Assembly (NCBI GenBank): GCA_028876495.1
Contig: JAGWRO010000041.1
Span: 124,001-188,000 of the forward strand
DNA length: 64,000 nucleotides
Direction: 5' to 3'
DNA from: Bacteroidota bacterium
GTDB lineage: Bacteria; Bacteroidota; Bacteroidia; Chitinophagales; Chitinophagaceae
Shown one piece after another: positions 1 to 64,000 of this stretch. Under the pieces are notes generated by a model that saw only the letters and a list, made by a program, of their open reading frames with translations, made no database searches and was not told the origin of the DNA. The position numbers and the translations under genes are program-made. The stretch's first letter is position 1; each line of letters starts with the position of its first letter.

Positions 1-102
1 TACAAATCCATCTTCTTCGAGCAATCTTTCAACCGCCGACGTTTCTGAATAATTCAATTTGCAACCTAATGTGTGCAGTGCAACTGATCTCCCGTTTAAC
101 AT
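1..102 (-). CDS. mtaB: MtaB-type tRNA methylthiotransferase, 5' end only
   Basis: Only the first 34 codons lie in the window; the rest is off the left edge. Reading the minus strand from an ATG at 102 gives MLNGRSVALHTLGCKLNYSE and then a run ending EEDGFV. The HTLGCKLN..ET motif is the start of the N-terminal UPF0004 domain of MiaB/MtaB radical-SAM methylthiotransferases, and its Cys is the first ligand of the auxiliary 4Fe-4S cluster. The K-L-N form fits the MtaB branch, which makes ms2t6A at position 37 of tRNA. The frame stays open upstream of 102, but the family normally begins only a few residues before this motif, so 102 is the likely start. The fragment is short, so MtaB versus MiaB is not certain. 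Confidence 0.8.
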   Translation of the reverse strand, partial: MLNGRSVALHTLGCKLNYSETSAVERLLEEDGFV

Positions 103-180
103 AGCGGCAAAAATAATCAATCCATATTTAAAAGGTTCTATCTGCGTTACATCGGGTGGATTAAATATTTGATAAAAACA

Positions 181-213
181 GAAAGGAAATCCCAAGAATT
201 TGTTTGTTTAATA
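181..213 (+). repeat. Dispersed intergenic repeat, copy 1 (degenerate)
   Basis: It matches the family found at ten other places in the window: an A-rich left part (GAAAGGAAATCCC) followed by AATTTGTTTGTTTAATA. The last bases differ from the usual GTTTACTG. It lies between mtaB and the GH16 gene in the same orientation as all other copies. Confidence 0.5.
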
Positions 214-341
214 AAAAAATCATTTTTCGCTTTTAAAAATTATATTATTTATTCATTAATCCTTAATTTGATTATCTTTTTGTATGCACTTTATTGTAAA
301 AAACTGAAAAATAAAACGTTTTAATATTTAAAAAACTGACT

Positions 342-1514
342 ATGAACAAAATAATATTAGCTTTTTTACCGCTTCTCTTATTTGCAGGATGTACCAAAAA
401 CAAAAGTGCTGATCCGGTAGTAACTGCTGATCCTTTAATAAATATCAAATCTGTAAAACTTAGCAGGAATGGTACTTCTGTAATTACTTTTCCTTTTTAC
501 ATTACCTTAAATAATGCTTCTTCAAAAGAGGTGAAAGTTGATTATAAAACAGTGGATGGCACTGCTAACAGTAATGACTATACGCAGAAATCAGGTACAT
601 TAACCATTCCTGCAAATCAAAAAGCAGCAGAGATCGATATTTCCGTAAAAGGTGATACCCTTCGTGATGTGGATAAAGTGTTTTATTTAGAATTAAGTAA
701 TCCTGTTAACGCCAAATTGAATACAACACAAGCAACTGGTACTATTATTTGTGATGGCACCTATTTACCGGTTAATGATTCAGGATATACAGCTCCTGCA
801 AGCTATCCCGGTCTTTCATTAGTGTGGAGTGATGAATTTAATGGTCCAAATTTAAACCCCAATACCTGGAATTATGAAACAGGCGGAGGCGGCTGGGGAA
901 ATAATGAATTGGAAAATTATACAAACACCACTAAAAATGCATATATCACCGATGGTGGGTACCTTGTAATTGAAGCCAGGAAGGAACTCGATGGTAGTTA
1001 TACATCTGCCCGTTTGCAAACGAAAGGGAATAAAGAATTTACTTATGGCCGAATGGATATAAGAGCCAAACTACCTAAAACAAAAGGCATCTGGCCGGCG
1101 ATATGGATGTTAGGAAGCAACATTTCTACCACACCGTGGCCTGCCTGCGGCGAAATTGATATTATGGAATTACTGGGTCATCAACCTAATACAGTTTATG
1201 GAACTATGCACTGGGGGCAGGCAGGGCAGGGAAGCACGCATATTGGTAATAGCTATGTTTTATCTGATGGTGACTTTTCCCAGAAATTTCATGTGTTTAG
1301 CATTGTATGGGATTCCAGCAAGATTGAATGGTATGTTGATAATGTAAAATATTTTACAGGCAATAAAAGTGATGTGACCGGTAATTATCCATTTGACAAA
1401 TCTTTCTTCTTTCTTTTAAATGTGGCAATAGGCGGCAACTGGCCCGGAGCTCCCGATGCGTCAACAGTTTTTCCGCAGCGCATGATTGTGGATTATGTAA
1501 GAGTGTATCAATAA
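342..1514 (+). CDS. GH16 family endo-beta-glucanase lipoprotein with Calx-beta domain
   Basis: This is a 390-residue lipoprotein. The N-terminus is a lipoprotein signal with lipobox FAGC (Cys17), so it is probably anchored on a membrane facing the periplasm or cell surface. Residues about 30-135 look like a Calx-beta domain (VDYKTVDGTA, then a D-rich segment and FYLELSNP). Residues about 158-390 are a GH16 laminarinase-type domain with WSDEFNG near its start and the catalytic signature GEIDIME at 270-276, in which Glu271 would be the nucleophile and Glu276 the acid/base. GH16 enzymes cleave beta-1,3 or mixed-linkage beta-glucans such as laminarin. No SusC/SusD pair or other carbohydrate enzyme is adjacent, so it is not in a polysaccharide utilisation locus. 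The exact substrate cannot be read from sequence. Confidence 0.9.
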   Translation: MNKIILAFLPLLLFAGCTKNKSADPVVTADPLINIKSVKLSRNGTSVITFPFYITLNNASSKEVKVDYKTVDGTANSNDYTQKSGTLTIPANQKAAEIDISVKGDTLRDVDKVFYLELSNPVNAKLNTTQATGTIICDGTYLPVNDSGYTAPASYPGLSLVWSDEFNGPNLNPNTWNYETGGGGWGNNELENYTNTTKNAYITDGGYLVIEARKELDGSYTSARLQTKGNKEFTYGRMDIRAKLPKTKGIWPAIWMLGSNISTTPWPACGEIDIMELLGHQPNTVYGTMHWGQAGQGSTHIGNSYVLSDGDFSQKFHVFSIVWDSSKIEWYVDNVKYFTGNKSDVTGNYPFDKSFFFLLNVAIGGNWPGAPDASTVFPQRMIVDYVRVYQ

Positions 1515-1548
1515 AGCGGTCGGCATTGAGGTTGCTTGGGGAAAAATG

Positions 1549-1588
1549 GTTTAGAAAGTTTAGAGGAACAGGTTTAGAGCGTTTAGAA
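1549..1588 (+). repeat. Four GTTTAGAR direct repeats, spacing 9/14/9
   Basis: GTTTAGAA or GTTTAGAG begins at 1549, 1558, 1572 and 1581. Two close pairs are offset by 23 bp, about two helical turns. The array lies after the GH16 stop and about 80 bp before the AraC-type regulator. It could be an operator or simply a repetitive spacer. Confidence 0.5.
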
Positions 1589-1665
1589 ATAAAGGTTGGA
1601 ATGGTTGAGTGCCGATACAAAACAATTATTCCGTTTAATTCAATCGTTGATAATCCTTAAATTAA

Positions 1666-2244
1666 ATGAAACTCTTTATAAAAAATATGGTTTGTCCGCG
1701 CTGCATAATGAGTGTGGAGCAGATTTTAAAAGAAAATAAGCTACCCACAAAATATGTGCAACTGGGCGAAGTGGAATTACTAAAAGATGCCTCAAAGCCA
1801 CAACTGCAAAAGCTTTCAGAAGCTCTTGAAAAGGTAGGTTTTGAATTATTAGACGACCAAAGAACGCAATTAATAGAACATGTGAAAAATTTATTAATTC
1901 AAAAAGTGCAGGAAGGAAATATTCCCGAACATTTCAGTATTCAAAAGTTTTTAAAAGGAGAAATATTTAAAGATTATTCTTCGGTGAGCAAATTATTTTC
2001 TGAAGTAGAAGGTATCACAATGGAACAATTTTTTATTCTGCAAAAAATTGAAAAAACAAAGGAATGGCTTACCTACAATGAACTTTCATTAAGTGACATT
2101 GCATTTAATCTCGGCTATAGCAGCACCCAACACCTTTCAAGCCAGTTTAAAAAACTTACGGGGATGACTCCAACGGCTTTCAAATCTTTGGGAGCAAGGC
2201 TCAGAAAAACAATTGATAAAGTAGGAAATAGTCCTAAAAGTTGA
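1666..2244 (+). CDS. AraC-family regulator with HMA-like metal-binding N-terminus
   Basis: This 192-residue protein has two recognisable parts. Residues 1-65 resemble a small heavy-metal-associated domain with a C-x-x-C site, MVCPRC at 8-13. Residues about 138-176 are the AraC/XylS second helix-turn-helix (LSLSDIAFNLGYSSTQHLSS, then F-K-K-L-T-G). A normal AraC DNA-binding region is about 100 residues, which fits the C-terminal half, so the protein looks like a one-component metal-sensing regulator. It sits about 100 bp upstream of the copper ATPase gene on the same strand, so regulation of the copper block is inferred. The CPRC site would bind Cu(I) in this context. The metal, ligand set and direction of control are not shown by the sequence. 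Confidence 0.8.
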   Translation: MKLFIKNMVCPRCIMSVEQILKENKLPTKYVQLGEVELLKDASKPQLQKLSEALEKVGFELLDDQRTQLIEHVKNLLIQKVQEGNIPEHFSIQKFLKGEIFKDYSSVSKLFSEVEGITMEQFFILQKIEKTKEWLTYNELSLSDIAFNLGYSSTQHLSSQFKKLTGMTPTAFKSLGARLRKTIDKVGNSPKS

Positions 2245-2350
2245 TTTACTATACAGGTCTTGTTTTTCAATTATCTGCACATCTTTCACAAGAATCTATA
2301 ACGCTTAAAAAAATAACAGTGCGACCTTTGTGTCTTAAATAGAAAGAAAG

Positions 2351-4612
2351 ATGGAGAATGCTGTTAAAGAAAGTCCTGTAAAAATTGTAACTATTAAAAA
2401 ATCTTTTCCTGTCAGCGGGATGAGTTGCGCATCGTGTGCGAGCAGTGTTGAAAATACATTAAAAGGAGAACCGGGCGTTGTACATGCAGCGGTGAATTAT
2501 GCCAATGGCGAGGCTTCTGTAGAATATGAGCCCGCGATTGCGGATGTACATCATTTTAAACAAGCCGTGCAGGCTTCGGGCTATGATTTGGTGATAGAAG
2601 AAACTGAAAATTCAAAAGAAGAACTGGATAAACAAAAAGAAAACTATTACCATACACTTCGAAATAGAACGATTCTATCCGTAATTTTTTCTGTTCCCAT
2701 CGTTTTGATCGCAATGGTATTTACCAATATTCCTTATGCCGGTTTTATCATGTGGGCCTTGGCTACACCGGTAGTTTTGATTTTTGGCAAACAGTTTTTT
2801 ATCAATGCATGGAAGCAGGCAAAACACGGCTCTGCCAATATGGATACGCTGGTTGCTTTGAGTACCGGAATCGCTTACCTGTTCAGTGTTTTCAATACTT
2901 TGTATCCACAATTCTGGACAAGCAGGGGGCTGGAAGCGCACGTTTATTTCGAGGCGGCAGCCGTGGTGATCAGTTTTATTTTGCTGGGAAAAATGTTGGA
3001 GGAGAAAGCCAAATCAAACACTTCTTCTGCCATAAAAAAACTAATTGGATTGCAGCCAAAAACCGTGGTTATCATTGCTGAAAACGGAACAGAAAAAATT
3101 ATAAAGATTTCGGAAGTTCAGGTAGGCGATCGAGTTTTGGTAAAACCCGGAGATAAAATTGCGGTGGATGGCAAGGTGTTTTCAGGAAATTCTTTTGTGG
3201 ATGAAAGTATGATTTCCGGCGAACCAATTGCTGTGGAGAAAAAGAAAGATGAAAACGTTTTTGCAGGAACGATCAATCAAAAAGGGAGTTTTGTTTTTGA
3301 AGCGACAAAAGTAGGATCTGATACCTTGTTGGCGCACATTATCAAAACTGTACAGGAGGCGCAGGGAAGTAAAGCGCCGGTGCAAAAATTGGTAGATAAG
3401 ATTGCGGGAATATTTGTACCGGTGGTGATGGGAATTGCGATTTTATCTTTTATTGTTTGGATGGTTGCAGGTGGAGACAATGCATTAACTCATGGATTGC
3501 TTGCTATGATTACTGTCCTCGTTATTGCTTGTCCGTGTGCGTTGGGTTTGGCCACTCCAACGGCAATCATGGTGGGTGTTGGTCGCGGCGCGGAAAACGG
3601 TATTTTAATAAAAGATGCGGAAAGCCTGGAGCAGGCAAAAAATATCAATACCATTATTTTAGATAAAACAGGAACGATCACAGAAGGACATCCGCAGGTG
3701 ATAGATATTGTATGGAAAAACGATGCAAATATTCCTGAATTTTCCTCATTATTCTACAGCCTTGAATCTCAATCTGAACATCCATTGGCAGAAGCAGTAT
3801 CGCAATATTTTCAATCTAAAGAAATTGAAAAGACCGAAGCTAAATTATTTGAAAGCATCACCGGCGCTGGTGTTTCGGCAGATTATAAAGATGAGAAATA
3901 TTATGCAGGAAGTCTTAAATTGATCAGTGAAAAACAAATCCTGATTCCCAGAGAACTGAAAAGTAAATCTGATCAATGGTTAGATGAGGCGAACACGGTA
4001 ATTTGGTTTGCCAATGAAAAAAATGCACTGGCGGCGGTCGCGATTGCAGATAAAATAAAAACTTCTTCAAAAGAAGGGATTCAGCAGTTACAAGCAATGG
4101 GAATTGAAGTGTATATGGTTACCGGCGACAATGAAAGAACTGCAGCAGCGGTTTCAAAAAATGTGGGAATTAAAAATTTTAAAGCTGAAACATTGCCTTC
4201 TCAGAAAGCAGATTTTGTAAAAGAATTGCAGCAGCAAGGTAAAAAAGTAGCCATGGTTGGCGATGGAATAAATGATAGTCACGCTCTGGCGCTTGCAGAC
4301 GTAAGCATCGCCATGGGCAAAGGAACTGATATTGCCATGGATGTGGCAAAAATGACGTTGATATCTTCTGATCTGAGTCACATTCCCAAAGCGATTCAAC
4401 TATCTAAGCAAACGGTAAAAGTGATCAGGCAAAATCTTTTCTGGGCGTTTATTTACAACATAATCGGTATTCCGATAGCCGCGGGGATATTATATCCTTT
4501 CACAGGTTTTTTATTAAATCCAATGATAGCCGGAGCCGCTATGGCAATGAGTTCTGTGAGTGTAGTAAGTAACAGCCTGAGGTTGAAATGGATAAAATTA
4601 AAATATGATTAA
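2351..4612 (+). CDS. copA: Cu(I)-exporting P1B-type ATPase (CopA-like)
   Basis: A complete heavy-metal P-type ATPase of 753 residues. One N-terminal HMA domain carries GMSCASC (Cys26, Cys29). The membrane ion-binding motif is CPC at 394-396, the phosphorylation motif DKTGT starts at Asp438, and the hinge motif GDGIND is at 637-642. Eight membrane helices are expected. The CPC motif with an N-terminal CxxC HMA is typical of Cu+/Ag+ exporters (P1B-1), which pump copper from cytoplasm to periplasm using ATP. It follows the AraC-type regulator and precedes a Cus-type efflux system, which would take copper on across the outer membrane. The stop codon lies inside a copy of the dispersed intergenic repeat. 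Confidence 0.95.
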   Translation: MENAVKESPVKIVTIKKSFPVSGMSCASCASSVENTLKGEPGVVHAAVNYANGEASVEYEPAIADVHHFKQAVQASGYDLVIEETENSKEELDKQKENYYHTLRNRTILSVIFSVPIVLIAMVFTNIPYAGFIMWALATPVVLIFGKQFFINAWKQAKHGSANMDTLVALSTGIAYLFSVFNTLYPQFWTSRGLEAHVYFEAAAVVISFILLGKMLEEKAKSNTSSAIKKLIGLQPKTVVIIAENGTEKIIKISEVQVGDRVLVKPGDKIAVDGKVFSGNSFVDESMISGEPIAVEKKKDENVFAGTINQKGSFVFEATKVGSDTLLAHIIKTVQEAQGSKAPVQKLVDKIAGIFVPVVMGIAILSFIVWMVAGGDNALTHGLLAMITVLVIACPCALGLATPTAIMVGVGRGAENGILIKDAESLEQAKNINTIILDKTGTITEGHPQVIDIVWKNDANIPEFSSLFYSLESQSEHPLAEAVSQYFQSKEIEKTEAKLFESITGAGVSADYKDEKYYAGSLKLISEKQILIPRELKSKSDQWLDEANTVIWFANEKNALAAVAIADKIKTSSKEGIQQLQAMGIEVYMVTGDNERTAAAVSKNVGIKNFKAETLPSQKADFVKELQQQGKKVAMVGDGINDSHALALADVSIAMGKGTDIAMDVAKMTLISSDLSHIPKAIQLSKQTVKVIRQNLFWAFIYNIIGIPIAAGILYPFTGFLLNPMIAGAAMAMSSVSVVSNSLRLKWIKLKYD

Positions 4613-4627
4613 TTTGTTGGTTCACTG
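4593..4627 (+). repeat. Dispersed intergenic repeat, copy 2 (overlaps copA stop)
   Basis: An A-rich left part (AAAATTAAAATATG) is followed by TTAATTTGTTGGTTCACTG, one base away from the usual GGTTTACTG end. It overlaps the last codons and stop of copA. Confidence 0.5.
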
Positions 4628-4733
4628 ATGCAGATCATTTTTAATAATTCTAAAAGAGACTAATTTCGCATAAGGCATTTTAAAAAACGTTAATAAAAAA
4701 TAGGTTCTCAAAAGAAATTTATCTTTGTTTTTG

Positions 4734-5120
4734 GTGAAAAAAATAACACTCATATTACTCATTGGCATTTACGCGGTTTCTGTTTCAGGTTACAGTGTAA
4801 AAGTATTTTATTGTTGTGATAACCTTACTTCGGTAAAGATTTCTTTTTCTGAAAATACACATAACCATCCTCTAAAAAGTACCGACAAAAGCCGTTGCTG
4901 TAAAACCAAATACCAATACTTTAAGGTTAAAGACAACCACTTTGCAGCAGATCACGTTAATGCTCCTGCAAAATTTTTTGCAGAGGTTCAGCTTTTTTCA
5001 GAAACTTATCAACCGCTTTTATTTGCTTCTCATAAAGTGAATATTTCTCACCGGTCCAATGCGCCACCTTTGTACAATGGCGTTTCACTCTTTGTGGCTA
5101 ACTGCACTTATTTAATTTAA
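4734..5120 (+). CDS. Exported HYC_CC_PP-type small protein
   Basis: A short exported protein of about 128 residues. The frame opens at TTG 4725, but GTG 4734 gives the cleaner signal sequence VKKITLILLIGIYAVSVSGY, so that start was chosen. After the signal come FYCC, a His/Cys-containing stretch (ENTHNHP, SRCC) and a late APP. This layout matches a Bacteroidota family named for its HYC, CC and PP motifs, whose function is not known. Cys and His residues together with its place between a copper ATPase and a Cus-type pump suggest metal binding in the periplasm, which is inference. A TATCTTTG box at 4720-4727 ends only 6 bases before the GTG, so the mRNA could be leaderless. Confidence 0.65.
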   Translation: MKKITLILLIGIYAVSVSGYSVKVFYCCDNLTSVKISFSENTHNHPLKSTDKSRCCKTKYQYFKVKDNHFAADHVNAPAKFFAEVQLFSETYQPLLFASHKVNISHRSNAPPLYNGVSLFVANCTYLI

Positions 5121-5287
5121 TACATCTTTCTCTAACGGCTTTTCACCGCCGGTTTTGGTATTTCCTGATGCCATCCATTTTAAATTTTTTATTGGAATAT
5201 CAAATAGTCTATTGACAACAATAGTGTTAATTCTATTTGACAGCGCCGGTAATCAAGATAAATTGTTAATACTAAAAATCATTTATA

Positions 5288-5551
5288 ATGAAAAGAATAA
5301 TTTTTATAGCACTTATCGCTATCAGCACTTCATTTGTTTTTTCATCTTGTACTAACTCATCTTCAAACAACGAAGTCTCTAGAACTTCAACAGATTCAAC
5401 CATGAAATACACGTGCACTATGCACCAGGAAGTTTTAAGCGACCACCCGGGCGAATGCCCGAAATGCGGAATGACGCTGGTAAAACAAAAGTTAACCGCA
5501 AGCCAGAAAAAAATGTTGGAGGATGGAAATTATGTAAAGCCTAAAGATTAG
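5288..5551 (+). CDS. Lipoprotein with heavy-metal-binding (HMBD) domain
   Basis: An 87-residue lipoprotein with lipobox FSSC (Cys21) followed by a Ser/Asn-rich linker. Residues about 40-66 form a heavy-metal-binding domain: YTCTMHQEV, then HPGECPKCGMTLV. The Cys-x-Met-His start and Cys-Pro-x-Cys-Gly-Met end are typical of the short YHS-related domain found at the N-terminus of CusB-type adaptors. The gene ends 3 bp before the pump gene, so the two are probably co-transcribed. It probably binds Cu(I) in the periplasm and may hand it to the adaptor or pump. The same domain occurs again in both adaptors downstream. Confidence 0.85.
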   Translation: MKRIIFIALIAISTSFVFSSCTNSSSNNEVSRTSTDSTMKYTCTMHQEVLSDHPGECPKCGMTLVKQKLTASQKKMLEDGNYVKPKD

Positions 5552-5554
5552 ATC

Positions 5555-6838
5555 ATGGTTCAAAAAATAATAGCGCTTTCATTGCGCAACCGTTACATCG
5601 TACTCGCAATTGCGTTGGGACTTTTTGCATGGGGCATTTATGCAATTCAGAAAAATCCAATTGATGCCATTCCCGATTTGTCGGAAAACCAGGTAATTGT
5701 TTTTACGGAATGGACCGGCCAAAGTCCGCAGATCATGGAAGACCAGGTAACGTATCCGTTAGTATCGAACCTGCAAGGTATTCCAGAAGTGAAAAACATA
5801 AGAGGGACATCCATGTTTGGGATGAGTTTTGTATATGTAATCTTTAATGATAATGTAGATACCTATTGGGCCCGAACCCGTGTACTGGAAAGATTAAATT
5901 ATGCTCAGCGATTGCTTCCGGCCGGCGTTACGCCAGCCTTAGGTCCTGATGCTACAGGTGTAGGGCAGGTACTTTGGTACACATTAGATGCAAAAAACTT
6001 AGACCTCGGAGAACAGCGTACACTACAGGATTGGTACATAAAATTTGCTTTGCAAACCGTACCGGGAGTTGCGGAAATCGCTTCCTTCGGTGGTTTTGAA
6101 AAACAATATCAAATTGTGATTGACCCGTTGAAGCTACAGTATTACAACATCTCTTTGATGGATGTAATGAACAAAGTAAAAGCCAACAATAATGATGTGG
6201 GCGGGCGAAAATTTGAAATGAGTAATATGTCATACATCATTCGGGGCTTGGGTTACATAAAGAACAAGGAAGATATCGAAAATATTGGAATTGCCAACAA
6301 TAACGGCATACCGGTACGAGTGAAAGATATTGGAACGGTGCAGTTGGGAGGCGAAGAACGCCTCGGAATATTTGATGAAAATGGCAACGGCGAAGTGGTT
6401 GGAGGTATTGTGGTAATGCGTTATGGTGAGAATGCCGACAAAGTGATAAAGGCCGTAAAAGCCAAAATGAAAATTGTTGAAAAAGGTTTGCCTGCTGGTG
6501 TTCATTTTAAAATTGCCTACGACAGAAGCACTTTAATTGAAGCGGCGATTAAAAACATCAAAGGAAAATTGATTGAAGAAATGATAGCGGTGTCGCTAAT
6601 CGTTTTGCTTTTCCTTTTTCACTGGCGAAGTGCTTTAAACATCATCATTCAAATACCGATTACGGTTGCTATCAGTTTTATTTTATTGAATGCCTTTGGC
6701 CTTTCTTCCAATATCATGTCTTTAACAGGGATTGCACTGGCAATAGGGGTTATCGTCGATAACGGAATTATCATGTCAGAAAACGCGTATCATAATTTAT
6801 CACAATGGCAAAATGATCCTGCTAATAAACTGAAATAA
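5555..6838 (+). CDS. cusA: CusA-type RND metal efflux pump, N-terminal part (split gene)
   Basis: This is the first 427 residues of a heavy-metal RND transporter. It has the N-terminal helix (residues about 13-29), a periplasmic porter region (TEWTGQSPQIMEDQVTYPL and onward), and helices 2-4 ending with GVIVDNGIIMSENAY. The Asp in that helix is conserved in proton-coupled RND pumps. The frame stops at TAA 6836-6838 in the cytoplasmic loop after TM4, and the next ORF continues with the rest of the protein one base later. Together they total about 1073 residues, a normal CusA/CzcA length, so nothing appears to be missing. A one-base change or sequencing error could explain the break, and so could a true two-piece pump. 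Cu/Ag specificity is inferred from the neighbours. Confidence 0.9.
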   Translation: MVQKIIALSLRNRYIVLAIALGLFAWGIYAIQKNPIDAIPDLSENQVIVFTEWTGQSPQIMEDQVTYPLVSNLQGIPEVKNIRGTSMFGMSFVYVIFNDNVDTYWARTRVLERLNYAQRLLPAGVTPALGPDATGVGQVLWYTLDAKNLDLGEQRTLQDWYIKFALQTVPGVAEIASFGGFEKQYQIVIDPLKLQYYNISLMDVMNKVKANNNDVGGRKFEMSNMSYIIRGLGYIKNKEDIENIGIANNNGIPVRVKDIGTVQLGGEERLGIFDENGNGEVVGGIVVMRYGENADKVIKAVKAKMKIVEKGLPAGVHFKIAYDRSTLIEAAIKNIKGKLIEEMIAVSLIVLLFLFHWRSALNIIIQIPITVAISFILLNAFGLSSNIMSLTGIALAIGVIVDNGIIMSENAYHNLSQWQNDPANKLK

Positions 6839-6839
6839 A

Positions 6840-8780
6840 ATGAACCGTTTATTTAAAAGAATATTACCCGAAAGAAATTATGTAAAGATTCCTGAAGACA
6901 TAAGAATGAACATTATTGAAAGTTCGTGCAAGCAGGTTTCAAGAGGCGTGTTTTTTTCAACCATTATCATCATCACCTCTTTTTTGCCGGTTTTTTTACT
7001 AACGGGACAGGAAGGAAAATTGTTTGGCCCGCTGGCGTATACGAAAACGTTTATCATTGCGGTTGATGCTATCCTGATCATCACACTTGCCCCGGTATTG
7101 ATCTCCTTTTTTATGAAAGGAAGATTTACTCCCGAGAATCATAACCCGGTTAACCGCGGTCTTTCTAAAATTTACGAGCCGGTTATAAGATGGTGTACTA
7201 AATGGCGAAAGACAACGCTGGCAATAAATCTAATAGCCTTATTGGTGAGTATTCCACTCATCATGAGTTTGGGAAAAGAATTTATGCCGCCGCTGGATGA
7301 AGGGTCTATTTTATTTATGCCGGTAACGATGCCCGATATTTCCAATTCAGAAGTGAAAAGAATTTTGCAGGTGCAGGATAAAATTATTGCTTCTGTTCCT
7401 GAAGTAAAAAATGTTTTGGGCAAAGCCGGAAGAGCTAATACGGCTACAGATAATGCGCCTATGAGCATGATTGAAACGATCATATTACTTAAACCCAAAT
7501 CAGAGTGGAGGCCCGGTAAAACAAAAGAAGATATCGTAAACGAACTCAACAGCAAATTGCAAATTCCCGGCGTTACTAACGGTTGGACACAACCGATCAT
7601 CAACAGGATCAATATGCTTTCAACCGGTATCAGGACTGATGTTGGCGTAAAAGTATACGGGCAAAATTTAGATACAATTTATGCTTTTGCTCAAAAAATA
7701 AAAATGGAATTGATGGGAATTAACGGGGTGAAGGATTTGTATGTGGAACCTGTTACCGGCGGAAAATATATTGACATACAAATAAAGCGCGATGAAATAA
7801 GCCGTTATGGATTAAGTGTTGATGATGTAAATGCTGTTGTGCAAAGTGCTTTGGGCGGAATGAAACTGACCACTACAATTGAAGGCCGCCAGCGATTTTC
7901 AGTGAATGCGCGGTATGCACAGGATTTCAGGGATAATATGGAAGCATTAAAAAGCTTGCAAGTACAAACAAAAAATTTTGGCCCTGTTCCGTTGCAAGCG
8001 GTTGCGGATATAAAAATTACAACCGGCCCGCCGATGATCAATTCAGAAAATGCTTTATTACGCGGAACGGTATTATTTAATGTTCGGGACCGCGACCTGG
8101 GAGGCACTGTGCAGGAAGCCCAGAATAGGTTAAACAATATGCTTACCAAATTGCCCAAGGGCTATTATATTGAATGGAGTGGACAATACGAAAATCTATT
8201 GAGCAGCGAAAAAACAATGAAAGTGATTTTACCCGTTGTATTAGTCATCATTTTTTTCTCGATGTATTTCGCATTTAACTCTGCCCGTGAAGCCTTACTC
8301 AGCTTAATTTCTATTCCGTTTGCGCTTATTGGCGGCGTGTTCATGATCTGGTTCTGGAAAGTGAATTTATCAGTGGCCGTGGCGGTTGGTTTTATAGCAT
8401 TATTTGGCTTAGCTGTAGAGACAGGTATTGTAATGATCATCTATTTAAATGATGCCATGCAACAATTAGTTAAAGAAAAAGGTAATTCAAGGGAAACGAT
8501 TACCAAAGCCGATTTGCGTGACTACGTTATTGCCGGCGCTGCAAAAAGATTACGTCCTAAAATGATGACAGTGTTGGTAATTCTTATCGGTTTGATTCCT
8601 ATTCTATGGAGTTCAGGAGTGGGCAGTGATGTAATGAAACCAATTGTGCTACCAATGATCGGCGGTGTGTTTACATCCGCGGTGTTTGTCCTGTTGGTAT
8701 CGCCGGTGATTTTTTTAATGAATAAAGAATATGAGTTGAGAAAGTATGGAAAGATACAGGTACTGGAAACAAATCATTAG
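6840..8780 (+). CDS. cusA: CusA-type RND metal efflux pump, C-terminal part (split gene)
   Basis: This is the remaining 646 residues of the RND pump. It starts in the TM4-TM5 loop (MNRLFKRILPERN), enters TM5 at GVFFSTIIIITSFLPVFLLT, and carries TGQEGKLFGPLAYTKT, the second porter region (RINMLSTGIRTDVGVKVYG, GPPMINSENA) and helices 8-12. The ATG begins one base after the stop of the first part (TAAAATG), an arrangement that allows coupled re-initiation. The frame upstream is closed at TGA 6831. Deleting one A from the AAA at 6833-6835 would join the two ORFs as N-K-L-N-K-M-N-R. The protein cannot work alone because it lacks TM1-TM4, so it must either pair with the first part or be the remnant of a broken gene. 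Confidence 0.9.
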   Translation: MNRLFKRILPERNYVKIPEDIRMNIIESSCKQVSRGVFFSTIIIITSFLPVFLLTGQEGKLFGPLAYTKTFIIAVDAILIITLAPVLISFFMKGRFTPENHNPVNRGLSKIYEPVIRWCTKWRKTTLAINLIALLVSIPLIMSLGKEFMPPLDEGSILFMPVTMPDISNSEVKRILQVQDKIIASVPEVKNVLGKAGRANTATDNAPMSMIETIILLKPKSEWRPGKTKEDIVNELNSKLQIPGVTNGWTQPIINRINMLSTGIRTDVGVKVYGQNLDTIYAFAQKIKMELMGINGVKDLYVEPVTGGKYIDIQIKRDEISRYGLSVDDVNAVVQSALGGMKLTTTIEGRQRFSVNARYAQDFRDNMEALKSLQVQTKNFGPVPLQAVADIKITTGPPMINSENALLRGTVLFNVRDRDLGGTVQEAQNRLNNMLTKLPKGYYIEWSGQYENLLSSEKTMKVILPVVLVIIFFSMYFAFNSAREALLSLISIPFALIGGVFMIWFWKVNLSVAVAVGFIALFGLAVETGIVMIIYLNDAMQQLVKEKGNSRETITKADLRDYVIAGAAKRLRPKMMTVLVILIGLIPILWSSGVGSDVMKPIVLPMIGGVFTSAVFVLLVSPVIFLMNKEYELRKYGKIQVLETNH

Positions 8781-8816
8781 TAACAAAAAATATTTTTGAA
8801 AAACAAAATAGAAACG

Positions 8817-10061
8817 ATGAAAAAAAATATTTTGATAATAGCGGGATTAATTTTAGCTGCGAATTATGCAAATGCGCAGGTTTTAAAATTGAACGATATC
8901 TTTTCGATCATTCAGAAAAATAACCCTGAATTGAATATGTACGATGCGCAAATACGTTCGCTCGATGAAGCATCTAAAGGTGCTAAAAGCTGGACGCCGC
9001 CGGAGTTTGGCGCTGGTTTTTTTATGACGCCGTACAATCTTGCTCTTACAAAAGCTACGCCCACCCAAAAAGGAATGGGTGCATTCATGATCAGTGCTTC
9101 GCAAATGTTGCCCAATAAAAAAGAGCAAAATGCAAATGAAAAATACCTGCAATCTTTATCATCAGTAAACAAAGAAAATAAGCAATTTTCTCTTAACGGT
9201 TTGTATGCTGAGGCAAAAAAAAATTATTACGACTGGATGGTTACTGAAAAGAAAATAGCGGTATTAAATGACAATGAAAAACTGCTGAATTTTATGATCC
9301 AAAGTGCTGAGCTGAGGTATAAAAACAACCTTGGAAAACTGAATGCCTATTACAAAGCGAAAGCGGCGTTAGGTAAAATTGAGGATCAGCTTGAAGTGTT
9401 GACTAACCAGGAAAAGAAAAATAAAATCGCATTAAATACTTTGATGAACAGGGATAGAAATGAAAACTTTACTGTCGATACCAACTATGTAATTAAAAAT
9501 TATAACGCGGCAGACACGAATTATTTAATCCAGTCAAGAAGCGATATAAAAGCGGTAGCGCAGAATCTGGAAATTAATCAATTGCAATTGAACCTGGAGA
9601 AAACAAAGCAGCTACCACAATTTGGGATTTCTTATAATCACATGTTCGCATTTGGTCAATCGCCATGGCTGTTCTCTTTGATGGCAACTGTAAAAATTCC
9701 TTTGGCCCCTTGGTCCGCAGGCTCTTACAAAGCAAAAGTTGAAAGTTTAAAATGGCAACAACAGGCTTTTGAAGCGCAACGACAGATGATCATTAACCAG
9801 GCATCCGGCGAAGCCGGTGATTTGCTTGCTTCCATTAATAGTAAAAAGAAACAGATAAAATTATTTGAAGAGAATATTATTCCCGCGCTGAAAAAAAATT
9901 ACCAGGTAATGCAGTTGGCGTACGAACAAAATACAGGCGAATTGTTTGAATTGTTTGATGCGTGGGAAACATTGAATATGACACAACTTGATTACCTGGA
10001 TCAGGTGCAGGATTTATTAGATCTGCAGGTGCAGATGGATAAAACCCTGGAACAAAAATGA
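8817..10061 (+). CDS. TolC-family outer-membrane efflux channel (CusC-like)
   Basis: About 414 residues. The frame opens at TTG 8796, but ATG 8817 begins a clear signal peptide (MKKNILIIAGLILAANYANA), so that start was chosen. The mature protein is rich in long helices with Gln, Lys and Asn and shows the duplicated helical pattern of outer-membrane efflux proteins, with LETAxLxY-like segments (ELFDAWETLNMTQLDYLDQV) near the end. No lipobox is present, unlike E. coli CusC. It would form the trimeric channel through which the CusA/CusB-type complex expels copper. It lies between the pump and the adaptors with short gaps, in the same operon. Confidence 0.85.
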   Translation: MKKNILIIAGLILAANYANAQVLKLNDIFSIIQKNNPELNMYDAQIRSLDEASKGAKSWTPPEFGAGFFMTPYNLALTKATPTQKGMGAFMISASQMLPNKKEQNANEKYLQSLSSVNKENKQFSLNGLYAEAKKNYYDWMVTEKKIAVLNDNEKLLNFMIQSAELRYKNNLGKLNAYYKAKAALGKIEDQLEVLTNQEKKNKIALNTLMNRDRNENFTVDTNYVIKNYNAADTNYLIQSRSDIKAVAQNLEINQLQLNLEKTKQLPQFGISYNHMFAFGQSPWLFSLMATVKIPLAPWSAGSYKAKVESLKWQQQAFEAQRQMIINQASGEAGDLLASINSKKKQIKLFEENIIPALKKNYQVMQLAYEQNTGELFELFDAWETLNMTQLDYLDQVQDLLDLQVQMDKTLEQK

Positions 10062-10068
10062 AAAGATT

Positions 10069-11472
10069 ATGAAAAAGAAAACTTTAATTATAAAACGTTA
10101 TTGTCCGGGTAAAAATTCTGCGAACCCGCTAAAACACTTTGACGGCAAGTGCCACGGCCCTCTCCCTTGGGAGAGGGGTTGGAGTGAGGCTTTACAGGCT
10201 GGAAGGATCTTCCACATATTTAGTTGGACAACAATAATTATAAAAACATTTTTACTACTAAGCTTTGCTTTAGGGTTGATGCTTTTTATGGGATGCAAGA
10301 ATCATAATAAAAACAAGGTTGGTGCTGCAACTGAAACAGAGGAGATCTACAGCTGTTCCATGCATCCGCAAATAATAGAACATGCGCCGGGGCGCTGCCC
10401 TATTTGTGGAATGACCCTGGTAAAAAAAGAAAATGCCGCGAGAGAAATTTCTAAAGTGGATCTTTCTACATTGCTTGAACCAGTTAATAATACCGTATTA
10501 TCTTCTGTTCCTGTTACTTCTGTTAAATTTGAAAAACAGCAGTTACGGTTAAACGCTTTAGGTACGGTGGAATATGATACAAGATTCATGAAAACCATAT
10601 CAGCTCGTGTTAGCGGACGGATCAATAAATTGTACATCAAATATCGTTTTCAACCGGTTCGTGCAGGCGAAAAAATAATGGAACTCTACAGTCCTGAATT
10701 ATTGACGGCGCAACAAAATCTTTTATTTCTTATAAAGAATGATCCTGAAAATAAACCACTGATCGATGCAGCAAAACAAAGGTTGTTATTGCTTGGAATG
10801 CATGAAAGCGATTTGCAAAGAATGATAACTAACGGTAATGCTCAGCCGAACGTTACCGTCTACAGCAATTATACCGGTCATATTCATGAAGCTGGACAGA
10901 AGGGTTATTCACCGGAGCCGGTTAGTTTCCCAACTGAAACGCCGGAACTTACTGTTAAAGAAGGCATGTATATAGATAGGGGACAACCAGTGTTCCAGGT
11001 AAATAACATGGATCATGTTTGGATAAGTTTAAACTTATTTCCCGGCGATAATTCATTAGTGAAAGTAGGAACTCCTGTAACAATTATCACTGAAACAGAA
11101 CCGGGTAAAAAAATTAAAGGGAAAATTAATTTTATTGAACCTTTTTACCGCGACAATTCAAAAACAGTAACGGCAAGAGTTTATCTCGACAATTCAGCAT
11201 TAATGATACCTGTCGGGAGCCAGGTAACAGCAACCGTTGATGTAAACTCCACTTCCGGTAATTGGTTGCCGGAATCTGCGGTGCTCTCTTTAGGTTTAGA
11301 TAAAGTGGTATTTCTTAAAGAAGGAAAAGTGTTTAAAGTAAAGCCGGTAACAACAGGTATTACGGCAAATAATTTGATTCAAATAACCGCAGGCTTAAAT
11401 GCGAAAGATAGTGTTGCAGCTAATGCTCAATTTTTGGTAGACAGCGAAGGATTTATAAAAGTTAAAAAGTAA
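10069..11472 (+). CDS. CusB-like periplasmic adaptor with HMBD domain; signal peptide interrupted
   Basis: A 467-residue RND adaptor. Residues about 103-130 are a heavy-metal-binding domain (YSCSMHPQI, CPICGMTLVKK), followed by the barrel-sandwich, helical hairpin and beta-barrel parts of a CusB/HlyD-type adaptor. The N-terminus is odd. Residues 1-9 (MKKKTLIIK) look like the start of a signal peptide and residues 60 onward (TFLLLSFALGLMLFMGC) like its hydrophobic core and lipobox, but 50 unrelated residues lie between them. The DNA shows a 150-bp in-frame insertion there. Without it the protein would be a normal lipoprotein of about 417 residues. Whether the extended signal still works, or translation starts later at a non-standard codon, is unknown. 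Confidence 0.85.
   Translation: MKKKTLIIKRYCPGKNSANPLKHFDGKCHGPLPWERGWSEALQAGRIFHIFSWTTIIIKTFLLLSFALGLMLFMGCKNHNKNKVGAATETEEIYSCSMHPQIIEHAPGRCPICGMTLVKKENAAREISKVDLSTLLEPVNNTVLSSVPVTSVKFEKQQLRLNALGTVEYDTRFMKTISARVSGRINKLYIKYRFQPVRAGEKIMELYSPELLTAQQNLLFLIKNDPENKPLIDAAKQRLLLLGMHESDLQRMITNGNAQPNVTVYSNYTGHIHEAGQKGYSPEPVSFPTETPELTVKEGMYIDRGQPVFQVNNMDHVWISLNLFPGDNSLVKVGTPVTIITETEPGKKIKGKINFIEPFYRDNSKTVTARVYLDNSALMIPVGSQVTATVDVNSTSGNWLPESAVLSLGLDKVVFLKEGKVFKVKPVTTGITANNLIQITAGLNAKDSVAANAQFLVDSEGFIKVKK
10086..10245 (+). mobile_element. 150-bp in-frame palindromic insertion with 10-bp flanking duplication
   Basis: AATTATAAAA occurs at 10086-10095 and again at 10236-10245, flanking 140 bp of unrelated sequence. 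The offset is 150 bp, exactly 50 codons, and the insert has no in-frame stop. It contains a perfect hairpin at 10158-10177 (CCCTCTCCC, TT, GGGAGAGGG) followed by GTTGGAGTGAGG, which resembles a repeat common in intergenic DNA of many bacteria. No transposase is present, so it would be non-autonomous. Removing one duplication plus the insert restores a perfect lipoprotein signal peptide in the host gene. Confidence 0.8.
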
Positions 11473-11475
11473 ATC

Positions 11476-12684
11476 ATGAAAAATTATTGCAAAGTACTTA
11501 TAGCATTGATGTTTATCATTGCAACAGGATGTGAAAACAAAAACACAAAGACAATTGCAACAAATGAAGACATCATCTACACCTGCCCCATGGACCCACA
11601 AGTGGTGGAAGCGAAGCCGGGAATTTGCCCTATTTGTCACATGGAATTGTTACCTGTAAAAAAGGGAATGGAACAAAAGAATAATGATGAATTGAAACTA
11701 AGCCCTGAACAAATGCAATTAGGAAATATAAAAGTAGATACTATTCAAAGTGGTTCGCTTGGCCATCAAATGATTTTAACCGGAACTTTGAATTTTGATG
11801 AGACCAAAACAAATGCAGTAAGTGCATGGGTAGCAGGCCGAATTGAGAAATTGTTTTTTAAACAAGTGGGAGATTATCTTGCCAAAGGTGCTCCTATTTA
11901 TGAGATCTATAGCGAGGAACTGAACAACGCAAAACAGGAATATTTGCTTGCACAGCAAAAGAAAGCAACCCTTGGAAATTCGATCGTAAATTTTGATGAG
12001 GTGATTTCTTCAGCAAAGAATAAATTGCTTTTATGGGGAATGAGTGAAAAGCAAATAGAAAATATAAATGCAGAATCAATTAAAAATCCGCGTACAACCT
12101 TTTATAGCACGGCATCCGGTTATGTTACCGAACTTCCCTTTCAGGAAGGTGATTATGTGGCTGAAGGAGGAACAATTGTAAAGCTTGCTAATTTGTCAAC
12201 TTTGTGGGTCGAAGCACAAATTTATGCGACACAGCTTTCACAAATCAATGGTGCAAAAAAGGCAATTGTCGAAATTCCTGACCTGCCAGGCAAAAAGATT
12301 CCAGGCACTATTACTTTTCAAAATCCGGAACTGAGTACTGCTGAAAGAGTCAACCTTGTCCGCATTTCTGTTCCGAATGAAAATAATGAATTGAAACCCG
12401 GAATGGCGGCTTATGTGAAGATAAACACGGGCGATCATCACGTATTGGCGTTACCGTCTGATGCGGTTTTACGTGATGGAAAAATGTCGATGGTGTGGCT
12501 CGAAACCAAACAGAATACTTTCAAAAGTGTGATGGTACAAACGGGCATGGAAAGCGGCGATATGATCGAAATAAAATCAGGCATCCAGCCAAATGATGTG
12601 GTCGTAATTTCAGGGGCATACTTATTGCAGAGTGAATATGTTTTTAGAAAAGGAGCCAATCCTATGGCCGGGATGAAAATGTAG
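11476..12684 (+). CDS. cusB: Second CusB-like periplasmic adaptor with HMBD domain
   Basis: A 402-residue lipoprotein adaptor with lipobox ATGC (Cys19). Residues about 37-62 form a heavy-metal-binding domain (YTCPMDPQVV, CPICHMELLPV), in which His replaces the usual Gly in the second half. The rest is a typical membrane-fusion protein: ILTGTLNFDETK leading into the barrel-sandwich, AWVAGRIEKLF, a helical hairpin, and a C-terminal part ending ISGAYLLQSEYVFRKGA. The gene starts 3 bp after the first adaptor, so the two are certainly co-transcribed. Two different adaptors with one pump could form a mixed hexamer, or one could be the functional copy if the first is harmed by its insertion. The gene symbol is by analogy with E. 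coli. Confidence 0.9.
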   Translation: MKNYCKVLIALMFIIATGCENKNTKTIATNEDIIYTCPMDPQVVEAKPGICPICHMELLPVKKGMEQKNNDELKLSPEQMQLGNIKVDTIQSGSLGHQMILTGTLNFDETKTNAVSAWVAGRIEKLFFKQVGDYLAKGAPIYEIYSEELNNAKQEYLLAQQKKATLGNSIVNFDEVISSAKNKLLLWGMSEKQIENINAESIKNPRTTFYSTASGYVTELPFQEGDYVAEGGTIVKLANLSTLWVEAQIYATQLSQINGAKKAIVEIPDLPGKKIPGTITFQNPELSTAERVNLVRISVPNENNELKPGMAAYVKINTGDHHVLALPSDAVLRDGKMSMVWLETKQNTFKSVMVQTGMESGDMIEIKSGIQPNDVVVISGAYLLQSEYVFRKGANPMAGMKM

Positions 12685-12744
12685 TTGCTAAAAATCTTAT
12701 ACATCTTATCCAGAATTTTGTACCGTAAAAAATAATGATGCAGG

Positions 12745-12752
12745 TAATTTTG
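12745..12752 (+). promoter_or_regulatory. Possible promoter -7 box (TAATTTTG) for the copZ-like gene
   Basis: TAATTTTG matches the Bacteroidota TAnnTTTG box and lies 24 bases before the ATG of the chaperone gene. A TTTTG at 12716-12720 could be the -33 element, but the 24-base spacing is longer than usual. It would allow separate expression of the chaperone. Confidence 0.35.
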
Positions 12753-12776
12753 TAATATAAAAAATAATCTAAACGA

Positions 12777-12992
12777 ATGAAGACGATACAACTTAAAACA
12801 AATATTATGTGTGGCTCATGCATAGAAAAAGTGACACCGGTATTAAATGAAAAATTAGGTGAAAACAATTGGAAAGTAGATACGCAGAACCCTAAAAAAG
12901 TGCTTACTGTAACAGCAGAAAATGTGGATGAAAAAGATGTGATAAATGCAGTAGCACAAGCAGGCTACAAGGCGGAAGAATTACCTGCATAA
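12777..12992 (+). CDS. copZ: Copper chaperone, HMA domain (CopZ-like)
   Basis: A 71-residue protein consisting of a single heavy-metal-associated domain. The metal site is IMCGSCIEKV (Cys13 and Cys16 by count from the start), followed by the expected beta-alpha-beta-beta-alpha-beta pattern and ending in AVAQAGYKAEELPA. It has no signal peptide, so it is cytoplasmic. Such proteins carry Cu(I) to a CopA ATPase or a copper-sensing regulator. Its location at the end of the copper block supports this. The 92-bp gap upstream contains a possible promoter of its own. Confidence 0.85.
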   Translation: MKTIQLKTNIMCGSCIEKVTPVLNEKLGENNWKVDTQNPKKVLTVTAENVDEKDVINAVAQAGYKAEELPA

Positions 12993-13026
12993 GTTTATGA
13001 AAAAAATTATGAACCGGACAATTGCC

Positions 13027-13422
13027 CTAAAAAATAAAATCCGAACTTATCAATCCTGATTGATTCAATAAGATGGCTCTTGGAATTCTCCTGATGCCAA
13101 AATCTTTTATAAATTGATTATCGGGACCAGTTATTCTGAAGCTATTTTCATTGTTTAAAAACGGGTAGGGAGCTGACTTCCACATGGCATCGTTTGCATC
13201 AATCGAAAGATAAATGATGTGATATTGTTTATGATCAATCGTTACTTTGTCGCTTTTTATCTCTTCCATTCTTGCCCTGCAGGGAACGCACCATGATGCC
13301 CAACAATCAAGAATGATATTTTCACGTGTAATTAACGATTTCTTTTCCGAGTCAGTTAATAATTGATCAGAGGCGTTTTCGATAGGGATCGAGACGAAGA
13401 CATCCGAAATGTCTTTTCCCAT
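13027..13422 (-). CDS. Thioredoxin-like (TlpA-type) protein without signal peptide
   Basis: A 131-residue protein with a thioredoxin-type active site WASWCVPC at 41-48 and a late cis-proline region (RRIPRAILL), both typical of TlpA/ResA-like thiol-disulfide oxidoreductases. Those proteins are normally exported, but here there is no signal peptide and the domain begins close to the N-terminus. The protein is at the short end for the fold and stops soon after the cis-Pro strand. It may be cytoplasmic, or an N-terminally shortened relative. It is convergent with the copper chaperone and divergent from rpsT. A link with copper is possible but not supported beyond proximity. Confidence 0.7.
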   Translation of the reverse strand: MGKDISDVFVSIPIENASDQLLTDSEKKSLITRENIILDCWASWCVPCRARMEEIKSDKVTIDHKQYHIIYLSIDANDAMWKSAPYPFLNNENSFRITGPDNQFIKDFGIRRIPRAILLNQSGLISSDFIF

Positions 13423-13465
13423 TTGCTGAATGAAATTACCTCAACCACAAAAATTCAAAAATCGA

Positions 13466-13497
13466 TTGCATTTTTTTCATAAATATCCTTATCTTTG
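13466..13497 (+). promoter_or_regulatory. rpsT promoter (TTG / TATCTTTG)
   Basis: TTG at 13466-13468 and TATCTTTG at 13490-13497 are separated by 21 bases, which fits the Bacteroidota -33 / -7 promoter well. Transcription would start about 10-15 bases before the rpsT ATG. Confidence 0.75.
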
Positions 13498-13517
13498 CAG
13501 CCCAAAAAATTTATTTA

Positions 13518-13775
13518 ATGGCAAATCATTCAGCAACTAAGAAAAGTGTTCGTAAATCAGCAAAGCGTAACGAACGCAACCGTTACCAGGGCAAAACTAC
13601 CCGTAATGCTATCCGTGATTTTAAAACAATTGATTCAAAAGCTGCCGCTTTGGAAAGTTTGCCTGTATTGGCTTCAAAAATTGATAAGCTGGCAAAAAGA
13701 GGAATTATACATAAGAACAAAGCTGCCAACTTAAAAAGCAAATTGGCAAAAAATGCACAAGCGCTCACAAAATAA
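13518..13775 (+). CDS. rpsT: 30S ribosomal protein S20
   Basis: An 85-residue, very basic protein that matches ribosomal protein S20 along its full length: MANHSATKKSVRKSAKRNER at the start, the helix TTRNAIRDFK, and GIIHKNKAANLKSKLAK near the end. S20 binds 16S rRNA early in assembly of the small subunit. The gene stands alone with its own strong promoter and a terminator just downstream, the usual monocistronic arrangement for rpsT. Confidence 0.97.
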   Translation: MANHSATKKSVRKSAKRNERNRYQGKTTRNAIRDFKTIDSKAAALESLPVLASKIDKLAKRGIIHKNKAANLKSKLAKNAQALTK

Positions 13776-13802
13776 ACTGAATTAATACCTATAATTTATT
13801 AG

Positions 13803-13828
13803 CCCGTCAATAAACTGACGGGTTTTTT
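13803..13828 (+). terminator. rpsT intrinsic terminator
   Basis: The stem CCCGTCA (13803-13809) pairs with TGACGGG (13816-13822), followed by a run of six T. It lies 28 bases after the rpsT stop. Confidence 0.85.
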
Positions 13829-13840
13829 ATTTGCGAAAAC

Positions 13841-14281
13841 TTACTTGTCAAATTCCGGGAAAAGATCAATCTCCATAAACCGGTCATCTCTTTTCTCAAA
13901 ACCAAAACAATGGCTTCCGTTAGTGATTATCAAATATTTGGCAGGGATTGAGATGTGATAGCGTAGGATCTGTTCCATTGTTTTTTGGGAAAGGGAAACA
14001 TTCATTTCCTTACATTCAATAATCATCCAGGGAAGCGTTTGCCTGTTAAAAACAACTATATCGTACCGCTTTTTTAGATCAACCAGCTTTATCCCTTTTT
14101 CAATAGAAATTAAGGAGGAAGGATAATTTTGGGTGAGCAAAAGAAACAAGATAATATTTTGACGCACCCATTCTTCAGGAGTAAGAATAAGCCATTTTTT
14201 TCTTATTGTATCAAAAATTTCTTTTACGCCTTCGTTCTGTCTTAATTTTGGTTGTTCTTTCGGAAATTCAATTTTTATCAT
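13841..14281 (-). CDS. HsdR N-terminal-domain protein (PD-(D/E)XK fold), orphan
   Basis: A 146-residue protein resembling the free-standing N-terminal domain of type I restriction enzyme R subunits (HSDR_N_2 family). The motif YDIVVFN...MIIECKE gives the D...ExK arrangement of a PD-(D/E)XK nuclease fold. There is no helicase domain, methylase or specificity subunit nearby, so it is not a restriction system. Such orphan proteins are common in Bacteroidota genomes and their role is not established. It is convergent with rpsT and separated from it by a terminator. Confidence 0.8.
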   Translation of the reverse strand: MIKIEFPKEQPKLRQNEGVKEIFDTIRKKWLILTPEEWVRQNIILFLLLTQNYPSSLISIEKGIKLVDLKKRYDIVVFNRQTLPWMIIECKEMNVSLSQKTMEQILRYHISIPAKYLIITNGSHCFGFEKRDDRFMEIDLFPEFDK

Positions 14282-14391
14282 GTAGCGATTGGCTGTTATA
14301 AGAAGGTTACTATTTCATAATTTGTGCAATGTAAAATGTAAAATCGTATTTTTATCCGAAGCAGGTAAATTTTAAAAAGTGTAACAGCATT

Positions 14392-15162
14392 ATGAAGACG
14401 AAAAAAGAGATTGTAAATAACTGGCTACCAAGATATACCGGGGAAAAGTTAGAGAATTTTGGTTCTTATATCTTGCTTACCAATTTTAGTAATTATGTAA
14501 AAATGTTTGCCGAAATTCATGATGTAGAAATTGTGGGTGTAGAAAAGGCAATGGAATGCGCCACCGCTGGCGATATCACTATTATTAATTTTGGAATGGG
14601 AAGCCCCGGAGCCGCTACCATAATGGATTTACTTAGTGCCATAGAACCTAAAGCGGTTTTGTTTTTGGGAAAATGTGGTGGACTGAAAAAAAGAAATAAG
14701 ATAGGTGATCTGATTTTGCCAATTGCGGCGATAAGAGGAGAAGGAACTTCCGATGATTATTTTCCACCGGAAGTGCCCGCTCTACCTGCATTTGCACTGC
14801 AAAAAGCAATTTCAACCACTATTCGTGATCATGGGGTAGATTACTGGACAGGGACGGTTTATACCACCAATCGCCGCGTATGGGAACATGATGAAGTTTT
14901 GAAAAGCTATCTCAGAAAAATCCGTGCTTATGCGGTGGATATGGAAACCGCCACCATTTTTATTGTTGGCTTTTATAATAAAATACCCACCGGCGCTTTA
15001 TTGCTGGTGAGCGATTCGCCCATGGTGCCTGAAGGGGTAAAAACCATTGAAAGTGATGCAAGCGTAACCGCACAGTTTGTAGGAATGCATCTAAAAATTG
15101 GCATTGAATCTTTAAAACAATTGATCAATAACGGCTTGACGGTAAGGCATTTGAAGTTTTAA
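14392..15162 (+). CDS. amn: AMP nucleosidase
   Basis: A 256-residue member of the purine nucleoside phosphorylase superfamily, with the form seen in Bacteroidota AMP nucleosidases. Features include INFGMGSPGAATIMDLL, VLFLGKCGGLKKRNKIGDLI, GEGTSDDYFPPEVPALP and AVDMETATIF, where the Met-Glu pair binds ribose. The enzyme splits AMP into adenine and ribose 5-phosphate and so controls adenylate levels. It is shorter than E. coli Amn (about 480 residues), which has an extra N-terminal domain, and this is normal for the short type. It stands alone between the HsdR-N gene and the ABC ATPase. Confidence 0.88.
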   Translation: MKTKKEIVNNWLPRYTGEKLENFGSYILLTNFSNYVKMFAEIHDVEIVGVEKAMECATAGDITIINFGMGSPGAATIMDLLSAIEPKAVLFLGKCGGLKKRNKIGDLILPIAAIRGEGTSDDYFPPEVPALPAFALQKAISTTIRDHGVDYWTGTVYTTNRRVWEHDEVLKSYLRKIRAYAVDMETATIFIVGFYNKIPTGALLLVSDSPMVPEGVKTIESDASVTAQFVGMHLKIGIESLKQLINNGLTVRHLKF

Positions 15163-15185
15163 GCTTTCAGCATTCAGTTTTTTGC

Positions 15186-15219
15186 CTAACTTATAACTTA
15201 CAACTTATAACTAATAACT
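15186..15219 (+). repeat. CTTATAACT / CTAATAACT direct repeats
   Basis: The short gap before the ABC gene consists of imperfect repeats of the type CTTATAACTTA-CAACTTATAA-CTAATAACTT. It is low-complexity spacer and no regulatory role can be assigned. Confidence 0.45.
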
Positions 15220-16931
15220 TGCCTTCTCCACTTCTTGAAATAAAAAACTTTAGCGTTGATTTCGTAACCGAATCAGGCACAACCCCGGCAGTAAAAAATA
15301 TTTCTTTTAAGATCAACCACGGAGAAACAGTAGCTATCGTAGGCGAATCAGGCTCAGGTAAAACGGTTACTTCATTATCTATTTTACAATTATTACCAAC
15401 ACCTCCAGCAAAATATAAAACCGGCCAAATTCTTTTTTCGGAAGATGGAAATACAAGCGTGGACATCTTGAAATTAAATGATGCAGCTTTAAGAAAAATA
15501 AGAGGCAATAAAATATCCATGATCTTTCAGGAACCAATGACTTCACTCAATCCTGTAAAAACCTGTGGCAACCAGGTGATCGAAGCCCTGAGAATTCACC
15601 AGGACATTTCAGAAAAGGAAGCGAAAGAAAAAACGATCGAATTATTTGCTAATGTAAAATTGCCGGATCCGCAATCAATTCTTAACCGTTATCCTCACGA
15701 AATAAGTGGCGGCCAAAAGCAAAGGGTAATGATAGCGATGGCCATCAGTTGTAATCCTTCTTTGCTGATTGCAGATGAGCCAACTACAGCCCTTGACGTT
15801 ACCGTGCAAAAGACCATTTTACAATTGATAAAGGAGTTACAGATCCAACACAACATGAGTGTTATTTATATCACGCATGACCTAGGATTAGTGACAGAAA
15901 TTGCTGACCAAGTAATTGTGATGTATAAGGGAGAAGTAGTGGAAGCCGGAGCAATTAAAAATATATTTCTGCACCCCAAACATCCATATACCATGGCTTT
16001 ATTGGCCTGCAGGCCGGATGCTTCTGCTAAAGGCAAAAGGTTGCCGGTAATTAGTGATTTTTTGAAAGAACCCGAAGAGACTATCAATACCCGGATTTCT
16101 GTACAAAGAAAACAAGCTTCAACAAATTATAGAGAAATTGAAACATTATTAAAAGTTGAAAATCTTAAAGTATATTTTCCTGTTAAGAAAAATTTCTTTG
16201 GAAAAACATTGAAAGAATTTAAAGCAGTAGATGATGTAAGTTTTTCTGTACAAAAAGGAGAAACGGTTGGTTTGGTTGGAGAAAGTGGTTGTGGCAAAAC
16301 CACACTTGGCCGCGCGCTGATCAGGATGATAGAACCAACCTCAGGAAGTATTTTTTTTAACGGAAGAAATATTGAAAAAATCCCCCGGGAAGAGCTTAGG
16401 AAAATGAGGAAAGATATTCAAATCATTTTCCAGGATCCCTACGGTTCTTTAAATCCACGATTAACTATCGGCGAGGCGATTAATGAACCAATGAAAATAC
16501 ATGCTATTCTGCCCAGCCAAAAACAACGAAAAGAAAAAATTATTGATCTTTTAGAAAAAGTAGATTTGAAGCCTGAATATTTTAATCGTTATCCTCATGA
16601 ATTTAGTGGTGGTCAGCGGCAGCGCATTTGTATTGCACGGGCGCTGGGACTCAGCCCTGATTTCATTATTTGTGATGAGAGTGTTTCTGCACTGGATGTG
16701 AGTGTGCAGGCGCAAGTGCTGAATTTATTAAACGACCTGAAAGAAGAATTGGGCTTTACCTGCATATTTATTTCTCACGACCTTGGTGTAGTGCATTACA
16801 TCAGTAACCGTATTATGGTGATGAATAATGGAAAAATTGAAGAAACAGGGACTGCAGATGAAATATATTTTAATCCCAAAAAAGAATATACTCAAAAACT
16901 GATCTCAGCTATTCCAAAAGTTAGTTTTTAA
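15219..16931 (+). CDS. Double ATP-binding protein of a peptide/nickel-type ABC importer
   Basis: A 570-residue protein made of two complete ABC ATPase domains in tandem. The first has Walker A GESGSGKT (42-49), signature ISGGQKQR and Walker [10 protein letters not shown]; the second has Walker A GESGCGKT (354-361), signature FSGGQRQR and FIICDESVS. Each half ends with the oligopeptide-type C-terminal extension ([22 protein letters not shown]). This fused DppD-DppF arrangement resembles YejF/GsiA. It would power uptake of peptides or a related solute, but no permease or binding protein gene is adjacent. Translation appears to start at TTG 15219, as no ATG is near. Confidence 0.9.
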
Positions 16932-16953
16932 AAGTACCGCCGGGTAAAGATAC

Positions 16954-16987
16954 AAAACAGAAATCCGTTGAATTTATTGGTTTACCG
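16954..16987 (+). repeat. Dispersed intergenic repeat, copy 3
   Basis: AAACAGAAATCC is followed by GTTGAATTTATTGGTTTACCG, one base off the usual GTTTACTG end. It is in the same orientation as the other copies. Confidence 0.6.
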
Positions 16988-17026
16988 GATCAAAATGTAG
17001 AGGGCAAGATATTACATAAGAAAAAA

Positions 17027-17055
17027 GGGCAACAGCGATGTTGCCCAAATTTTTA
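17027..17055 (+). terminator. Probable terminator after the ABC ATPase gene
   Basis: GGGCAAC (17027-17033) pairs with GTTGCCC (17040-17046) around a six-base loop. An A-run precedes it and AAATTTTT follows, so it could act in either direction. Confidence 0.6.
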
Positions 17056-17350
17056 GGTTCTTCAATAATAACTTAGAACTGGTAGTTTTCCAAAAAAAAA
17101 TTGAACCAAATAAATCATAAAAATTGGATGGTATTTCCCAGGTTATTGGATCAAAATGAGTTTTTCAATTTCATTCTCACCTATATAATTGCAAAAACAT
17201 TGCCAAAAATAAAAAATGAATTAAATTACATAATATCAATTTATTACATAGAGTATAATAAATAATTTAAATAGAAAAAGCCTTCTATAAAACTAAAATT
17301 CTTTAAATTCGGATTCCTAAAGTTTCAGATTTTAAATTGGTTTATACTAA

Positions 17351-17374
17351 AAAAGCTACCCATGAGTAGCTTTT
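17351..17374 (-). terminator. Phosphoglucomutase gene terminator
   Basis: AAAAGCTAC and GTAGCTTTT form a 9-bp stem with a six-base loop. On the minus strand it is followed by T residues and lies about 26 bases past the stop codon. Confidence 0.75.
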
Positions 17375-17400
17375 CAAAATATCAACCCATAAAATAATTT

Positions 17401-19122
17401 CTATTTCAAATTCATCGAAGAAATGATAGATTCAATTTTATCTTCCAGTTTCTTTTGCGTTTTATCAAATTCAGAAACAGTATCGAGCGAAGTATGAACA
17501 CTGAAGTAAAATTTTATTTTGGGTTCAGTACCACTTGGCCTTGCAGAGATCTTGCTTCCGTCTTCTGTTATAAATTGCAACACATTGCTTTTGGGTAGAG
17601 TTATTTTTTCGGTTTCGCCGTTTAATAAATTTTTCTTAGTCTGTAATTGATAATCCAACAATTCCTTCACTTTACTTCCGGCAATTTCTTTTGGCGGATT
17701 ATCACGGTATCCCTGCATCATTTCAGCAATTTCTTTAGAACCATTCATTCCTTTTTTGGTAAGTGAAATTAATTTTTCATAATAAAATCCATACTTCACA
17801 TATAGTTCCATAAGCTTTTCAAAAAGTGTACGTCCTTTTTGCTTTTCAACAGCCGCTATTTCACAAATCATCGTTACAGCACTTACTGCATCTTTATCAC
17901 GAATATTATCGCCTATCATTAACCCAAAACTTTCTTCGCCCCCCACCACATAATTTTCCTTTCCTTCTTTTTCCCGTATCAGTTCAGCGATCCATTTAAA
18001 ACCGGTAAGAACATTATAGCAATTTATGCCGTTGCTTTCGGCAATTTTGTCAATCATATCTGTAGTAACAATCGTCTTTACTACCATATCATTCGGCTTT
18101 GCCTTACCGCTATTTTTCCTGGCTTCAATAATGTAATTAAATACGATAAGGGCAGTTTGATTACCATTTAATAACACCCACTCGCCATGATTATCTTTTA
18201 CGCCGGCTCCTACTCTATCAGCATCAGGATCGGTTCCCAATAAAATATCCGCATCTAATTCTTTCGCTTTTTCCAAACCAATACTCATCGTTTCTTTCTC
18301 TTCAGGGTTTGGATAAATTACTGTCGGGAAATTTCCATCAGGGTTTGCTTGTTCCTTGACAATATGAACATTGTCAAATCCATATTCTGCAAGTGCTTTC
18401 GGCACCAGCATTATGCCTGTTCCATGAATAGGCGTGTAAACTATTTTAAGATCATGCTCTTTAATACATGCTTCCGTGTTAACACTTAACCCTTTCACCA
18501 TTTTTAAATAGGCTTCGTCAATATCTTTTCCAATTAATGTAATGTTTTCGGGATTTCCCTTCCACTTTACATCATCAATACTTTTAATTTTTTCAACTTC
18601 TGCAATTACGTTTTTATCATGAGGCGGCACTAATTGTCCACCGTCTTTCCAATAAGCTTTGTAACCATTATACTCCTTTGGATTATGAGAAGCTGTGATC
18701 ACCAAACCGCCCTGGCATTGTAAGGTTCGGATGGCAAAACTCAGTTCAGGCGTAGGCCTTATAGATTCAAATAAAAAAACTTTGATGCCGTTTGCTGCAA
18801 AAATATCAGCGGCAATTTCGGCGAACTGGCGGCTATTATTTCTTACATCATGAGCAATGGCCACTTTCACTTCAGGAAATGATTGGTTTAAATAGTTTGC
18901 ATAGCCCTGTGTCGCTTTTCCAACAGTATATTTATTCATCCTGTTCGTTCCAACACCCATTATCCCGCGAAGCCCCCCGGTACCAAATTCAAGATCCTGG
19001 TAAAAAGCATCTTCCAACTGAGCCGGATCATTTTGTTGTAACTGTTTTATTTCCTTTTTTGTGGCTTCATCATAATCACCGGAAAGCCATTCATTAATCC
19101 TGTTTTCTGTTTTTGTATCCAT
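17401..19122 (-). CDS. Phosphoglucomutase / phosphomannomutase family enzyme
   Basis: A 573-residue alpha-D-phosphohexomutase with all four domain signatures: active-site serine in TASHNP (Ser145), metal-binding loop DPDADR, sugar-specificity loop GEESFG, and phosphate-binding RPSGTEPKIKFY near the end. The long form with GTGGLRGIMGVGTNRMN at the N-terminus is the bacterial phospho-sugar mutase type (PgcA/ManB-like), which interconverts glucose 1-phosphate and glucose 6-phosphate, feeding glycogen and cell-envelope sugars. Specificity for glucose, mannose or ribose phosphates cannot be decided from sequence alone. It is divergently transcribed from the DUF2279 gene and has its own terminator. 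Confidence 0.92.
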   Translation of the reverse strand: MDTKTENRINEWLSGDYDEATKKEIKQLQQNDPAQLEDAFYQDLEFGTGGLRGIMGVGTNRMNKYTVGKATQGYANYLNQSFPEVKVAIAHDVRNNSRQFAEIAADIFAANGIKVFLFESIRPTPELSFAIRTLQCQGGLVITASHNPKEYNGYKAYWKDGGQLVPPHDKNVIAEVEKIKSIDDVKWKGNPENITLIGKDIDEAYLKMVKGLSVNTEACIKEHDLKIVYTPIHGTGIMLVPKALAEYGFDNVHIVKEQANPDGNFPTVIYPNPEEKETMSIGLEKAKELDADILLGTDPDADRVGAGVKDNHGEWVLLNGNQTALIVFNYIIEARKNSGKAKPNDMVVKTIVTTDMIDKIAESNGINCYNVLTGFKWIAELIREKEGKENYVVGGEESFGLMIGDNIRDKDAVSAVTMICEIAAVEKQKGRTLFEKLMELYVKYGFYYEKLISLTKKGMNGSKEIAEMMQGYRDNPPKEIAGSKVKELLDYQLQTKKNLLNGETEKITLPKSNVLQFITEDGSKISARPSGTEPKIKFYFSVHTSLDTVSEFDKTQKKLEDKIESIISSMNLK

Positions 19123-19203
19123 GCTAATATTTTTTTACAATTTAAAGATATTCATTTTGATTTATTTCTATTTAGTAATACACATTCACCTTATTTTTGT
19201 TTG

Positions 19204-20223
19204 ATGTTTTTACTCAATGATAACAAAAGATTTTATTTTCTTTTAATACTTACCTTTTTTTTTATTTCAAATAATACCTTTTCACAAGATACTTTTAAAG
19301 GAGAAATTAGTTTACTAAAATCAGCAACTTTTTATAAACCCCAATACCCGGCTATAGATTCTTTTAAAACCTATCCCCGCAACAAAAAAAGAATTCATTT
19401 GGTAACGGCTGCAAACATTGTTGGATATGGAGGAACATTGGTTGGCCTAAATGCAATATGGTATGCACATTATCCAAGATCGGCATTTCACTTTTTTAAT
19501 GATGATGCTGAATGGCAGCAAATGGATAAAGTTGGCCATGTTTACAGTGCTTATACTGAAAGCCGCGCAACAATGGAAATGTGGAGATGGGCAGGTTTAT
19601 CAAGAAAACAAAGTATCTGGATCGGAGGACTAAGCGGGGTTGCTTATCAATCCATCATTGAAGTGTTGGATGGTTTCTCTTCTCAATATGGATTTAGCCC
19701 GGGAGATTTTACCGCTAATATCATCGGCTCTTCTATCTTTATTTCTCAGCAACTTGCCTGGAACCAAGAAAAAATACAACTGAAATTTTCGTTTCACAGA
19801 AAAAATTACGGATCGCCCGAATTAAACGCAAGAGCCGATCAGTTGTATGGAAACTCTGAATTGGAAAGATTTATAAAAGATTATAACGCGCAATCATATT
19901 GGTTAAGCGCCAATATCAAATCTTTTTTTCCTGCATCCAAACTTCCGCGATGGTTAAATATTTCGGTGGGTTATGGTGCAGAAGGAATGTTTGGAGCCAC
20001 AAAAAACATTGGGTATGATGATAAAGGAAATGTGATCTTTAACAGGCAGGATATTAAACGTTACAGGCAATGGTATCTCTCGCCTGATATTGATTTTACA
20101 AAAATTAAGACGAGCAAAAAAGCAGTTAAAATTTTATTGTTTGTTCTGAATTCTTTCAAATTTCCTGCGCCTACCTTAGAATATTCTAATGGAAGTTTTA
20201 AAACTCATTGGATGGTATTTTAA
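19204..20223 (+). CDS. DUF2279 family exported protein
   Basis: About 339 residues with a hydrophobic signal segment near the N-terminus ending in SNNTFSQ. The core has WQQMDKVGHVYSAYTESR, WAGLSRKQSIWIGGLSGVAYQSIIEVLDGFS and GFSPGDFTANIIGSS, typical of DUF2279 (YfiM-like) proteins, which are envelope proteins of unknown function. ATG 19204 is preferred over the TTG at 19201. A TATTTTTG box at 19192-19199 ends only 4 bases before this ATG, so the transcript may be leaderless. It is convergent with miaA. Confidence 0.75.
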   Translation: MFLLNDNKRFYFLLILTFFFISNNTFSQDTFKGEISLLKSATFYKPQYPAIDSFKTYPRNKKRIHLVTAANIVGYGGTLVGLNAIWYAHYPRSAFHFFNDDAEWQQMDKVGHVYSAYTESRATMEMWRWAGLSRKQSIWIGGLSGVAYQSIIEVLDGFSSQYGFSPGDFTANIIGSSIFISQQLAWNQEKIQLKFSFHRKNYGSPELNARADQLYGNSELERFIKDYNAQSYWLSANIKSFFPASKLPRWLNISVGYGAEGMFGATKNIGYDDKGNVIFNRQDIKRYRQWYLSPDIDFTKIKTSKKAVKILLFVLNSFKFPAPTLEYSNGSFKTHWMVF

Positions 20224-20245
20224 GAAAACAGCAAACAAACAAATT

Positions 20246-21100
20246 CTACCAATTTTTATTTTCAATGTTTTTCTTAAACCACGTCATCTGCCTTTTTGCA
20301 TAATGGCGTGTGTTCTTTTTAATTTCTTCCACGGCTTTTTCAAGAGAAATTTTCCCGTCGAAATAATCGAACAATTCTTTGTAACCTACTGTTTGCAATG
20401 CATTCAGGCTTTTGTATGGATACAAACTTTTGGCTTCTTTTAATAAACCATTCGCTATCATTTCATCAACCCTAAAATTGATATTATTATAAAGTTGCCC
20501 GCGTGGCAACTCCAGTAAAACAGTTTTTATTTCGAAATCTCTTTTTACTTTTTTCTTTGAATGAAATTCAAGTATGGATTTTCCTGTTGAAACTTTTACT
20601 TCCAAAGCACGCAACATCCTTTGCGGGTTTTGCATTTCACCTTTTGCAAAAAAAACAGGATCATTTTTTTTTAATTCATTATACAGCCAGTCAAGCCCTT
20701 TTTCAAGATAGTTGTCATTGATTTCATTCCTGACCGATTCGTTAATTCCAGGAATTTCATCCAGTCCTTCTGCAAACGCTTTTATATACAAGCCTGTGCC
20801 GCCCACCATCACGGCAACATCATTTTTCCCAAAAATTTCATTTACAGCTTTCAGCGCATATTCTTCAAATATTTTAGCATTCACTTCTTCGTGGATAGAA
20901 TGAGAATCAATAAAATAATGTTTTACTTTTTCAAGTTGTTCAACTGAAGGTTTGGCTACGCCGATATATAATTCTTTAAAGCATTGGCGGCTGTCTGCAG
21001 AAATTATTTGAGTGTTGTGTTTAAGCGCAAGTTCTATTGCGTAAGAGGTTTTTCCAACAGCCGTAGGCCCGGAAACTATAATGCAGGTTTTTGTATTCAT
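20246..21100 (-). CDS. miaA: tRNA dimethylallyltransferase
   Basis: A 284-residue MiaA with P-loop GPTAVGKT at 11-18, the DSRQCFKELYIGVAKPS segment that holds substrate and tRNA contacts, GGTGLYIKAFAEGL, and the ending TRHYAKRQMTWFK. The enzyme adds a dimethylallyl group to A37 of tRNAs reading codons that begin with U. This product is then methylthiolated by MiaB. It is slightly short because the final zinc-binding extension seen in some homologs is absent. The gene is separated by about 37 bp from the pRiA4b ORF-3 gene upstream on the same strand. Confidence 0.95.
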   Translation of the reverse strand: MNTKTCIIVSGPTAVGKTSYAIELALKHNTQIISADSRQCFKELYIGVAKPSVEQLEKVKHYFIDSHSIHEEVNAKIFEEYALKAVNEIFGKNDVAVMVGGTGLYIKAFAEGLDEIPGINESVRNEINDNYLEKGLDWLYNELKKNDPVFFAKGEMQNPQRMLRALEVKVSTGKSILEFHSKKKVKRDFEIKTVLLELPRGQLYNNINFRVDEMIANGLLKEAKSLYPYKSLNALQTVGYKELFDYFDGKISLEKAVEEIKKNTRHYAKRQMTWFKKNIENKNW

Positions 21101-21137
21101 GGAATTGCAGGTTTGTAAAGAACCGGCTAATCAATTT

Positions 21138-21710
21138 CTATAATTCATCGCTTTGCGAATCATCAACTTCTTCTTCTTCCTCAGTTTCATTTTCATCGGC
21201 ATCACCTTCCTCAGTGTATCCATCAGCCATCACAGCGGTATTTAAATCATACTTTTCTTCTAATTCGGCAAGTTTTTCATTGATCAATCCTTTGGTGCCA
21301 TACTGGCTTGGTGCAATTCCTTCGCTTCTGCTGCAGCAAGGATAATCCATTTTACTGCTTTCGTCTTTATTTACATTGATCAGTTCTACAAGAAAAGTCC
21401 AGTTTTTATGAAAATCATATACGTAAATAAATTTCTGGTTGGGTTCCTTTATCTCTTTGCCGATATATGTTTCGTTCATCAACAAAGGTTCTGCCTTATA
21501 CTCCTTGTCGTATTTTTCTAAAGTGATCTCTTTACCGCGCTGCCAATGATCATTGCTCCTGTAAAAAGTTGCATAATGTTTACTATCAAATTCAAAACAT
21601 TTTAAAATACAATTATGAAGATCGAAAAAAGTTTGCGTGTGCTTAATAACCAGGTCGCGATAAACGCTTTCATCTTCTTCCCAATAAACTCTGAATTTTA
21701 AAATTGCCAT
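21138..21710 (-). CDS. pRiA4b ORF-3 / IS1096 TnpR-like family protein
   Basis: A 190-residue protein with the fold signature of the plasmid pRiA4b ORF-3 family: FRVYWEEDESVYRDLVIKHTQTFFDLHNCILKCFEFD at the start, then FIYVYDFHKNWTFLVELI and YPCCSRSEGIAPSQYG. The last 35 residues are almost all acidic (ETEEEEEVDDSQ). Although the family is named after a transposon passenger gene, this type is a stable chromosomal gene in Bacteroidota and no transposase is present. Its function is unknown. It lies between cca and miaA on the same strand and may be co-transcribed with miaA. Confidence 0.75.
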   Translation of the reverse strand: MAILKFRVYWEEDESVYRDLVIKHTQTFFDLHNCILKCFEFDSKHYATFYRSNDHWQRGKEITLEKYDKEYKAEPLLMNETYIGKEIKEPNQKFIYVYDFHKNWTFLVELINVNKDESSKMDYPCCSRSEGIAPSQYGTKGLINEKLAELEEKYDLNTAVMADGYTEEGDADENETEEEEEVDDSQSDEL

Positions 21711-21817
21711 ACCACAAATTTAAGGCTTACTTTTTAATTAAAACATTTAAGAAGATTGACATTATCAGCATTTAGATTTGCAGTACTATGCCACAGTGAG
21801 TTATTACATAGAAAAAA

Positions 21818-23239
21818 TTATTTAACTCCAAGATCCAGTGCAACCTCCTTCATGTATTCAAAGGCAGCGTTAAATTCATTGGGGATTTCACCATCAAGAA
21901 TGGCTTCTCTAACAGCATTTTTGATGTCGCCCACAATGCGTGAAGGTGGAAGGCTAAATTCTTTCATAATAATTTCTCCTGTAATCGGCGGCTGCCAGTT
22001 TCTTAAATGATCTGATTCTTCAACTTCTTCTAACCGGTTTTCAACCATCCCAAAGTTGGCAAGATAACGCTGTACTTTTTGTTTATTTTTTGAAGTGATA
22101 TCAGCTTTGCAAAGAAGCATCAGGCTTTCGATATCATCACCGGCATCAAACAATAATCTGCGTATAGCCGAGTCAGTTATGTTCTCTTTGGTAAGGCTGA
22201 TAGGCCGCAAATGCAACTCAACCATTTTCCTAACGAACTTCATTTTATCGTTTAAAGGAAGTTTTAATTGGGCAAAAATTTTCGGAACCATTCTTCCTCC
22301 TACCACTTCATGCCCATGAAAAGTCCATCCATGACCTTCTTCAAATTTCTTTGTTACCGGCTTGGCAATATCATGCAGAATGGCAGCCCAACGCAGCCAT
22401 AGGTCATCCGTATGAGGTGCAATATTATCAAGCACCTGCAAGGTGTGGTAAAAATTATCTTTATGCCCTTTACCGTCAATAAATTCAGCGCCGGCAAGGG
22501 AAACCATTTGAGGAAAAATGATTTTTAATAAACCGGATTTGTACAACAGATCAAAACCAACAGAAGGTTTGTTAGTCATTACGATTTTGTTGATTTCATC
22601 AATTATTCTTTCTCCGCTTACAATTTTTATTCTTTCTGCATGATCTTTTATTGCCTGGAAAGTTTCAGTCTCAATCGTGAAATTCAATTGCGCGGCAAAC
22701 CGAATCGCGCGCATCATTCTTAAAGGATCATCAATAAAAGTCTGATCCGGGGGTAGCGGCGTTTTGATGATTTTATTTTCAATATCTCCTAACCCATTCA
22801 ATGGGTCAATCAATTCCAAAAAATTGTTTTTGCTGAGGCTAACAGCCAGCGTATTAATGGTAAAATCTCTGCGTAACCTGTCTTCCTCAATGGTCCCGGT
22901 GAAGACCTGCGGCTTCCGGCTGTTTTGGTTATAACTTTCCTTTCGTGCTCCTACAAATTCTATTTCAAAGGGAATTTCGTTTGTAAAAATTTTTATCTGA
23001 GCAGTTCCAAAATTTTTGAAGAAGCTGACGTTGGGCTTAGGTGAAAATTTTTCAGCCGTTTTGTTTGCCAGTTCAATACCATCCCCTATGCAAACAATAT
23101 CTGCATCTTTATTTTTACGATTTAATATTTTATCCCGCACAAACCCGCCAATGATAAACGCGTCCAGGCCCAGTTCTTCAGTTGCTTCGCTTATTTTTTT
23201 AAAAATAAAAAGTTCTTCTTCAGTGCATTTAATTTCCAT
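21818..23239 (-). CDS. cca: CCA tRNA nucleotidyltransferase / poly(A) polymerase family, with HD domain
   Basis: A 473-residue class II nucleotidyltransferase. The catalytic head has GGFVRDKILNRKNKDADIV with the two metal-binding aspartates, then RRDFTINTLA and DPLRMMRAIRFAAQL, which hold the nucleotide-selecting residues. An HD hydrolase domain follows (GHKDNFYHTLQVLDNI, LRWAAILHDIAKP). This architecture is usual for bacterial CCA-adding enzymes, which build or repair the 3' CCA of tRNA. The tRNA-His gene in this window does not encode a complete CCA, consistent with need for such an enzyme. Poly(A) polymerase activity cannot be excluded from sequence. Confidence 0.9.
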   Translation of the reverse strand: MEIKCTEEELFIFKKISEATEELGLDAFIIGGFVRDKILNRKNKDADIVCIGDGIELANKTAEKFSPKPNVSFFKNFGTAQIKIFTNEIPFEIEFVGARKESYNQNSRKPQVFTGTIEEDRLRRDFTINTLAVSLSKNNFLELIDPLNGLGDIENKIIKTPLPPDQTFIDDPLRMMRAIRFAAQLNFTIETETFQAIKDHAERIKIVSGERIIDEINKIVMTNKPSVGFDLLYKSGLLKIIFPQMVSLAGAEFIDGKGHKDNFYHTLQVLDNIAPHTDDLWLRWAAILHDIAKPVTKKFEEGHGWTFHGHEVVGGRMVPKIFAQLKLPLNDKMKFVRKMVELHLRPISLTKENITDSAIRRLLFDAGDDIESLMLLCKADITSKNKQKVQRYLANFGMVENRLEEVEESDHLRNWQPPITGEIIMKEFSLPPSRIVGDIKNAVREAILDGEIPNEFNAAFEYMKEVALDLGVK

Positions 23240-23363
23240 CCGGCAAAAGTAAATGGATAAATTGTTTTAGAGTTCGCTTGCCATGATTAAATATTGGGAA
23301 ATATTCTAATTGCGCCATTTAATTGCACAGTTTTAACCCTGTGAATAGAAGGATTATTATCCT

Positions 23364-23399
23364 GCTTTAGCCTAATTTATAAAGAATTTTGGCTAAAGC
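23364..23399. repeat. Inverted repeat GCTTTAGCC / GGCTAAAGC
   Basis: GCTTTAGCC (23364-23372) and GGCTAAAGC (23391-23399) are perfect 9-base inverted repeats around an AT-rich 18-base centre. A partial second unit (CTGCTAAAGC, then GGCAATTTATAAGGC) follows at about 23427-23455. It resembles REP-type elements and is not a classic terminator. Confidence 0.6.
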
Positions 23400-23469
23400 C
23401 TCTCAATCCTGATAAATAGTAGCCACCTGCTAAAGCAATTGGCAATTTATAAGGCAATCTATCTCAGGG

Positions 23470-23503
23470 AAAATAGAAATGCTTATTTTTTGTTGGTTTA
23501 CTG
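23470..23503 (+). repeat. Dispersed intergenic repeat, copy 4
   Basis: AAAATAGAAATGC is followed by TTATTTTTTGTTGGTTTACTG. It lies 7 bases beyond the stop of the minus-strand oxidoreductase gene and reads on the + strand. Confidence 0.7.
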
Positions 23504-23510
23504 TTTCCTT

Positions 23511-24890
23511 TTAAATAACTTTTAAATTTTCAGGATCCCATTGCATGATTTTGTTTTCAAAATAACTCCGGTTGCACAAAAGTGCAGGAGCGGCAGCACG
23601 AAAGCCAAATAAAGGATTTTCTGCTACCTGTCCTTTGGTTCGGATTGCATTTATCCAGTTATAATGATGATCAAAATGCGCACCTTTATAACCCTCTTCT
23701 GCTGTATAAACTAATGTGTCAGGATCGAGCATTTTTTTTCTGTCATAAACATATTGATTTCCCGAAGCTGCCAGGTTCTTTGCTTTTGCCAGCGGATCGG
23801 TTTCATCTTCCTGGTATTTATTTTTGTAGACTGTTACCTTATCCCATTCAACCGTCATCGAACCTTCGCTACCAACCATTCTCAGGTAATTGGTTCCCCC
23901 GGTTCCATCTACAAAATTTACACGAAGTGAAAGATTAAAAGCAGGATGTACTTTGGTTTCGGGATAATCAAACATGCCCAACATTACATCCGGAACTTCG
24001 CGGCCATCTTTCCAATAGCGAAGCCCGCCGGTAGCCATAATTTTATTGGGCCCGATTGAACCGGTTACAAAATGCAAGCTCGAAAATAAATGCACAAAAA
24101 GATCGCCCGCAACGCCGGTTCCATAATCACGATAATTTCTCCAACGAAAAAAACGTAATTTATCAAAAGGGCGTTTGGTTGTAATGGCCAAATATCGGTC
24201 CCAATCAACTGTTGCAGGAGAAGCATCAGCGGGAATCGGATATTGCCATGCACCGATTGGAGACATTCTTGCCCAAAAACCTTCTGCATAATTTAAAGCG
24301 CCTATCGCGCCGTCTTTCAACAATTCTTTTGCTTTTTCATTTCCCAAAGAACTCATTCCCTGGCTACCTACCTGGAAAACCACATTGTTTCTTTTTTGTG
24401 CGTCTACTATCGCAGGCGCTTCAGAAATATCATGCACCATTGGCTTTTCGCAATACACATGTTTTCCTTTATTCATTGCAGCAACCGAAATATCCTTATG
24501 CCAAAAATCAGGCACAGCAATAATTACCGCGTCAACATCAGTTCTTTCCAATATTTCACGATAATCGCGGGTAGTAAAAATATCGTTCCCCCAACGCTTT
24601 TTGGCGTCAGCAAGCCGTCCGTCGTACAAATCACAAACGGCTATCAACTTCACTCCCGGAACGGAAATGCAAGTCGTAGCATCGGCAACGCCCATGTTTC
24701 CTGAACCTATTAACGCCACCTGCACCATGTCATTGGAAGAAAAATGTTGTTGTGATCTGATCATTTCCAAAAAATGCCGCTTCCTGTCTTTTGCTGTAAT
24801 AATGGTGGGTATTAATGTGGCGCCTACAACGCCTTTGGTAACATTGGCAATAAAAGAACGTCGTGAATTGTTGTTAGTGTTTTTTGGCAT
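23511..24890 (-). CDS. Gfo/Idh/MocA family oxidoreductase with Tat signal
   Basis: A 459-residue NAD(P)-dependent oxidoreductase. The N-terminus has a twin-arginine motif NSRRSFI followed by a hydrophobic stretch, so the protein is probably exported folded. Its Rossmann domain has VALIGSGNMGVADA and AVIIAVPDFWHKD, then the catalytic-type motif VYCEKPMVHD, and a C-terminal dimerisation sheet. Such Tat-exported members are frequent in Bacteroidota and act on sugars or sugar derivatives, some as glycosidases. The substrate cannot be read here and no sugar-degradation genes are adjacent. It is a single gene on the minus strand. Confidence 0.85.
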   Translation of the reverse strand: MPKNTNNNSRRSFIANVTKGVVGATLIPTIITAKDRKRHFLEMIRSQQHFSSNDMVQVALIGSGNMGVADATTCISVPGVKLIAVCDLYDGRLADAKKRWGNDIFTTRDYREILERTDVDAVIIAVPDFWHKDISVAAMNKGKHVYCEKPMVHDISEAPAIVDAQKRNNVVFQVGSQGMSSLGNEKAKELLKDGAIGALNYAEGFWARMSPIGAWQYPIPADASPATVDWDRYLAITTKRPFDKLRFFRWRNYRDYGTGVAGDLFVHLFSSLHFVTGSIGPNKIMATGGLRYWKDGREVPDVMLGMFDYPETKVHPAFNLSLRVNFVDGTGGTNYLRMVGSEGSMTVEWDKVTVYKNKYQEDETDPLAKAKNLAASGNQYVYDRKKMLDPDTLVYTAEEGYKGAHFDHHYNWINAIRTKGQVAENPLFGFRAAAPALLCNRSYFENKIMQWDPENLKVI

Positions 24891-25037
24891 AACGAATTTT
24901 ATTTTATTTCATTTACAATTTAAGAATGTAGTACTTCCAGGTAAGAATGAACTAAATAAATCAACTTTAAAAAGATCACTGAAAAGATAAGAAGAGAAAT
25001 TTAAACGGGGTATTTATTTTTTAAGAAAAATAGAAAA

Positions 25038-26036
25038 TTAATAAGGTAATTTTATAGAATCAGGTTCTATAAATTCATGGGTGAAATCATTTTCAAGGAA
25101 ACTAATCGGCGAATCAGGCAAATTAATAATATCCTTTTTGGTAAAGCCCCACGGTTCCCAATATCCGGCTAAAACCTGGGCAAACATATCATCATCCCAG
25201 GGAGCGAATATAGGTTCGCCAAGGTTTTCCTCTACAGCAATAGATTCAATTATCACCTGGTCTTCTTCTACAGAAATGATATTCTTCGCAGGTTTTTTTA
25301 ATAAATAGTTAGCATACAAAAAACGGGCAGACAGTTCTTCAAATTGAATAGGGTGCAAAGTTTTGTCAGAAATTTTTGCAAGAATATTATTTTCTTTATT
25401 TTTTACTGCCCCATTATCCTGCAGGCAAGCAACAATGCCAAAACCGTTGATGCCTAAGGAAAAATTAAGATTGGTAGGTTCATCTTTATAATTAAAAATA
25501 TCTTTTGAATATTTCAATTTTACGATTTCGATGCTCCATGGTTTTACGCCTTCAAATTTCATCGGGACGATTAAAGATTGCAGCATCAGGTGAAACTTTG
25601 CAAACCTTTGTTTCAGGTAAGGAGAAAGTTGAAATTCTTTTGCATTTTGCCTTTTTTGCGAACGACTTATTTCTAAAACAAGATCGTTGTACAAAACACC
25701 ATAAACAATTTTCGCCATCCACAAAAACAGGCTTTCTTCAGGTAGCTTTTTCACTTCATCGTAACCAGCTTCAAACGCTTTTTTTATTTCATCTTCCAGT
25801 TTACCAAACGCCTCTTTTACTTCTCCAGAGCAAGGCAATTTTAGTTCCCCGTAACGAATAGCTGTTACCTGGTCAAGCATCTTAAATCTTTGATCTCGTA
25901 AAGAAAAAAAATCTAATATCCAATCGGGGAAAACAGAAATTTTATTTTCTGAAGATGATAAATCATAACCGGTTAAAAAACAGGTGGTTTCTTCAAAATG
26001 CAAAGTTTCAAATGGATTAAAAAGAGAAAGAGGCAT
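25038..26036 (-). CDS. Conserved-type protein of unknown function, 332 residues
   Basis: I do not recognise this family. The ORF opens at GTG 26042, but ATG 26036 (MPLSLFNPFETLHF) is the better start. There is no signal peptide or membrane helix. The sequence has CFLTG near residue 20, a helical section around 85-165 (EKLED-like, KKAFEAGYDEVKKLPEESLFLWMAKIV), and an acidic, Trp-rich segment near the end (FAPWDDDMFAQVLAGYWEPWGF). Composition and codon use look like the neighbours, so it is probably a real cytoplasmic protein. It lies upstream of the oxidoreductase and downstream of purC on the same strand, but spacing does not suggest a tight operon. Confidence 0.7.
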   Translation of the reverse strand: MPLSLFNPFETLHFEETTCFLTGYDLSSSENKISVFPDWILDFFSLRDQRFKMLDQVTAIRYGELKLPCSGEVKEAFGKLEDEIKKAFEAGYDEVKKLPEESLFLWMAKIVYGVLYNDLVLEISRSQKRQNAKEFQLSPYLKQRFAKFHLMLQSLIVPMKFEGVKPWSIEIVKLKYSKDIFNYKDEPTNLNFSLGINGFGIVACLQDNGAVKNKENNILAKISDKTLHPIQFEELSARFLYANYLLKKPAKNIISVEEDQVIIESIAVEENLGEPIFAPWDDDMFAQVLAGYWEPWGFTKKDIINLPDSPISFLENDFTHEFIEPDSIKLPY

Positions 26037-26074
26037 GGGCACAAAAATAAATAATTACCAAGGCTAAGTTCTGA

Positions 26075-26109
26075 AGAAATTAAAATCCTGGTTATTTATG
26101 GGTTTACTG
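26075..26109 (+). repeat. Dispersed intergenic repeat, copy 5
   Basis: AAATTAAAATCC is followed by TGGTTATTTATGGGTTTACTG, ending 3 bases from the purC stop. The gene is on the minus strand, while the repeat reads on the + strand. Confidence 0.75.
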
Positions 26110-26112
26110 TTT

Positions 26113-27042
26113 TTAGTGTGATATTTTTTGAAGAGAAGATAAAATCCTTTCCTTGGTTTCTTCATCAGTTAATGTTTGGGGAACAAATTTTTCGCCGATT
26201 AATTTTTCGTAAAGTTCTATATAACGGTTACGGATAATCGCAATCCATTCATTGCTCATTTCAGGAACCTGCTGCCCTTCTTTTCCCATAAAATCATTTT
26301 CAATCAACCATTCTCTCACAAATTCTTTACTGAGTTGTTTTTGTTTTTCTCCTTTTTGTTGCCTTTCTTCAAATCCGTCGGCATAAAAATACCTTGAACT
26401 GTCCGGCGTATGTATTTCATCAATTAATATGATTTCATTTCCCAGTTTGCCAAATTCATATTTGGTATCCACCAATATCAATCCTCTTTTTGCAGCCAGT
26501 TCTTTACCTCTTGCAAAAAGCTGCAAGGTATATTTTTCTAATTGTTCATAATCGTCTTTCGATACTATATTCCGTGCTATTATTTCCCCTTTGCTGATGT
26601 CTTCATCATGCCCTTCGGCAGCTTTGGTTGATGGTGTAATAATTGGCTCGGGGAAATAATCATTTTCCTTTAATCCTTCCGGCAATTGTACACCACACAA
26701 TATTCTTTCGCCTGAAGAGTAGGTTCGCCAGGCATGGCCGGTAAGGTTTCCGCGAACTACCATCTCTACTTTAAATGGAACACACTTTAAACCAATCGAA
26801 ACATTAGGAGCCGGCGTAGTTAACAACCAGTTTTTACAAATATCTTTTGTAGCATTGAGCATATAAGCCGCCACTTGGTTCAACACCTGGCCTTTATTGG
26901 GAATGGGCCTTGGTAAAATCACATCAAAAGCCGAAATGCGGTCGCTTGCCACCATCACTAAAAATTGGTCATTGATGGTATAAACATCCCTGACTTTTCC
27001 TTTGTAAAAATTGGTTTGTCCCGGTAATGAAAGAGAATTCAT
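26113..27042 (-). CDS. purC: Phosphoribosylaminoimidazole-succinocarboxamide synthase
   Basis: A SAICAR synthetase of about 309 residues when started at ATG 27042 ([20 protein letters not shown]); the open frame extends to 27093, but the extra 17 residues look non-native. Family motifs present are [46 protein letters not shown] and [13 protein letters not shown]. It joins aspartate to CAIR using ATP in purine synthesis. It is the longer type of the enzyme, as in yeast and many Bacteroidota. No other purine gene is nearby. Confidence 0.95.
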
Positions 27043-27190
27043 AATGATAAAATTAGTTGCAAAAATGCATATAAATTTTAGGAATTGGAACAAAGAAGGA
27101 TTTTGAAATATTTATACTTAAAAAATATATTTTAATCGTATTGATACAATTCTTAATTTGCTTAAGGTTTGCTAACCAAAATCTATCGAT

Positions 27191-29962
27191 ATGAGAAAGA
27201 AGCTCCAATTTTTAATTCTATTTTTTCTTTCCTTTTTTCTTTCAGTTGCAGCGTTTGCACAGCAAAAAACTATTAAAGGAAATGTAACCAGTAAAGCAAG
27301 CGGAGAAGGTGTTCCCGCGGTTTCAATAACGGTAAAAGGTAGTGGCGAAGGAACTTATACGGATGAAAAAGGAAATTTTTCGTTGGATATAAAAAAGTCA
27401 CTTCCTGTAACCATTGTTATTTCATCCATCGGGTATAAGCAACAGGAGGTTGAGATAAATAGTTTGTCAACGGCTATTCATGTAAGCCTGGAAACTGCCA
27501 GTACACTTGGACAGGAAGTGGTAGTTTCAGCAACACGCACTCCTTCAAGAATATTGGAATCGCCAGTAACCATCGAAAGGATCAGCGCATCAGAGATCAG
27601 GAATTCTCCTCAGCCTTCTTATTACGATATCATCTCAAAACTAAATGGTGTGGATGTGGTAAACGCATCTCTCACTTTTACATCACCAACAACAAGAGGT
27701 TTTAACGGAAGCGGAAATCTGCGGTTAAACCAAATTGTAGATGGAATGGACAACCAGGCTCCTGGATTAAATTTTTCTGTAGGAAGTATAATTGGGTTAA
27801 TCGGCCTTGACGTGGGCAGCGTTGAATTATTACCAGGCGCATCCTCTGCATTATATGGTCCCGGTGGTATGAATGGTGCAATTATTATCAACAGCAAAGA
27901 TCCTTTTCGCTACCAGGGGCTTTCTTTGGAAGCAAAAACGGGAGTTATGAATATCAATAATCCTGATCGTAGCGCTTCTCCTTATTATAACTGGCAATTG
28001 CGCTGGTCAAAGAAAGTGAGTGATAAGTTTGCTTTTAAAGTTGGGGGCGAATATGTTGAGGCAACAGATTGGGTGGCCAATGATTATCGTGACTACGATC
28101 GGTTGGGAACAACCGGTGGATTGAAAAACGGAACAAGAGCTACTGATCCAAATTATGACGGTGTAAATGTGTACGGTGACGAAACCACTGCCGATATCCG
28201 AAGTAATGTATTCAATCCGCTGGCACAGGCAGCGCCTTTTTATGCTCCTTATATTAGTTCATTTCCTGCCTCCATGCCTGTTTCAAGAACAGGCTATAAT
28301 GAAAAGGATATTGTAGATCCTAAAACCTTTAACCTGAAAGTTTTTGGAGAAGCCAGTTATAAGATCACCGATAATACCTCCTTAAATGCAGAAGGATACT
28401 GGGGAACCGGAAACACGGTTTATACAGGAAGCGATCGTTATTCTTTGTTGAACCTGAAAATAGGGCAATATAAAGTTGAACTGGTAAACACGCACTGGTT
28501 TTTGAGAGCCTACACTACCCAGGAAAATGCCGGAGATTCTTATAATGCTACCGTTACAACCAGGTTAGTAAACGAAGCCTGGAAACCAAGTGGCGGCGCT
28601 ACCGGCTGGTACGCACAATACGCAATGGCTTTTTTGAACGCCAAATTAGCCGGCCAAACGGATATTGCAGCCCATCAATATGCACGAGGCGTTGCTGATA
28701 TCGGAAGGCCCGCACCCGGTTCAGCAGAATTTAAAAAACTTTTTGATAAGATAAGAAGCATTCCCATTTCGCAAGGCGGTGGCCTCTTTGTTGACAAAAC
28801 CAATTTGTATAACATTGAAGGACAATACGATCTTTCTCCTAAAACTTCAAAAGTAGCAGACGTTCTTGTTGGAGCAAATTATAAAAGATATGTTTTAAAC
28901 TCTGAAGGAACGCTGTTTGCTGATTCTACCGGAAAAATCCCAATTAATGAAGTGGGTGCTTATATACAGGCCACAAAAAAACTACTCAATGAACGGCTTA
29001 AGTTAATTGCCTCAGGAAGGTATGATAAAAACGAAAATTTTGCAGGAAGATTTACGCCTCGCCTTTCAGCGGTAATTAAAGTAGCCGAAGACAATAATAT
29101 CAGGTTATCGTATCAGCAGGCATATCGTTTCGGCTCTACACAACAACAATGGATCAACCTGAGAGTTGCCGGCGGAACCGCATTGATAGGCGGTTTACAA
29201 ACATTTAAAGATTACTACCATTTTGCTTCTAACCCTGTTTATGCTATTGATAATAATTTATTTGCCGGTAATCCGCAGGTAGCCAACCTTGAAAAATTTA
29301 AAGCAGAAACCGTTAACTCTTTTGAAGCAGGTTATAAAGGTCTTTTGTTTCAAAAAAAGCTGTTGGTAGATCTTTACGGATATTATGGAGTGTACCATAA
29401 TTTCATTTCACGAACACTGGTTGCCCAATCAGTAAATGGCGATAAAAGTGTGTTTACTGACACTGCAACCGTAAGAGCTAATCTTAATAACCCAGCTTTG
29501 GTTACTACTTACTCAGTTCCTACCAACGTAAAAAGTGATGTAAATACTTATGGATTTGGATTAGGGCTAACCTATTCTCTACCGCACAATTTTTTAATAG
29601 ATGCTAATATTTCATCCGATCATTTGGATAAAGTTCCGGCAGGTTTTATTGCAGGATTCAATACCCCAAAGTTAAGAGCGGGTGGGTCATTTGGTAATAC
29701 CGGATTTGGCAAACAAAACAGGTTTGGATTTAATGTTAGCTATCGTTGGCAAGACAAGATAAATTATGAAGGTGATTTTGCAAACGGGATTGTTCCGGCT
29801 TATCAAACAGTTGATGCGCAAGTGAGTTATAAGTTTTTTGATCCAAAAGTTTTACTCAAAATAGGTGCTACTAATCTCCTGAATCAATATTATCGTAATG
29901 GTTTTGGCAACCCTTCGATTGGAGGACTTTATTATGTAAGCATTGGTTACAATGTTTTCTAA
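27191..29962 (+). CDS. TonB-dependent outer-membrane receptor with carboxypeptidase-regulatory domain
   Basis: A 923-residue receptor. A signal peptide ends at AFAQ (about residue 24). Residues about 25-105 are a CarboxypepD_reg-like domain (GNVTSKASGEGVPAVSITVK, DEKGNFSLDI). The TonB plug follows (VVVSATRTPSRI, GVDVVN, SVELLPGASSALYGPGGMNG), and the remainder is a 22-strand barrel ending in an aromatic residue (YYVSIGYNVF). The gene is followed 34 bp later by a FAS1-domain lipoprotein that may be its surface partner, in the way SusD serves SusC. The plug is of the siderophore/cobalamin-receptor type rather than a clear SusC. The ligand is unknown. Confidence 0.9.
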   Translation: MRKKLQFLILFFLSFFLSVAAFAQQKTIKGNVTSKASGEGVPAVSITVKGSGEGTYTDEKGNFSLDIKKSLPVTIVISSIGYKQQEVEINSLSTAIHVSLETASTLGQEVVVSATRTPSRILESPVTIERISASEIRNSPQPSYYDIISKLNGVDVVNASLTFTSPTTRGFNGSGNLRLNQIVDGMDNQAPGLNFSVGSIIGLIGLDVGSVELLPGASSALYGPGGMNGAIIINSKDPFRYQGLSLEAKTGVMNINNPDRSASPYYNWQLRWSKKVSDKFAFKVGGEYVEATDWVANDYRDYDRLGTTGGLKNGTRATDPNYDGVNVYGDETTADIRSNVFNPLAQAAPFYAPYISSFPASMPVSRTGYNEKDIVDPKTFNLKVFGEASYKITDNTSLNAEGYWGTGNTVYTGSDRYSLLNLKIGQYKVELVNTHWFLRAYTTQENAGDSYNATVTTRLVNEAWKPSGGATGWYAQYAMAFLNAKLAGQTDIAAHQYARGVADIGRPAPGSAEFKKLFDKIRSIPISQGGGLFVDKTNLYNIEGQYDLSPKTSKVADVLVGANYKRYVLNSEGTLFADSTGKIPINEVGAYIQATKKLLNERLKLIASGRYDKNENFAGRFTPRLSAVIKVAEDNNIRLSYQQAYRFGSTQQQWINLRVAGGTALIGGLQTFKDYYHFASNPVYAIDNNLFAGNPQVANLEKFKAETVNSFEAGYKGLLFQKKLLVDLYGYYGVYHNFISRTLVAQSVNGDKSVFTDTATVRANLNNPALVTTYSVPTNVKSDVNTYGFGLGLTYSLPHNFLIDANISSDHLDKVPAGFIAGFNTPKLRAGGSFGNTGFGKQNRFGFNVSYRWQDKINYEGDFANGIVPAYQTVDAQVSYKFFDPKVLLKIGATNLLNQYYRNGFGNPSIGGLYYVSIGYNVF

Positions 29963-29996
29963 AATCCAATTATTGCTCACTTTTTAATTAAAGAAT

Positions 29997-31232
29997 ATGA
30001 AAAATATTATTATAAACACCAAAGTTTTTCAAATATTTATCCTGGTTATTGGTGCAACTATTTTTATCAATTCGTGTAATAAGCCTCTTCCACAAGCAAC
30101 TCCTATTGATTATCCACCGGTAAACAACAGTACTACTTCAATCGGTGAATTGATCAGTTCCGATACCAGTTACAGCTTTTTTGCTGCAGCGGCAACAAGA
30201 ACAGGGCAACTTGCTGAATTAAATGCAGACAGTACAGAATACACCGTCTTCTTGCCAACAAATAATGCATTCAGGGCATCAGGTATTCCATCCATTGATG
30301 TAATAAATGTATTACCGGTGCAGATGGTTGCCGGAATCGTAGGGTATTCCATCATTCCGGGAAGACAATTTTTAAGTACCGGAGTTAGTGCTGCATTTCC
30401 CAACGAACAATTGCCCACTACAATTACTATAGGACAATTGCCGGGAACTCCTTTGCCTTTAAAGCTAAGCACATTTCCATCTGTTTCCGCCAGTGGTTTT
30501 TATGATAATAATATCCCGGTAACCAAACCGGATATAAAATTGAAAAACGGGGTAATTCATGAAATGGCCGCTATAGTTGCTCCTCCTTCACAAACATTAA
30601 AAGATGCCATTAACAGCAACCCTGATCTTACTTATTTTAAAGCGGCAATTGCAAGGGCAGACAGCGGACAGGTTGGTTTAAACCGGATTGATTCTTTGTT
30701 GGGATACGCGGTTACCAATATGACTGTTCTGGCACCCAACAATGCAGCATTTCAAACACTCATCTTCGGTTTTGCTTATTCTTATTTACTACAGCAAGGT
30801 TATGACCAGGCATCGGCTTCTCAATTGGCCAATACACTTGCATCCGGGCCAGTAGTATTCAGTAACCCGGTTCTATTCAGCGCTTTGCCGGCAGCAACCG
30901 TGAGAGGAATTATAGTGTATCATTTTCTGGCCAGCCCCAATCCAAATACCGGCGCTATTGAGCCAAACATCCGGGTGTTTTCAAATAATTTTTCTTCTAC
31001 TCCTACCTTCTATAAAACATTGGTTAATTCTGTCTATTCAACTCATCCCGGCATCCTTGCCCAGGCAACTTTTGCAGGACCATTTGTGAGCGATTTGAAG
31101 TTTACGGGTTTAGGAACTTTTCCTCCCGGAGGCGCACCTTTTTCCGGAGCTCCCGCAACGGCGGTTAGCCTCGATAACCATGCGGTGAATGGCGTTTATT
31201 ATGTAATTGATAAAGTATTGTTGCCGCAATAA
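29997..31232 (+). CDS. Two-domain fasciclin (FAS1) lipoprotein
   Basis: A 411-residue lipoprotein with lipobox INSC (Cys27). It contains two FAS1 domains, the first at about residues 50-195 (DSTEYTVFLPTNNAF, LKNGVIHEMAAI) and the second at about 200-410 (NMTVLAPNNAAFQTL, AVNGVYYVIDKVL). FAS1 domains mediate adhesion or ligand binding. It is transcribed with the preceding TonB-dependent receptor, and lipoproteins in this position usually sit on the outer face of the outer membrane and help capture ligand. That role is inferred. It is convergent with ychF, with only 14 bp between the stops. Confidence 0.9.
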   Translation: MKNIIINTKVFQIFILVIGATIFINSCNKPLPQATPIDYPPVNNSTTSIGELISSDTSYSFFAAAATRTGQLAELNADSTEYTVFLPTNNAFRASGIPSIDVINVLPVQMVAGIVGYSIIPGRQFLSTGVSAAFPNEQLPTTITIGQLPGTPLPLKLSTFPSVSASGFYDNNIPVTKPDIKLKNGVIHEMAAIVAPPSQTLKDAINSNPDLTYFKAAIARADSGQVGLNRIDSLLGYAVTNMTVLAPNNAAFQTLIFGFAYSYLLQQGYDQASASQLANTLASGPVVFSNPVLFSALPAATVRGIIVYHFLASPNPNTGAIEPNIRVFSNNFSSTPTFYKTLVNSVYSTHPGILAQATFAGPFVSDLKFTGLGTFPPGGAPFSGAPATAVSLDNHAVNGVYYVIDKVLLPQ

Positions 31233-31246
31233 AAATGCGGGTTTTC

Positions 31247-32347
31247 TTAAACATTAAAACGGAAGTGCATCACATCGCCGTCCTGCACAACATATTCTTT
31301 TCCTTCTATTCTTAACTTGCCGTTTTCACGTGCGGCTGCTTCCGATTTGTAATGAACAAAATCTTCATAGGAAATCACTTCGGCTTTAATAAAACCTTTT
31401 TCAAAATCAGTATGGATCACACTGGCCGCCTGTGGCGCTTTCCAGCCTTTGTGAATCGTCCATGCTCTCACTTCCTGAACCCCGGCTGTGAAATAAGTAG
31501 AAAGATTTAAAAGCGCATAAGCGGAATGAATTAACCGATCCAATGCAGGCTCTTCCATTTTATATTCATCCATAAACATTTGTTTGTCTTCCGGATTTTC
31601 AAATTCCGCAATCTGTGCTTCAATAGCGTTCGTCATAATAATAACCTGCGCGCTTTCTTCCTTAGCGGCAGCCACCAACAGATCAGAATATTTATTGCCG
31701 GAGTGCATCGATTCTTCATCCACATTGGCTACATACAAAACTGGCTTATCGGTAAGGAAAAAATTATCAGCAACTGCAGCTCTTTCTTCTTTTGACAAAC
31801 CAAGCGAAAGTATATTTTTCCCTTTTTCAAGGTGCTCTTTACACTTCTTTAGAATTTCATATTCCAGTTTTGTTTTTGCATCGCCGGTCTTAACCATTTT
31901 CTCTGCACGCGATAGTTTTCTTTCCACACCTTCAAGGTCTTTCAATTGCAATTCGGTTTCAATGATCTCTTTATCACCAATCGGGTTGATAGGCCCTTCA
32001 TCTCTTAAAACATTTTCATCTTCAAAGCAACGGATCACATGAATGATCGCATCTACTTCACGAATGTTGGCCAAAAATTTATTTCCCAAACCTTCGCCTT
32101 TGCTGGCCCCTTTTACCAGGCCGGCAATGTCAACGATCTCAATCTGCGTAGGCACAATTCTTTCAGGATTTACCAGTTCAGCCAGTACATTCAGTCTTTT
32201 ATCAGGCACATTTACCAGGCCTACATTCGGCTCAATAGTACAAAACCGGTAATTACTTGCCTGGGCTTTCGCGCTATTGCTTACCGCATTAAATAAGGTT
32301 GATTTACCTACATTCGGTAATCCTACAATTCCTGCTTGTAACGCCAT
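31247..32347 (-). CDS. ychF: Redox-regulated ATPase YchF / OLA1 GTPase-family protein
   Basis: A 366-residue Obg-related P-loop protein. The G1 motif GLPNVGKST is at 9-17, followed by [20 protein letters not shown] and the C-terminal TGS domain ending [13 protein letters not shown]. The YchF family prefers ATP over GTP because of an altered G4 motif. It associates with ribosomes and takes part in stress and translation control. Length and motifs are normal for the family, and it is a stand-alone gene. Confidence 0.96.
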
Positions 32348-32529
32348 TTCTTCTTTAAATTTTTACTGCATTGGTTGCAGTTTTGATGTACATGTATTCG
32401 CCTTTTTCAATAAAAAAATTGATCAGGGGCGCAAAGATAACATGAAAACAGTAACCGGTAAATGAGAAATGAATGCTTTGGTTGATTATTTAAAAAATAG
32501 GCATTATATAGAATATTCCGGTTTGGATA

Positions 32530-32563
32530 AAAATAAAAATTCAAAGAATTTGTTTGTTTACTA
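32530..32563 (+). repeat. Dispersed intergenic repeat, copy 6
   Basis: AAAATAAAAATTC is followed by AAAGAATTTGTTTGTTTACTA. It lies between ychF and the second TonB-type receptor, both on the minus strand. Confidence 0.65.
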
Positions 32564-32579
32564 TTTTATCAACCAAAAA

Positions 32580-32603
32580 AATAGCCGGAAATTTCCGGCT
32601 ATT
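32580..32603 (-). terminator. Terminator of the outer-membrane receptor gene
   Basis: AATAGCCGGAAA and TTTCCGGCTATT form a perfect 24-base palindrome 24 bases past the minus-strand stop. T residues follow on that strand. Confidence 0.7.
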
Positions 32604-32626
32604 TATAATTCGTAAATTAAAGAATT

Positions 32627-35269
32627 TTACTGAGCCATTACAGGTGGCATATCCCCCTGGTCGCCCCCCTGGTTCATGTTTTTCCTTTTGAAAAGAGAGA
32701 AGTCTGTTTTTCCAAAACGCCAGCTTACATTTAATCTTAACTGTTGCGGGTCTCTTTGTCTTCTGATATCCTGGATAGAATAAATATCCTTGGAAGAAGT
32801 AGATTCTGAATGCACCTTGGTAACACGGGTGTTAAAAATATCGTTCATACTCAATGAAACGGAAAGTGATTTGTCTTTAAGGAAATCTTTTTTTACAGCC
32901 GCATCAAACCCATATACAGGCAATGCATATCCATTTGCCGTTGCTAAGTTTCCACCGCCCCAGTGATTTCCACCGCCGCCGCCTCTTCCCGGAGGTAAAA
33001 TAGTTTTGCTGGTATAATCGCCATTGATTTGTATAGTGAAATTAGCGGGTAACATAAAAGTGCTGTTTATTTTTCCAAACCAACTCAACTTCTGGTTGGG
33101 AACATTACTGCCCGAAAGGTTACTTCCATTGATTTGGGAATTATAAAGATTGATATTCTCTGTCAGGGTCCACCATGGTGCAATTTTATTCATTGAAGTA
33201 ATTTCCAACCCATAAGCTTGCGAACTGTTGGCATTAACATAAGAAGATATAAAAACAGAGTCGTTATAAGCAGGATTAGGATTTTTATCCCAATATTGGT
33301 AACGGGAAATAAGATTATCACTTCTCCTATAATAAGCTGTGGCGATGATATTGTTACCGTTTCTCAAATTAAGATCGTAAGATAATTCGAAAAGATTGGT
33401 AAACTCAGGCACCAGCGAAGCATTACCCACACTAATGTTAAGCGGATCAGTAAAATCATAATAAGGAATCAGTTGCCAAAAATTAGGGCGGTTTATTTTT
33501 CTTGAATAGTTTAGTTGAATGTCTTGCTTGTCATTTATTTTCTGAGTTAAAAATACGCTTGGGAAAAAACTCAATGGATATGAATTACTAAAAGATTGGT
33601 TTGAGTCCACCAATGCTCCGGAATATTTTGAACTTTCTAAACGACCGCCTAACTGGTAGGTAAAATTATTGATCTTTTGAGAAAAGGTGACATAACCGGC
33701 GTATACTTCATCAGTATATTTGTATTTACTATTTAAGGCAGTTATTGATACAAATTTTCCTGTGGACTGATCCATAATAAAGTTATCGTTGGAACTGTTT
33801 GAATTTCGGATAGCTGCTCTCAGACCAGCTTCCACCTTGATTTTATCAGAAACAGGATTTGAATAATCTGTTTGAATAGTAATATTATCGTTCTTACCGC
33901 TTCCTATAGTTTTTTGTTGGAACAAAGGAGCGCTTGGCGTGTTATCAGCCTTATAATATTGTGTAGCAACATTCTGCTCGTTGGTGTTTTTACTGTAATC
34001 ATAGTTTGCATCCGCAGTGATGTACTTATTTGGTTTTGCAAAATTATGTCTGAAACTTACTTTACCATTATAATTATTCCAGGTGAAGTTGCTGTTGCTG
34101 TTGCTGGTTCCAAAAGTATGTGTGGTGGTGCCATTGTACAGCGTGTCGCGTGTAATATTCTGCAATTCATCTCCGCCAAATTTACCTTTCCTGATACCGC
34201 CGGAAACGGTCAATGTATTGCGGTTATCCATAAAATAATCAAAGCCCAAATTTCCGCCTGCCATGCGCCCGTTGCGGGAAGGCCTGCTGTTTTGTTGAAG
34301 AATAGAGGTAAGACCATTTACATAATCTGTCCTGTCTGTTACATTAGTGCTTCTGCCTTTGAAGTGGAAGTAATTACCGCTCGCAAAGAAATTGATCTTT
34401 CCCTGGCGAATATTAATATTACCACCTGCATTGTTTCCGCCGCGGGTATCTACTCCGGCTCTCACATTTCCATTATAGCCGGGTTTTTTATTTTTCTTCA
34501 TTACGATATTTAAAATACCTGCCCCGCCTCCTGACGCATCAAATTTTGCAGAAGGATTGGTAATGATCTCAATGCTTTCAATTTCATCTGCCGGAATTTC
34601 ATCAAGCGTTAAAGTAGTAGGCCTGCCATCTACAAAAATCTGTGGAGTAGCATTTCTGAGCGTTACATTTCCGTCAATATCCACATTCACCGAAGGCACA
34701 TTTCTCATCACATCAACGGCAGTACCACCCACACTCGTAATGCTTTTATCTACATTAAACACTTTACGATCAATACTCATCTGCATCAAAGGCTTATTTG
34801 CCGTTACCACCACATTGGCCAATTGCGTTTCCTGTAGTAGTAACTTAATATTTCCCAGGTCTTTATCAATGGCATTAAGCATCTGGCTTCTGTCCTCACC
34901 CATTTTTAAATTGAAAGAGACCTGATCGGTGTAAGTAGCATGGCCAATTGCACTGATCGTTAAATTGTAAGTTCCAAAAACCGGTAATTTGTCAATACTA
35001 AATTCACCTTTTTTGTTGGTAAGCATAGCCGCCACAATTACAGTTTTGCGTTGCTTTGTAACAGTATCCATTTTCAATTGAGTAAGTTGAACAGAAGCTG
35101 CGTCAATTGGTTTATTGGTATTACCATCAATTACTTTTCCATAAAAGTGACCCATATTAAAATTCCTTCCTCCTTCATTTCCACGGTTTACTGCACGCGG
35201 ATACTGCGCCATTACTGCCGTTGAAACGATCAGCATTAATAAAGTAAAATAAAATTTATTCATTTTCAT
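32627..35269 (-). CDS. Outer-membrane beta-barrel family (TonB-receptor-like) protein
   Basis: An 880-residue receptor-like protein with a signal peptide ending at VMAQ. Residues about 38-115 are a CarboxypepD_reg domain (GKVIDGNTNKPIDAASVQLT, KKGEFSIDKLPVFGTYNLTI). A plug with IFVDGRPTTLTLDEIPADEIESI and GGGAGILNIVMKK follows, then a large barrel of the outer membrane protein beta-barrel (OMP_b-brl_3) type. The C-terminus carries Met/Gly/Asp-rich GGDQGDMPPVMAQ. These proteins are TonB-dependent receptors of unknown ligand. The gene stands alone with a terminator downstream. Confidence 0.88.
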   Translation of the reverse strand: MKMNKFYFTLLMLIVSTAVMAQYPRAVNRGNEGGRNFNMGHFYGKVIDGNTNKPIDAASVQLTQLKMDTVTKQRKTVIVAAMLTNKKGEFSIDKLPVFGTYNLTISAIGHATYTDQVSFNLKMGEDRSQMLNAIDKDLGNIKLLLQETQLANVVVTANKPLMQMSIDRKVFNVDKSITSVGGTAVDVMRNVPSVNVDIDGNVTLRNATPQIFVDGRPTTLTLDEIPADEIESIEIITNPSAKFDASGGGAGILNIVMKKNKKPGYNGNVRAGVDTRGGNNAGGNINIRQGKINFFASGNYFHFKGRSTNVTDRTDYVNGLTSILQQNSRPSRNGRMAGGNLGFDYFMDNRNTLTVSGGIRKGKFGGDELQNITRDTLYNGTTTHTFGTSNSNSNFTWNNYNGKVSFRHNFAKPNKYITADANYDYSKNTNEQNVATQYYKADNTPSAPLFQQKTIGSGKNDNITIQTDYSNPVSDKIKVEAGLRAAIRNSNSSNDNFIMDQSTGKFVSITALNSKYKYTDEVYAGYVTFSQKINNFTYQLGGRLESSKYSGALVDSNQSFSNSYPLSFFPSVFLTQKINDKQDIQLNYSRKINRPNFWQLIPYYDFTDPLNISVGNASLVPEFTNLFELSYDLNLRNGNNIIATAYYRRSDNLISRYQYWDKNPNPAYNDSVFISSYVNANSSQAYGLEITSMNKIAPWWTLTENINLYNSQINGSNLSGSNVPNQKLSWFGKINSTFMLPANFTIQINGDYTSKTILPPGRGGGGGNHWGGGNLATANGYALPVYGFDAAVKKDFLKDKSLSVSLSMNDIFNTRVTKVHSESTSSKDIYSIQDIRRQRDPQQLRLNVSWRFGKTDFSLFKRKNMNQGGDQGDMPPVMAQ

Positions 35270-35482
35270 AATGAAACGGTTTTAATTCAGGCGGCAAATT
35301 TCCTATGATATGATTAAACCAAAATTTTAATTATGTATGAATGGTAGTATAAAAAGAGCGGACGGTTGATAGACTTAACATATCTTTTTTAAGCACATAC
35401 AATATAGGACAGCCGGATTTTCTTCAATCCTTCCAAATCTTCCGGTTCAAAAAATTGATATTTTTTAGATAAAATTTTTAAT

Positions 35483-35490
35483 TAATTTTG
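35483..35490 (+). promoter_or_regulatory. Probable tRNA-His promoter -7 box (TAATTTTG)
   Basis: TAATTTTG ends 14 bases before the tRNA. A TTG at 35455-35457 could be the -33 element, although the 25-base spacing is long. Confidence 0.5.
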
Positions 35491-35504
35491 CTGTCCCAAA
35501 AACG

Positions 35505-35578
35505 GTGGTTGTAGCTCAGTTGGTTAGAGCATCAGATTGTGATTCTGAGGGTCGTGGGTTCGAGCCCCATCATCCACC
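35505..35578 (+). tRNA. tRNA-His (GTG anticodon)
   Basis: A complete cloverleaf can be drawn. The acceptor stem is GTGGTTG with CATCCAC, the D-arm GCTC/GAGC, the anticodon stem TCAGA/TCTGA around TTGTGAT (anticodon GTG at 35539-35541), and the T-arm GTGGG/CCCAT. Position 5 pairs T with T (35509 and 35573), a mismatch. A G at 35504 can serve as the histidine-specific G-1 opposite C73. The 3' end reads CCCA-A, so the CCA tail is at most partly encoded. Confidence 0.95.
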
Positions 35579-35587
35579 CAAAAAAAT

Positions 35588-35609
35588 CCCACAAAAAAGT
35601 GGGTTTTTT
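35588..35609 (+). terminator. tRNA-His terminator
   Basis: CCCAC (35588-35592) pairs with GTGGG (35599-35603) over an A6 loop and is followed by a T-run. It starts about 10 bases after the tRNA. Confidence 0.75.
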
Positions 35610-35725
35610 ACTTTAAGGTTGTTACAATAATTGTTTCTGAAAAACCGTCTATACTTTTACAAAAACCTTTGTTAATTCAAACAGCTAATTTTAAAGTACA
35701 AATTTAATCTTTGTTACTTTTACGT

Positions 35726-37891
35726 ATGAACCCAATAATCAGTTTTATTATGAGCAAAAAATTTATTCCCGTACTTATTATTCTAATCTTAATCGGTTTA
35801 TTTATAGGGTATGGGGTGATGGGAAGGAATGACAATTCTAATGATCCAAAAACAAAGTATGAGAAAATCCTCCAAAATGTGGGTATTGTTTTAGAACAGG
35901 GACATTATAATCCTAAAAAAATTGACGATAAATTTTCAGAAGAAGTTTTAAAAAAATATGAAGATGATTTGGATCCTGACAAATATATTTTCCTACAATC
36001 TGATATTGATGCCTTTAAAAAATATAAAGACAGGATAGACGACGAAATTCATGGTGCGCCTCTTCAGTCATTTTACGCGATAAGTGATGTCTATTTAAAA
36101 AGGATTGATCAGGTTGCGGCTTCTTACAAAGAAATTTTAAAACACCCATTTGATTTCAATAAAGATGAATACCTGCAAACAGATGGAGACAAAAGAAATT
36201 ATCCGGCTTCTGTTGCCGAAAGAAATGACTACGGCAGAAAACGCTTAAAATACCTGGTACTCGGCAGATATGTAGATCTGCAGCAGGAAAGAGATTCCAG
36301 TAAGAATAAAGCTGAAGCCCATAAACCTGATTCTACCCTTCAGCGTGAAGCGGTTGATATCGTGTCAAAGCAAATGGGTCGCTATTTTGAAACATTGAAA
36401 AATCACAATTCATCAGATGATCTTTTTAGTGATTTTGTAAATGCCATCACTACAAGCATGGATCCTCATACCAGTTATTTTGCTCCGGTGGATAAAAGAA
36501 GCTTTGATGAAATGCTAAGCGGAACTTTTTATGGAATTGGTGCGCAACTGCAGGAAAAAGACGGAAAAATAACCATTGCCAGTCTCATCACAGGAATGCC
36601 TGCCTGGAAAACCGGCGAAATCACTCCCGGAGATGAAATTTTAAAAGTAGGCGAAGGAGACGCAGCGCCTGTTGACGTAACAGGATATGCGGTAACTGAC
36701 GCGGTAAAATTAATTCGTGGCGAAACGAGAGGTTCTATTGTAAAGCTTACGTTGAAAAAAGCTGATGGTTCTATTAAAGTGGTTCCTATCAGCAGAGATA
36801 AAATCTCTTTGGACGACACTTTTGCAAGAAGTGCGGTAATAAATAATAACGGTCACAAAATCGGGTACATTTACCTGCCTGAATTCTACGCAAACTTTGA
36901 AGATCCTTCCGGAAGGCGCTGTGCTACAGATGTTGCCAAAGAAGTTGAAAAATTAAAAGCCGCTAATGTGGAAGGAATTGTAATGGATCTGAGAGGAAAC
37001 GGCGGTGGATCTTTACAGGATGTGGTAGATATGGTCGGCTTATTTATTAAAGGTGGCCCGGTGGTACAGGTAAAAGGCCGCGATGGCGCTCCAAGTGTTT
37101 TAGCCGACAGGGACAAAGAGGTTTTATATACCGGCCCGCTGGCTGTAATGGTGGATGAATTAAGTGCTTCAGCTTCTGAAATTTTTGCTGCGGCAATACA
37201 GGATTATCACAGAGGAATTATCATCGGAAGTTCAACCTATGGAAAAGGAACCGTACAAAGAAGCGTTTCTCTAGATCCGCAATCGGAAAATCCTTTTTTC
37301 AATCACCCGGATGAAGGGCTGGGAGATGTAAAACTTACTTTCAGAAAATTTTACAGAATTAATGGAGGCGCTACACAATTAAAAGGTGTTACTCCTGACA
37401 TTCTAATACCTGATAGATTAGAAAATGCAAAGCTGCGCGAAAAAGACAATCCTGATGCATTAGCATGGGATCAGATTCCGAAAGCGAACTACACAACCTG
37501 GAATCCCGGATATAGTTATGCGCCCGCTATTGCAAGTATCAATGCTGATGTAAATCACAATATTGATTTTAAAGAAATACAGAAACAGGTGAGCCTGCTG
37601 GATAAATACAGGGATGAAGAAACTCCTTTAAATATTGTGAAATACAAACAAATGCAGAAAAATATTGAAGAGGCAGCCAAAAAGCTGGATGAATATTCAA
37701 AATCACCGGTGCATTTGCAAACTTCCACTCTGCTTCCTGATTCCCTGGCCATGAAGGGAGATACAGCCAAGATCTCCAAGCAGGAACAGTTCGTCAAAAC
37801 AATCAGCAACGACCTTTATATAGATGAAACTGTAAAAGCATTAGAAAAAGTGATTGGTGAAAAGCAGATTGCAGAAGCAGCAAATAAATAA
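35726..37891 (+). CDS. prc: Tail-specific (carboxy-terminal processing) protease, S41 family
   Basis: A protease of about 721 residues. The frame opens at TTG 35711; ATG 35726 and ATG 35750 (MSKKFIPVLIILILIGLF) are both possible, and the membrane-anchor or signal sequence is in the second. Domains in order are an N-terminal Prc region, PDZ (TFYGIGAQLQEKDGKI, PGDEILKVGEGD), the S41 catalytic core and a C-terminal Prc extension. The catalytic serine lies in LSASASEIFAA (about Ser482) and the lysine in STYGKGTVQ (about Lys507), 25 residues apart as in E. coli Prc. It degrades or trims periplasmic proteins from their C-terminus. It is followed by a strong terminator, so it is monocistronic. Confidence 0.92.
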   Translation: MNPIISFIMSKKFIPVLIILILIGLFIGYGVMGRNDNSNDPKTKYEKILQNVGIVLEQGHYNPKKIDDKFSEEVLKKYEDDLDPDKYIFLQSDIDAFKKYKDRIDDEIHGAPLQSFYAISDVYLKRIDQVAASYKEILKHPFDFNKDEYLQTDGDKRNYPASVAERNDYGRKRLKYLVLGRYVDLQQERDSSKNKAEAHKPDSTLQREAVDIVSKQMGRYFETLKNHNSSDDLFSDFVNAITTSMDPHTSYFAPVDKRSFDEMLSGTFYGIGAQLQEKDGKITIASLITGMPAWKTGEITPGDEILKVGEGDAAPVDVTGYAVTDAVKLIRGETRGSIVKLTLKKADGSIKVVPISRDKISLDDTFARSAVINNNGHKIGYIYLPEFYANFEDPSGRRCATDVAKEVEKLKAANVEGIVMDLRGNGGGSLQDVVDMVGLFIKGGPVVQVKGRDGAPSVLADRDKEVLYTGPLAVMVDELSASASEIFAAAIQDYHRGIIIGSSTYGKGTVQRSVSLDPQSENPFFNHPDEGLGDVKLTFRKFYRINGGATQLKGVTPDILIPDRLENAKLREKDNPDALAWDQIPKANYTTWNPGYSYAPAIASINADVNHNIDFKEIQKQVSLLDKYRDEETPLNIVKYKQMQKNIEEAAKKLDEYSKSPVHLQTSTLLPDSLAMKGDTAKISKQEQFVKTISNDLYIDETVKALEKVIGEKQIAEAANK

Positions 37892-37911
37892 CAAATGAAA
37901 AAGTTTTTAGT

Positions 37912-37938
37912 AAAAAACCGGTGCTCCACCGGTTTTTT
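37912..37938 (+). terminator. prc terminator
   Basis: AAAAAACCGGT (37912-37922) pairs with ACCGGTTTTTT (37928-37938) over a five-base loop. The T-run is part of the second arm. It begins 20 bases after the stop. Confidence 0.85.
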
Positions 37939-37974
37939 ACTTTACGCTTCACATTTTAACCAGTCTTTTCGTAC

Positions 37975-38008
37975 TAAATGAAAATCCAGGTTATTTATTT
38001 GTTTACTG
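37975..38008 (+). repeat. Dispersed intergenic repeat, copy 7
   Basis: AAATGAAAATCC is followed by AGGTTATTTATTTGTTTACTG, among the best matches to the consensus. It lies between the prc terminator and the pdhA promoter. Confidence 0.8.
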
Positions 38009-38089
38009 CTTCAATCAATTTATATCTCAGTGATAGAAACTGAACTTCAGTCAATTCTATTTTTCACGAAAATTTATTTTGTTTTCCAT

Positions 38090-38097
38090 TATCTTTG
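38090..38097 (+). promoter_or_regulatory. pdhA promoter -7 box (TATCTTTG)
   Basis: TATCTTTG lies 20 bases before the TTG start and matches the TAnnTTTG box exactly. A clear -33 TTG at the usual distance is not visible. Confidence 0.55.
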
Positions 38098-38117
38098 CGA
38101 CCTAAAATTTTAAAATC

Positions 38118-39110
38118 TTGGCTACAAAGTTTTCTAAAGAAACTTATTTATACTGGTACGAGTTAATGCTCTTGCTTCGCCGCTTTGAAGAAAAAGCCGG
38201 TCAAATGTATGGAATGCAGAAAATACGTGGGTTTTGCCATTTATATATCGGGCAGGAAGCCATAGCCGCAGGTTGCATGACCGCAACCACCCCGGATGAT
38301 ATATTTATTACCGCTTATCGTGATCATGGGCTTGCTATTGCGAAAGGAGTTCCGGCAAAAGCTTGTATGGCCGAATTATATGCAAAAGTAACAGGCTGCA
38401 GCAAAGGTAAAGGTGGAAGTATGCACTTTTTTGATGTGGATCACAGGTTTTTTGGCGGTCATGGAATTGTGGGAGCGCAAATTGGAACCGGTGCAGGGCT
38501 TGCATTTGCTGAAAAATATAAAGGCACTGATAATGTAGTACTTTGTTTTTTTGGCGATGGAGCAGCAAGGCAGGGAATCCTGCATGAAACTTTTAACCTT
38601 GCAATGCTTTGGAAACTTCCGGTAGTTTTTATATGCGAAAATAATAACTATGCAATGGGAACTTCTGTAGCCCGTACCTCTAATGTTTTAGATATTTATA
38701 AATTGGCTGACGCATACGAAATGCCGGGCGACCAGGTTGACGGAATGGTTCCTGAAACGGTTCATGAAGCTGTAGCAAGGGCGATAAGAAGGGCGCGCGA
38801 AAATGGAGGGCCTACTTTACTGGAAGTAAAAACATATCGTTACAAAGGCCACAGTATGAGCGACCCTGCAAAATACCGTAGCAAAGAAGAAATGGAAGAA
38901 TACAAACTTCAGGATCCTGTTGAAACTACACTAAATAAATTGAAACAGAACTTTGGTGTAAGTGATGAGGAGATTGAAGCAATAAATGACAGGGTAAAAA
39001 ATGAAGTGGCAGAAGCAGTGCAATTTGCAGAAGAAAGTCCTTACCCTGATGATAATGAAGCGTTGAAAGATGTATATGCTGAAGACGATTATCCTTTCAT
39101 TACTGACTAA
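38118..39110 (+). CDS. pdhA: Pyruvate dehydrogenase E1 component, alpha subunit
   Basis: A 330-residue E1 alpha subunit that starts at TTG 38118, as no ATG fits. Motifs are YIGQEAIAAGCM near residue 50, GGSMHFFD, the TPP-binding GDGAARQG through FICENN, and the phosphorylation-loop region RYKGHSMSDPAKYRSKEE. With an E1 beta subunit it decarboxylates pyruvate and passes the acetyl group to E2. The beta subunit and E2/E3 genes are not adjacent, so the complex is encoded at more than one locus. Downstream is a TPR protein gene 41 bp away, possibly co-transcribed. Another 2-oxo acid is possible but the motifs fit the pyruvate enzyme well. Confidence 0.92.
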   Translation: MATKFSKETYLYWYELMLLLRRFEEKAGQMYGMQKIRGFCHLYIGQEAIAAGCMTATTPDDIFITAYRDHGLAIAKGVPAKACMAELYAKVTGCSKGKGGSMHFFDVDHRFFGGHGIVGAQIGTGAGLAFAEKYKGTDNVVLCFFGDGAARQGILHETFNLAMLWKLPVVFICENNNYAMGTSVARTSNVLDIYKLADAYEMPGDQVDGMVPETVHEAVARAIRRARENGGPTLLEVKTYRYKGHSMSDPAKYRSKEEMEEYKLQDPVETTLNKLKQNFGVSDEEIEAINDRVKNEVAEAVQFAEESPYPDDNEALKDVYAEDDYPFITD

Positions 39111-39150
39111 TCCTCTTTTCACAAGAAAATAAAAATAAAAAAGATAGTAA

Positions 39151-39858
39151 ATGGCTGCTAAAAAAGCTCACACAAACGATGTTGATGTGGTAGAAAGAGC
39201 CCGTGGTTTTTGGGCTAAATATAATAAACCAATTTCTTATATTGGTTCCGTGATAGTCATTTTATTTGTAGGTTGGATGATCTACAAATATATGTTCAAA
39301 GTACCTAAGCAGGAAAAAGCTGATAAAGTGGTATTTGTTACTCAGAAATACTTTTCTGAATTTTCTACCGCTACCGATTCAGCAAAGATTTTATTGGCTA
39401 CAAAAGTCCTGAATGGAGATGGGAGAAACCCTGGAGCTTTAAGAATTATTAATGAATACTCCGGTACTCCTGCTGCAAATTTATGTGAATACTATGCAGG
39501 AACATGCTATCTGCAATTAGGCCAGTATGCAAAATCTATCAGGTATCTGAAAGATTTTGATGCCAATGGCGCAGACCAGATAAAAAGCCGTGCTCTTGGG
39601 ATGATGGGAGATGCAAGCGCAGAATTAAATAAAAATGATGATGCTCTTGATTATTATCAAAAGGCATCCAACGTCAATGAAAAAGACACCTATACTTCTT
39701 CGGAATTCCTTTTCAGGGCCGCGTTATTTGCACAGTCTATTGGAAAACAAAAAGAAGCAATCGATCTTTTCAAAAAACTAAAAACAGAATATCCGCTTAC
39801 TGAAAAAGCTGCCGATGCCGACAAGTATCTTGCAAGACTGGGGCAATTTTCAGAATAA
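39151..39858 (+). CDS. Membrane-anchored TPR protein (YfgM-like)
   Basis: A 235-residue protein with a single N-terminal membrane helix (about 32-52, PISYIGSVIVILFVGWMIY) and a periplasmic domain of tetratricopeptide-type helices (LCEYYAGTCYLQLGQYAKSI, ALGMMGDASAELNKNDDALDYYQKA, FLFRAALFAQSIGKQKEAI). The layout matches YfgM/TPR_21 proteins, which assist folding or assembly of envelope proteins with PpiD. A direct role is not shown. It precedes ribH by 15 bp, and the two are probably co-transcribed, as seen in other Bacteroidota. Confidence 0.8.
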   Translation: MAAKKAHTNDVDVVERARGFWAKYNKPISYIGSVIVILFVGWMIYKYMFKVPKQEKADKVVFVTQKYFSEFSTATDSAKILLATKVLNGDGRNPGALRIINEYSGTPAANLCEYYAGTCYLQLGQYAKSIRYLKDFDANGADQIKSRALGMMGDASAELNKNDDALDYYQKASNVNEKDTYTSSEFLFRAALFAQSIGKQKEAIDLFKKLKTEYPLTEKAADADKYLARLGQFSE

Positions 39859-39873
39859 AATTCAGGAAATACA

Positions 39874-40365
39874 ATGGCAATAGTCAACCAAAATCTTTAT
39901 GATATTGATACAGGCATTCTCCCGAAGGATGCCTGTATCGTTATTGTACATACCCAATGGAACCCGGAAATAGTAAATAAATTATTGGATGGCTGCAAAA
40001 AAGTGCTCAATCATTTTGAAATGCAAAATTATAAAATGATCTCCGTTCCGGGTGCTTTCGAAATTCCATTTACGATCAAAAACTTTTGGGAAACTTATCA
40101 CAATAAGTTTGAAAAACCGCAAGCGTTTATTGCATTAGGTTGTGTTCTTAAAGGCGGAACTCCTCATTTCGATTATGTTTGCAAGGCAATTACTGAAGGG
40201 GTATTACAATTAAATTTGACATTGCCTGTTCCTACTATTTTTGGAGTGCTTACTGTCGACAATCAACAACAAGCTGACGAACGAACTGGTGGTATTCATG
40301 GAAATAAAGGCGAAGAAGCTGCCTTAACTGCTTTAAAAATGATTGCCTTAAAATATTCAAAATAG
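39874..40365 (+). CDS. ribH: 6,7-dimethyl-8-ribityllumazine synthase
   Basis: A 163-residue lumazine synthase. Motifs are QWNPEIVNKLLDG near the start, VPGAFEIPFTIKNF, ALGCVLKGGTPHFDYVC, where the His is catalytic, and FGVLTVDNQQQADERTGG. The enzyme condenses the ribityl-aminouracil and dihydroxybutanone phosphate in riboflavin synthesis. It forms a 60-mer or pentamer in other bacteria. No other rib gene and no FMN riboswitch was seen. It follows the TPR protein gene with a 15-bp gap. Confidence 0.96.
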   Translation: MAIVNQNLYDIDTGILPKDACIVIVHTQWNPEIVNKLLDGCKKVLNHFEMQNYKMISVPGAFEIPFTIKNFWETYHNKFEKPQAFIALGCVLKGGTPHFDYVCKAITEGVLQLNLTLPVPTIFGVLTVDNQQQADERTGGIHGNKGEEAALTALKMIALKYSK

Positions 40366-40402
40366 AATATTTTACTTTCTTAAAATATTTACTTTTTTTT
40401 CA

Positions 40403-41125
40403 ATGAAAGTTCAATTATTTATCCCATGTTTTGTTGACCAGTTATATCCTCAAACTGCTTTCAATATGGTTAAAGTACTTGAAAAAGCGTGTTGTGATGT
40501 TGAGTACAATACTAATCAAACCTGCTGCGGCCAACCCGCTTTTAATGCAGGTTTTTGGGAGGAGGCCAAAAGTGTTGCTACAAAATTTATTAAAGATTTT
40601 GATTCAACAGATTATGTCGTTGCCCCCTCAGCTTCGTGCGTTGGCTTTGTAAGAAATTACTATGCACAGTTGTTTGAAAATTCTTCGCAACATAACCTGG
40701 TAAAAAACCTTACAGGTAGAATATTTGAGTTTACCGAATTTCTGACGGGTGTTTTAAAGATTGAAAATTACGGCGCAGAATTGAATGCAAAAGCAACTTA
40801 CCATGATAGCTGTGCCGCATTACGCGAATGTAAAATAAAGGAGGGGCCAAGGAATTTATTAAAAAAAGTGAAAGGACTTGAGTTAGTTGAAATGAATGAA
40901 GCGGAAACCTGTTGTGGTTTTGGTGGAACATTCGCTGTAAAATTTGAAGATATTTCCAATGCAATGGCCGATCAGAAGATCACGAACACTTTGAAAACAG
41001 GCGCCACTCATATTATCTCTACTGATCTTAGTTGCCTGATGCATTTACAGGGAATTATTACAAAAAAAACCTTGCCTTTAACTACAATGCATATTGCGGA
41101 TGTATTAGCAAGTGGCTGGGAGTAA
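40403..41125 (+). CDS. LutA-like Fe-S oxidoreductase subunit (two CCG domains)
   Basis: A 240-residue protein with two cysteine-rich CCG domains: TCCGQPAFNAGF near residue 43 and TCCGFGGTFAV near residue 173. Further conserved features are PSASCVGFVRNYY and YHDSCAALRE. This matches LutA/YkgE, one of the three proteins that oxidise L-lactate to pyruvate in the LutABC system. Neither lutB nor lutC is adjacent, so either the partners are elsewhere or the protein serves another heterodisulfide-type or glycolate oxidase complex. It follows ribH with 37 bp between them. Confidence 0.85.
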   Translation: MKVQLFIPCFVDQLYPQTAFNMVKVLEKACCDVEYNTNQTCCGQPAFNAGFWEEAKSVATKFIKDFDSTDYVVAPSASCVGFVRNYYAQLFENSSQHNLVKNLTGRIFEFTEFLTGVLKIENYGAELNAKATYHDSCAALRECKIKEGPRNLLKKVKGLELVEMNEAETCCGFGGTFAVKFEDISNAMADQKITNTLKTGATHIISTDLSCLMHLQGIITKKTLPLTTMHIADVLASGWE

Positions 41126-41444
41126 TAAAAAATCATGAATATTAAAAAATCTAAATAGATTCCTGTACGGGTGAAAAATAATACAACATGCTTTGCTAAA
41201 ATGCTTAAAAAACTTTTGTGAAAAATTAGCAAAATCTAAAATTATAGGTTAAATTTACATGCAATAATTTTAATTATTTTTTGTCTGCTAATCCTGCTGA
41301 AAAATGTAATGCCAATTGTAAATTAAGTACCCGGGTTGGCCTATAGGAGTTAAATCCAGCCGACTTCTTATTTACTTAAAATGTTTAAATTGCAGTTTCC
41401 CCTAATCCACCTTCCTGTTTTTTTTGATTCAAATATTAAGATTT
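41126..41444. other. 319-bp non-coding region upstream of the first propeller gene
   Basis: AT-rich, with no supportable ORF or RNA. The notable part is the last 40 bases, which contain one AATCCACCTTCCTGT unit matching the repeat upstream of the second paralog. Confidence 0.6.
41404..41425 (+). repeat. Single copy of the AATCCACCTTCCTGT unit
   Basis: It is the same 15-base core as the 22-bp tandem repeats at 44628-44693 and lies 19 bases before the ATG of the paralogous gene. The shared location suggests a common regulatory site. Confidence 0.6.
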
Positions 41445-44300
41445 ATGAATGCTACTTCTAAAAATAGGAAATTTTACCCTTATGTCGTTTTACGAAATGC
41501 CTTAATTACTTTTTTTGCCATTTTCGCTTACATAAGTTCATTCGGACAAACAGATGTACTAATGAATCATAATGATTTGCGAAGGACAGGCTGGAACAAT
41601 AATGAAACAATTTTAGCGACAGATAATGTAAGTAGTGGAAATTTTGGTGAGATTTTTTCCAGGGATGTGGACGACCAGATTTATGCACAACCTCTTGTTA
41701 TTAGTAATGTTTCAATCGGAGGAGGTACACATAACATAGTAATAGTAGCCACGGTAAATAATACACTATATGCTTTTGATGCAGATGATGCAAGTGTCAC
41801 AAACCCCTATTGGGAGGTTAATCTGACTTATGATTCTGCAAATTACAGGCCGGTAAGAAATACGGATATGACAGGAGCATGCACTTTTTTTTCAAACGGT
41901 TATCAAGATTATACGGATAATATAGGAATCGTAGGTACTCCAGCTATTGATACTTCTACTAATACATTATATGTAGTGGCAAGAAGCGTATCAAAAACCG
42001 GTTCAACTTACGTGCAATATTTACACGCTATTGACTTAACCACGGGGAACGACAAATTGTCGCCTGTTCTTATAACCGCAACCTATCCTGGAACAGGCTA
42101 TGGCAGTAGTGGGGGAATAATAACTTTTGATCCTCAAAAACAAAATCAACGGCCGGGGTTACTATTAAACAACGGAATTGTTTACATCTGCTGGTCGTCT
42201 CATTGCGATTGGGGACCCTACCAGGGTTGGGTAATGGGGTATGATGCCAACACATTGGTACAAAAATATGTTTACAATAGTGCCCCCAATGCAGGAGATC
42301 AGAGCACAGATCCACAGGGAGGTCAGGCAGGAATATGGATGAGTGGGTTGCCTCCCAGTGTAGATGATAGCGGGAATTTATACATAACAACCGGCAACGG
42401 CCTGGATGGTCAAAACGGAAATCCCAATGACACAACCAACAGGGGAAACAGCTTGATTAAATTATCTCCATCCTTAAAAGTTTTAGATTTCTTTACCCCT
42501 ACGAATTATCAATATCTCAACGATAATGATGCTGATTATGGTTCTGACGGCGCTTTATTAATTCCAAATACCCATTTATCAGTATCAGGTAGCAAAGAAG
42601 GAAAACTATATCTAATTGACAATAATAACATGGGTGGTACCACCACTGATAACTCTAATGTATTACAAACTTTGCAGTTGGCAAGTACAGATAACCCAGA
42701 TGAAAAAAATGTACATGGAACGCCCGTTTATTTTAAAGATGAGTATGGAAATGAATATATATATGGTTGGGCCGAAGAATCATTACTGCACCAATATCCT
42801 TTCGACAGGAGCAATATGCTTTTTGACACACTTAATGAAAAAAAGGGCTATACAACTCTTCCTGCAGGCATGCCAGGCGGGATGCTTGCTTTATCCTCAA
42901 ATGGATCAGAACATGGAACCGGCATTTTATGGGCTTCACACCCAATAAACGGAGATGCAGAACATGCAACAGTACCAGGTGTTTTACAGGCATTTGATGC
43001 CACAGACGTAACACACGAGCTATGGAATAGTAACTGGAACAGTAAACGTGATTCAATCGGAATGTTTGCCAAATTTGTTGCTCCCACAATAGCTAATGGA
43101 AAAGTATATATGGCTACCTTTTCACATAAATTGAATGTATATGGCTTAAATCCTCCCCCGGCTTCTCCTTGTTCAAATACTTTACCTCCAACTTGGCAAA
43201 GCGCTGATATAGGCTATACAGCATATCCCGGGGATGTATGTGTAAGCAATGGCGTATATACTATAACTGCATCCGGAGCAGATGTTTGGGGAATCAAAGA
43301 TGCCTTCCATTATGTATTTCAACAAGTAATTACAAATGAGACTGAATTGACAATCAGGATAGATTCATTTCTGAACACCTCTCAAGATTCCAAATGTGGC
43401 ATAATGTTCCGGCAAAACCTTGATCCGGGTTCACCTAATATATTTTTTTCGCTTACTCCCCAAGGTGTTATTTATTCACATGATAGAACCGCCCAAAATA
43501 GCACTTCGCAAAGTGTTGCATCTTATCTTTATCATCCCGCCCCTATTTGGTTACGTATTTATAATAAAGGCAATAAATACATCACCTCTTATTCTTCTAA
43601 TGGAACCGATTGGACAGTAAAAGATTCTGTTACATTTGCGATGGGACCAAACGCCTACATAGGTATTGCTTATACCAGGAATAGCAACACTGGTTTAGAT
43701 ACAGTGCTTGTTGATAATGTTGCTTTAAGAATAAGTGGTGCACTAAGTGTTAACCTGGTTAATTTTACAGGTAAGAACGAGGCCAATAAAAAAACTTTGT
43801 TATCCTGGATAACTACGGGTGAAATAAACAGCGATCACTTTGACATACAAAAAAGTGGTTCTAATACAGATTTTAGAACAATAGGAACTGTAAAAGGAAA
43901 TGGCACAAGTTCAGAAACATTTAATTATTCTTTTACTGATAATTTTCCCGAAGATGGGAATAATTATTATAGGCTAAGAGAGGTGGATATCAATGGAAAT
44001 ATTTCTTATTCGCCTGTGGTACTCGTCAGATTTAATTTTAAAAAAATTGCTATTTATCCTAACCCGGCAAGGAATAAAATTTATATCAGTAACAACGATA
44101 ATTTCAGTAAGAAAAAAAACCTGAATGTCCAGCTATTGGATTATAGTGGCAAAGTATTGTACAAACAGCAGTTCCAGAGTAACGGAGTGGATATTATTAC
44201 TTTTAACATCCCTTCAAAAATTATTAACGGAATGTACATACTACTGATAACAAATTCTGCTGGAGAGAAACAAGGTGCGAAAATTTTTATCAACCGCTAA
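41445..44300 (+). CDS. Secreted PQQ-like beta-propeller protein with T9SS type A sorting domain (paralog 1)
   Basis: A secreted protein of about 951 residues. The frame opens at TTG 41424, but ATG 41445 gives the sensible signal peptide ending SSFGQ. The N-terminal 600 residues look like a PQQ-type beta-propeller (VATVNNTLYAFDADDAS, GIVGTPAIDTSTNTLYVVAR, SGSKEGKLYLIDNNNMGG). A DUF1349/lectin-like jelly-roll follows (about 605-775, CGIMFRQNLDPGSP, WLRIYNKGN). The last 80 residues are a Por sorting domain (IYPNPARNKIYISN, ending KIFINR), so export is by type IX secretion with anchoring on the surface. No PQQ-dehydrogenase catalytic motif is evident. Function is unknown. Confidence 0.85.
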   Translation: MNATSKNRKFYPYVVLRNALITFFAIFAYISSFGQTDVLMNHNDLRRTGWNNNETILATDNVSSGNFGEIFSRDVDDQIYAQPLVISNVSIGGGTHNIVIVATVNNTLYAFDADDASVTNPYWEVNLTYDSANYRPVRNTDMTGACTFFSNGYQDYTDNIGIVGTPAIDTSTNTLYVVARSVSKTGSTYVQYLHAIDLTTGNDKLSPVLITATYPGTGYGSSGGIITFDPQKQNQRPGLLLNNGIVYICWSSHCDWGPYQGWVMGYDANTLVQKYVYNSAPNAGDQSTDPQGGQAGIWMSGLPPSVDDSGNLYITTGNGLDGQNGNPNDTTNRGNSLIKLSPSLKVLDFFTPTNYQYLNDNDADYGSDGALLIPNTHLSVSGSKEGKLYLIDNNNMGGTTTDNSNVLQTLQLASTDNPDEKNVHGTPVYFKDEYGNEYIYGWAEESLLHQYPFDRSNMLFDTLNEKKGYTTLPAGMPGGMLALSSNGSEHGTGILWASHPINGDAEHATVPGVLQAFDATDVTHELWNSNWNSKRDSIGMFAKFVAPTIANGKVYMATFSHKLNVYGLNPPPASPCSNTLPPTWQSADIGYTAYPGDVCVSNGVYTITASGADVWGIKDAFHYVFQQVITNETELTIRIDSFLNTSQDSKCGIMFRQNLDPGSPNIFFSLTPQGVIYSHDRTAQNSTSQSVASYLYHPAPIWLRIYNKGNKYITSYSSNGTDWTVKDSVTFAMGPNAYIGIAYTRNSNTGLDTVLVDNVALRISGALSVNLVNFTGKNEANKKTLLSWITTGEINSDHFDIQKSGSNTDFRTIGTVKGNGTSSETFNYSFTDNFPEDGNNYYRLREVDINGNISYSPVVLVRFNFKKIAIYPNPARNKIYISNNDNFSKKKNLNVQLLDYSGKVLYKQQFQSNGVDIITFNIPSKIINGMYILLITNSAGEKQGAKIFINR

Positions 44301-44724
44301 ACTTTAAATTACCCCAACCCACTTAAATAAGGAAACCCTGTCGATTCAAAAAGTCACACACTAATTCTTCCCAAAAATGCCAGGCGTCTAATAAATATTT
44401 CAGAAGCATTGGTGAAGCATTTCACATTCTATTGGGTTAGGTAAAATCAGTATCTGAAATTGATCAGAAGGAAACGTCCCTTTATTCTCTTCACCCGGTT
44501 TTTTCGTGGCCAAATTGCCTTTTCGTTTTCATTTTTTTATCCCGCTACCTGATTTAAAAATGGGGATAAAATGTGCAAATGTGCAAAGGGCCATATATCG
44601 TAAAATTGCTAAATTGCAATTAATTATAATCCGCCTTCCTTTTTCTTAGAATCCACCTTCCTGTACTTTAGAATCCACATTCCTGTTGCTTATTCGAATA
44701 ATAGCCATTTTAATTGCTGGTTCT
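44301..44724. other. 424-bp non-coding region between the paralogs
   Basis: AT-rich spacer with no ORF that can be supported. GTGCAAATGTGCAAAGG and TAAAATTGCTAAATTGCAAT are short local repeats near 44572-44625. The 3' end holds three 22-bp tandem repeats just before the second paralog. Confidence 0.6.
44628..44693 (+). repeat. Three tandem 22-bp repeats (AATCCACCTTCCTGT core)
   Basis: Units are at 44628-44649, 44650-44671 and 44672-44693. They begin AATCCGCCTTCCTTT, AATCCACCTTCCTGT and AATCCACATTCCTGT, and the first two end CTTAG and TTTAG. The 22-bp period places each unit on the same face of the helix. The array ends 31 bases before the ATG of the second paralog. Confidence 0.85.
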
Positions 44725-47526
44725 ATGTTTAATAAAATTAACCCCCACGCCATATTTACCTTATTGTTTTTACTTTTTATTATTGATTCTTTTGGACAGG
44801 TGAGTGTAATCATGAATCATAATGATTTAAAAAGAACAGGCTGGAACAGCAATGAAACTATTTTATCTACTGACAATGTTAGCAGTGGCAATTTCGGCAA
44901 GATTTTTTCCAGGGATGTGGATGACCAGATATATGCACAGCCACTTGTTTTAAGTCATATTTCAATTGGTGGCGGGACCCACAATATTGTATTGGTAGCT
45001 ACTGTAAACAATTCAGTATATGCTTTTGATGCGGATGATGCAAGCCTATCAACCCCTTATTGGAAAGTAAATTTGACTTACAATTCGGCAAACTATCGCC
45101 CTGTTAAAAATAAAGATTTCCCGAATGCCTGCACTTTTTTACCGCAAGGCTATTCTGATTTTACCGGAAATATAGGAATTGTGGGTACTCCCGCTGTTGA
45201 TCTTTCTACCAATACCATCTATGTTGTAGCAAGAAGTAAATCAAAAACGGCCTCTGTTTTTGTTCAATATTTACATGCAATTGACGTAACAACCGGTACT
45301 GAAAAACCCGGAAGCCCTGTTTCAATAAATGCTACCTACCCCGGAACTGGAGATGGTAGTAACGGGGGACTGATATCCTTTGAACACCAAACACAAAATC
45401 AAAGGCCCGGTCTTTTATTATATAACGGTATAGTCTATATATGTTGGTCATCTCATTGCGACTTAAGTCCTTATCATGGATGGATAATAGGTTATGACGC
45501 CTCTACTTTACAACAAAAATATATTTACAACGACACACCTAATGGAGGATTAGGTGGAATTTGGATGAGTGGACAGCCACCAAGTGTTGATGATGATGGG
45601 AATTTGTTTATTACTACTGGAAATGGCACTGTTGGCCAAAATAGCGATCCAAATGATAAAACTAACAGAGGCAATAGCCTGATCAAATTATCACCATCTT
45701 TAAAAGTGTTGGATTTCTTTACACCTATGAATTATCATTACCTTAACCAACATGATGAAGATTATGGCTCAGATGGTGCCCTTTTAATACCAGGAACTGA
45801 TTTATCTCTCTCAGGCAGTAAAGAAGGAAAATTATATTTGATTGACAATAATAATATGGGAGGCTTCACTACAGATAACTCAAATGTTTTACAAACCTTG
45901 CAGCTCGCCAGCACTGAAACGCCTGCTGTTAAAAATGTGCATGGTACTCCCGTTTATTATAAAGATGAATATGGAAATGAATATATCTACGGTTGGGCCG
46001 AGGAATCTCTTTTGCACCAATACCCATTTAACAGGACAACTATGCTATTTGATACACTGAATATGAAGATAGGCAATACGGCTCTTCCAGACGGAATGCC
46101 TGGGGCAATCCTTTCGGTTTCTTCTAACGGTTCACAGCACGGAACTGGTATTTTATGGGCATCGCATCCGATTAATGGCAATGCTAACTGGTACGATGTT
46201 CCCGGGGTTTTGCAAGCTTTTGATGCCACAGATGTTACTCATGAACTATGGAACAGTAACTGGAACAGTAAACGCGATTCGATTGGAATATTCGCAAAAT
46301 TCGTTCCTCCTACTATCGCCAATGGCAAAGTTTATATGGCCACTTTTTCGAAAAAATTAAATGTGTATGGGTTAAATCCTCCACCAGCTTCCCTATGTTC
46401 AAACACTTTGCATCAAACATGGCAAAGTGCTGATATTGGGTATGTTGCTTACCCAGGAGACGTTTGTGTAAATAATGGAGTTTATACTATTTCTTCTTCC
46501 GGTTCTGATATATGGGGAAGAGCAGACGCTTTTCATTATTTATTTCAACAAGTAATAACTGACGAAACAGAATTAACCTTAAGAGTAGTTTCCATTAAAA
46601 ACACTGACCCTAATGCAAAATGTGGTATTATGTTTCGTAAAAATTTAGATCCCGGTTCGCCCTATGTTTTTTTAAGTTTAGTTCCCTCAAACAAAATTTA
46701 TCTCCAGCAAAGAACTGCTCAAAGCACAAATTCCTTTAATGTCGAAAGCCCGGTAACAGAAACTGCTCCATATTGGTTACGCATTTACAATAAAGGCAAT
46801 AATTATGTAAGCTATATTTCTCCGGATGGTAATAACTGGACGTCCATAGGTTCTGTAACTTTTTCCCTTGGAACAAATCCTTATGTAGGTATGGCTTATA
46901 CCACACATAATAATTCAGTTCTGGATACAGCAATTGTTGATAATGTTTACTTTAAAGCAAGTGGCGCTCTTGGTGTCAATTTGATAAATTTTAAAGGGAG
47001 AAACCAGGATAATAAAAATGCGTTGCTAAGCTGGACTACAACCGGTGAAATAAATAATGATCGTTTCGAAATTCAAAGAAGCGGCCCCAATACAGACTTC
47101 AAAACAAAAGGAACTGTTCAAGGAAATGGCACTACTTCTAAAACTCACAATTATTTCTTTACTGATAATTTTCCTGAAGATGGAAATAATTATTACAGGT
47201 TAAGAGAGGTAGATATAAATGGAACTTTTTCTTATTCGCCTGTGGTACTCGTCAGGTTTAATTTCAAAAAAATCACCATTTATCCTAATCCTGCACATGA
47301 CAAAATCTATATTCGTAACAATGATAATTTTAGCAAAGGAAAAATTATTAATGTGCAACTTATGGATTTTAATGGCAAGGTATTATTCAAAAAACAATTC
47401 CAAACCAATGGTGTAAATATTATCACCTTTAACATCCCGGCAAAAATAATTAACGGAATCTACATACTTATGGTTACAAATAGCGACGGAGAGAAACAAG
47501 GCGATAAATTTTTTATTAACAGGTGA
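44725..47526 (+). CDS. Secreted PQQ-like beta-propeller protein with T9SS type A sorting domain (paralog 2)
   Basis: About 933 residues and clearly a tandem duplicate of the preceding gene, with long identical blocks (SRDVDDQIYAQPLV, ELWNSNWNSKRDSIG, EDGNNYYRLREVDING). The upstream TTG 44686 lies inside the 22-bp repeats; ATG 44725 begins a proper signal peptide ending DSFGQ and was chosen. Domain order is the same: beta-propeller, DUF1349/lectin-like domain, and a C-terminal Por sorting domain (IYPNPAHDKIYIRN, ending KFFINR). It lacks an insertion of about ten residues (GDQSTDPQGGQ region) present in paralog 1. It would be exported by type IX secretion. Function is unknown. Confidence 0.85.
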   Translation: MFNKINPHAIFTLLFLLFIIDSFGQVSVIMNHNDLKRTGWNSNETILSTDNVSSGNFGKIFSRDVDDQIYAQPLVLSHISIGGGTHNIVLVATVNNSVYAFDADDASLSTPYWKVNLTYNSANYRPVKNKDFPNACTFLPQGYSDFTGNIGIVGTPAVDLSTNTIYVVARSKSKTASVFVQYLHAIDVTTGTEKPGSPVSINATYPGTGDGSNGGLISFEHQTQNQRPGLLLYNGIVYICWSSHCDLSPYHGWIIGYDASTLQQKYIYNDTPNGGLGGIWMSGQPPSVDDDGNLFITTGNGTVGQNSDPNDKTNRGNSLIKLSPSLKVLDFFTPMNYHYLNQHDEDYGSDGALLIPGTDLSLSGSKEGKLYLIDNNNMGGFTTDNSNVLQTLQLASTETPAVKNVHGTPVYYKDEYGNEYIYGWAEESLLHQYPFNRTTMLFDTLNMKIGNTALPDGMPGAILSVSSNGSQHGTGILWASHPINGNANWYDVPGVLQAFDATDVTHELWNSNWNSKRDSIGIFAKFVPPTIANGKVYMATFSKKLNVYGLNPPPASLCSNTLHQTWQSADIGYVAYPGDVCVNNGVYTISSSGSDIWGRADAFHYLFQQVITDETELTLRVVSIKNTDPNAKCGIMFRKNLDPGSPYVFLSLVPSNKIYLQQRTAQSTNSFNVESPVTETAPYWLRIYNKGNNYVSYISPDGNNWTSIGSVTFSLGTNPYVGMAYTTHNNSVLDTAIVDNVYFKASGALGVNLINFKGRNQDNKNALLSWTTTGEINNDRFEIQRSGPNTDFKTKGTVQGNGTTSKTHNYFFTDNFPEDGNNYYRLREVDINGTFSYSPVVLVRFNFKKITIYPNPAHDKIYIRNNDNFSKGKIINVQLMDFNGKVLFKKQFQTNGVNIITFNIPAKIINGIYILMVTNSDGEKQGDKFFINR

Positions 47527-47528
47527 AT

Positions 47529-48302
47529 CTATAAGTTGGTCGGATCCTGGTTAAAAATTAAGCCCATCAATTCAAAAAGTTCAGGATGATTTTCTTTAAA
47601 TAATTCAGGAAGATTAAAAAAATATTCAGAAGTAACAGCAAAAAATTCTGCTTTGTTGGTTGCTCCATAATGGCTGATATCTGAGTTTTCCTGCAAGATC
47701 ATCCCTATGTTTTTATTCATCTGCTCAATCCATTTTGAGTTATATTTTCGGTTGAGTAACACTTCCGGCAATCCATCCACTTCGCCATCTTCTTTATCCA
47801 GTAAATGAACAAATTCATGAATTCCTGTATTTGCCCTTGATTCTTTATTCATAAATCCACCGCGCAAAGCAGGTTTTGATAAGATCATCACTCTTTGCAT
47901 CGGACCGTTTCCAATCATTCCCAACGTGTTTTTTTCATAACCTGAAGCAAGAAATTCCTCGCGGTTAAACGAAGCAGGATAAAGTAGTACATTTCTCAGG
48001 TTATTGTATTTCCATTTTTTAAAACCAAAAATTGGTATCACAGCAGCACTGGCCACTAACAATCTATCAATATCTTCAACAGTTGTATCAATACCATCAA
48101 TACGTACATAACTTAAAAAATCTTTTATTTTTTCTTCGAACTTTTCTTTATTTTTTTCATCAAGCTTGTGGTAATAAGAAACATTTTTAGTCAATATCTC
48201 ACGGAAATTTTCAGGAAGAAAAACTTTTTTTTTCGGTCGTTTATAAAAGACAAAAAACACGATCAGCAAAATCAAGGCAATTAAAACGATTATGGGAGCC
48301 AT
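47529..48302 (-). CDS. M90-type zinc peptidase (MtfA-like), membrane-anchored
   Basis: About 257 residues from ATG 48302 (MAPIIVLIALILLIVFFVFY); the frame opens at 48341, but those 13 residues precede a membrane helix that makes a natural start. The metalloprotease motif HEFVH lies in ANTGIHEFVHLLDKEDGEVDG, with the Asp/Glu-rich follow-on typical of the glucose-regulated peptidase MtfA (M90). E. coli MtfA is soluble and binds the Mlc repressor; this one has an N-terminal membrane helix, so its target may differ. It is convergent with the second propeller gene, with 2 bp between stops. Confidence 0.85.
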   Translation of the reverse strand: MAPIIVLIALILLIVFFVFYKRPKKKVFLPENFREILTKNVSYYHKLDEKNKEKFEEKIKDFLSYVRIDGIDTTVEDIDRLLVASAAVIPIFGFKKWKYNNLRNVLLYPASFNREEFLASGYEKNTLGMIGNGPMQRVMILSKPALRGGFMNKESRANTGIHEFVHLLDKEDGEVDGLPEVLLNRKYNSKWIEQMNKNIGMILQENSDISHYGATNKAEFFAVTSEYFFNLPELFKENHPELFELMGLIFNQDPTNL

Positions 48303-48365
48303 GTCTATAATATCTGAAACGAAAGTAGTGCAAACCTGCAAACTTTGTTAGAGATACAAACTCGG

Positions 48366-48400
48366 GAAAATAAAATTTAAGCTTATTTATGTGTTTACTG
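48366..48400 (+). repeat. Dispersed intergenic repeat, copy 8
   Basis: AAAATAAAATTT is followed by AAGCTTATTTATGTGTTTACTG. Here it lies between divergent genes, upstream of both. Confidence 0.75.
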
Positions 48401-48582
48401 TAATCGTAATTATTCCTGCTAATCATTATTATTTATAAAAATTGGTAGTGAATTATACTGTTATATTTTAAAAAAAAATCAATGATTTTTTTTAAATCAG
48501 AATTCCTGTAATTTCTTTATTTACTCCAAAATTTGTTTAACTTGAATGAGATTTTTTGGCAAAAGACTAAACAGAAACTTTT

Positions 48583-50040
48583 ATGAAATATGATATCGAA
48601 AAAAATTTTGTAAATGGTAAAAAAGTTGATTCATCTTCTCAAAAATTTCTTGATGTAATTTCTCCTGTTGACGGAACCTGTTTATCTAAAGTTTGTCTTT
48701 CTAATACCAAGGACCTTGATGAAGCTGTCCAAGCGGCTTCAAAAACTTTTCTTTCATGGAGCAAAACTCCCATAAAAGAAAGAGTACAGGTTTTTTATAA
48801 ATACAAAACATTGCTTGAAAGAGATATTGATTTTCTTGCTGAATTATGTACCGAAGAAAATGGAAAAACGTTAAGCGAATCAAGAGCAGAAGTGGAAAAA
48901 AGTATTGAACTAACTGAATTTGCGTGCTCTTTGCCACAGTTGGTTGCGGGCGAAGTGCTAGAAGTGAGCCGTGGCGTAGAGTGCAAGGTAGAACATGTTC
49001 CATTAGGTGTGGTAGCTTCAATTGTTCCATTTAATTTTCCCAACATGGTTCCCAACTGGACCATTCCAAATGCAATTGCCTTGGGGAATTGCATGATCTT
49101 TAAACCGTCAGAAAAAGTTCCTTTAAGCGCAGGAAGGCTTGCGTTGTTATTAAAAGAAGCCGGTTTGCCTGACGGCGTTTTAAATATTGTAAACGGCGAT
49201 TCTGAAATCGTTGAAGCAATTTGTAAGCATCCAAAAATTAAGGCTGTTTCTTTTGTAGGCTCGACAAAAATTGCGAAGATAGTTTATCAAAAAGCAACGC
49301 ATCATTACAAAAGATGTTTGGCTTTAGGCGGCGCAAAAAATCACCTGATCGTTTTGCCGGATGCTATTCCTTCGATGACCGCACAGAATGTAGCAGCAAG
49401 TATGAGTGGTTGTTCGGGACAGCGTTGCATGGCAGCAAGCGCGATGGTTGGCGTTGGAAATGTAGATAACATAATTAATAAGATAGTTGAAGAAGCCAAA
49501 AAAATTATTCCGGGAAAAAACCTGGGAGCCGTAATCAATAAAGCTTCAAAGGAACGAATAGAAAAATACATAACCGAGGCTGAAGAGCAGGGAGCAAAAA
49601 TTTTATTGGACGGAAGAAAAGCTAAAGTAGAAGGAAAAGAAAATGGAACTTATGTTGGGCCTACAGTGATTGATCATGTTAAGCCTGAAATGGCTGTAGC
49701 CAGGGAAGAAATTTTCGGCCCTGTGATCAGCATTATGCGAACCAACACAGTAGACGAAGCCTTGGAAATTGAAAATGCAAATCCGTATGGAAATGCAGCA
49801 AGCGTGTTTACACAAAATGGGGGCATGGCGCGTCACATTATTGAAAGAGCAAGCGCCGGGATGATTGGGGTAAATGTAGGAGTTCCCGTTCCGCGCGAAC
49901 CTTTTTCATTCGGAGGTTGGAACGAAAGTAAATTTGGTGTGGGTGATATCACCGGAAAAAGTTCAATAGAATTTTGGACACAACTAAAAAAATCGACGGT
50001 TAAGTGGAACGCGGAAGCCGGTGTCAATTGGATGAGCTGA
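48583..50040 (+). CDS. mmsA: CoA-acylating methylmalonate-semialdehyde dehydrogenase
   Basis: A 485-residue aldehyde dehydrogenase. The catalytic cysteine is Cys282 in GCSGQRCMAAS, and the family's GGAKNHLIVLPDA, EIFGPVISIM and VPVPREPFSFGGW segments place it with CoA-dependent methylmalonate-semialdehyde dehydrogenases (MmsA/IolA) rather than ordinary ALDHs. It converts malonate or methylmalonate semialdehyde to acetyl- or propionyl-CoA in valine, beta-alanine or inositol breakdown. The following aminotransferase gene, 40 bp away, would supply such a semialdehyde, so beta-alanine or 3-aminoisobutyrate catabolism is the likely role. Confidence 0.9.
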   Translation: MKYDIEKNFVNGKKVDSSSQKFLDVISPVDGTCLSKVCLSNTKDLDEAVQAASKTFLSWSKTPIKERVQVFYKYKTLLERDIDFLAELCTEENGKTLSESRAEVEKSIELTEFACSLPQLVAGEVLEVSRGVECKVEHVPLGVVASIVPFNFPNMVPNWTIPNAIALGNCMIFKPSEKVPLSAGRLALLLKEAGLPDGVLNIVNGDSEIVEAICKHPKIKAVSFVGSTKIAKIVYQKATHHYKRCLALGGAKNHLIVLPDAIPSMTAQNVAASMSGCSGQRCMAASAMVGVGNVDNIINKIVEEAKKIIPGKNLGAVINKASKERIEKYITEAEEQGAKILLDGRKAKVEGKENGTYVGPTVIDHVKPEMAVAREEIFGPVISIMRTNTVDEALEIENANPYGNAASVFTQNGGMARHIIERASAGMIGVNVGVPVPREPFSFGGWNESKFGVGDITGKSSIEFWTQLKKSTVKWNAEAGVNWMS

Positions 50041-50080
50041 AGAAATTAAAAATTAAAAATGTATAATTAAAAATAAGACC

Positions 50081-51430
50081 ATGCCTGAAACATCAATAAA
50101 ATCTGAAAGCCAGGAAATCATTGAAGAAAATCTTGATTACACCTTATTTTCATGGAGCAAACAAAAGGGAATCAATCCTATCGCAGTTGAGAGTGCAGAA
50201 GGAGTTTACCTGTATGATTACGATGGCAAAAAATACCTGGATTTTTCTTCCGGGTTAATGAATGTGAATATCGGCCATGGTAATCAGCGTATAACCATGG
50301 CTGTTACAAGGCAAATGGAAGAGGTAAGTTATGTTACTCCATCTAGTGTGACAAAGGTTCGGGGCCAACTAGGAAAAAAGTTAGCGGAAATTTGCCCGGG
50401 AGATTTAAACAAAGCCTTCTTTACTTTAAGTGGTGCCGATTCTATTGAAAATGCTATAAAACTCGCAAGACTGCATACCGGAAGGCATAAAATCTTATCA
50501 AGATATAAATCTTATCATGGTTCTTCAAATGCAGCAATGACGGCAAGTGGCGATCCAAGAAAACTGCCGGTTGATTCTCAACAGGCAACCAATTTTGTTC
50601 ATTTTGATCTTCCGTATTTATATAGATGGGAATATGGAGAAGAAAATTTATTGAAAGAAAGCGTTTCTCAATTAGAACGCATCATTGCTTATGAAGGACC
50701 GAATAATATTGCAGCTATTTTGCTGGAAGGAGAATCGGGCTCATCCGGGTGCATGAAATATCCAAAGGGATATTTAAAAAAAGTAAGAGAAATATCTACT
50801 CGCACAGGAATTCTTTTAATAATGGATGAAGTAATGAGTGGATTTGGCCGCACCGGAAAATGGTTTGGATTTCAAAATCATGATATCATTCCTGATATGA
50901 TTGCCATGGCCAAAGGCCTTACCAGCGGGTATTTACCATTTGGATGTTTAATGGTTTCTGAAAAAATTGCTTCTAAGTTTGATGATGTAATGTTGCCGCT
51001 TGGCCTTACTTATTCTGCACATCCGGTTTGTTGTGCAGCAGCGCTCGAAAATTTGCAGATCTACGAAGATGAAAATTTAATCGAAAATGCGGCAGAAATG
51101 GGAAAGTACCTGGATGGACAAATAGAAATTCTAAAACAGAAGCATCCATCAATAGGTGACTGGCGTAATACAGGTTTGCTTGGCTGTCTTGAACTGGTAA
51201 AAGACCGGGAAAGTAAAGAACCGATGGCTCCGTTCAATGCAAAACCTGATGAAATGATAATAATGAACAAAGTAGCTGCAAAAATTAAAGAATTGGGTAT
51301 GTACACTTTTGTAAGATGGAACTACATTTTTATTGCTCCCCCGCTTTGCATTACCAAAGAACAAATTGATGAAGGGTTAGCGATCATTAGCGAAGCAATA
51401 AATATCGCAGATGAAGCAATAAGCAAATAA
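50081..51430 (+). CDS. Class III (omega-amino acid) aminotransferase
   Basis: A 449-residue PLP-dependent class III aminotransferase. The PLP-binding lysine is Lys278 in AMAKGLTSGYLPFG, preceded by the aspartate in LLIMDEVMSGFGRTGKWFGF. Other motifs are YDYDGKKYLDFSSGLMNVNIGHGN and RYKSYHGSSNAAMTASGD. The family includes beta-alanine-pyruvate, taurine-pyruvate and GABA aminotransferases. Because it is paired with a CoA-acylating semialdehyde dehydrogenase, beta-alanine or 3-aminoisobutyrate is the most likely donor. This is inference from context. Confidence 0.88.
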   Translation: MPETSIKSESQEIIEENLDYTLFSWSKQKGINPIAVESAEGVYLYDYDGKKYLDFSSGLMNVNIGHGNQRITMAVTRQMEEVSYVTPSSVTKVRGQLGKKLAEICPGDLNKAFFTLSGADSIENAIKLARLHTGRHKILSRYKSYHGSSNAAMTASGDPRKLPVDSQQATNFVHFDLPYLYRWEYGEENLLKESVSQLERIIAYEGPNNIAAILLEGESGSSGCMKYPKGYLKKVREISTRTGILLIMDEVMSGFGRTGKWFGFQNHDIIPDMIAMAKGLTSGYLPFGCLMVSEKIASKFDDVMLPLGLTYSAHPVCCAAALENLQIYEDENLIENAAEMGKYLDGQIEILKQKHPSIGDWRNTGLLGCLELVKDRESKEPMAPFNAKPDEMIIMNKVAAKIKELGMYTFVRWNYIFIAPPLCITKEQIDEGLAIISEAINIADEAISK

Positions 51431-51457
51431 AAATTTCGATTATTTATTAGTTTACTG
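51424..51457 (+). repeat. Dispersed intergenic repeat, copy 9
   Basis: AAATAAAAATTT is followed by CGATTATTTATTAGTTTACTG. It overlaps the aminotransferase stop and lies between convergent genes. Confidence 0.8.
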
Positions 51458-51481
51458 CAAGGATTTTATTCATTTAAAATT

Positions 51482-52468
51482 TTACCCCACGTGAATATTC
51501 ATTACCGCCCACAACGCAACAACTGAAATAACAATCCATAAAATAATTCCCTGCAGCAACGGTTTTATTCCTACAGATTTTAAAACTGCTGAAGATAAAC
51601 CCGCACCAATTAAAAACAAGGTAACTGTCAAACCCGTTTTAGCCAAATTAACGATCCATCCTGATAAGCGATGTACAATAGGAAAATAAGTATTGATAGC
51701 CATTGCCAATACAAATAACCCGATGAAATAAGGTATTTTGATTTTCTGTTTTCCCGTTTTAAAAAATACGGTGGTTAAAAGTGCGACAGGAATGATCCAC
51801 AATGCCCGCGCAAGTTTTACAGTAGTTGCAACCTGCAACGCTTCTGCTCCATATTTGTTCGCAGCCCCAACAACAGAACTTGTATCATGAATGGCAATTG
51901 CGCTCCATAAACCAAATTGCATTTGCGATAAATGTAATTGATGCCCGATAAAAGGAAACAAAAACAAAGCAATCGAATTAAGGATAAAAATCGTTCCCAA
52001 AGCAACTGATATTTGCTTTTCTTCTGCTTTTATCAGCGGGCTGATTGCTGCAATAGCGCTTCCTCCGCATATTGCCGTTCCGGATGAAATAAGATGAGAA
52101 GTCTTCTTTTCTATTTTTAAAAGCCTGCCAAGCAATAAACCCAATGCAAGTGTTCCTGTAATAGAAGCCACAGTAAATAAAAGCCCTTCCCTGCCGGCAT
52201 GAACAGCGCTTGTTATATTCATTCCAAATCCTAATCCAACAACTGAAATTTTTAGTAAAAAAGAAGTTGCTTTATGATTCAAATGCAAAAAAGGATGTCC
52301 GATAAACTGAGCTATAGCAAAGCCAATCAGCAATGCAACAGGTGGTGTAACAAAAGAGGTAAGACAAAATATCAGGGCAATTACAAAAACTATTTCCCTG
52401 GTAGTAACACTTTTATCTAATAAATTTTTAAGCTTCTGCTGAGCAGGAATAACAGTACTTTTTTCCAT
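51482..52468 (-). CDS. YeiH/UPF0324 family membrane transporter
   Basis: About 328 residues from ATG 52468 (MEKSTVIPAQQKL); a GTG at 52504 also opens the frame. It is a polytopic membrane protein with about nine or ten helices and the family patterns SVVGLGFGMN, LISSGTAICGGSAIAAISP and WSAIAIHDTSSVVGAANKYG. The family (Cons_hypoth698) is annotated as a putative sulfate exporter but its substrate is not firmly known. A LysR regulator lies 74 bp upstream on the same strand, like the yeiE-yeiH pairing of E. coli, so it probably controls this gene. Confidence 0.88.
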   Translation of the reverse strand: MEKSTVIPAQQKLKNLLDKSVTTREIVFVIALIFCLTSFVTPPVALLIGFAIAQFIGHPFLHLNHKATSFLLKISVVGLGFGMNITSAVHAGREGLLFTVASITGTLALGLLLGRLLKIEKKTSHLISSGTAICGGSAIAAISPLIKAEEKQISVALGTIFILNSIALFLFPFIGHQLHLSQMQFGLWSAIAIHDTSSVVGAANKYGAEALQVATTVKLARALWIIPVALLTTVFFKTGKQKIKIPYFIGLFVLAMAINTYFPIVHRLSGWIVNLAKTGLTVTLFLIGAGLSSAVLKSVGIKPLLQGIILWIVISVVALWAVMNIHVG

Positions 52469-52542
52469 AATGGGCTGAATTTTTACAATGCAAAATTCAC
52501 TCACCCCGTGCTGGAAAAGAAATTGTTATTAGTGATATGCGA

Positions 52543-53436
52543 TTACCTGAAGTTATAATGAGAAGCAAATTTCATAAAAAGTTCGGGCAGTGATTCTGCT
52601 TGCCCGTGTAGTTGTATGAAATAGAAATATCTTTCAACACTCAATCCCTTTACATCAATAATTCGAAATTCATTTTTTTGAAGCTCGTTCAAAACTGAAT
52701 ATATGGAAACAAAAGCCATACAGTTGCAATGCGGTAAGTAAGATTTCATACTTTCAGTACTGGCCAGTTGCATTTCTATTTTCAGGTCACGTAATTTTAT
52801 TCCAACTCCTTTTAAAGAATGGGTAATCACCTCGAGTGTACCTGAACCTGGCTCACGTAATAAAAGAGGAATCTTTTTTAATTCACTTAACTGTATACTT
52901 TCTTTTTTTGTAAAAGAATTTTTATTTGCCGATACCAGTATAATTTCATCTTTTATAAATTCTGAATATTTTATAGAAGTGTTTTTAGATCTGCCCTCAA
53001 TGATACCAAGGTCAATATCATTATTCTTTAAAGATTTTTCTATTTGTTCAGTATTGTTAGTCGTCAGCGTTATCTGGACCTCAGGAAATTTTTTATGAAA
53101 AGAAGCGAGCACGGCTGGCAGCACATACTGGGCAACAGTGGTGCTTGCACCAATTCTTAATCTTCCTTTATGCTTCAACGTAAAAGTGTTCATCTCAAAT
53201 TCCAGGTTACGATATAAAGCAAATAATTGTTCTGTATGATGCAACAAGGTTTCCCCTGCAGTGGTTAGTTCAATGGCTGCACCTTTTCTGTGAAAAAGCT
53301 TTACTTTAAAATAATGCTCCAGTTCGTGAATATGCTTGGTAACAGCGGGTTGGGTAATATACAATTCAGCAGCAGCTTTAGTAAAATTAAGCCTCCTGGC
53401 AACCGTATGAAAAACTTTTAATCGAAAATCAAACAT
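52543..53436 (-). CDS. LysR-family transcriptional regulator (YeiE-like context)
   Basis: A 297-residue LysR regulator. The N-terminal winged helix-turn-helix is complete (FHTVARRLNFTKAAAELYITQPAVTKHIHELEHYF), and the effector domain runs from about residue 90 (LRIGASTTVAQYVLPAVLASF). The gene is directly upstream of the yeiH-like transporter on the same strand, not divergent from it. In E. coli YeiE controls yeiH, so regulation of the downstream transporter is the natural inference. The effector is not known. Confidence 0.92.
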   Translation of the reverse strand: MFDFRLKVFHTVARRLNFTKAAAELYITQPAVTKHIHELEHYFKVKLFHRKGAAIELTTAGETLLHHTEQLFALYRNLEFEMNTFTLKHKGRLRIGASTTVAQYVLPAVLASFHKKFPEVQITLTTNNTEQIEKSLKNNDIDLGIIEGRSKNTSIKYSEFIKDEIILVSANKNSFTKKESIQLSELKKIPLLLREPGSGTLEVITHSLKGVGIKLRDLKIEMQLASTESMKSYLPHCNCMAFVSIYSVLNELQKNEFRIIDVKGLSVERYFYFIQLHGQAESLPELFMKFASHYNFR

Positions 53437-53475
53437 AATATGAAGATAAACAGAAAGTGTTTGTATTTATGCTTG

Positions 53476-54003
53476 CTAAAAAACTTTGTTGGAAAGTTGC
53501 AACATTAAATCACTATAAGATTTTGCTTCATAATCGGAATCATGAATTCCAAAAAAATCGGCATAATATTTACATTGTTCTTTTAATTTCTCAATTCCTA
53601 TATTGCCGGTATCTATCGCCTCTACTTCAACAAAAGTTCCCAATTTATCTACAGTGTCAAAATGAAATTTTACATTGTCGATAAAATAAATTTTCCGCCT
53701 TTTATCCACTATTACTTTTATTCCATGAACTTTTGTTAGAATCTCTTTTAAAGAAAGATCAGGTTGAAACTGGTACAACAAAACATCAGATTGCTTTGTG
53801 TCAGAAACATCTTTTCTTTCATAGTAAATAAGGGAATTTTCAATATTTCCCTCCCGCAGTTTTAGCCTTCCTTTTTCAATATTAAAATAGGTATCCACCT
53901 GGTGATCTTCACCTTTAAAAACCGGATCAAGCTTGAGTAATTTAGTTTCAAGCAGCTCGATATTTTTTGATCTCGTTTTAAATTCAAAGTTGGTAATCTT
54001 CAT
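53476..54003 (-). CDS. CYTH-domain protein (class IV adenylate cyclase / triphosphatase family)
   Basis: About 175 residues from ATG 54003 (MKITNFEFKTRSKNIELLET); the frame extends to 54048 but the upstream residues come from the terminator of the next gene. It has the features of the triphosphate tunnel fold: an N-terminal EFK-type charged strand, VDTYFNIEKGRLKLREG, LIYYERKD, and VKFHFDTVDKLGTFVEVEA. The family includes class IV adenylate cyclases, thiamine-triphosphatases and inorganic triphosphatases, and the activity cannot be told from sequence. It is likely monocistronic. Confidence 0.8.
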   Translation of the reverse strand: MKITNFEFKTRSKNIELLETKLLKLDPVFKGEDHQVDTYFNIEKGRLKLREGNIENSLIYYERKDVSDTKQSDVLLYQFQPDLSLKEILTKVHGIKVIVDKRRKIYFIDNVKFHFDTVDKLGTFVEVEAIDTGNIGIEKLKEQCKYYADFFGIHDSDYEAKSYSDLMLQLSNKVF

Positions 54004-54030
54004 AATTACTCTTTTTTTATGCAACAAAAA

Positions 54031-54053
54031 AACCTGTGAAATTTCCACAGGTT
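54031..54053 (-). terminator. Terminator of the secreted protein gene
   Basis: AACCTGTG (54031-54038) pairs with CACAGGTT (54046-54053) over a seven-base loop. On the minus strand it is followed by TTTTTTG, and it lies about 22 bases after the stop at 54075. Confidence 0.8.
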
Positions 54054-54074
54054 TTTACTTCCAAAAAATTATTT

Positions 54075-54728
54075 TTATTTCTCATACGGAAAATTCCTTG
54101 AGACTTTTTTCATCATCCTTGTTATTAATTCATCTGTTGAACTCATAACGTCGTCATTCATCGCTTTGTAAAAACGCCAAAGTAAATTTCCATCTGTGCC
54201 ATTATAGATTTGCAATGTTAAAGCACCGCTACCGGTTTTACTTCCAATGCCGCCAAATAAAACTGTCTTCACAATAGCTCCTCCTTCCGAAGCTGTTTTC
54301 TCATATTGATAATTGGATTTAATAACTGCATCAACTCCTAAAATTTTGCAGATAGAATCCTGCGTCAATAAATCCAACTTGTCATAAATTCCTTTTGCCT
54401 TTAATAAAGCATTTGTGCGAGTTGGATCCTGAAATGTTACAGAATACTTGTTCGCTTTCCGTAATAAGTAAGTAAACATTGAAGATTGAAGATTGGTTTT
54501 AAGTTCTTCTTCTTCACTTTTAGTTGCAGAAGGGTCATAATGTTTCGGCACCCGTTTGTAAGTAATGGAAACATCAAAAGGAAGAATCGATACCGTTTTT
54601 TGCTTATCTATTTCAGATTTTAAATTCGGAGCAGAATAGGTTTGCTTAGCAGATTCAAACTGAGCAAAGCCAGACATTGTAGCAAGCAAAAAGAAAGAAC
54701 AAATCAAAATTTTCATTTTCATAAACAT
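54075..54728 (-). CDS. Secreted protein of unknown function (CsgG/LpoB-like pattern)
   Basis: A 217-residue exported protein whose signal peptide ends at SGFAQ; no lipobox is present. ATG codons at residues 1, 3 and 5 are all possible starts. The mature part has TVSILPFDVSITYKR, a helical region, ILGVDAVIKSNYQYEK, and LTLQIYNGTDGNLLWRFYK. This order of a beta strand with I-L-P-F, then a G-V-D-A motif, then a strand ending in W-R-F resembles CsgG/LpoB/TolB-N type periplasmic domains, but the match is only by pattern. It lies upstream of the CYTH gene with a terminator between. Confidence 0.6.
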   Translation of the reverse strand: MFMKMKILICSFFLLATMSGFAQFESAKQTYSAPNLKSEIDKQKTVSILPFDVSITYKRVPKHYDPSATKSEEEELKTNLQSSMFTYLLRKANKYSVTFQDPTRTNALLKAKGIYDKLDLLTQDSICKILGVDAVIKSNYQYEKTASEGGAIVKTVLFGGIGSKTGSGALTLQIYNGTDGNLLWRFYKAMNDDVMSSTDELITRMMKKVSRNFPYEK

Positions 54729-54782
54729 AGTTTTTTAGCTCACAATATAATAACATCAAGTCATTGAACCTAGTTATTGTAC

Positions 54783-55847
54783 CTACTTTTTTTCCATCAA
54801 TCCATTCATTCGTTCACGCGACTTATTAAAGATCATTATGCCGTTTTTAATACCCTTACGTTTCTCTTTCTTTTCTTCTTCTGATAATTGATTTACTGAC
54901 TGACATTCCTCAGAACAACAACCTTCATATTTTGCTGCGCACGATTCGCATTGAATAAACAAAAGGTGGCAGGCTTCGTTGGCGCAATTGGTATGTGTAT
55001 CGCAGGGAGCACCACATTGATGGCAATGACTGATTATTTCATCGCCGATCTTCTCTCCGAGCCTTCCGTCGAAGACGAAATTTTTACCCAGAAATTTATT
55101 CGGTAATTTTTCCTCTTTTATTTTATTGGCATACTGGATAATTCCTCCTTCCAGGTGATATACATTTTTAAATCCGTTGTGCAACATATAAGCGCTGGCT
55201 TTTTCACAACGGATACCACCGGTGCAGTACATGATTATATTTTTGTCTTTCTTTTCTTCAAGCATACTAACGGCCATGGGTAGTTGCTGCCTGAAAGTAT
55301 CAGAAGGAATCTCAATAGCATTTACAAAATGACCTACTTCGTATTCATAATGGTTGCGCATATCTACCACAATGGTATCCGGATCTGCAGTAAGTTTATT
55401 GAAAGAATCAGCATCAACATATTTTCCTTTTTTACTCATATCAAAAGCTGGATCAGTAATTCCGTCAGCTACAATTTTATTGCGCACTTTAACTTTCAAC
55501 ACCCAAAAGCTTTTACCCTGCCCGACTTCGTCATTCAGGCGGGCATCATAATCAACGGCAATGTTTAAGCGAACGTCTTTTAAAAAAGAAATAGTATCAA
55601 GATATTCTTTAAATTTTTCAAAATTGGGCGCAGGAACACTCATCTGCGCATTGATACCTTCGTGGGCTACATAAATTCGCCCAAATGCTTTTAACTCATT
55701 TAAATTTTTATAAAACTCATCACGAAAAGCCTGTGGATCATCAATGGATGCATATTTGTAAAATGAAAGGGTAACACGGGGTTCTTTTTCTTCAAATAAT
55801 AATTTCTTAAGTTCTTTTTGAGAAACACGATTGTGTAATAATGCCAT
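54783..55847 (-). CDS. trhO: tRNA uridine(34) hydroxylase, rhodanese family
   Basis: A 354-residue rhodanese-related protein. It has the N-terminal acylphosphatase-like domain ([33 protein letters not shown]), then the rhodanese domain with [20 protein letters not shown] and active site [17 protein letters not shown], and a C-terminal cysteine-rich tail ([19 protein letters not shown]). This is the architecture of TrhO (YceA), which makes 5-hydroxyuridine at tRNA position 34 using oxygen. It is longer than the E. coli protein only by the C-terminal tail. The gene stands alone. Confidence 0.92.
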
Positions 55848-56006
55848 AACTAAAATTTACCCGGGGTTTTTTGAGACATTTACAGGATGAATCAAACCTT
55901 AATAAAGGCGGGTAAAAACGAGTTGCAAAGATAAATCAGTTGGATTATTTATAAAAATGGGCATGCCGTTTGATTAACAGTTATTTAATCATAAAAAATA
56001 ATAATT

Positions 56007-56612
56007 ATGAATTTAAAAAACACCTCTATGAAAAAAATTATCGTTTTTGCTGCAACCTTCTTTTTACTGTTAAATGCTAAAGCACAAGATGCCCATTTTG
56101 GGATAAAAGCCGGGTTGAATGCATCTTCCTTAGATTACAATAACAACTCTGATATGCAAACCAAAATAGGTTTTAATGCAGGTCTGCTGGCTCATATACA
56201 CACATCAAGCAAGATGTGGGCATTTCAACCTGAACTATATTATTCTTCAGAAGGAGCTAAAAGCAAATCTAACAGTAATGTAAGCACCGACCTTGGGTAT
56301 TTGAATCTTCCAGTTCTTGTTCAATATATGTTTGATAATGGATTTAGAATTGAAGCAGGTCCCCAGGTTGGATTTTTAATGAACGCAAAAACAAAAGTTG
56401 GCAATAATTCAACTGACATTAAAAATAATTTAAAGAGTGCAGTATTTTCAATTCCCCTTGGTTTAGGTTATGTAACCACCAACGGACTTGGTTTCGATGC
56501 CAGGTATAATTTTGGTATCAGTAATATCAATAAATCAACCTATGGTGGTACAGTACATAGCAACGTTTTTCAATTTGATGTTTTTTATCAATTCAGCAGT
56601 ACAAAGAAATAA
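56007..56612 (+). CDS. Small outer-membrane beta-barrel (porin-family) protein
   Basis: A 201-residue outer-membrane protein. The signal peptide is MKKIIVFAATFFLLLNAKAQ, which begins at the internal ATG 56028; the earlier ATG 56007 adds seven residues, and both are possible. The mature part has GIKAGLNASSLDY at its start, PELYYSSEGAK, YLNLPVLVQYMFDNGFRIEAGPQVG and FDARYNFGISNI, ending in an aromatic-rich strand FDVFYQFSS. This is the outer membrane protein beta-barrel domain (PF13568-like, eight strands) common in Bacteroidota. Function is unknown. Confidence 0.85.
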   Translation: MNLKNTSMKKIIVFAATFFLLLNAKAQDAHFGIKAGLNASSLDYNNNSDMQTKIGFNAGLLAHIHTSSKMWAFQPELYYSSEGAKSKSNSNVSTDLGYLNLPVLVQYMFDNGFRIEAGPQVGFLMNAKTKVGNNSTDIKNNLKSAVFSIPLGLGYVTTNGLGFDARYNFGISNINKSTYGGTVHSNVFQFDVFYQFSSTKK

Positions 56613-56631
56613 GAAATCATTTGATATTAAA

Positions 56632-56663
56632 GCGGCCGTAATTTTTTACGGCTGCTTTTTTTG
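56632..56663 (+). terminator. Terminator of the small porin gene
   Basis: GCCGTAA (56635-56641) pairs with TTACGGC (56646-56652) over four T, extended by outer GC pairs and followed by a T-run. It lies 22 bases after the stop. Confidence 0.8.
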
Positions 56664-56672
56664 AAAAAAATA

Positions 56673-56705
56673 TTTGAAACCAAACTTTGTTTGTAGTTAC
56701 ATTTG
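56673..56705 (+). promoter_or_regulatory. Promoter of the DUF1345 gene (TTTG / TACATTTG)
   Basis: TTTG at 56673-56676 and TACATTTG at 56698-56705 are 21 bases apart, the same spacing as the rpsT promoter. It lies 19 bases before the ATG. Confidence 0.7.
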
Positions 56706-56724
56706 GTAAACTAATATTTTTTTA

Positions 56725-57414
56725 ATGTCAAAAAAAGAAATGCAACCGCTGGTGCCTGCATTTGAAAAAATTAACCCCATTCAGAAACTCCTTATCTGCC
56801 TGGCGATTGCTGTGATCGTTTATTTTATTGTTGAAATAAAAAACATCGATTTTCTCACTCACATTATGATCGGCTGGGACACTTTTAGTGCATGTATGAT
56901 CGTTATGACCTGGATTACGTTTTTTATTACTACGGCCAAACAGATACGCATCCAATCTAAGGTGCAGGATCCTAACAGGTCGGTAATTTTTATTCTCATC
57001 CTTATTTCCACCTTAGCCAGTTTTCTTACTGTTATTTTACTCATCGTTTCAAAGAAGGGTGACCAAACCGGAACTTCCTGGCACTTACCGATTGCTGTTG
57101 CAGGGATGCTTTTCTCCTGGATTTTAATACATACTGGTTTTACACTTCGGTACGCTCATATTTTTTATGGCGATCATGAAACAAAAGCGAATACACATGC
57201 CGGGGGCCTGGATTTTCCCGGTGATACATTGCCGGACTATCTGGATTTTGCCTATTTTTCTTTTGTTTTGGGAATGACCTTCCAGGTTTCTGATATACAG
57301 ATCACTTCTAAAAGATTCAGGCGGCTGGCGTTGTTGCATGGTCTTATATCTTTTAGCTTTGACACAACCATGATTGCACTTACCATCAATATTCTTGCAG
57401 GAATTGGCGGTTAA
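56725..57414 (+). CDS. DUF1345 membrane protein
   Basis: A 229-residue integral membrane protein with about six helices. Characteristic pieces are WDTFSACMIVMTWITF, the long cytoplasmic-to-membrane segment around IFILILISTLASFLTVILL, HTGFTLRYAHIFY and DFAYFSFVLGMTFQVSDIQITS, as in DUF1345 proteins. The family's function is unknown. It has its own promoter and is convergent with the large outer-membrane gene. Confidence 0.85.
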   Translation: MSKKEMQPLVPAFEKINPIQKLLICLAIAVIVYFIVEIKNIDFLTHIMIGWDTFSACMIVMTWITFFITTAKQIRIQSKVQDPNRSVIFILILISTLASFLTVILLIVSKKGDQTGTSWHLPIAVAGMLFSWILIHTGFTLRYAHIFYGDHETKANTHAGGLDFPGDTLPDYLDFAYFSFVLGMTFQVSDIQITSKRFRRLALLHGLISFSFDTTMIALTINILAGIGG

Positions 57415-57416
57415 TG

Positions 57417-57451
57417 CAAAATGAAAATTACTGATATTTGTTGGTTTACTG
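57417..57451 (+). repeat. Dispersed intergenic repeat, copy 10
   Basis: AAAATGAAAATTA is followed by CTGATATTTGTTGGTTTACTG. It fills most of the gap between two convergent genes. Confidence 0.8.
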
Positions 57452-57467
57452 CCGGCTCCTAAAGCTA

Positions 57468-60400
57468 TTAAAAAATGGCACGAATAGAAACTCTTCCTGT
57501 ATGAACTACCGGGTTGCTCCCCGGCTTACGCCCGTCATATTGCAGGTTCAGTTCAATATTTCCTGCCAGCCGTTTGGTAAGTTCAAGGTTCCATAAATAA
57601 TTTTTTCCCGGCAATAACCCGTTTAATAAAATATATCCCACTGTACTGTTTGGATCACCGTTATATTTAATATTGTTCAAAGAGAATCTGCCATTGATCG
57701 TCCCATCAGAAAGAACATTATATTTTACTTCTGTGGTAAATTGATTATTCACCGAATTTTCAAAACCGCCCATTTTATTTTTCTTTTTATCGTAAGTGTA
57801 GATAAGGCTTACACGAAAATCACTTTTATAAATATAACTTATTGACGGCTCTGCAGAAACTTCATCAACCTGGTAATTTCTGTTAGTGAAAGAAGGAGTT
57901 ATTAATTGATTTCTGTCGTATTTGTTCGTAAAATTTGTAGCAATGGAACGGTTCAGGTTCCACCTTCCTCTTATGGTTAAATCTCTTAACGAATTACTTT
58001 CAAATCCATAATTTAAAAGCGATTTGGTATTATTCAACCGGTGCGTTACATCAATTCCCCAAACAGAGCTTTTCCGGTTAAAATAAATCGTATTGCTTAA
58101 AAAGGAAGTCAAAGAAATTAATGAAGTATCCACTAATTTTTTATTGAACGGATCGAACTGAAAACCACCATTCGAAATATCTTTCTTATTGATTTGCAAG
58201 GAAGAAGTAGTGCTGAATTTTTTTAAGAATTTTAAAAATTTATCAGAAGTGTTTCTTGCAATGATCATATCAGGATTGATACTAAAATTATAATTGAACT
58301 GAATATAATTTGCTTTTACATAATCATTGGTCGGTGTAAAAACACGAATCCATTTTTTTTGATCCTGGTAAATGGCCACTTCAAATTCATTTAATTGGGG
58401 AATGCCATCCTTATTATAATCGATCCAGGTATAATAACCCTGCCCTGCCGGCACTTCTATATAAGTGTACTCAAGCTTTTGCTCCTGCCCTGAACCGAGC
58501 TCATATAAAACATTGCCGGTAACAAATCCTTTCCATTCGTTAATGGCATATTCAGCTCTCCCCAAAAGGCTTTCGTCGCTTTTTTCGTTGGAAAAATTTT
58601 TGTTAATCACATTTAATTTGCGATAAGTAACATTCAGGCGAAACTGCTGATGTTCATTGTTCATAAGCTCAGTCATCAAATTAATGTTCTGGCTTTTATC
58701 CTGTGATAACAATCCTTTTTGAAATGGAATTTTATTTTCCCTTGTAGAATAACTGATTCCCCATTTATTCATTTTCTTTTCAGAAGATTTTATATACACC
58801 TGCCATGTATTGAAAGCAAAACTTATTGGCAGCAAAGTATCAGAAATCTTTGCAATCTGCTGGTTATTTTCGGAAGAATAATTGGCCCCGATCTTTATAT
58901 CTTTTAAATCTGCAAATGACCTGTACACATCAATAGTAGGGCGCAGATAGGAACCTGTTTGTGTGGTGCTGTTAATATTCGTGATATAAAATTTATTATT
59001 GAAATGCCAGCCTTTAATATTCATCACATTTTCAATGGCATTTCTAACTCCATTGTAGTTGTCACTTCTGTTATAATCAGTAAACTGGTATTTTAGAAAA
59101 TTATTTTTAATATCATTAATTTCAAAAGAACCATTCACCAAATTTTCTGTTGCCGGCGGCGCGTCAAAGGGAAGGCTCCAATCCCTGTTGAATTCTACAT
59201 TTCGCAATGTTTCCAGCGGCTTAAATTTATCCTGAACATACTCGTATCCAAGGTGCGTTTGTAAAGTAATTCCTGGTTTTAAATTTCCAAAAACTGCATG
59301 TTGCATGGCGTAATCTACTTTTGCAGCTACACCTTTGTCACCTTCTTTACCTTTTGATGAAAAAGTATTTACATCATAATTACTTAAGGCCGTTTCTACT
59401 TTTAAGGAAGAATTTTTATTAAAAAAATATTGTGCAGCTACCGTAATTAAATCATGTTTTTTTGGAGTGATCAACAAAATCACCGGATCCCAATCGCCTT
59501 GTTTTACACCATTAACAGGAGCAACATATTGAAAAACCCTTCCGTTTGCATTTCCATCATTTACCGGCGTATAATTTCCCCTGCCGAAACCGACATTGGT
59601 AAAAGAAAGATTGTACAACGAATCTTTTTGATTGGGAGAATAAACATAAATCGTATCGCGGATTCCATTAATGGTTGTATCTACTTTTTTATATAAAATC
59701 TTATTTAATGAAAATGTATCAGGCACGGCATTAGGATAGGTGGCGCTGTCTATATTACTTCCAATCTGTGACAAAAATTGTTTTTGATCAGTAGTAAGAG
59801 ATTGGTTGATAGAAGAATTTTTTGCGTCTGAATTGGTATAAGCACCGATGCTTATTTTTAATTTATTGTTGATATTGATCTCATCATTTCCATAGATCAT
59901 TGAATTCAAATAATTCTGGTTTGAATATTCAAACTCTACCTGGATGCGGCTGTCTTTGGTAATTAAATGTTTCACTGTAAAAGTTAATTCAGCAGTATTG
60001 TAATCAATTACATAATCGCGGTCTTCGCCACGTGTTAATAATTGGCCATCTAAAAAAACTTTTTCTGTTCCGGCAAGAACAGCGAAATACAATTCGTTAT
60101 TAGCACCGTAAAGTTTATAAGGCCCCTGGTCGCCTTCAATTGGAGTAATGTTGTCGCGGGTATAATTGCCTTTGGCAATGGCGCCGCTGGCCATAAAAGA
60201 GTTGGCAACATTTTTACTGATCACATTTTCCGTAGAAAATGAAGCACCTTGTAATCTTTTAGAAAAATTGAGAAAATAATTCTGACTTTGCCTGATATCA
60301 ATATCACCAAAACTTGCCTGCCAGCCGTGCTTTTTTATTTGCATAAAAATTCGATCAAAATCCCTGATATTTTGAGTGTTTCCTTGAGGCTGAATGGGAA

Positions 60401-60944
60401 TATTATTGTCGCTGATGGCGGCAGTAAGTTCCAGGCTATCACCGATAAATCCATTGAGCTGAAGATTTAAACTGGAACTAACAACGGCATCCTGGTTATT
60501 GCCAATAGTAATGCCGCGGCCAAAACTTCCATTGTAATCAATGTTTCCAAAATCAATTATCTTATTTTCAAACTGGTTACTTTTTAAAACATACGGCTTT
60601 TCCATTGCAAAATTAAAACGGATGCTGTCGTAGTTAAAACGGCGCGTTATCGCATTTAATTTGTAGGGAAAAACGCGATAAGAAATAAAAACGCTATCCG
60701 GTAAATTTGCTGACTTCCAGAAAACAGAAGCATTTACATAATCAACTTCATATGCAGAAGAAGGAATACCTGCAATTGAAATTGTGTGGGGAACAATACT
60801 ATTGCTGTCGAGAAGTAGCGGATTTATTTTGGTAGAAATTTTTTTACTCCTTAAGTTAGAAAGTGAGGACGGGTTTTGTTGGGAAAAACCATTAATAGAA
60901 ATAAACAGAAGCAGAAAAACGGATAGGGGGGTTACTGATTTCAA
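57468..60944 (-). CDS. Large outer-membrane protein of unknown function, 1158 residues
   Basis: The ORF starts at TTG 60944 (MKSVTPLSVFLLLFISINGF), as no ATG fits, with a signal peptide ending GFSQ. The N-terminal third has GRGITIGNNQDAVVSSSLNLQLNG and FGDIDI; the centre has DNITPIEGDQGPYKLYGANN, FLDGQLLTRGEDRDYVIDYN and SRIQVEFEYSNQNY, which recall parts of the T9SS translocon protein SprA. The rest is rich in alternating strands ending FSLNN-type segments, so a large barrel is likely. SprA is about twice as long, so this is a relative at most. It is flanked by housekeeping genes and stands alone. Confidence 0.7.
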   Translation of the reverse strand: MKSVTPLSVFLLLFISINGFSQQNPSSLSNLRSKKISTKINPLLLDSNSIVPHTISIAGIPSSAYEVDYVNASVFWKSANLPDSVFISYRVFPYKLNAITRRFNYDSIRFNFAMEKPYVLKSNQFENKIIDFGNIDYNGSFGRGITIGNNQDAVVSSSLNLQLNGFIGDSLELTAAISDNNIPIQPQGNTQNIRDFDRIFMQIKKHGWQASFGDIDIRQSQNYFLNFSKRLQGASFSTENVISKNVANSFMASGAIAKGNYTRDNITPIEGDQGPYKLYGANNELYFAVLAGTEKVFLDGQLLTRGEDRDYVIDYNTAELTFTVKHLITKDSRIQVEFEYSNQNYLNSMIYGNDEININNKLKISIGAYTNSDAKNSSINQSLTTDQKQFLSQIGSNIDSATYPNAVPDTFSLNKILYKKVDTTINGIRDTIYVYSPNQKDSLYNLSFTNVGFGRGNYTPVNDGNANGRVFQYVAPVNGVKQGDWDPVILLITPKKHDLITVAAQYFFNKNSSLKVETALSNYDVNTFSSKGKEGDKGVAAKVDYAMQHAVFGNLKPGITLQTHLGYEYVQDKFKPLETLRNVEFNRDWSLPFDAPPATENLVNGSFEINDIKNNFLKYQFTDYNRSDNYNGVRNAIENVMNIKGWHFNNKFYITNINSTTQTGSYLRPTIDVYRSFADLKDIKIGANYSSENNQQIAKISDTLLPISFAFNTWQVYIKSSEKKMNKWGISYSTRENKIPFQKGLLSQDKSQNINLMTELMNNEHQQFRLNVTYRKLNVINKNFSNEKSDESLLGRAEYAINEWKGFVTGNVLYELGSGQEQKLEYTYIEVPAGQGYYTWIDYNKDGIPQLNEFEVAIYQDQKKWIRVFTPTNDYVKANYIQFNYNFSINPDMIIARNTSDKFLKFLKKFSTTSSLQINKKDISNGGFQFDPFNKKLVDTSLISLTSFLSNTIYFNRKSSVWGIDVTHRLNNTKSLLNYGFESNSLRDLTIRGRWNLNRSIATNFTNKYDRNQLITPSFTNRNYQVDEVSAEPSISYIYKSDFRVSLIYTYDKKKNKMGGFENSVNNQFTTEVKYNVLSDGTINGRFSLNNIKYNGDPNSTVGYILLNGLLPGKNYLWNLELTKRLAGNIELNLQYDGRKPGSNPVVHTGRVSIRAIF

Positions 60945-61100
60945 GCAGTATAATTTTACAAACCTTAAAATTAAACGATTTCAGGCAATGATGTTATCTT
61001 CTGATTAATTGCCAGGATCTTTTAAGTATAACGTAAAAGAACTGCTCAGATATATAAGAGGCTTATGTTTGTTTTGAATACTTATCGTTTCAAAATACAA

Positions 61101-61135
61101 AAAAATAAAAATCTTTACTATTTATTAGTTTACTG
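61101..61135 (+). repeat. Dispersed intergenic repeat, copy 11
   Basis: AAAAATAAAAATCT is followed by TTACTATTTATTAGTTTACTG. It lies 14 bases past the sdhB stop, in the gap between two minus-strand genes. Confidence 0.8.
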
Positions 61136-61149
61136 TAATTATTTTAATG

Positions 61150-61959
61150 TTAACCCCGTTCATTCATCGGATCTACCATATTTACCGGCCTTTCCTGTAT
61201 TTTAGAAGAAAGAGAAGCACCAAGATATTGCCTGTTCATTCTTGCAATATTTTCAACTGAAATACCTTTAGGGCATTCCGCTTCGCAATTATAGATATTG
61301 CCACAATTTCCAAATCCTTCTTTATCCATTTGCTTTACCATATTGAGCACTCGTGAAATTTTTTCAGGTTCGCCCTGCGGTAACAGCGCTAATTGTGAAA
61401 CTTTAGCACTTACAAACAACATGGCAGAACCATTAGGACAAGCGGCCACACAAGCACCGCATCCAATACAGGAAGCAGCATCAAATGCTTCATCAGAATC
61501 TGCCCTGTCAATCAAAATCGTATTGGCATCAGGCGCATTTCCTGTATTCGCAGAAATATATCCACCTGCCTGGATAATTCGGTCAAACGCGCCTCTGTCA
61601 ACCATTAAATCTTTTAAAACAGGGAATGCAGCAGAACGCCAGGGCTCAACTACAATAGTATCCCCGTCTTTGTAAGCACGCATGTGCAATTGGCAAACTG
61701 TATTTCTTTGCCACGGCCCGTGGGCACGACCATCAATATACATACTGCAGGCGCCACAAATACCTTCGCGGCAATCATGATCGAAAGTAATCGGTTCTTT
61801 GCCTTCATTCACCAATCTTTCATTTAGCACATCAAACATTTCCAAAAAAGACATTTCTGAAGAAATATCTTTCACTTCATAAGTTTCAAAACGGCCTTTG
61901 GTTTCTGAGTCTTTCTGACGCCATACTTTTAAAGTAAGGTTCATATGGTAGTGGTCCAT
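61150..61959 (-). CDS. sdhB: Succinate dehydrogenase / fumarate reductase iron-sulfur subunit
   Basis: A 269-residue iron-sulfur subunit. ATG 61959 was used; ATG 61944 ([13 protein letters not shown]) is an alternative. The 2Fe-2S ferredoxin part has [11 protein letters not shown] with the fourth Cys in TVCQLHM. The second domain carries [14 protein letters not shown] and [16 protein letters not shown], which ligate the 4Fe-4S and 3Fe-4S clusters. Electrons pass from the flavoprotein through these clusters to quinone. The longer insert near [20 protein letters not shown] is typical of the B-type enzymes of Bacteroidota. It is 50 bp downstream of sdhA on the same strand. Confidence 0.95.
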
Positions 61960-62009
61960 TCTTTAAATTATTTTAATACTTTATAATTTTTTATAGAAAA
62001 CAATATCTT

Positions 62010-63983
62010 TTATTTATAACTTCTTTGACTTGGTTTCGCAACATCAAAATGTAATGGCTCTTTGTGGAGTATTTCTCCTTCAGGTGTATATTCCCAGGCT
62101 GCTACATAACTAAATTCATCATCTTTTCTTAACGCTTCGCCTTCGGGTGTCTGGCTTTCTTCACGGAAGTGACCGCCACAGCTTTCTGTACGATTAAGCG
62201 CATCCATACACATTAATTCTCCAAGTTCTAAAAAATCTGCCACTCTGTGTGCTTTATCCAGTTCAGTATTCATTTCATAAATTCCACCCGGGATTTTTAC
62301 ATTTTCCCAAAATTCTTTTCTCAATACTTTGATTTCTTCCATGGCTTCACGCAAACCCTTTTCATTCCTGGCCATACCAACTTTATCCCACATAATTTTA
62401 CCTAATCTTTTGTGGAAGTTTTCTACTGATTCATTTCCTTGTATGCTCATTAATTTTTCGATTCTTTCTTTCACCGCATTTTCAGCTTCTTCAAATGCCG
62501 GATGAGTTACCGGTATTGCCGGAACCCTTATCTGGTCTGACATGTAGGAACTAATGGTATAAGGAATTACAAAATACCCATCAGCTAATCCCTGCATCAA
62601 TGCTGATGCACCAAGGCGGTTGGCACCATGATCACTAAAATTAGCTTCTCCCAATGAATACAATCCATCAACGGTTGTCTTTAATTCATAATCAACCCAA
62701 AGGCCACCCATTGTATAATGCACTGCAGGATAAATACGCATTGGAACTATATATGGATTTTCGCCGGTGATTTTTTCATACATGGCGAAGAGATTTCCAT
62801 ATTTTTCCTGGATAACATTCTTTCCTAATTCAGTAATAGTTTCTTCAGTAGCATCTTTAATACCACGCTTGTGAACTTCTGTTTTTCCATAACGTTTGAT
62901 GGCATCTGCGAAATCCAAATAAACCGCTTTTTTAGTTGTTCCTACGCCAAAGCCGGCATCACACCGTTCTTTTGCAGCTCTTGATGCCACATCTCTTGGA
63001 ACCAGGTTACCAAAAGCAGGATAACGACGTTCGAGGTAATAATCACGATCACTCTCAGGAATGTCATTGGCCTTTCGGTTATCATCTTTGTTTTTTGGAA
63101 CCCAAATTCTTCCGTCGTTTCTCAGACTTTCACTCATCAATGTAAGTTTGCTTTGATGATCGCCGGTAACAGGAATGCAAGTTGGGTGTATTTGGGTAAA
63201 ACAAGGGTTAGCAAAATAAGCTCCTTTTTTATGCGATTTCCATGCAGCAGTTGCATTACTTCCCATTGCATTAGTGCTCAGGTAGAAAACATTTCCATAT
63301 CCGCCTGAACAAATTAATACTGCATGCCCAAAATATCTTTCTAATTTTCCTGTAACTAAATTTCGGGCAATAATACCTTTTGCTGCTCCATCAATTTTTA
63401 CAATATCATGCATTTCATGACGGGAATAAACGGTAACATTTCCCTGTGCAACTTGCCGTTCCAAAGCGCCATAAGCGCCTAATAATAATTGTTGCCCCGT
63501 TTGCCCCGCAGCATAAAATGTACGCTGAACCTGGGTTCCACCGAATGAACGATTGCTTAAAAGGCCACCATATTCTCTTGCGAAAGGAACGCCCTGCGCC
63601 ACACACTGATCAATTATGTTGTTACTTACCTGCGCCAGTCGATATACATTTCCTTCCCGCGAACGGTAATCGCCACCTTTTACAGTTTCATAAAAAAGGC
63701 GGAATACAGAATCACCATCACTTTGATAATTTTTTGCTGCGTTGATACCTCCCTGCGCAGCAATAGAATGCGCACGGCGCGGGCTATCCTGGAAACAAAA
63801 TGTTTTTACTTTGTAGCCCAGTTCGCCCAAAGTAGCTGCTGCCGAAGCGCCGGCAAGACCAGTACCTACAACTATGATCTCTATTTTTCTTTTATTAGCC
63901 GGACTTACCAGTTTTAAATGGTCTTTGTAGTTTGTCCATTTAAGTTCAAGTGGTCCTTCCGGAATTTTTGCGTCTAATGCCAT
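62010..63983 (-). CDS. sdhA: Succinate dehydrogenase / fumarate reductase flavoprotein subunit
   Basis: A 657-residue flavoprotein. Signature parts are [20 protein letters not shown] (FAD binding), [19 protein letters not shown] with the histidine that holds FAD covalently, [40 protein letters not shown] and [20 protein letters not shown] with the catalytic region. It oxidises succinate to fumarate, or the reverse, with SdhB. The cytochrome b subunit gene (sdhC) usually lies just upstream and would be beyond the right end of the window. The start ATG 63983 is 17 bp from the end. Confidence 0.96.
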
Positions 63984-64000
63984 ACGTAACTATTAAATAT

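Follow-up and report, generated by a model that had tools for sequence, protein, structure and literature searches.

A MITE of 141 bp, together with a 9-bp target-site duplication, was inserted once into a cusB-like periplasmic adaptor gene, directly after the ninth codon, and it probably persists there as a tolerated extension of the signal-peptide n-region that is discarded at lipoprotein processing. The gene lies in what we call the window, the whole stretch of 64,000 nucleotides analysed, which belongs to contig C27 of genome G000 (4.7 Mb, 99 contigs). It encodes a CusB/HlyD-type adaptor of 467 residues whose N-terminus bears a heavy-metal-binding motif, and is flanked by a TolC-like gene (8796-10061) and by a second adaptor gene (11476-12684). 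The first 76 codons read MKKKTLIIK, then 50 further residues, then TFLLLSFALGLMLFMGC. The coordinates are collected in Table 1. In the same neighbourhood, a CusA-like RND pump is encoded by two adjacent ORFs (5555-6838 and 6840-8780, separated by TAAAATG), with Pfam ACR_tran 1-420 and 421-1019 on the two; because the pump of genome G001 is split at the identical place, this looks like a conserved two-gene pump.

Table 1. The inserted element and the gene that holds it (positions in the window)
Feature	Position	Strand	Basis
cusB-like periplasmic adaptor (lipoprotein) gene, holds the insertion	10069..11472	+	ORF; Pfam HlyD_D23, HMBD, HlyD_3
Original signal-peptide n-region, codons 1-9 (MKKKTLIIK)	10069..10095	+	identical in the empty-site orthologue of G001
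Target-site duplication ATTATAAAA, left copy	10087..10095	+	comparison with other copies
141-bp MITE with IS4-family-type ends	10096..10236	+	ends, length and 9-bp duplication shared with copies in other genomes
Left terminal inverted repeat CGTTATTGTCCGGGTAAAAA	10096..10115	+	direct reading
REP-like / intrastrand-triplex-like core inside the MITE: perfect hairpin 10158-10177 and GTTGGAGTGAGGCTTT tail	10158..10193	+	matches in the genus; TMECO table
Right terminal inverted repeat, TATTGTTGTCCAACTAAATA on the minus strand	10217..10236	-	direct reading
Target-site duplication ATTATAAAA, right copy, restores IIK before the hydrophobic core	10237..10245	+	comparison with other copies
Signal h-region and lipobox, codons 60-76 (TFLLLSFALGLMLFMGC)	10246..10296	+	hydropathy maximum at codon 61; dN/dS 0.13 (G000 versus G018)

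The direction of the change can be read from related genes. The adaptor was searched for in 39 genomes, G000 included; 30 matched at E<=0.001, many of them through distant paralogues, and the N-termini were read for 10 of the best loci. The insert is present in G000 and G018 and absent from the other eight. In G001, whose protein is 80% identical, the site is uninterrupted (MKKKTLIIKTFLLLSIGLGSLGFAGC) and the DNA ACTTTAATTATAAAAACG spans the insertion point. A sequence-only reading of the window had proposed that joining the flanks would give the ancestral state of a lipoprotein signal split between its n-region and its core; the empty site of G001 bears this out, and the split is supported by this orthologue together with the comparison of G000 and G018. 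In G018 (protein 86% identical), the insert sits at the same base as in G000 and its DNA is 87% identical. Since it is common to these two and missing from the other eight loci, there was one insertion event, in their common ancestor. The insertion is thus real and the ancestral empty state readable. A scan of a genome-contig collection, which may not include close copies of G000, gave six related loci, among which only the contig of G018 covers the insert. This contig is a 3.3-kb metagenome contig with a coverage of 4.4, compared with 12.3 for another adaptor-bearing contig of that assembly, and may for this reason come from another strain; a second adaptor, 66% identical to that of the window, is also assigned to G018. 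The sequence-only reading had regarded relatives with the same 50 residues as speaking against an insertion. G018 has them, as they would be found if they were ancestral and had been lost in other lineages, yet the insertion stands: G001 offers an exact empty site, seven more distant loci also lack the residues, and the perfect 9-bp duplication, as at independent copies of the element, refutes an ancestral origin, to which we give virtually no credence.

The borders of the element coincide with terminal inverted repeats and the duplication. The repeats are imperfect, agreeing at 13 of 20 positions by visual count, and the end consensus is TTRTTGTCCRRnTAA. The full identical stretch on either flank measures 11 nt (TAATTATAAAA). 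A 10-bp repeat had been claimed at first sight, and AATTATAAAA does occur at 10086-10095 and again at 10236-10245. The direct repeat is therefore real; as for the duplication, comparison with other copies of the element sets it at the last 9 nt of TAATTATAAAA, ATTATAAAA, the additional base being a chance match. The element and one copy of the duplication add up to 150 bp, exactly the 50 codons without a stop that had been noticed in the open frame. The openness of the frame is by itself weak evidence: when the element was shuffled 5000 times by mononucleotides, at least one of the six frames was open in 2272 cases.

The 141-bp element is short, carries no transposase gene and has relatives in multiple copies. 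Within G000, a search with a covariance model built from seven MITE copies gave a single full copy, that of the window; scanning the genome for the MITE ends with 2 mismatches gave 76 places, fewer than the 111 of a reversed control, and the matches besides the window were taken as chance. The end pattern was found in 6 of 298 genomes of the order, one of which, G161 from another family, had 8 matches; single matches without a duplication in G317, G286, G227 and G098 were treated as chance. G161 holds 11 copies, each 141 bp long and flanked by an exact 9-bp duplication, with other hairpins inside. At loci L099, L101-L106, L139 and L142-L145 of this genome, 141-bp elements with the same ends enclose two other hairpins. 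In G011, of the same genus as G000, there are three copies with a window-like core and a 160-bp relative. At one G011 locus (L088), a 16-nt flanking match (1490-1505 and 1638-1653) is longer than the duplication of the relatives and also fits 9 bp; a duplication of about 16 bp, derived from this locus, was dropped because the 11 copies of G161 show exactly 9 bp.

The covariance model matched 17 of the 20 genus genomes at E<=1, many of them through the core alone. Among the matches listed for G017, 33 distinct places measure 140-143 bp, and the 21 that were read have a third kind of interior. The G017 loci L220-L238, L194 and L209 have window-type ends; 14 of them were scored, and all but one of these show the 9-bp duplication with no more than one mismatch. 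Among 98 family genomes sampled with stricter filters, five matched the model at E<=1e-4; apart from G000, G285 (four of six matches) and G426 (one) contained full elements flanked by a duplication. Full copies were found in G011, G017, G008, G006, G285 and G161. A pattern scan that required a duplication and tolerated a single mismatch in it retained 33 of 34 places, 27 of them exact, L092 being left out as a chance pattern match; the lengths were 141 (17 places), 142 (11), 140 (2), 139 (2) and 152 bp (1). Without this prior demand, the 9-bp duplication was sought at every model hit with E<=1e-4, 39 in total (29 from the genus search and 10 more from the family sample). It was present with at most one mismatch at 26 of them, whereas 200 shuffled pairings gave 3.4 on average and never more than 8. 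Two of the other 13 have two mismatches, L223 has the MITE ends and no duplication, and most of the remainder lack one or both ends.

A candidate partner of the element can be named. When 396 genomes of the order were searched for the exact MITE end, 18 contained it, and two of the 30 end-bearing loci inspected, L152 (G198) and L173 (G327), have a transposase gene between two ends. The insertion sequence at L152 measures about 1.4 kb, has the ends CTCTTGTCCGACTAAA and TTGTTGTCCGACTAAA and is flanked on both sides by ATTTAAAAT (9 bp); it encodes a protein of 401 residues with PF14294 (DUF4372), PF01609 and a YREK motif, which scores 213.6 bits against the NCBIfam IS4 family model (cut-off 115). 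L173 encodes the same type of protein, between flanks without a matching duplication. Within the genus, the insertion sequence L180 of G015 has ends (TTGCTGTCCGGTTAA) near those of the window element and a duplication matching at 8 of 9 positions. A genus-wide search of 20 genomes gave a related transposase or a fragment of it in eight, and no matching transposase in G000. The IS4Sa subgroup, as described in the available text of PMC2266710, is defined by the YREK motif, CA ends, duplications of 8-10 bp and a length of 1150-1750 bp, and L152 fits it, a placement by these features (YREK, ends, duplication, length) and not by a tree or an ISfinder match. The window element thus shares its terminal inverted repeats with an autonomous insertion sequence and, with 9 bp at both the window and L152, its duplication length, and it is a MITE of a type that an IS4-family transposase would likely mobilise in trans. 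A mobile-type insertion in frame had been correctly recognised from the sequence; the insert had been described as a hairpin element, but the mobile unit is defined by the terminal inverted repeats shared with the IS4-family element.

According to the scenario that we propose, an IS4-family DDE transposase (PF14294 and PF01609) would mobilise the MITE in trans. The element entered after the ninth codon of the adaptor gene in the ancestor of G000 and G018. As the added 141 + 9 = 150 bp are a multiple of three without a stop in the frame used, the gene stayed open, and the duplication put IIK back ahead of the hydrophobic core. Translation from the original ATG would give a positively charged n-region of 59 residues; the intact core would target the protein, signal peptidase II would cut before the lipobox cysteine at codon 76, and the insert would be thrown away with the signal peptide, leaving the mature adaptor unchanged. 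We infer a long charged n-region and removal of the insert because the core is intact, the hydropathy maximum is kept at codon 61 in G000 and in G018, and the insert peptide is hydrophilic, with 7 K/R and 3 D/E in G000 and 11 and 5 in G018.

All divergence between G000 and G018 post-dates the insertion. The dN/dS ratio is 0.13 for the signal core, 0.15 for the rest of the gene and 0.74 for the insert, the last on 19 changes; selection on the signal core and on the mature protein thus went on after the insert had arrived. After the lipobox, the excess of synonymous over nonsynonymous change is strong (p = 2e-22) and the changes fall 37/21/90 by codon position, compared with 5/9/5 in the insert (chi-square p = 0.001). 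The mature adaptor has been under strong purifying selection since the insertion. This bears on the reading in which the gene is degenerating, or is in fact translated from another start, and the insert is not translated in the working protein. Such a reading could appeal to the 50 residues that now separate the n-region from the core, to an ATG at codon 27 of the G018 frame, within the insert, to the ATG that a related element in G285 brings with it, and to the second adaptor of G018. We hold it to be unlikely, since the part after the lipobox has been selected throughout, codons 1-70 of G000 contain no further in-frame ATG, GTG or TTG, and the gene of neither genome has a frameshift or a stop.

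Within the insert, 19 of 150 sites differ (12.7%); 14 of the changes are nonsynonymous and five synonymous, a division to be expected if the peptide were under no constraint (binomial p = 0.58). With 19 random changes, the probability of creating no stop is 0.42, and the frame having stayed open therefore proves little by itself. However, the insert does not simply evolve without constraint: beyond the lipobox, 87 of 255 synonymous sites differ (34%; Fisher p = 1e-6), and the insert has thus been about 2.7 times slower to change. Because this deficit shows no codon-position bias, a constraint at the RNA or DNA level is possible, on a comparison of two sequences, one of them from a thin metagenome contig. 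The element could then be kept for control, with a hairpin or triplex at the beginning of the gene that tunes adaptor expression, and selection would act on this and not on the peptide. In keeping with such a role, G000 and G018 have the same base at all 18 stem positions and differ in the 2-nt loop alone, and the single-stranded DNA folds with a z-score of -2.5 (1 of 200 shuffles equally stable). However, MITEs normally fold stably, the comparison involves two sequences only, and the best Rfam matches over 9800-10600 fall far below threshold. Promoter-like sites over 9900-10500 are near chance (3 versus 1.2 +/- 1.3 in shuffles, with a sigma-70 consensus that may not suit the phylum), as are terminator-like sites (1 versus 0.6). 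A control function as the reason for keeping the element is therefore improbable in our view, and we retain the tolerated, discarded n-region extension as the best explanation.

The hairpin at the centre of the element deserves separate consideration. The perfect 9-bp hairpin first noticed in the sequence is indeed there, with the stem CCCTCTCCC-TT-GGGAGAGGG, and the core continues with GGAGTGAGG. Its loop (10167-10168) is TT in G000 and AA in G018 (L005), as if the palindrome had been inverted. The perfect-stem pattern occurs at three places in G000. Of the 20 genus genomes, 11 contain the core at E<=0.01, among them G016 with 13 matches and G003 with 10, and most of the matches lack MITE ends. 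One may ask whether the core itself was the unit that inserted here, in the manner of Rickettsia palindromic elements or of REP/RAYT elements. The latter are hairpins that move as units and are not known to leave a target duplication. The wide occurrence of the core across the genus without MITE ends, and its in-frame position in several conserved genes, would be in line with this idea. At this site, however, the borders are terminal inverted repeats with a 9-bp duplication, and related MITEs in G161 and G017 hold quite different hairpins between the same ends, so that the hairpin is a passenger within the MITE and its insertion as the unit here very unlikely. We rejected the hairpin as the mobile unit at this site; among the core loci whose flanks were read, MITE ends were seen by eye only at those of the window, of G018 and of L088.

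Elsewhere in the genus, modules of the form core, DUF559 nuclease-like domain, core lie in frame within conserved enzymes of G018 (L087) and G001 (L215). The LeuRS-like protein of L087 (635-3034, plus strand) has two DUF559 stretches and three cores, at residues 291, 428 and 673; when it is aligned with a solved LeuRS, its residues 289 and 435 fall on the neighbouring residues 236/237. Insertion was checked by alignment only for leuS. The protein of L215 (1-1992, minus strand) has DUF559 (231-337) between cores at 145 and 363, with B12-binding and MeaB domains outside. Such a module looks like a mobile nuclease element with triplex-motif repeats as its borders, translated within the host protein. 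The core is also read in frame, as peptides such as PSPVGEGLGVR, in UvrD-like, RibD-like, glycosyltransferase, GatB-like and MgsA-like proteins (L075 1142-2263, minus; L090 963-2105, plus; L094 988-2151, plus; L148 26-1555, minus; L218 902-2200, plus). Moreover, it stands alone and in frame directly before the first hydrophobic stretch, a position like that in the window, in a pectinesterase-like protein of G000 (L003 531-1622, minus), an HlyD-type adaptor of G003 (L211 1484-2518, plus) and a membrane protein of G009 (L071 643-1584, minus). On these sequences, the core without MITE ends, in frame in conserved genes, recalls Rickettsia palindromic elements more than the MITE does.

Insertion into a gene is the exception among the MITE copies examined. 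When ORFs of at least 80 codons were sought over 47 copies (37 + 10, some with short flanks), 38 overlapped none, six overlapped an ORF end by 3-87 nt, and three lay wholly within an ORF: those of G000 and G018, which represent one event, and L247 of G285. At L247, a 141-bp element with the duplication ATTAAATAT/ATTAAATAC sits behind the gene start and adds 50 codons in frame, giving MKPYIKYH, the insert, then IKYHKQSSLVAGLLMSCLTVFSQ; G471 has the empty site MKSYIKYHKQSSLVAGLLMSCLTVFSQ at the same place. The host gene, named from its sequence, is presumably amidohydrolase-like. The right end of the element provides a new ATG immediately ahead of the signal; translation could begin at this codon and yield a short signal peptide, in which case the insert need not be translated. 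Both in-gene events thus concern the n-region of a signal peptide, add exactly 50 codons and have an empty-site relative. This recurrence, which rests on two events, is the potentially new part of our results. We suggest, tentatively and more as a conjecture than as an expectation, that mobile DNA inserted in frame has repeatedly found a safe harbour in the n-region of cleaved signal peptides, where the added residues are removed or bypassed by a new start and A/T-rich lysine codons are a preferred target. Together with the case of G285, the present one makes it testable whether n-regions tolerate long in-frame insertions because the added residues are absent from the mature protein.

BrickBuilt and MITECca01 are MITEs of Bacteroidota hosts. 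As far as the available descriptions go, BrickBuilt is always intergenic and MITECca01 is tied to IS982 and mostly intergenic, both unlike the MITE of the window. In the accessible parts of the open-licence literature, we found neither a MITE that had entered an already existing signal peptide nor an account of the family of the window MITE, which is in each case weak evidence of novelty. The window element has ends related to those of the IS4Sa-like insertion sequences (PMC2266710) and their MITEs, and a 9-bp duplication; unlike the insertion sequences, it lacks a transposase. The layout of the core (CCCTCTCCC / GGGAGAGGG / GGGGTGAGGG) resembles that of the intrastrand triplex motif TMECO, which combines a C-rich arm, a G-rich arm and another G-rich strand able to fold back; the third strand shows differences from the table of PMC4666352. 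In the parts of that source at hand, TMECO in E. coli is always intergenic and has no association with mobile elements, whereas the core of the window rides on a MITE and is coding; triplex-type hairpin repeats can thus travel as passengers between MITE ends.

In-frame insertions of MITEs and Rickettsia palindromic elements have been reviewed (PMC10969869, PMC2229807; available in part), and the latter resemble the window MITE in their length of about 150 bp, their position in frame within genes and a host protein that is apparently functional. They differ, in the same accounts, in sitting in many genes and in encoding a conserved peptide, whereas the MITE described here has three of 47 copies (two events) in an ORF, a peptide that drifts, with 14 nonsynonymous changes in 50 codons, and a clear insertion-sequence partner. 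The analogy with these elements that the sequence-only reading had drawn is partly borne out by the hairpin core, in frame within several conserved genes, and not by the window MITE. The nearest parallel concerning the signal is the Yersinia YAPL/RU-2 at YPO1552, where, in the passages available (PMC2229807), MITE sequence contributes to a predicted signal peptide; there it helps to form a new signal peptide, whereas the window MITE enlarges an existing, conserved n-region. In-frame MITEs being already known, the present case adds to them a polarised example, with an empty site, a shared filled site, sister copies and a partner insertion sequence, in which mobile DNA entered a working gene and selection on that gene continued.
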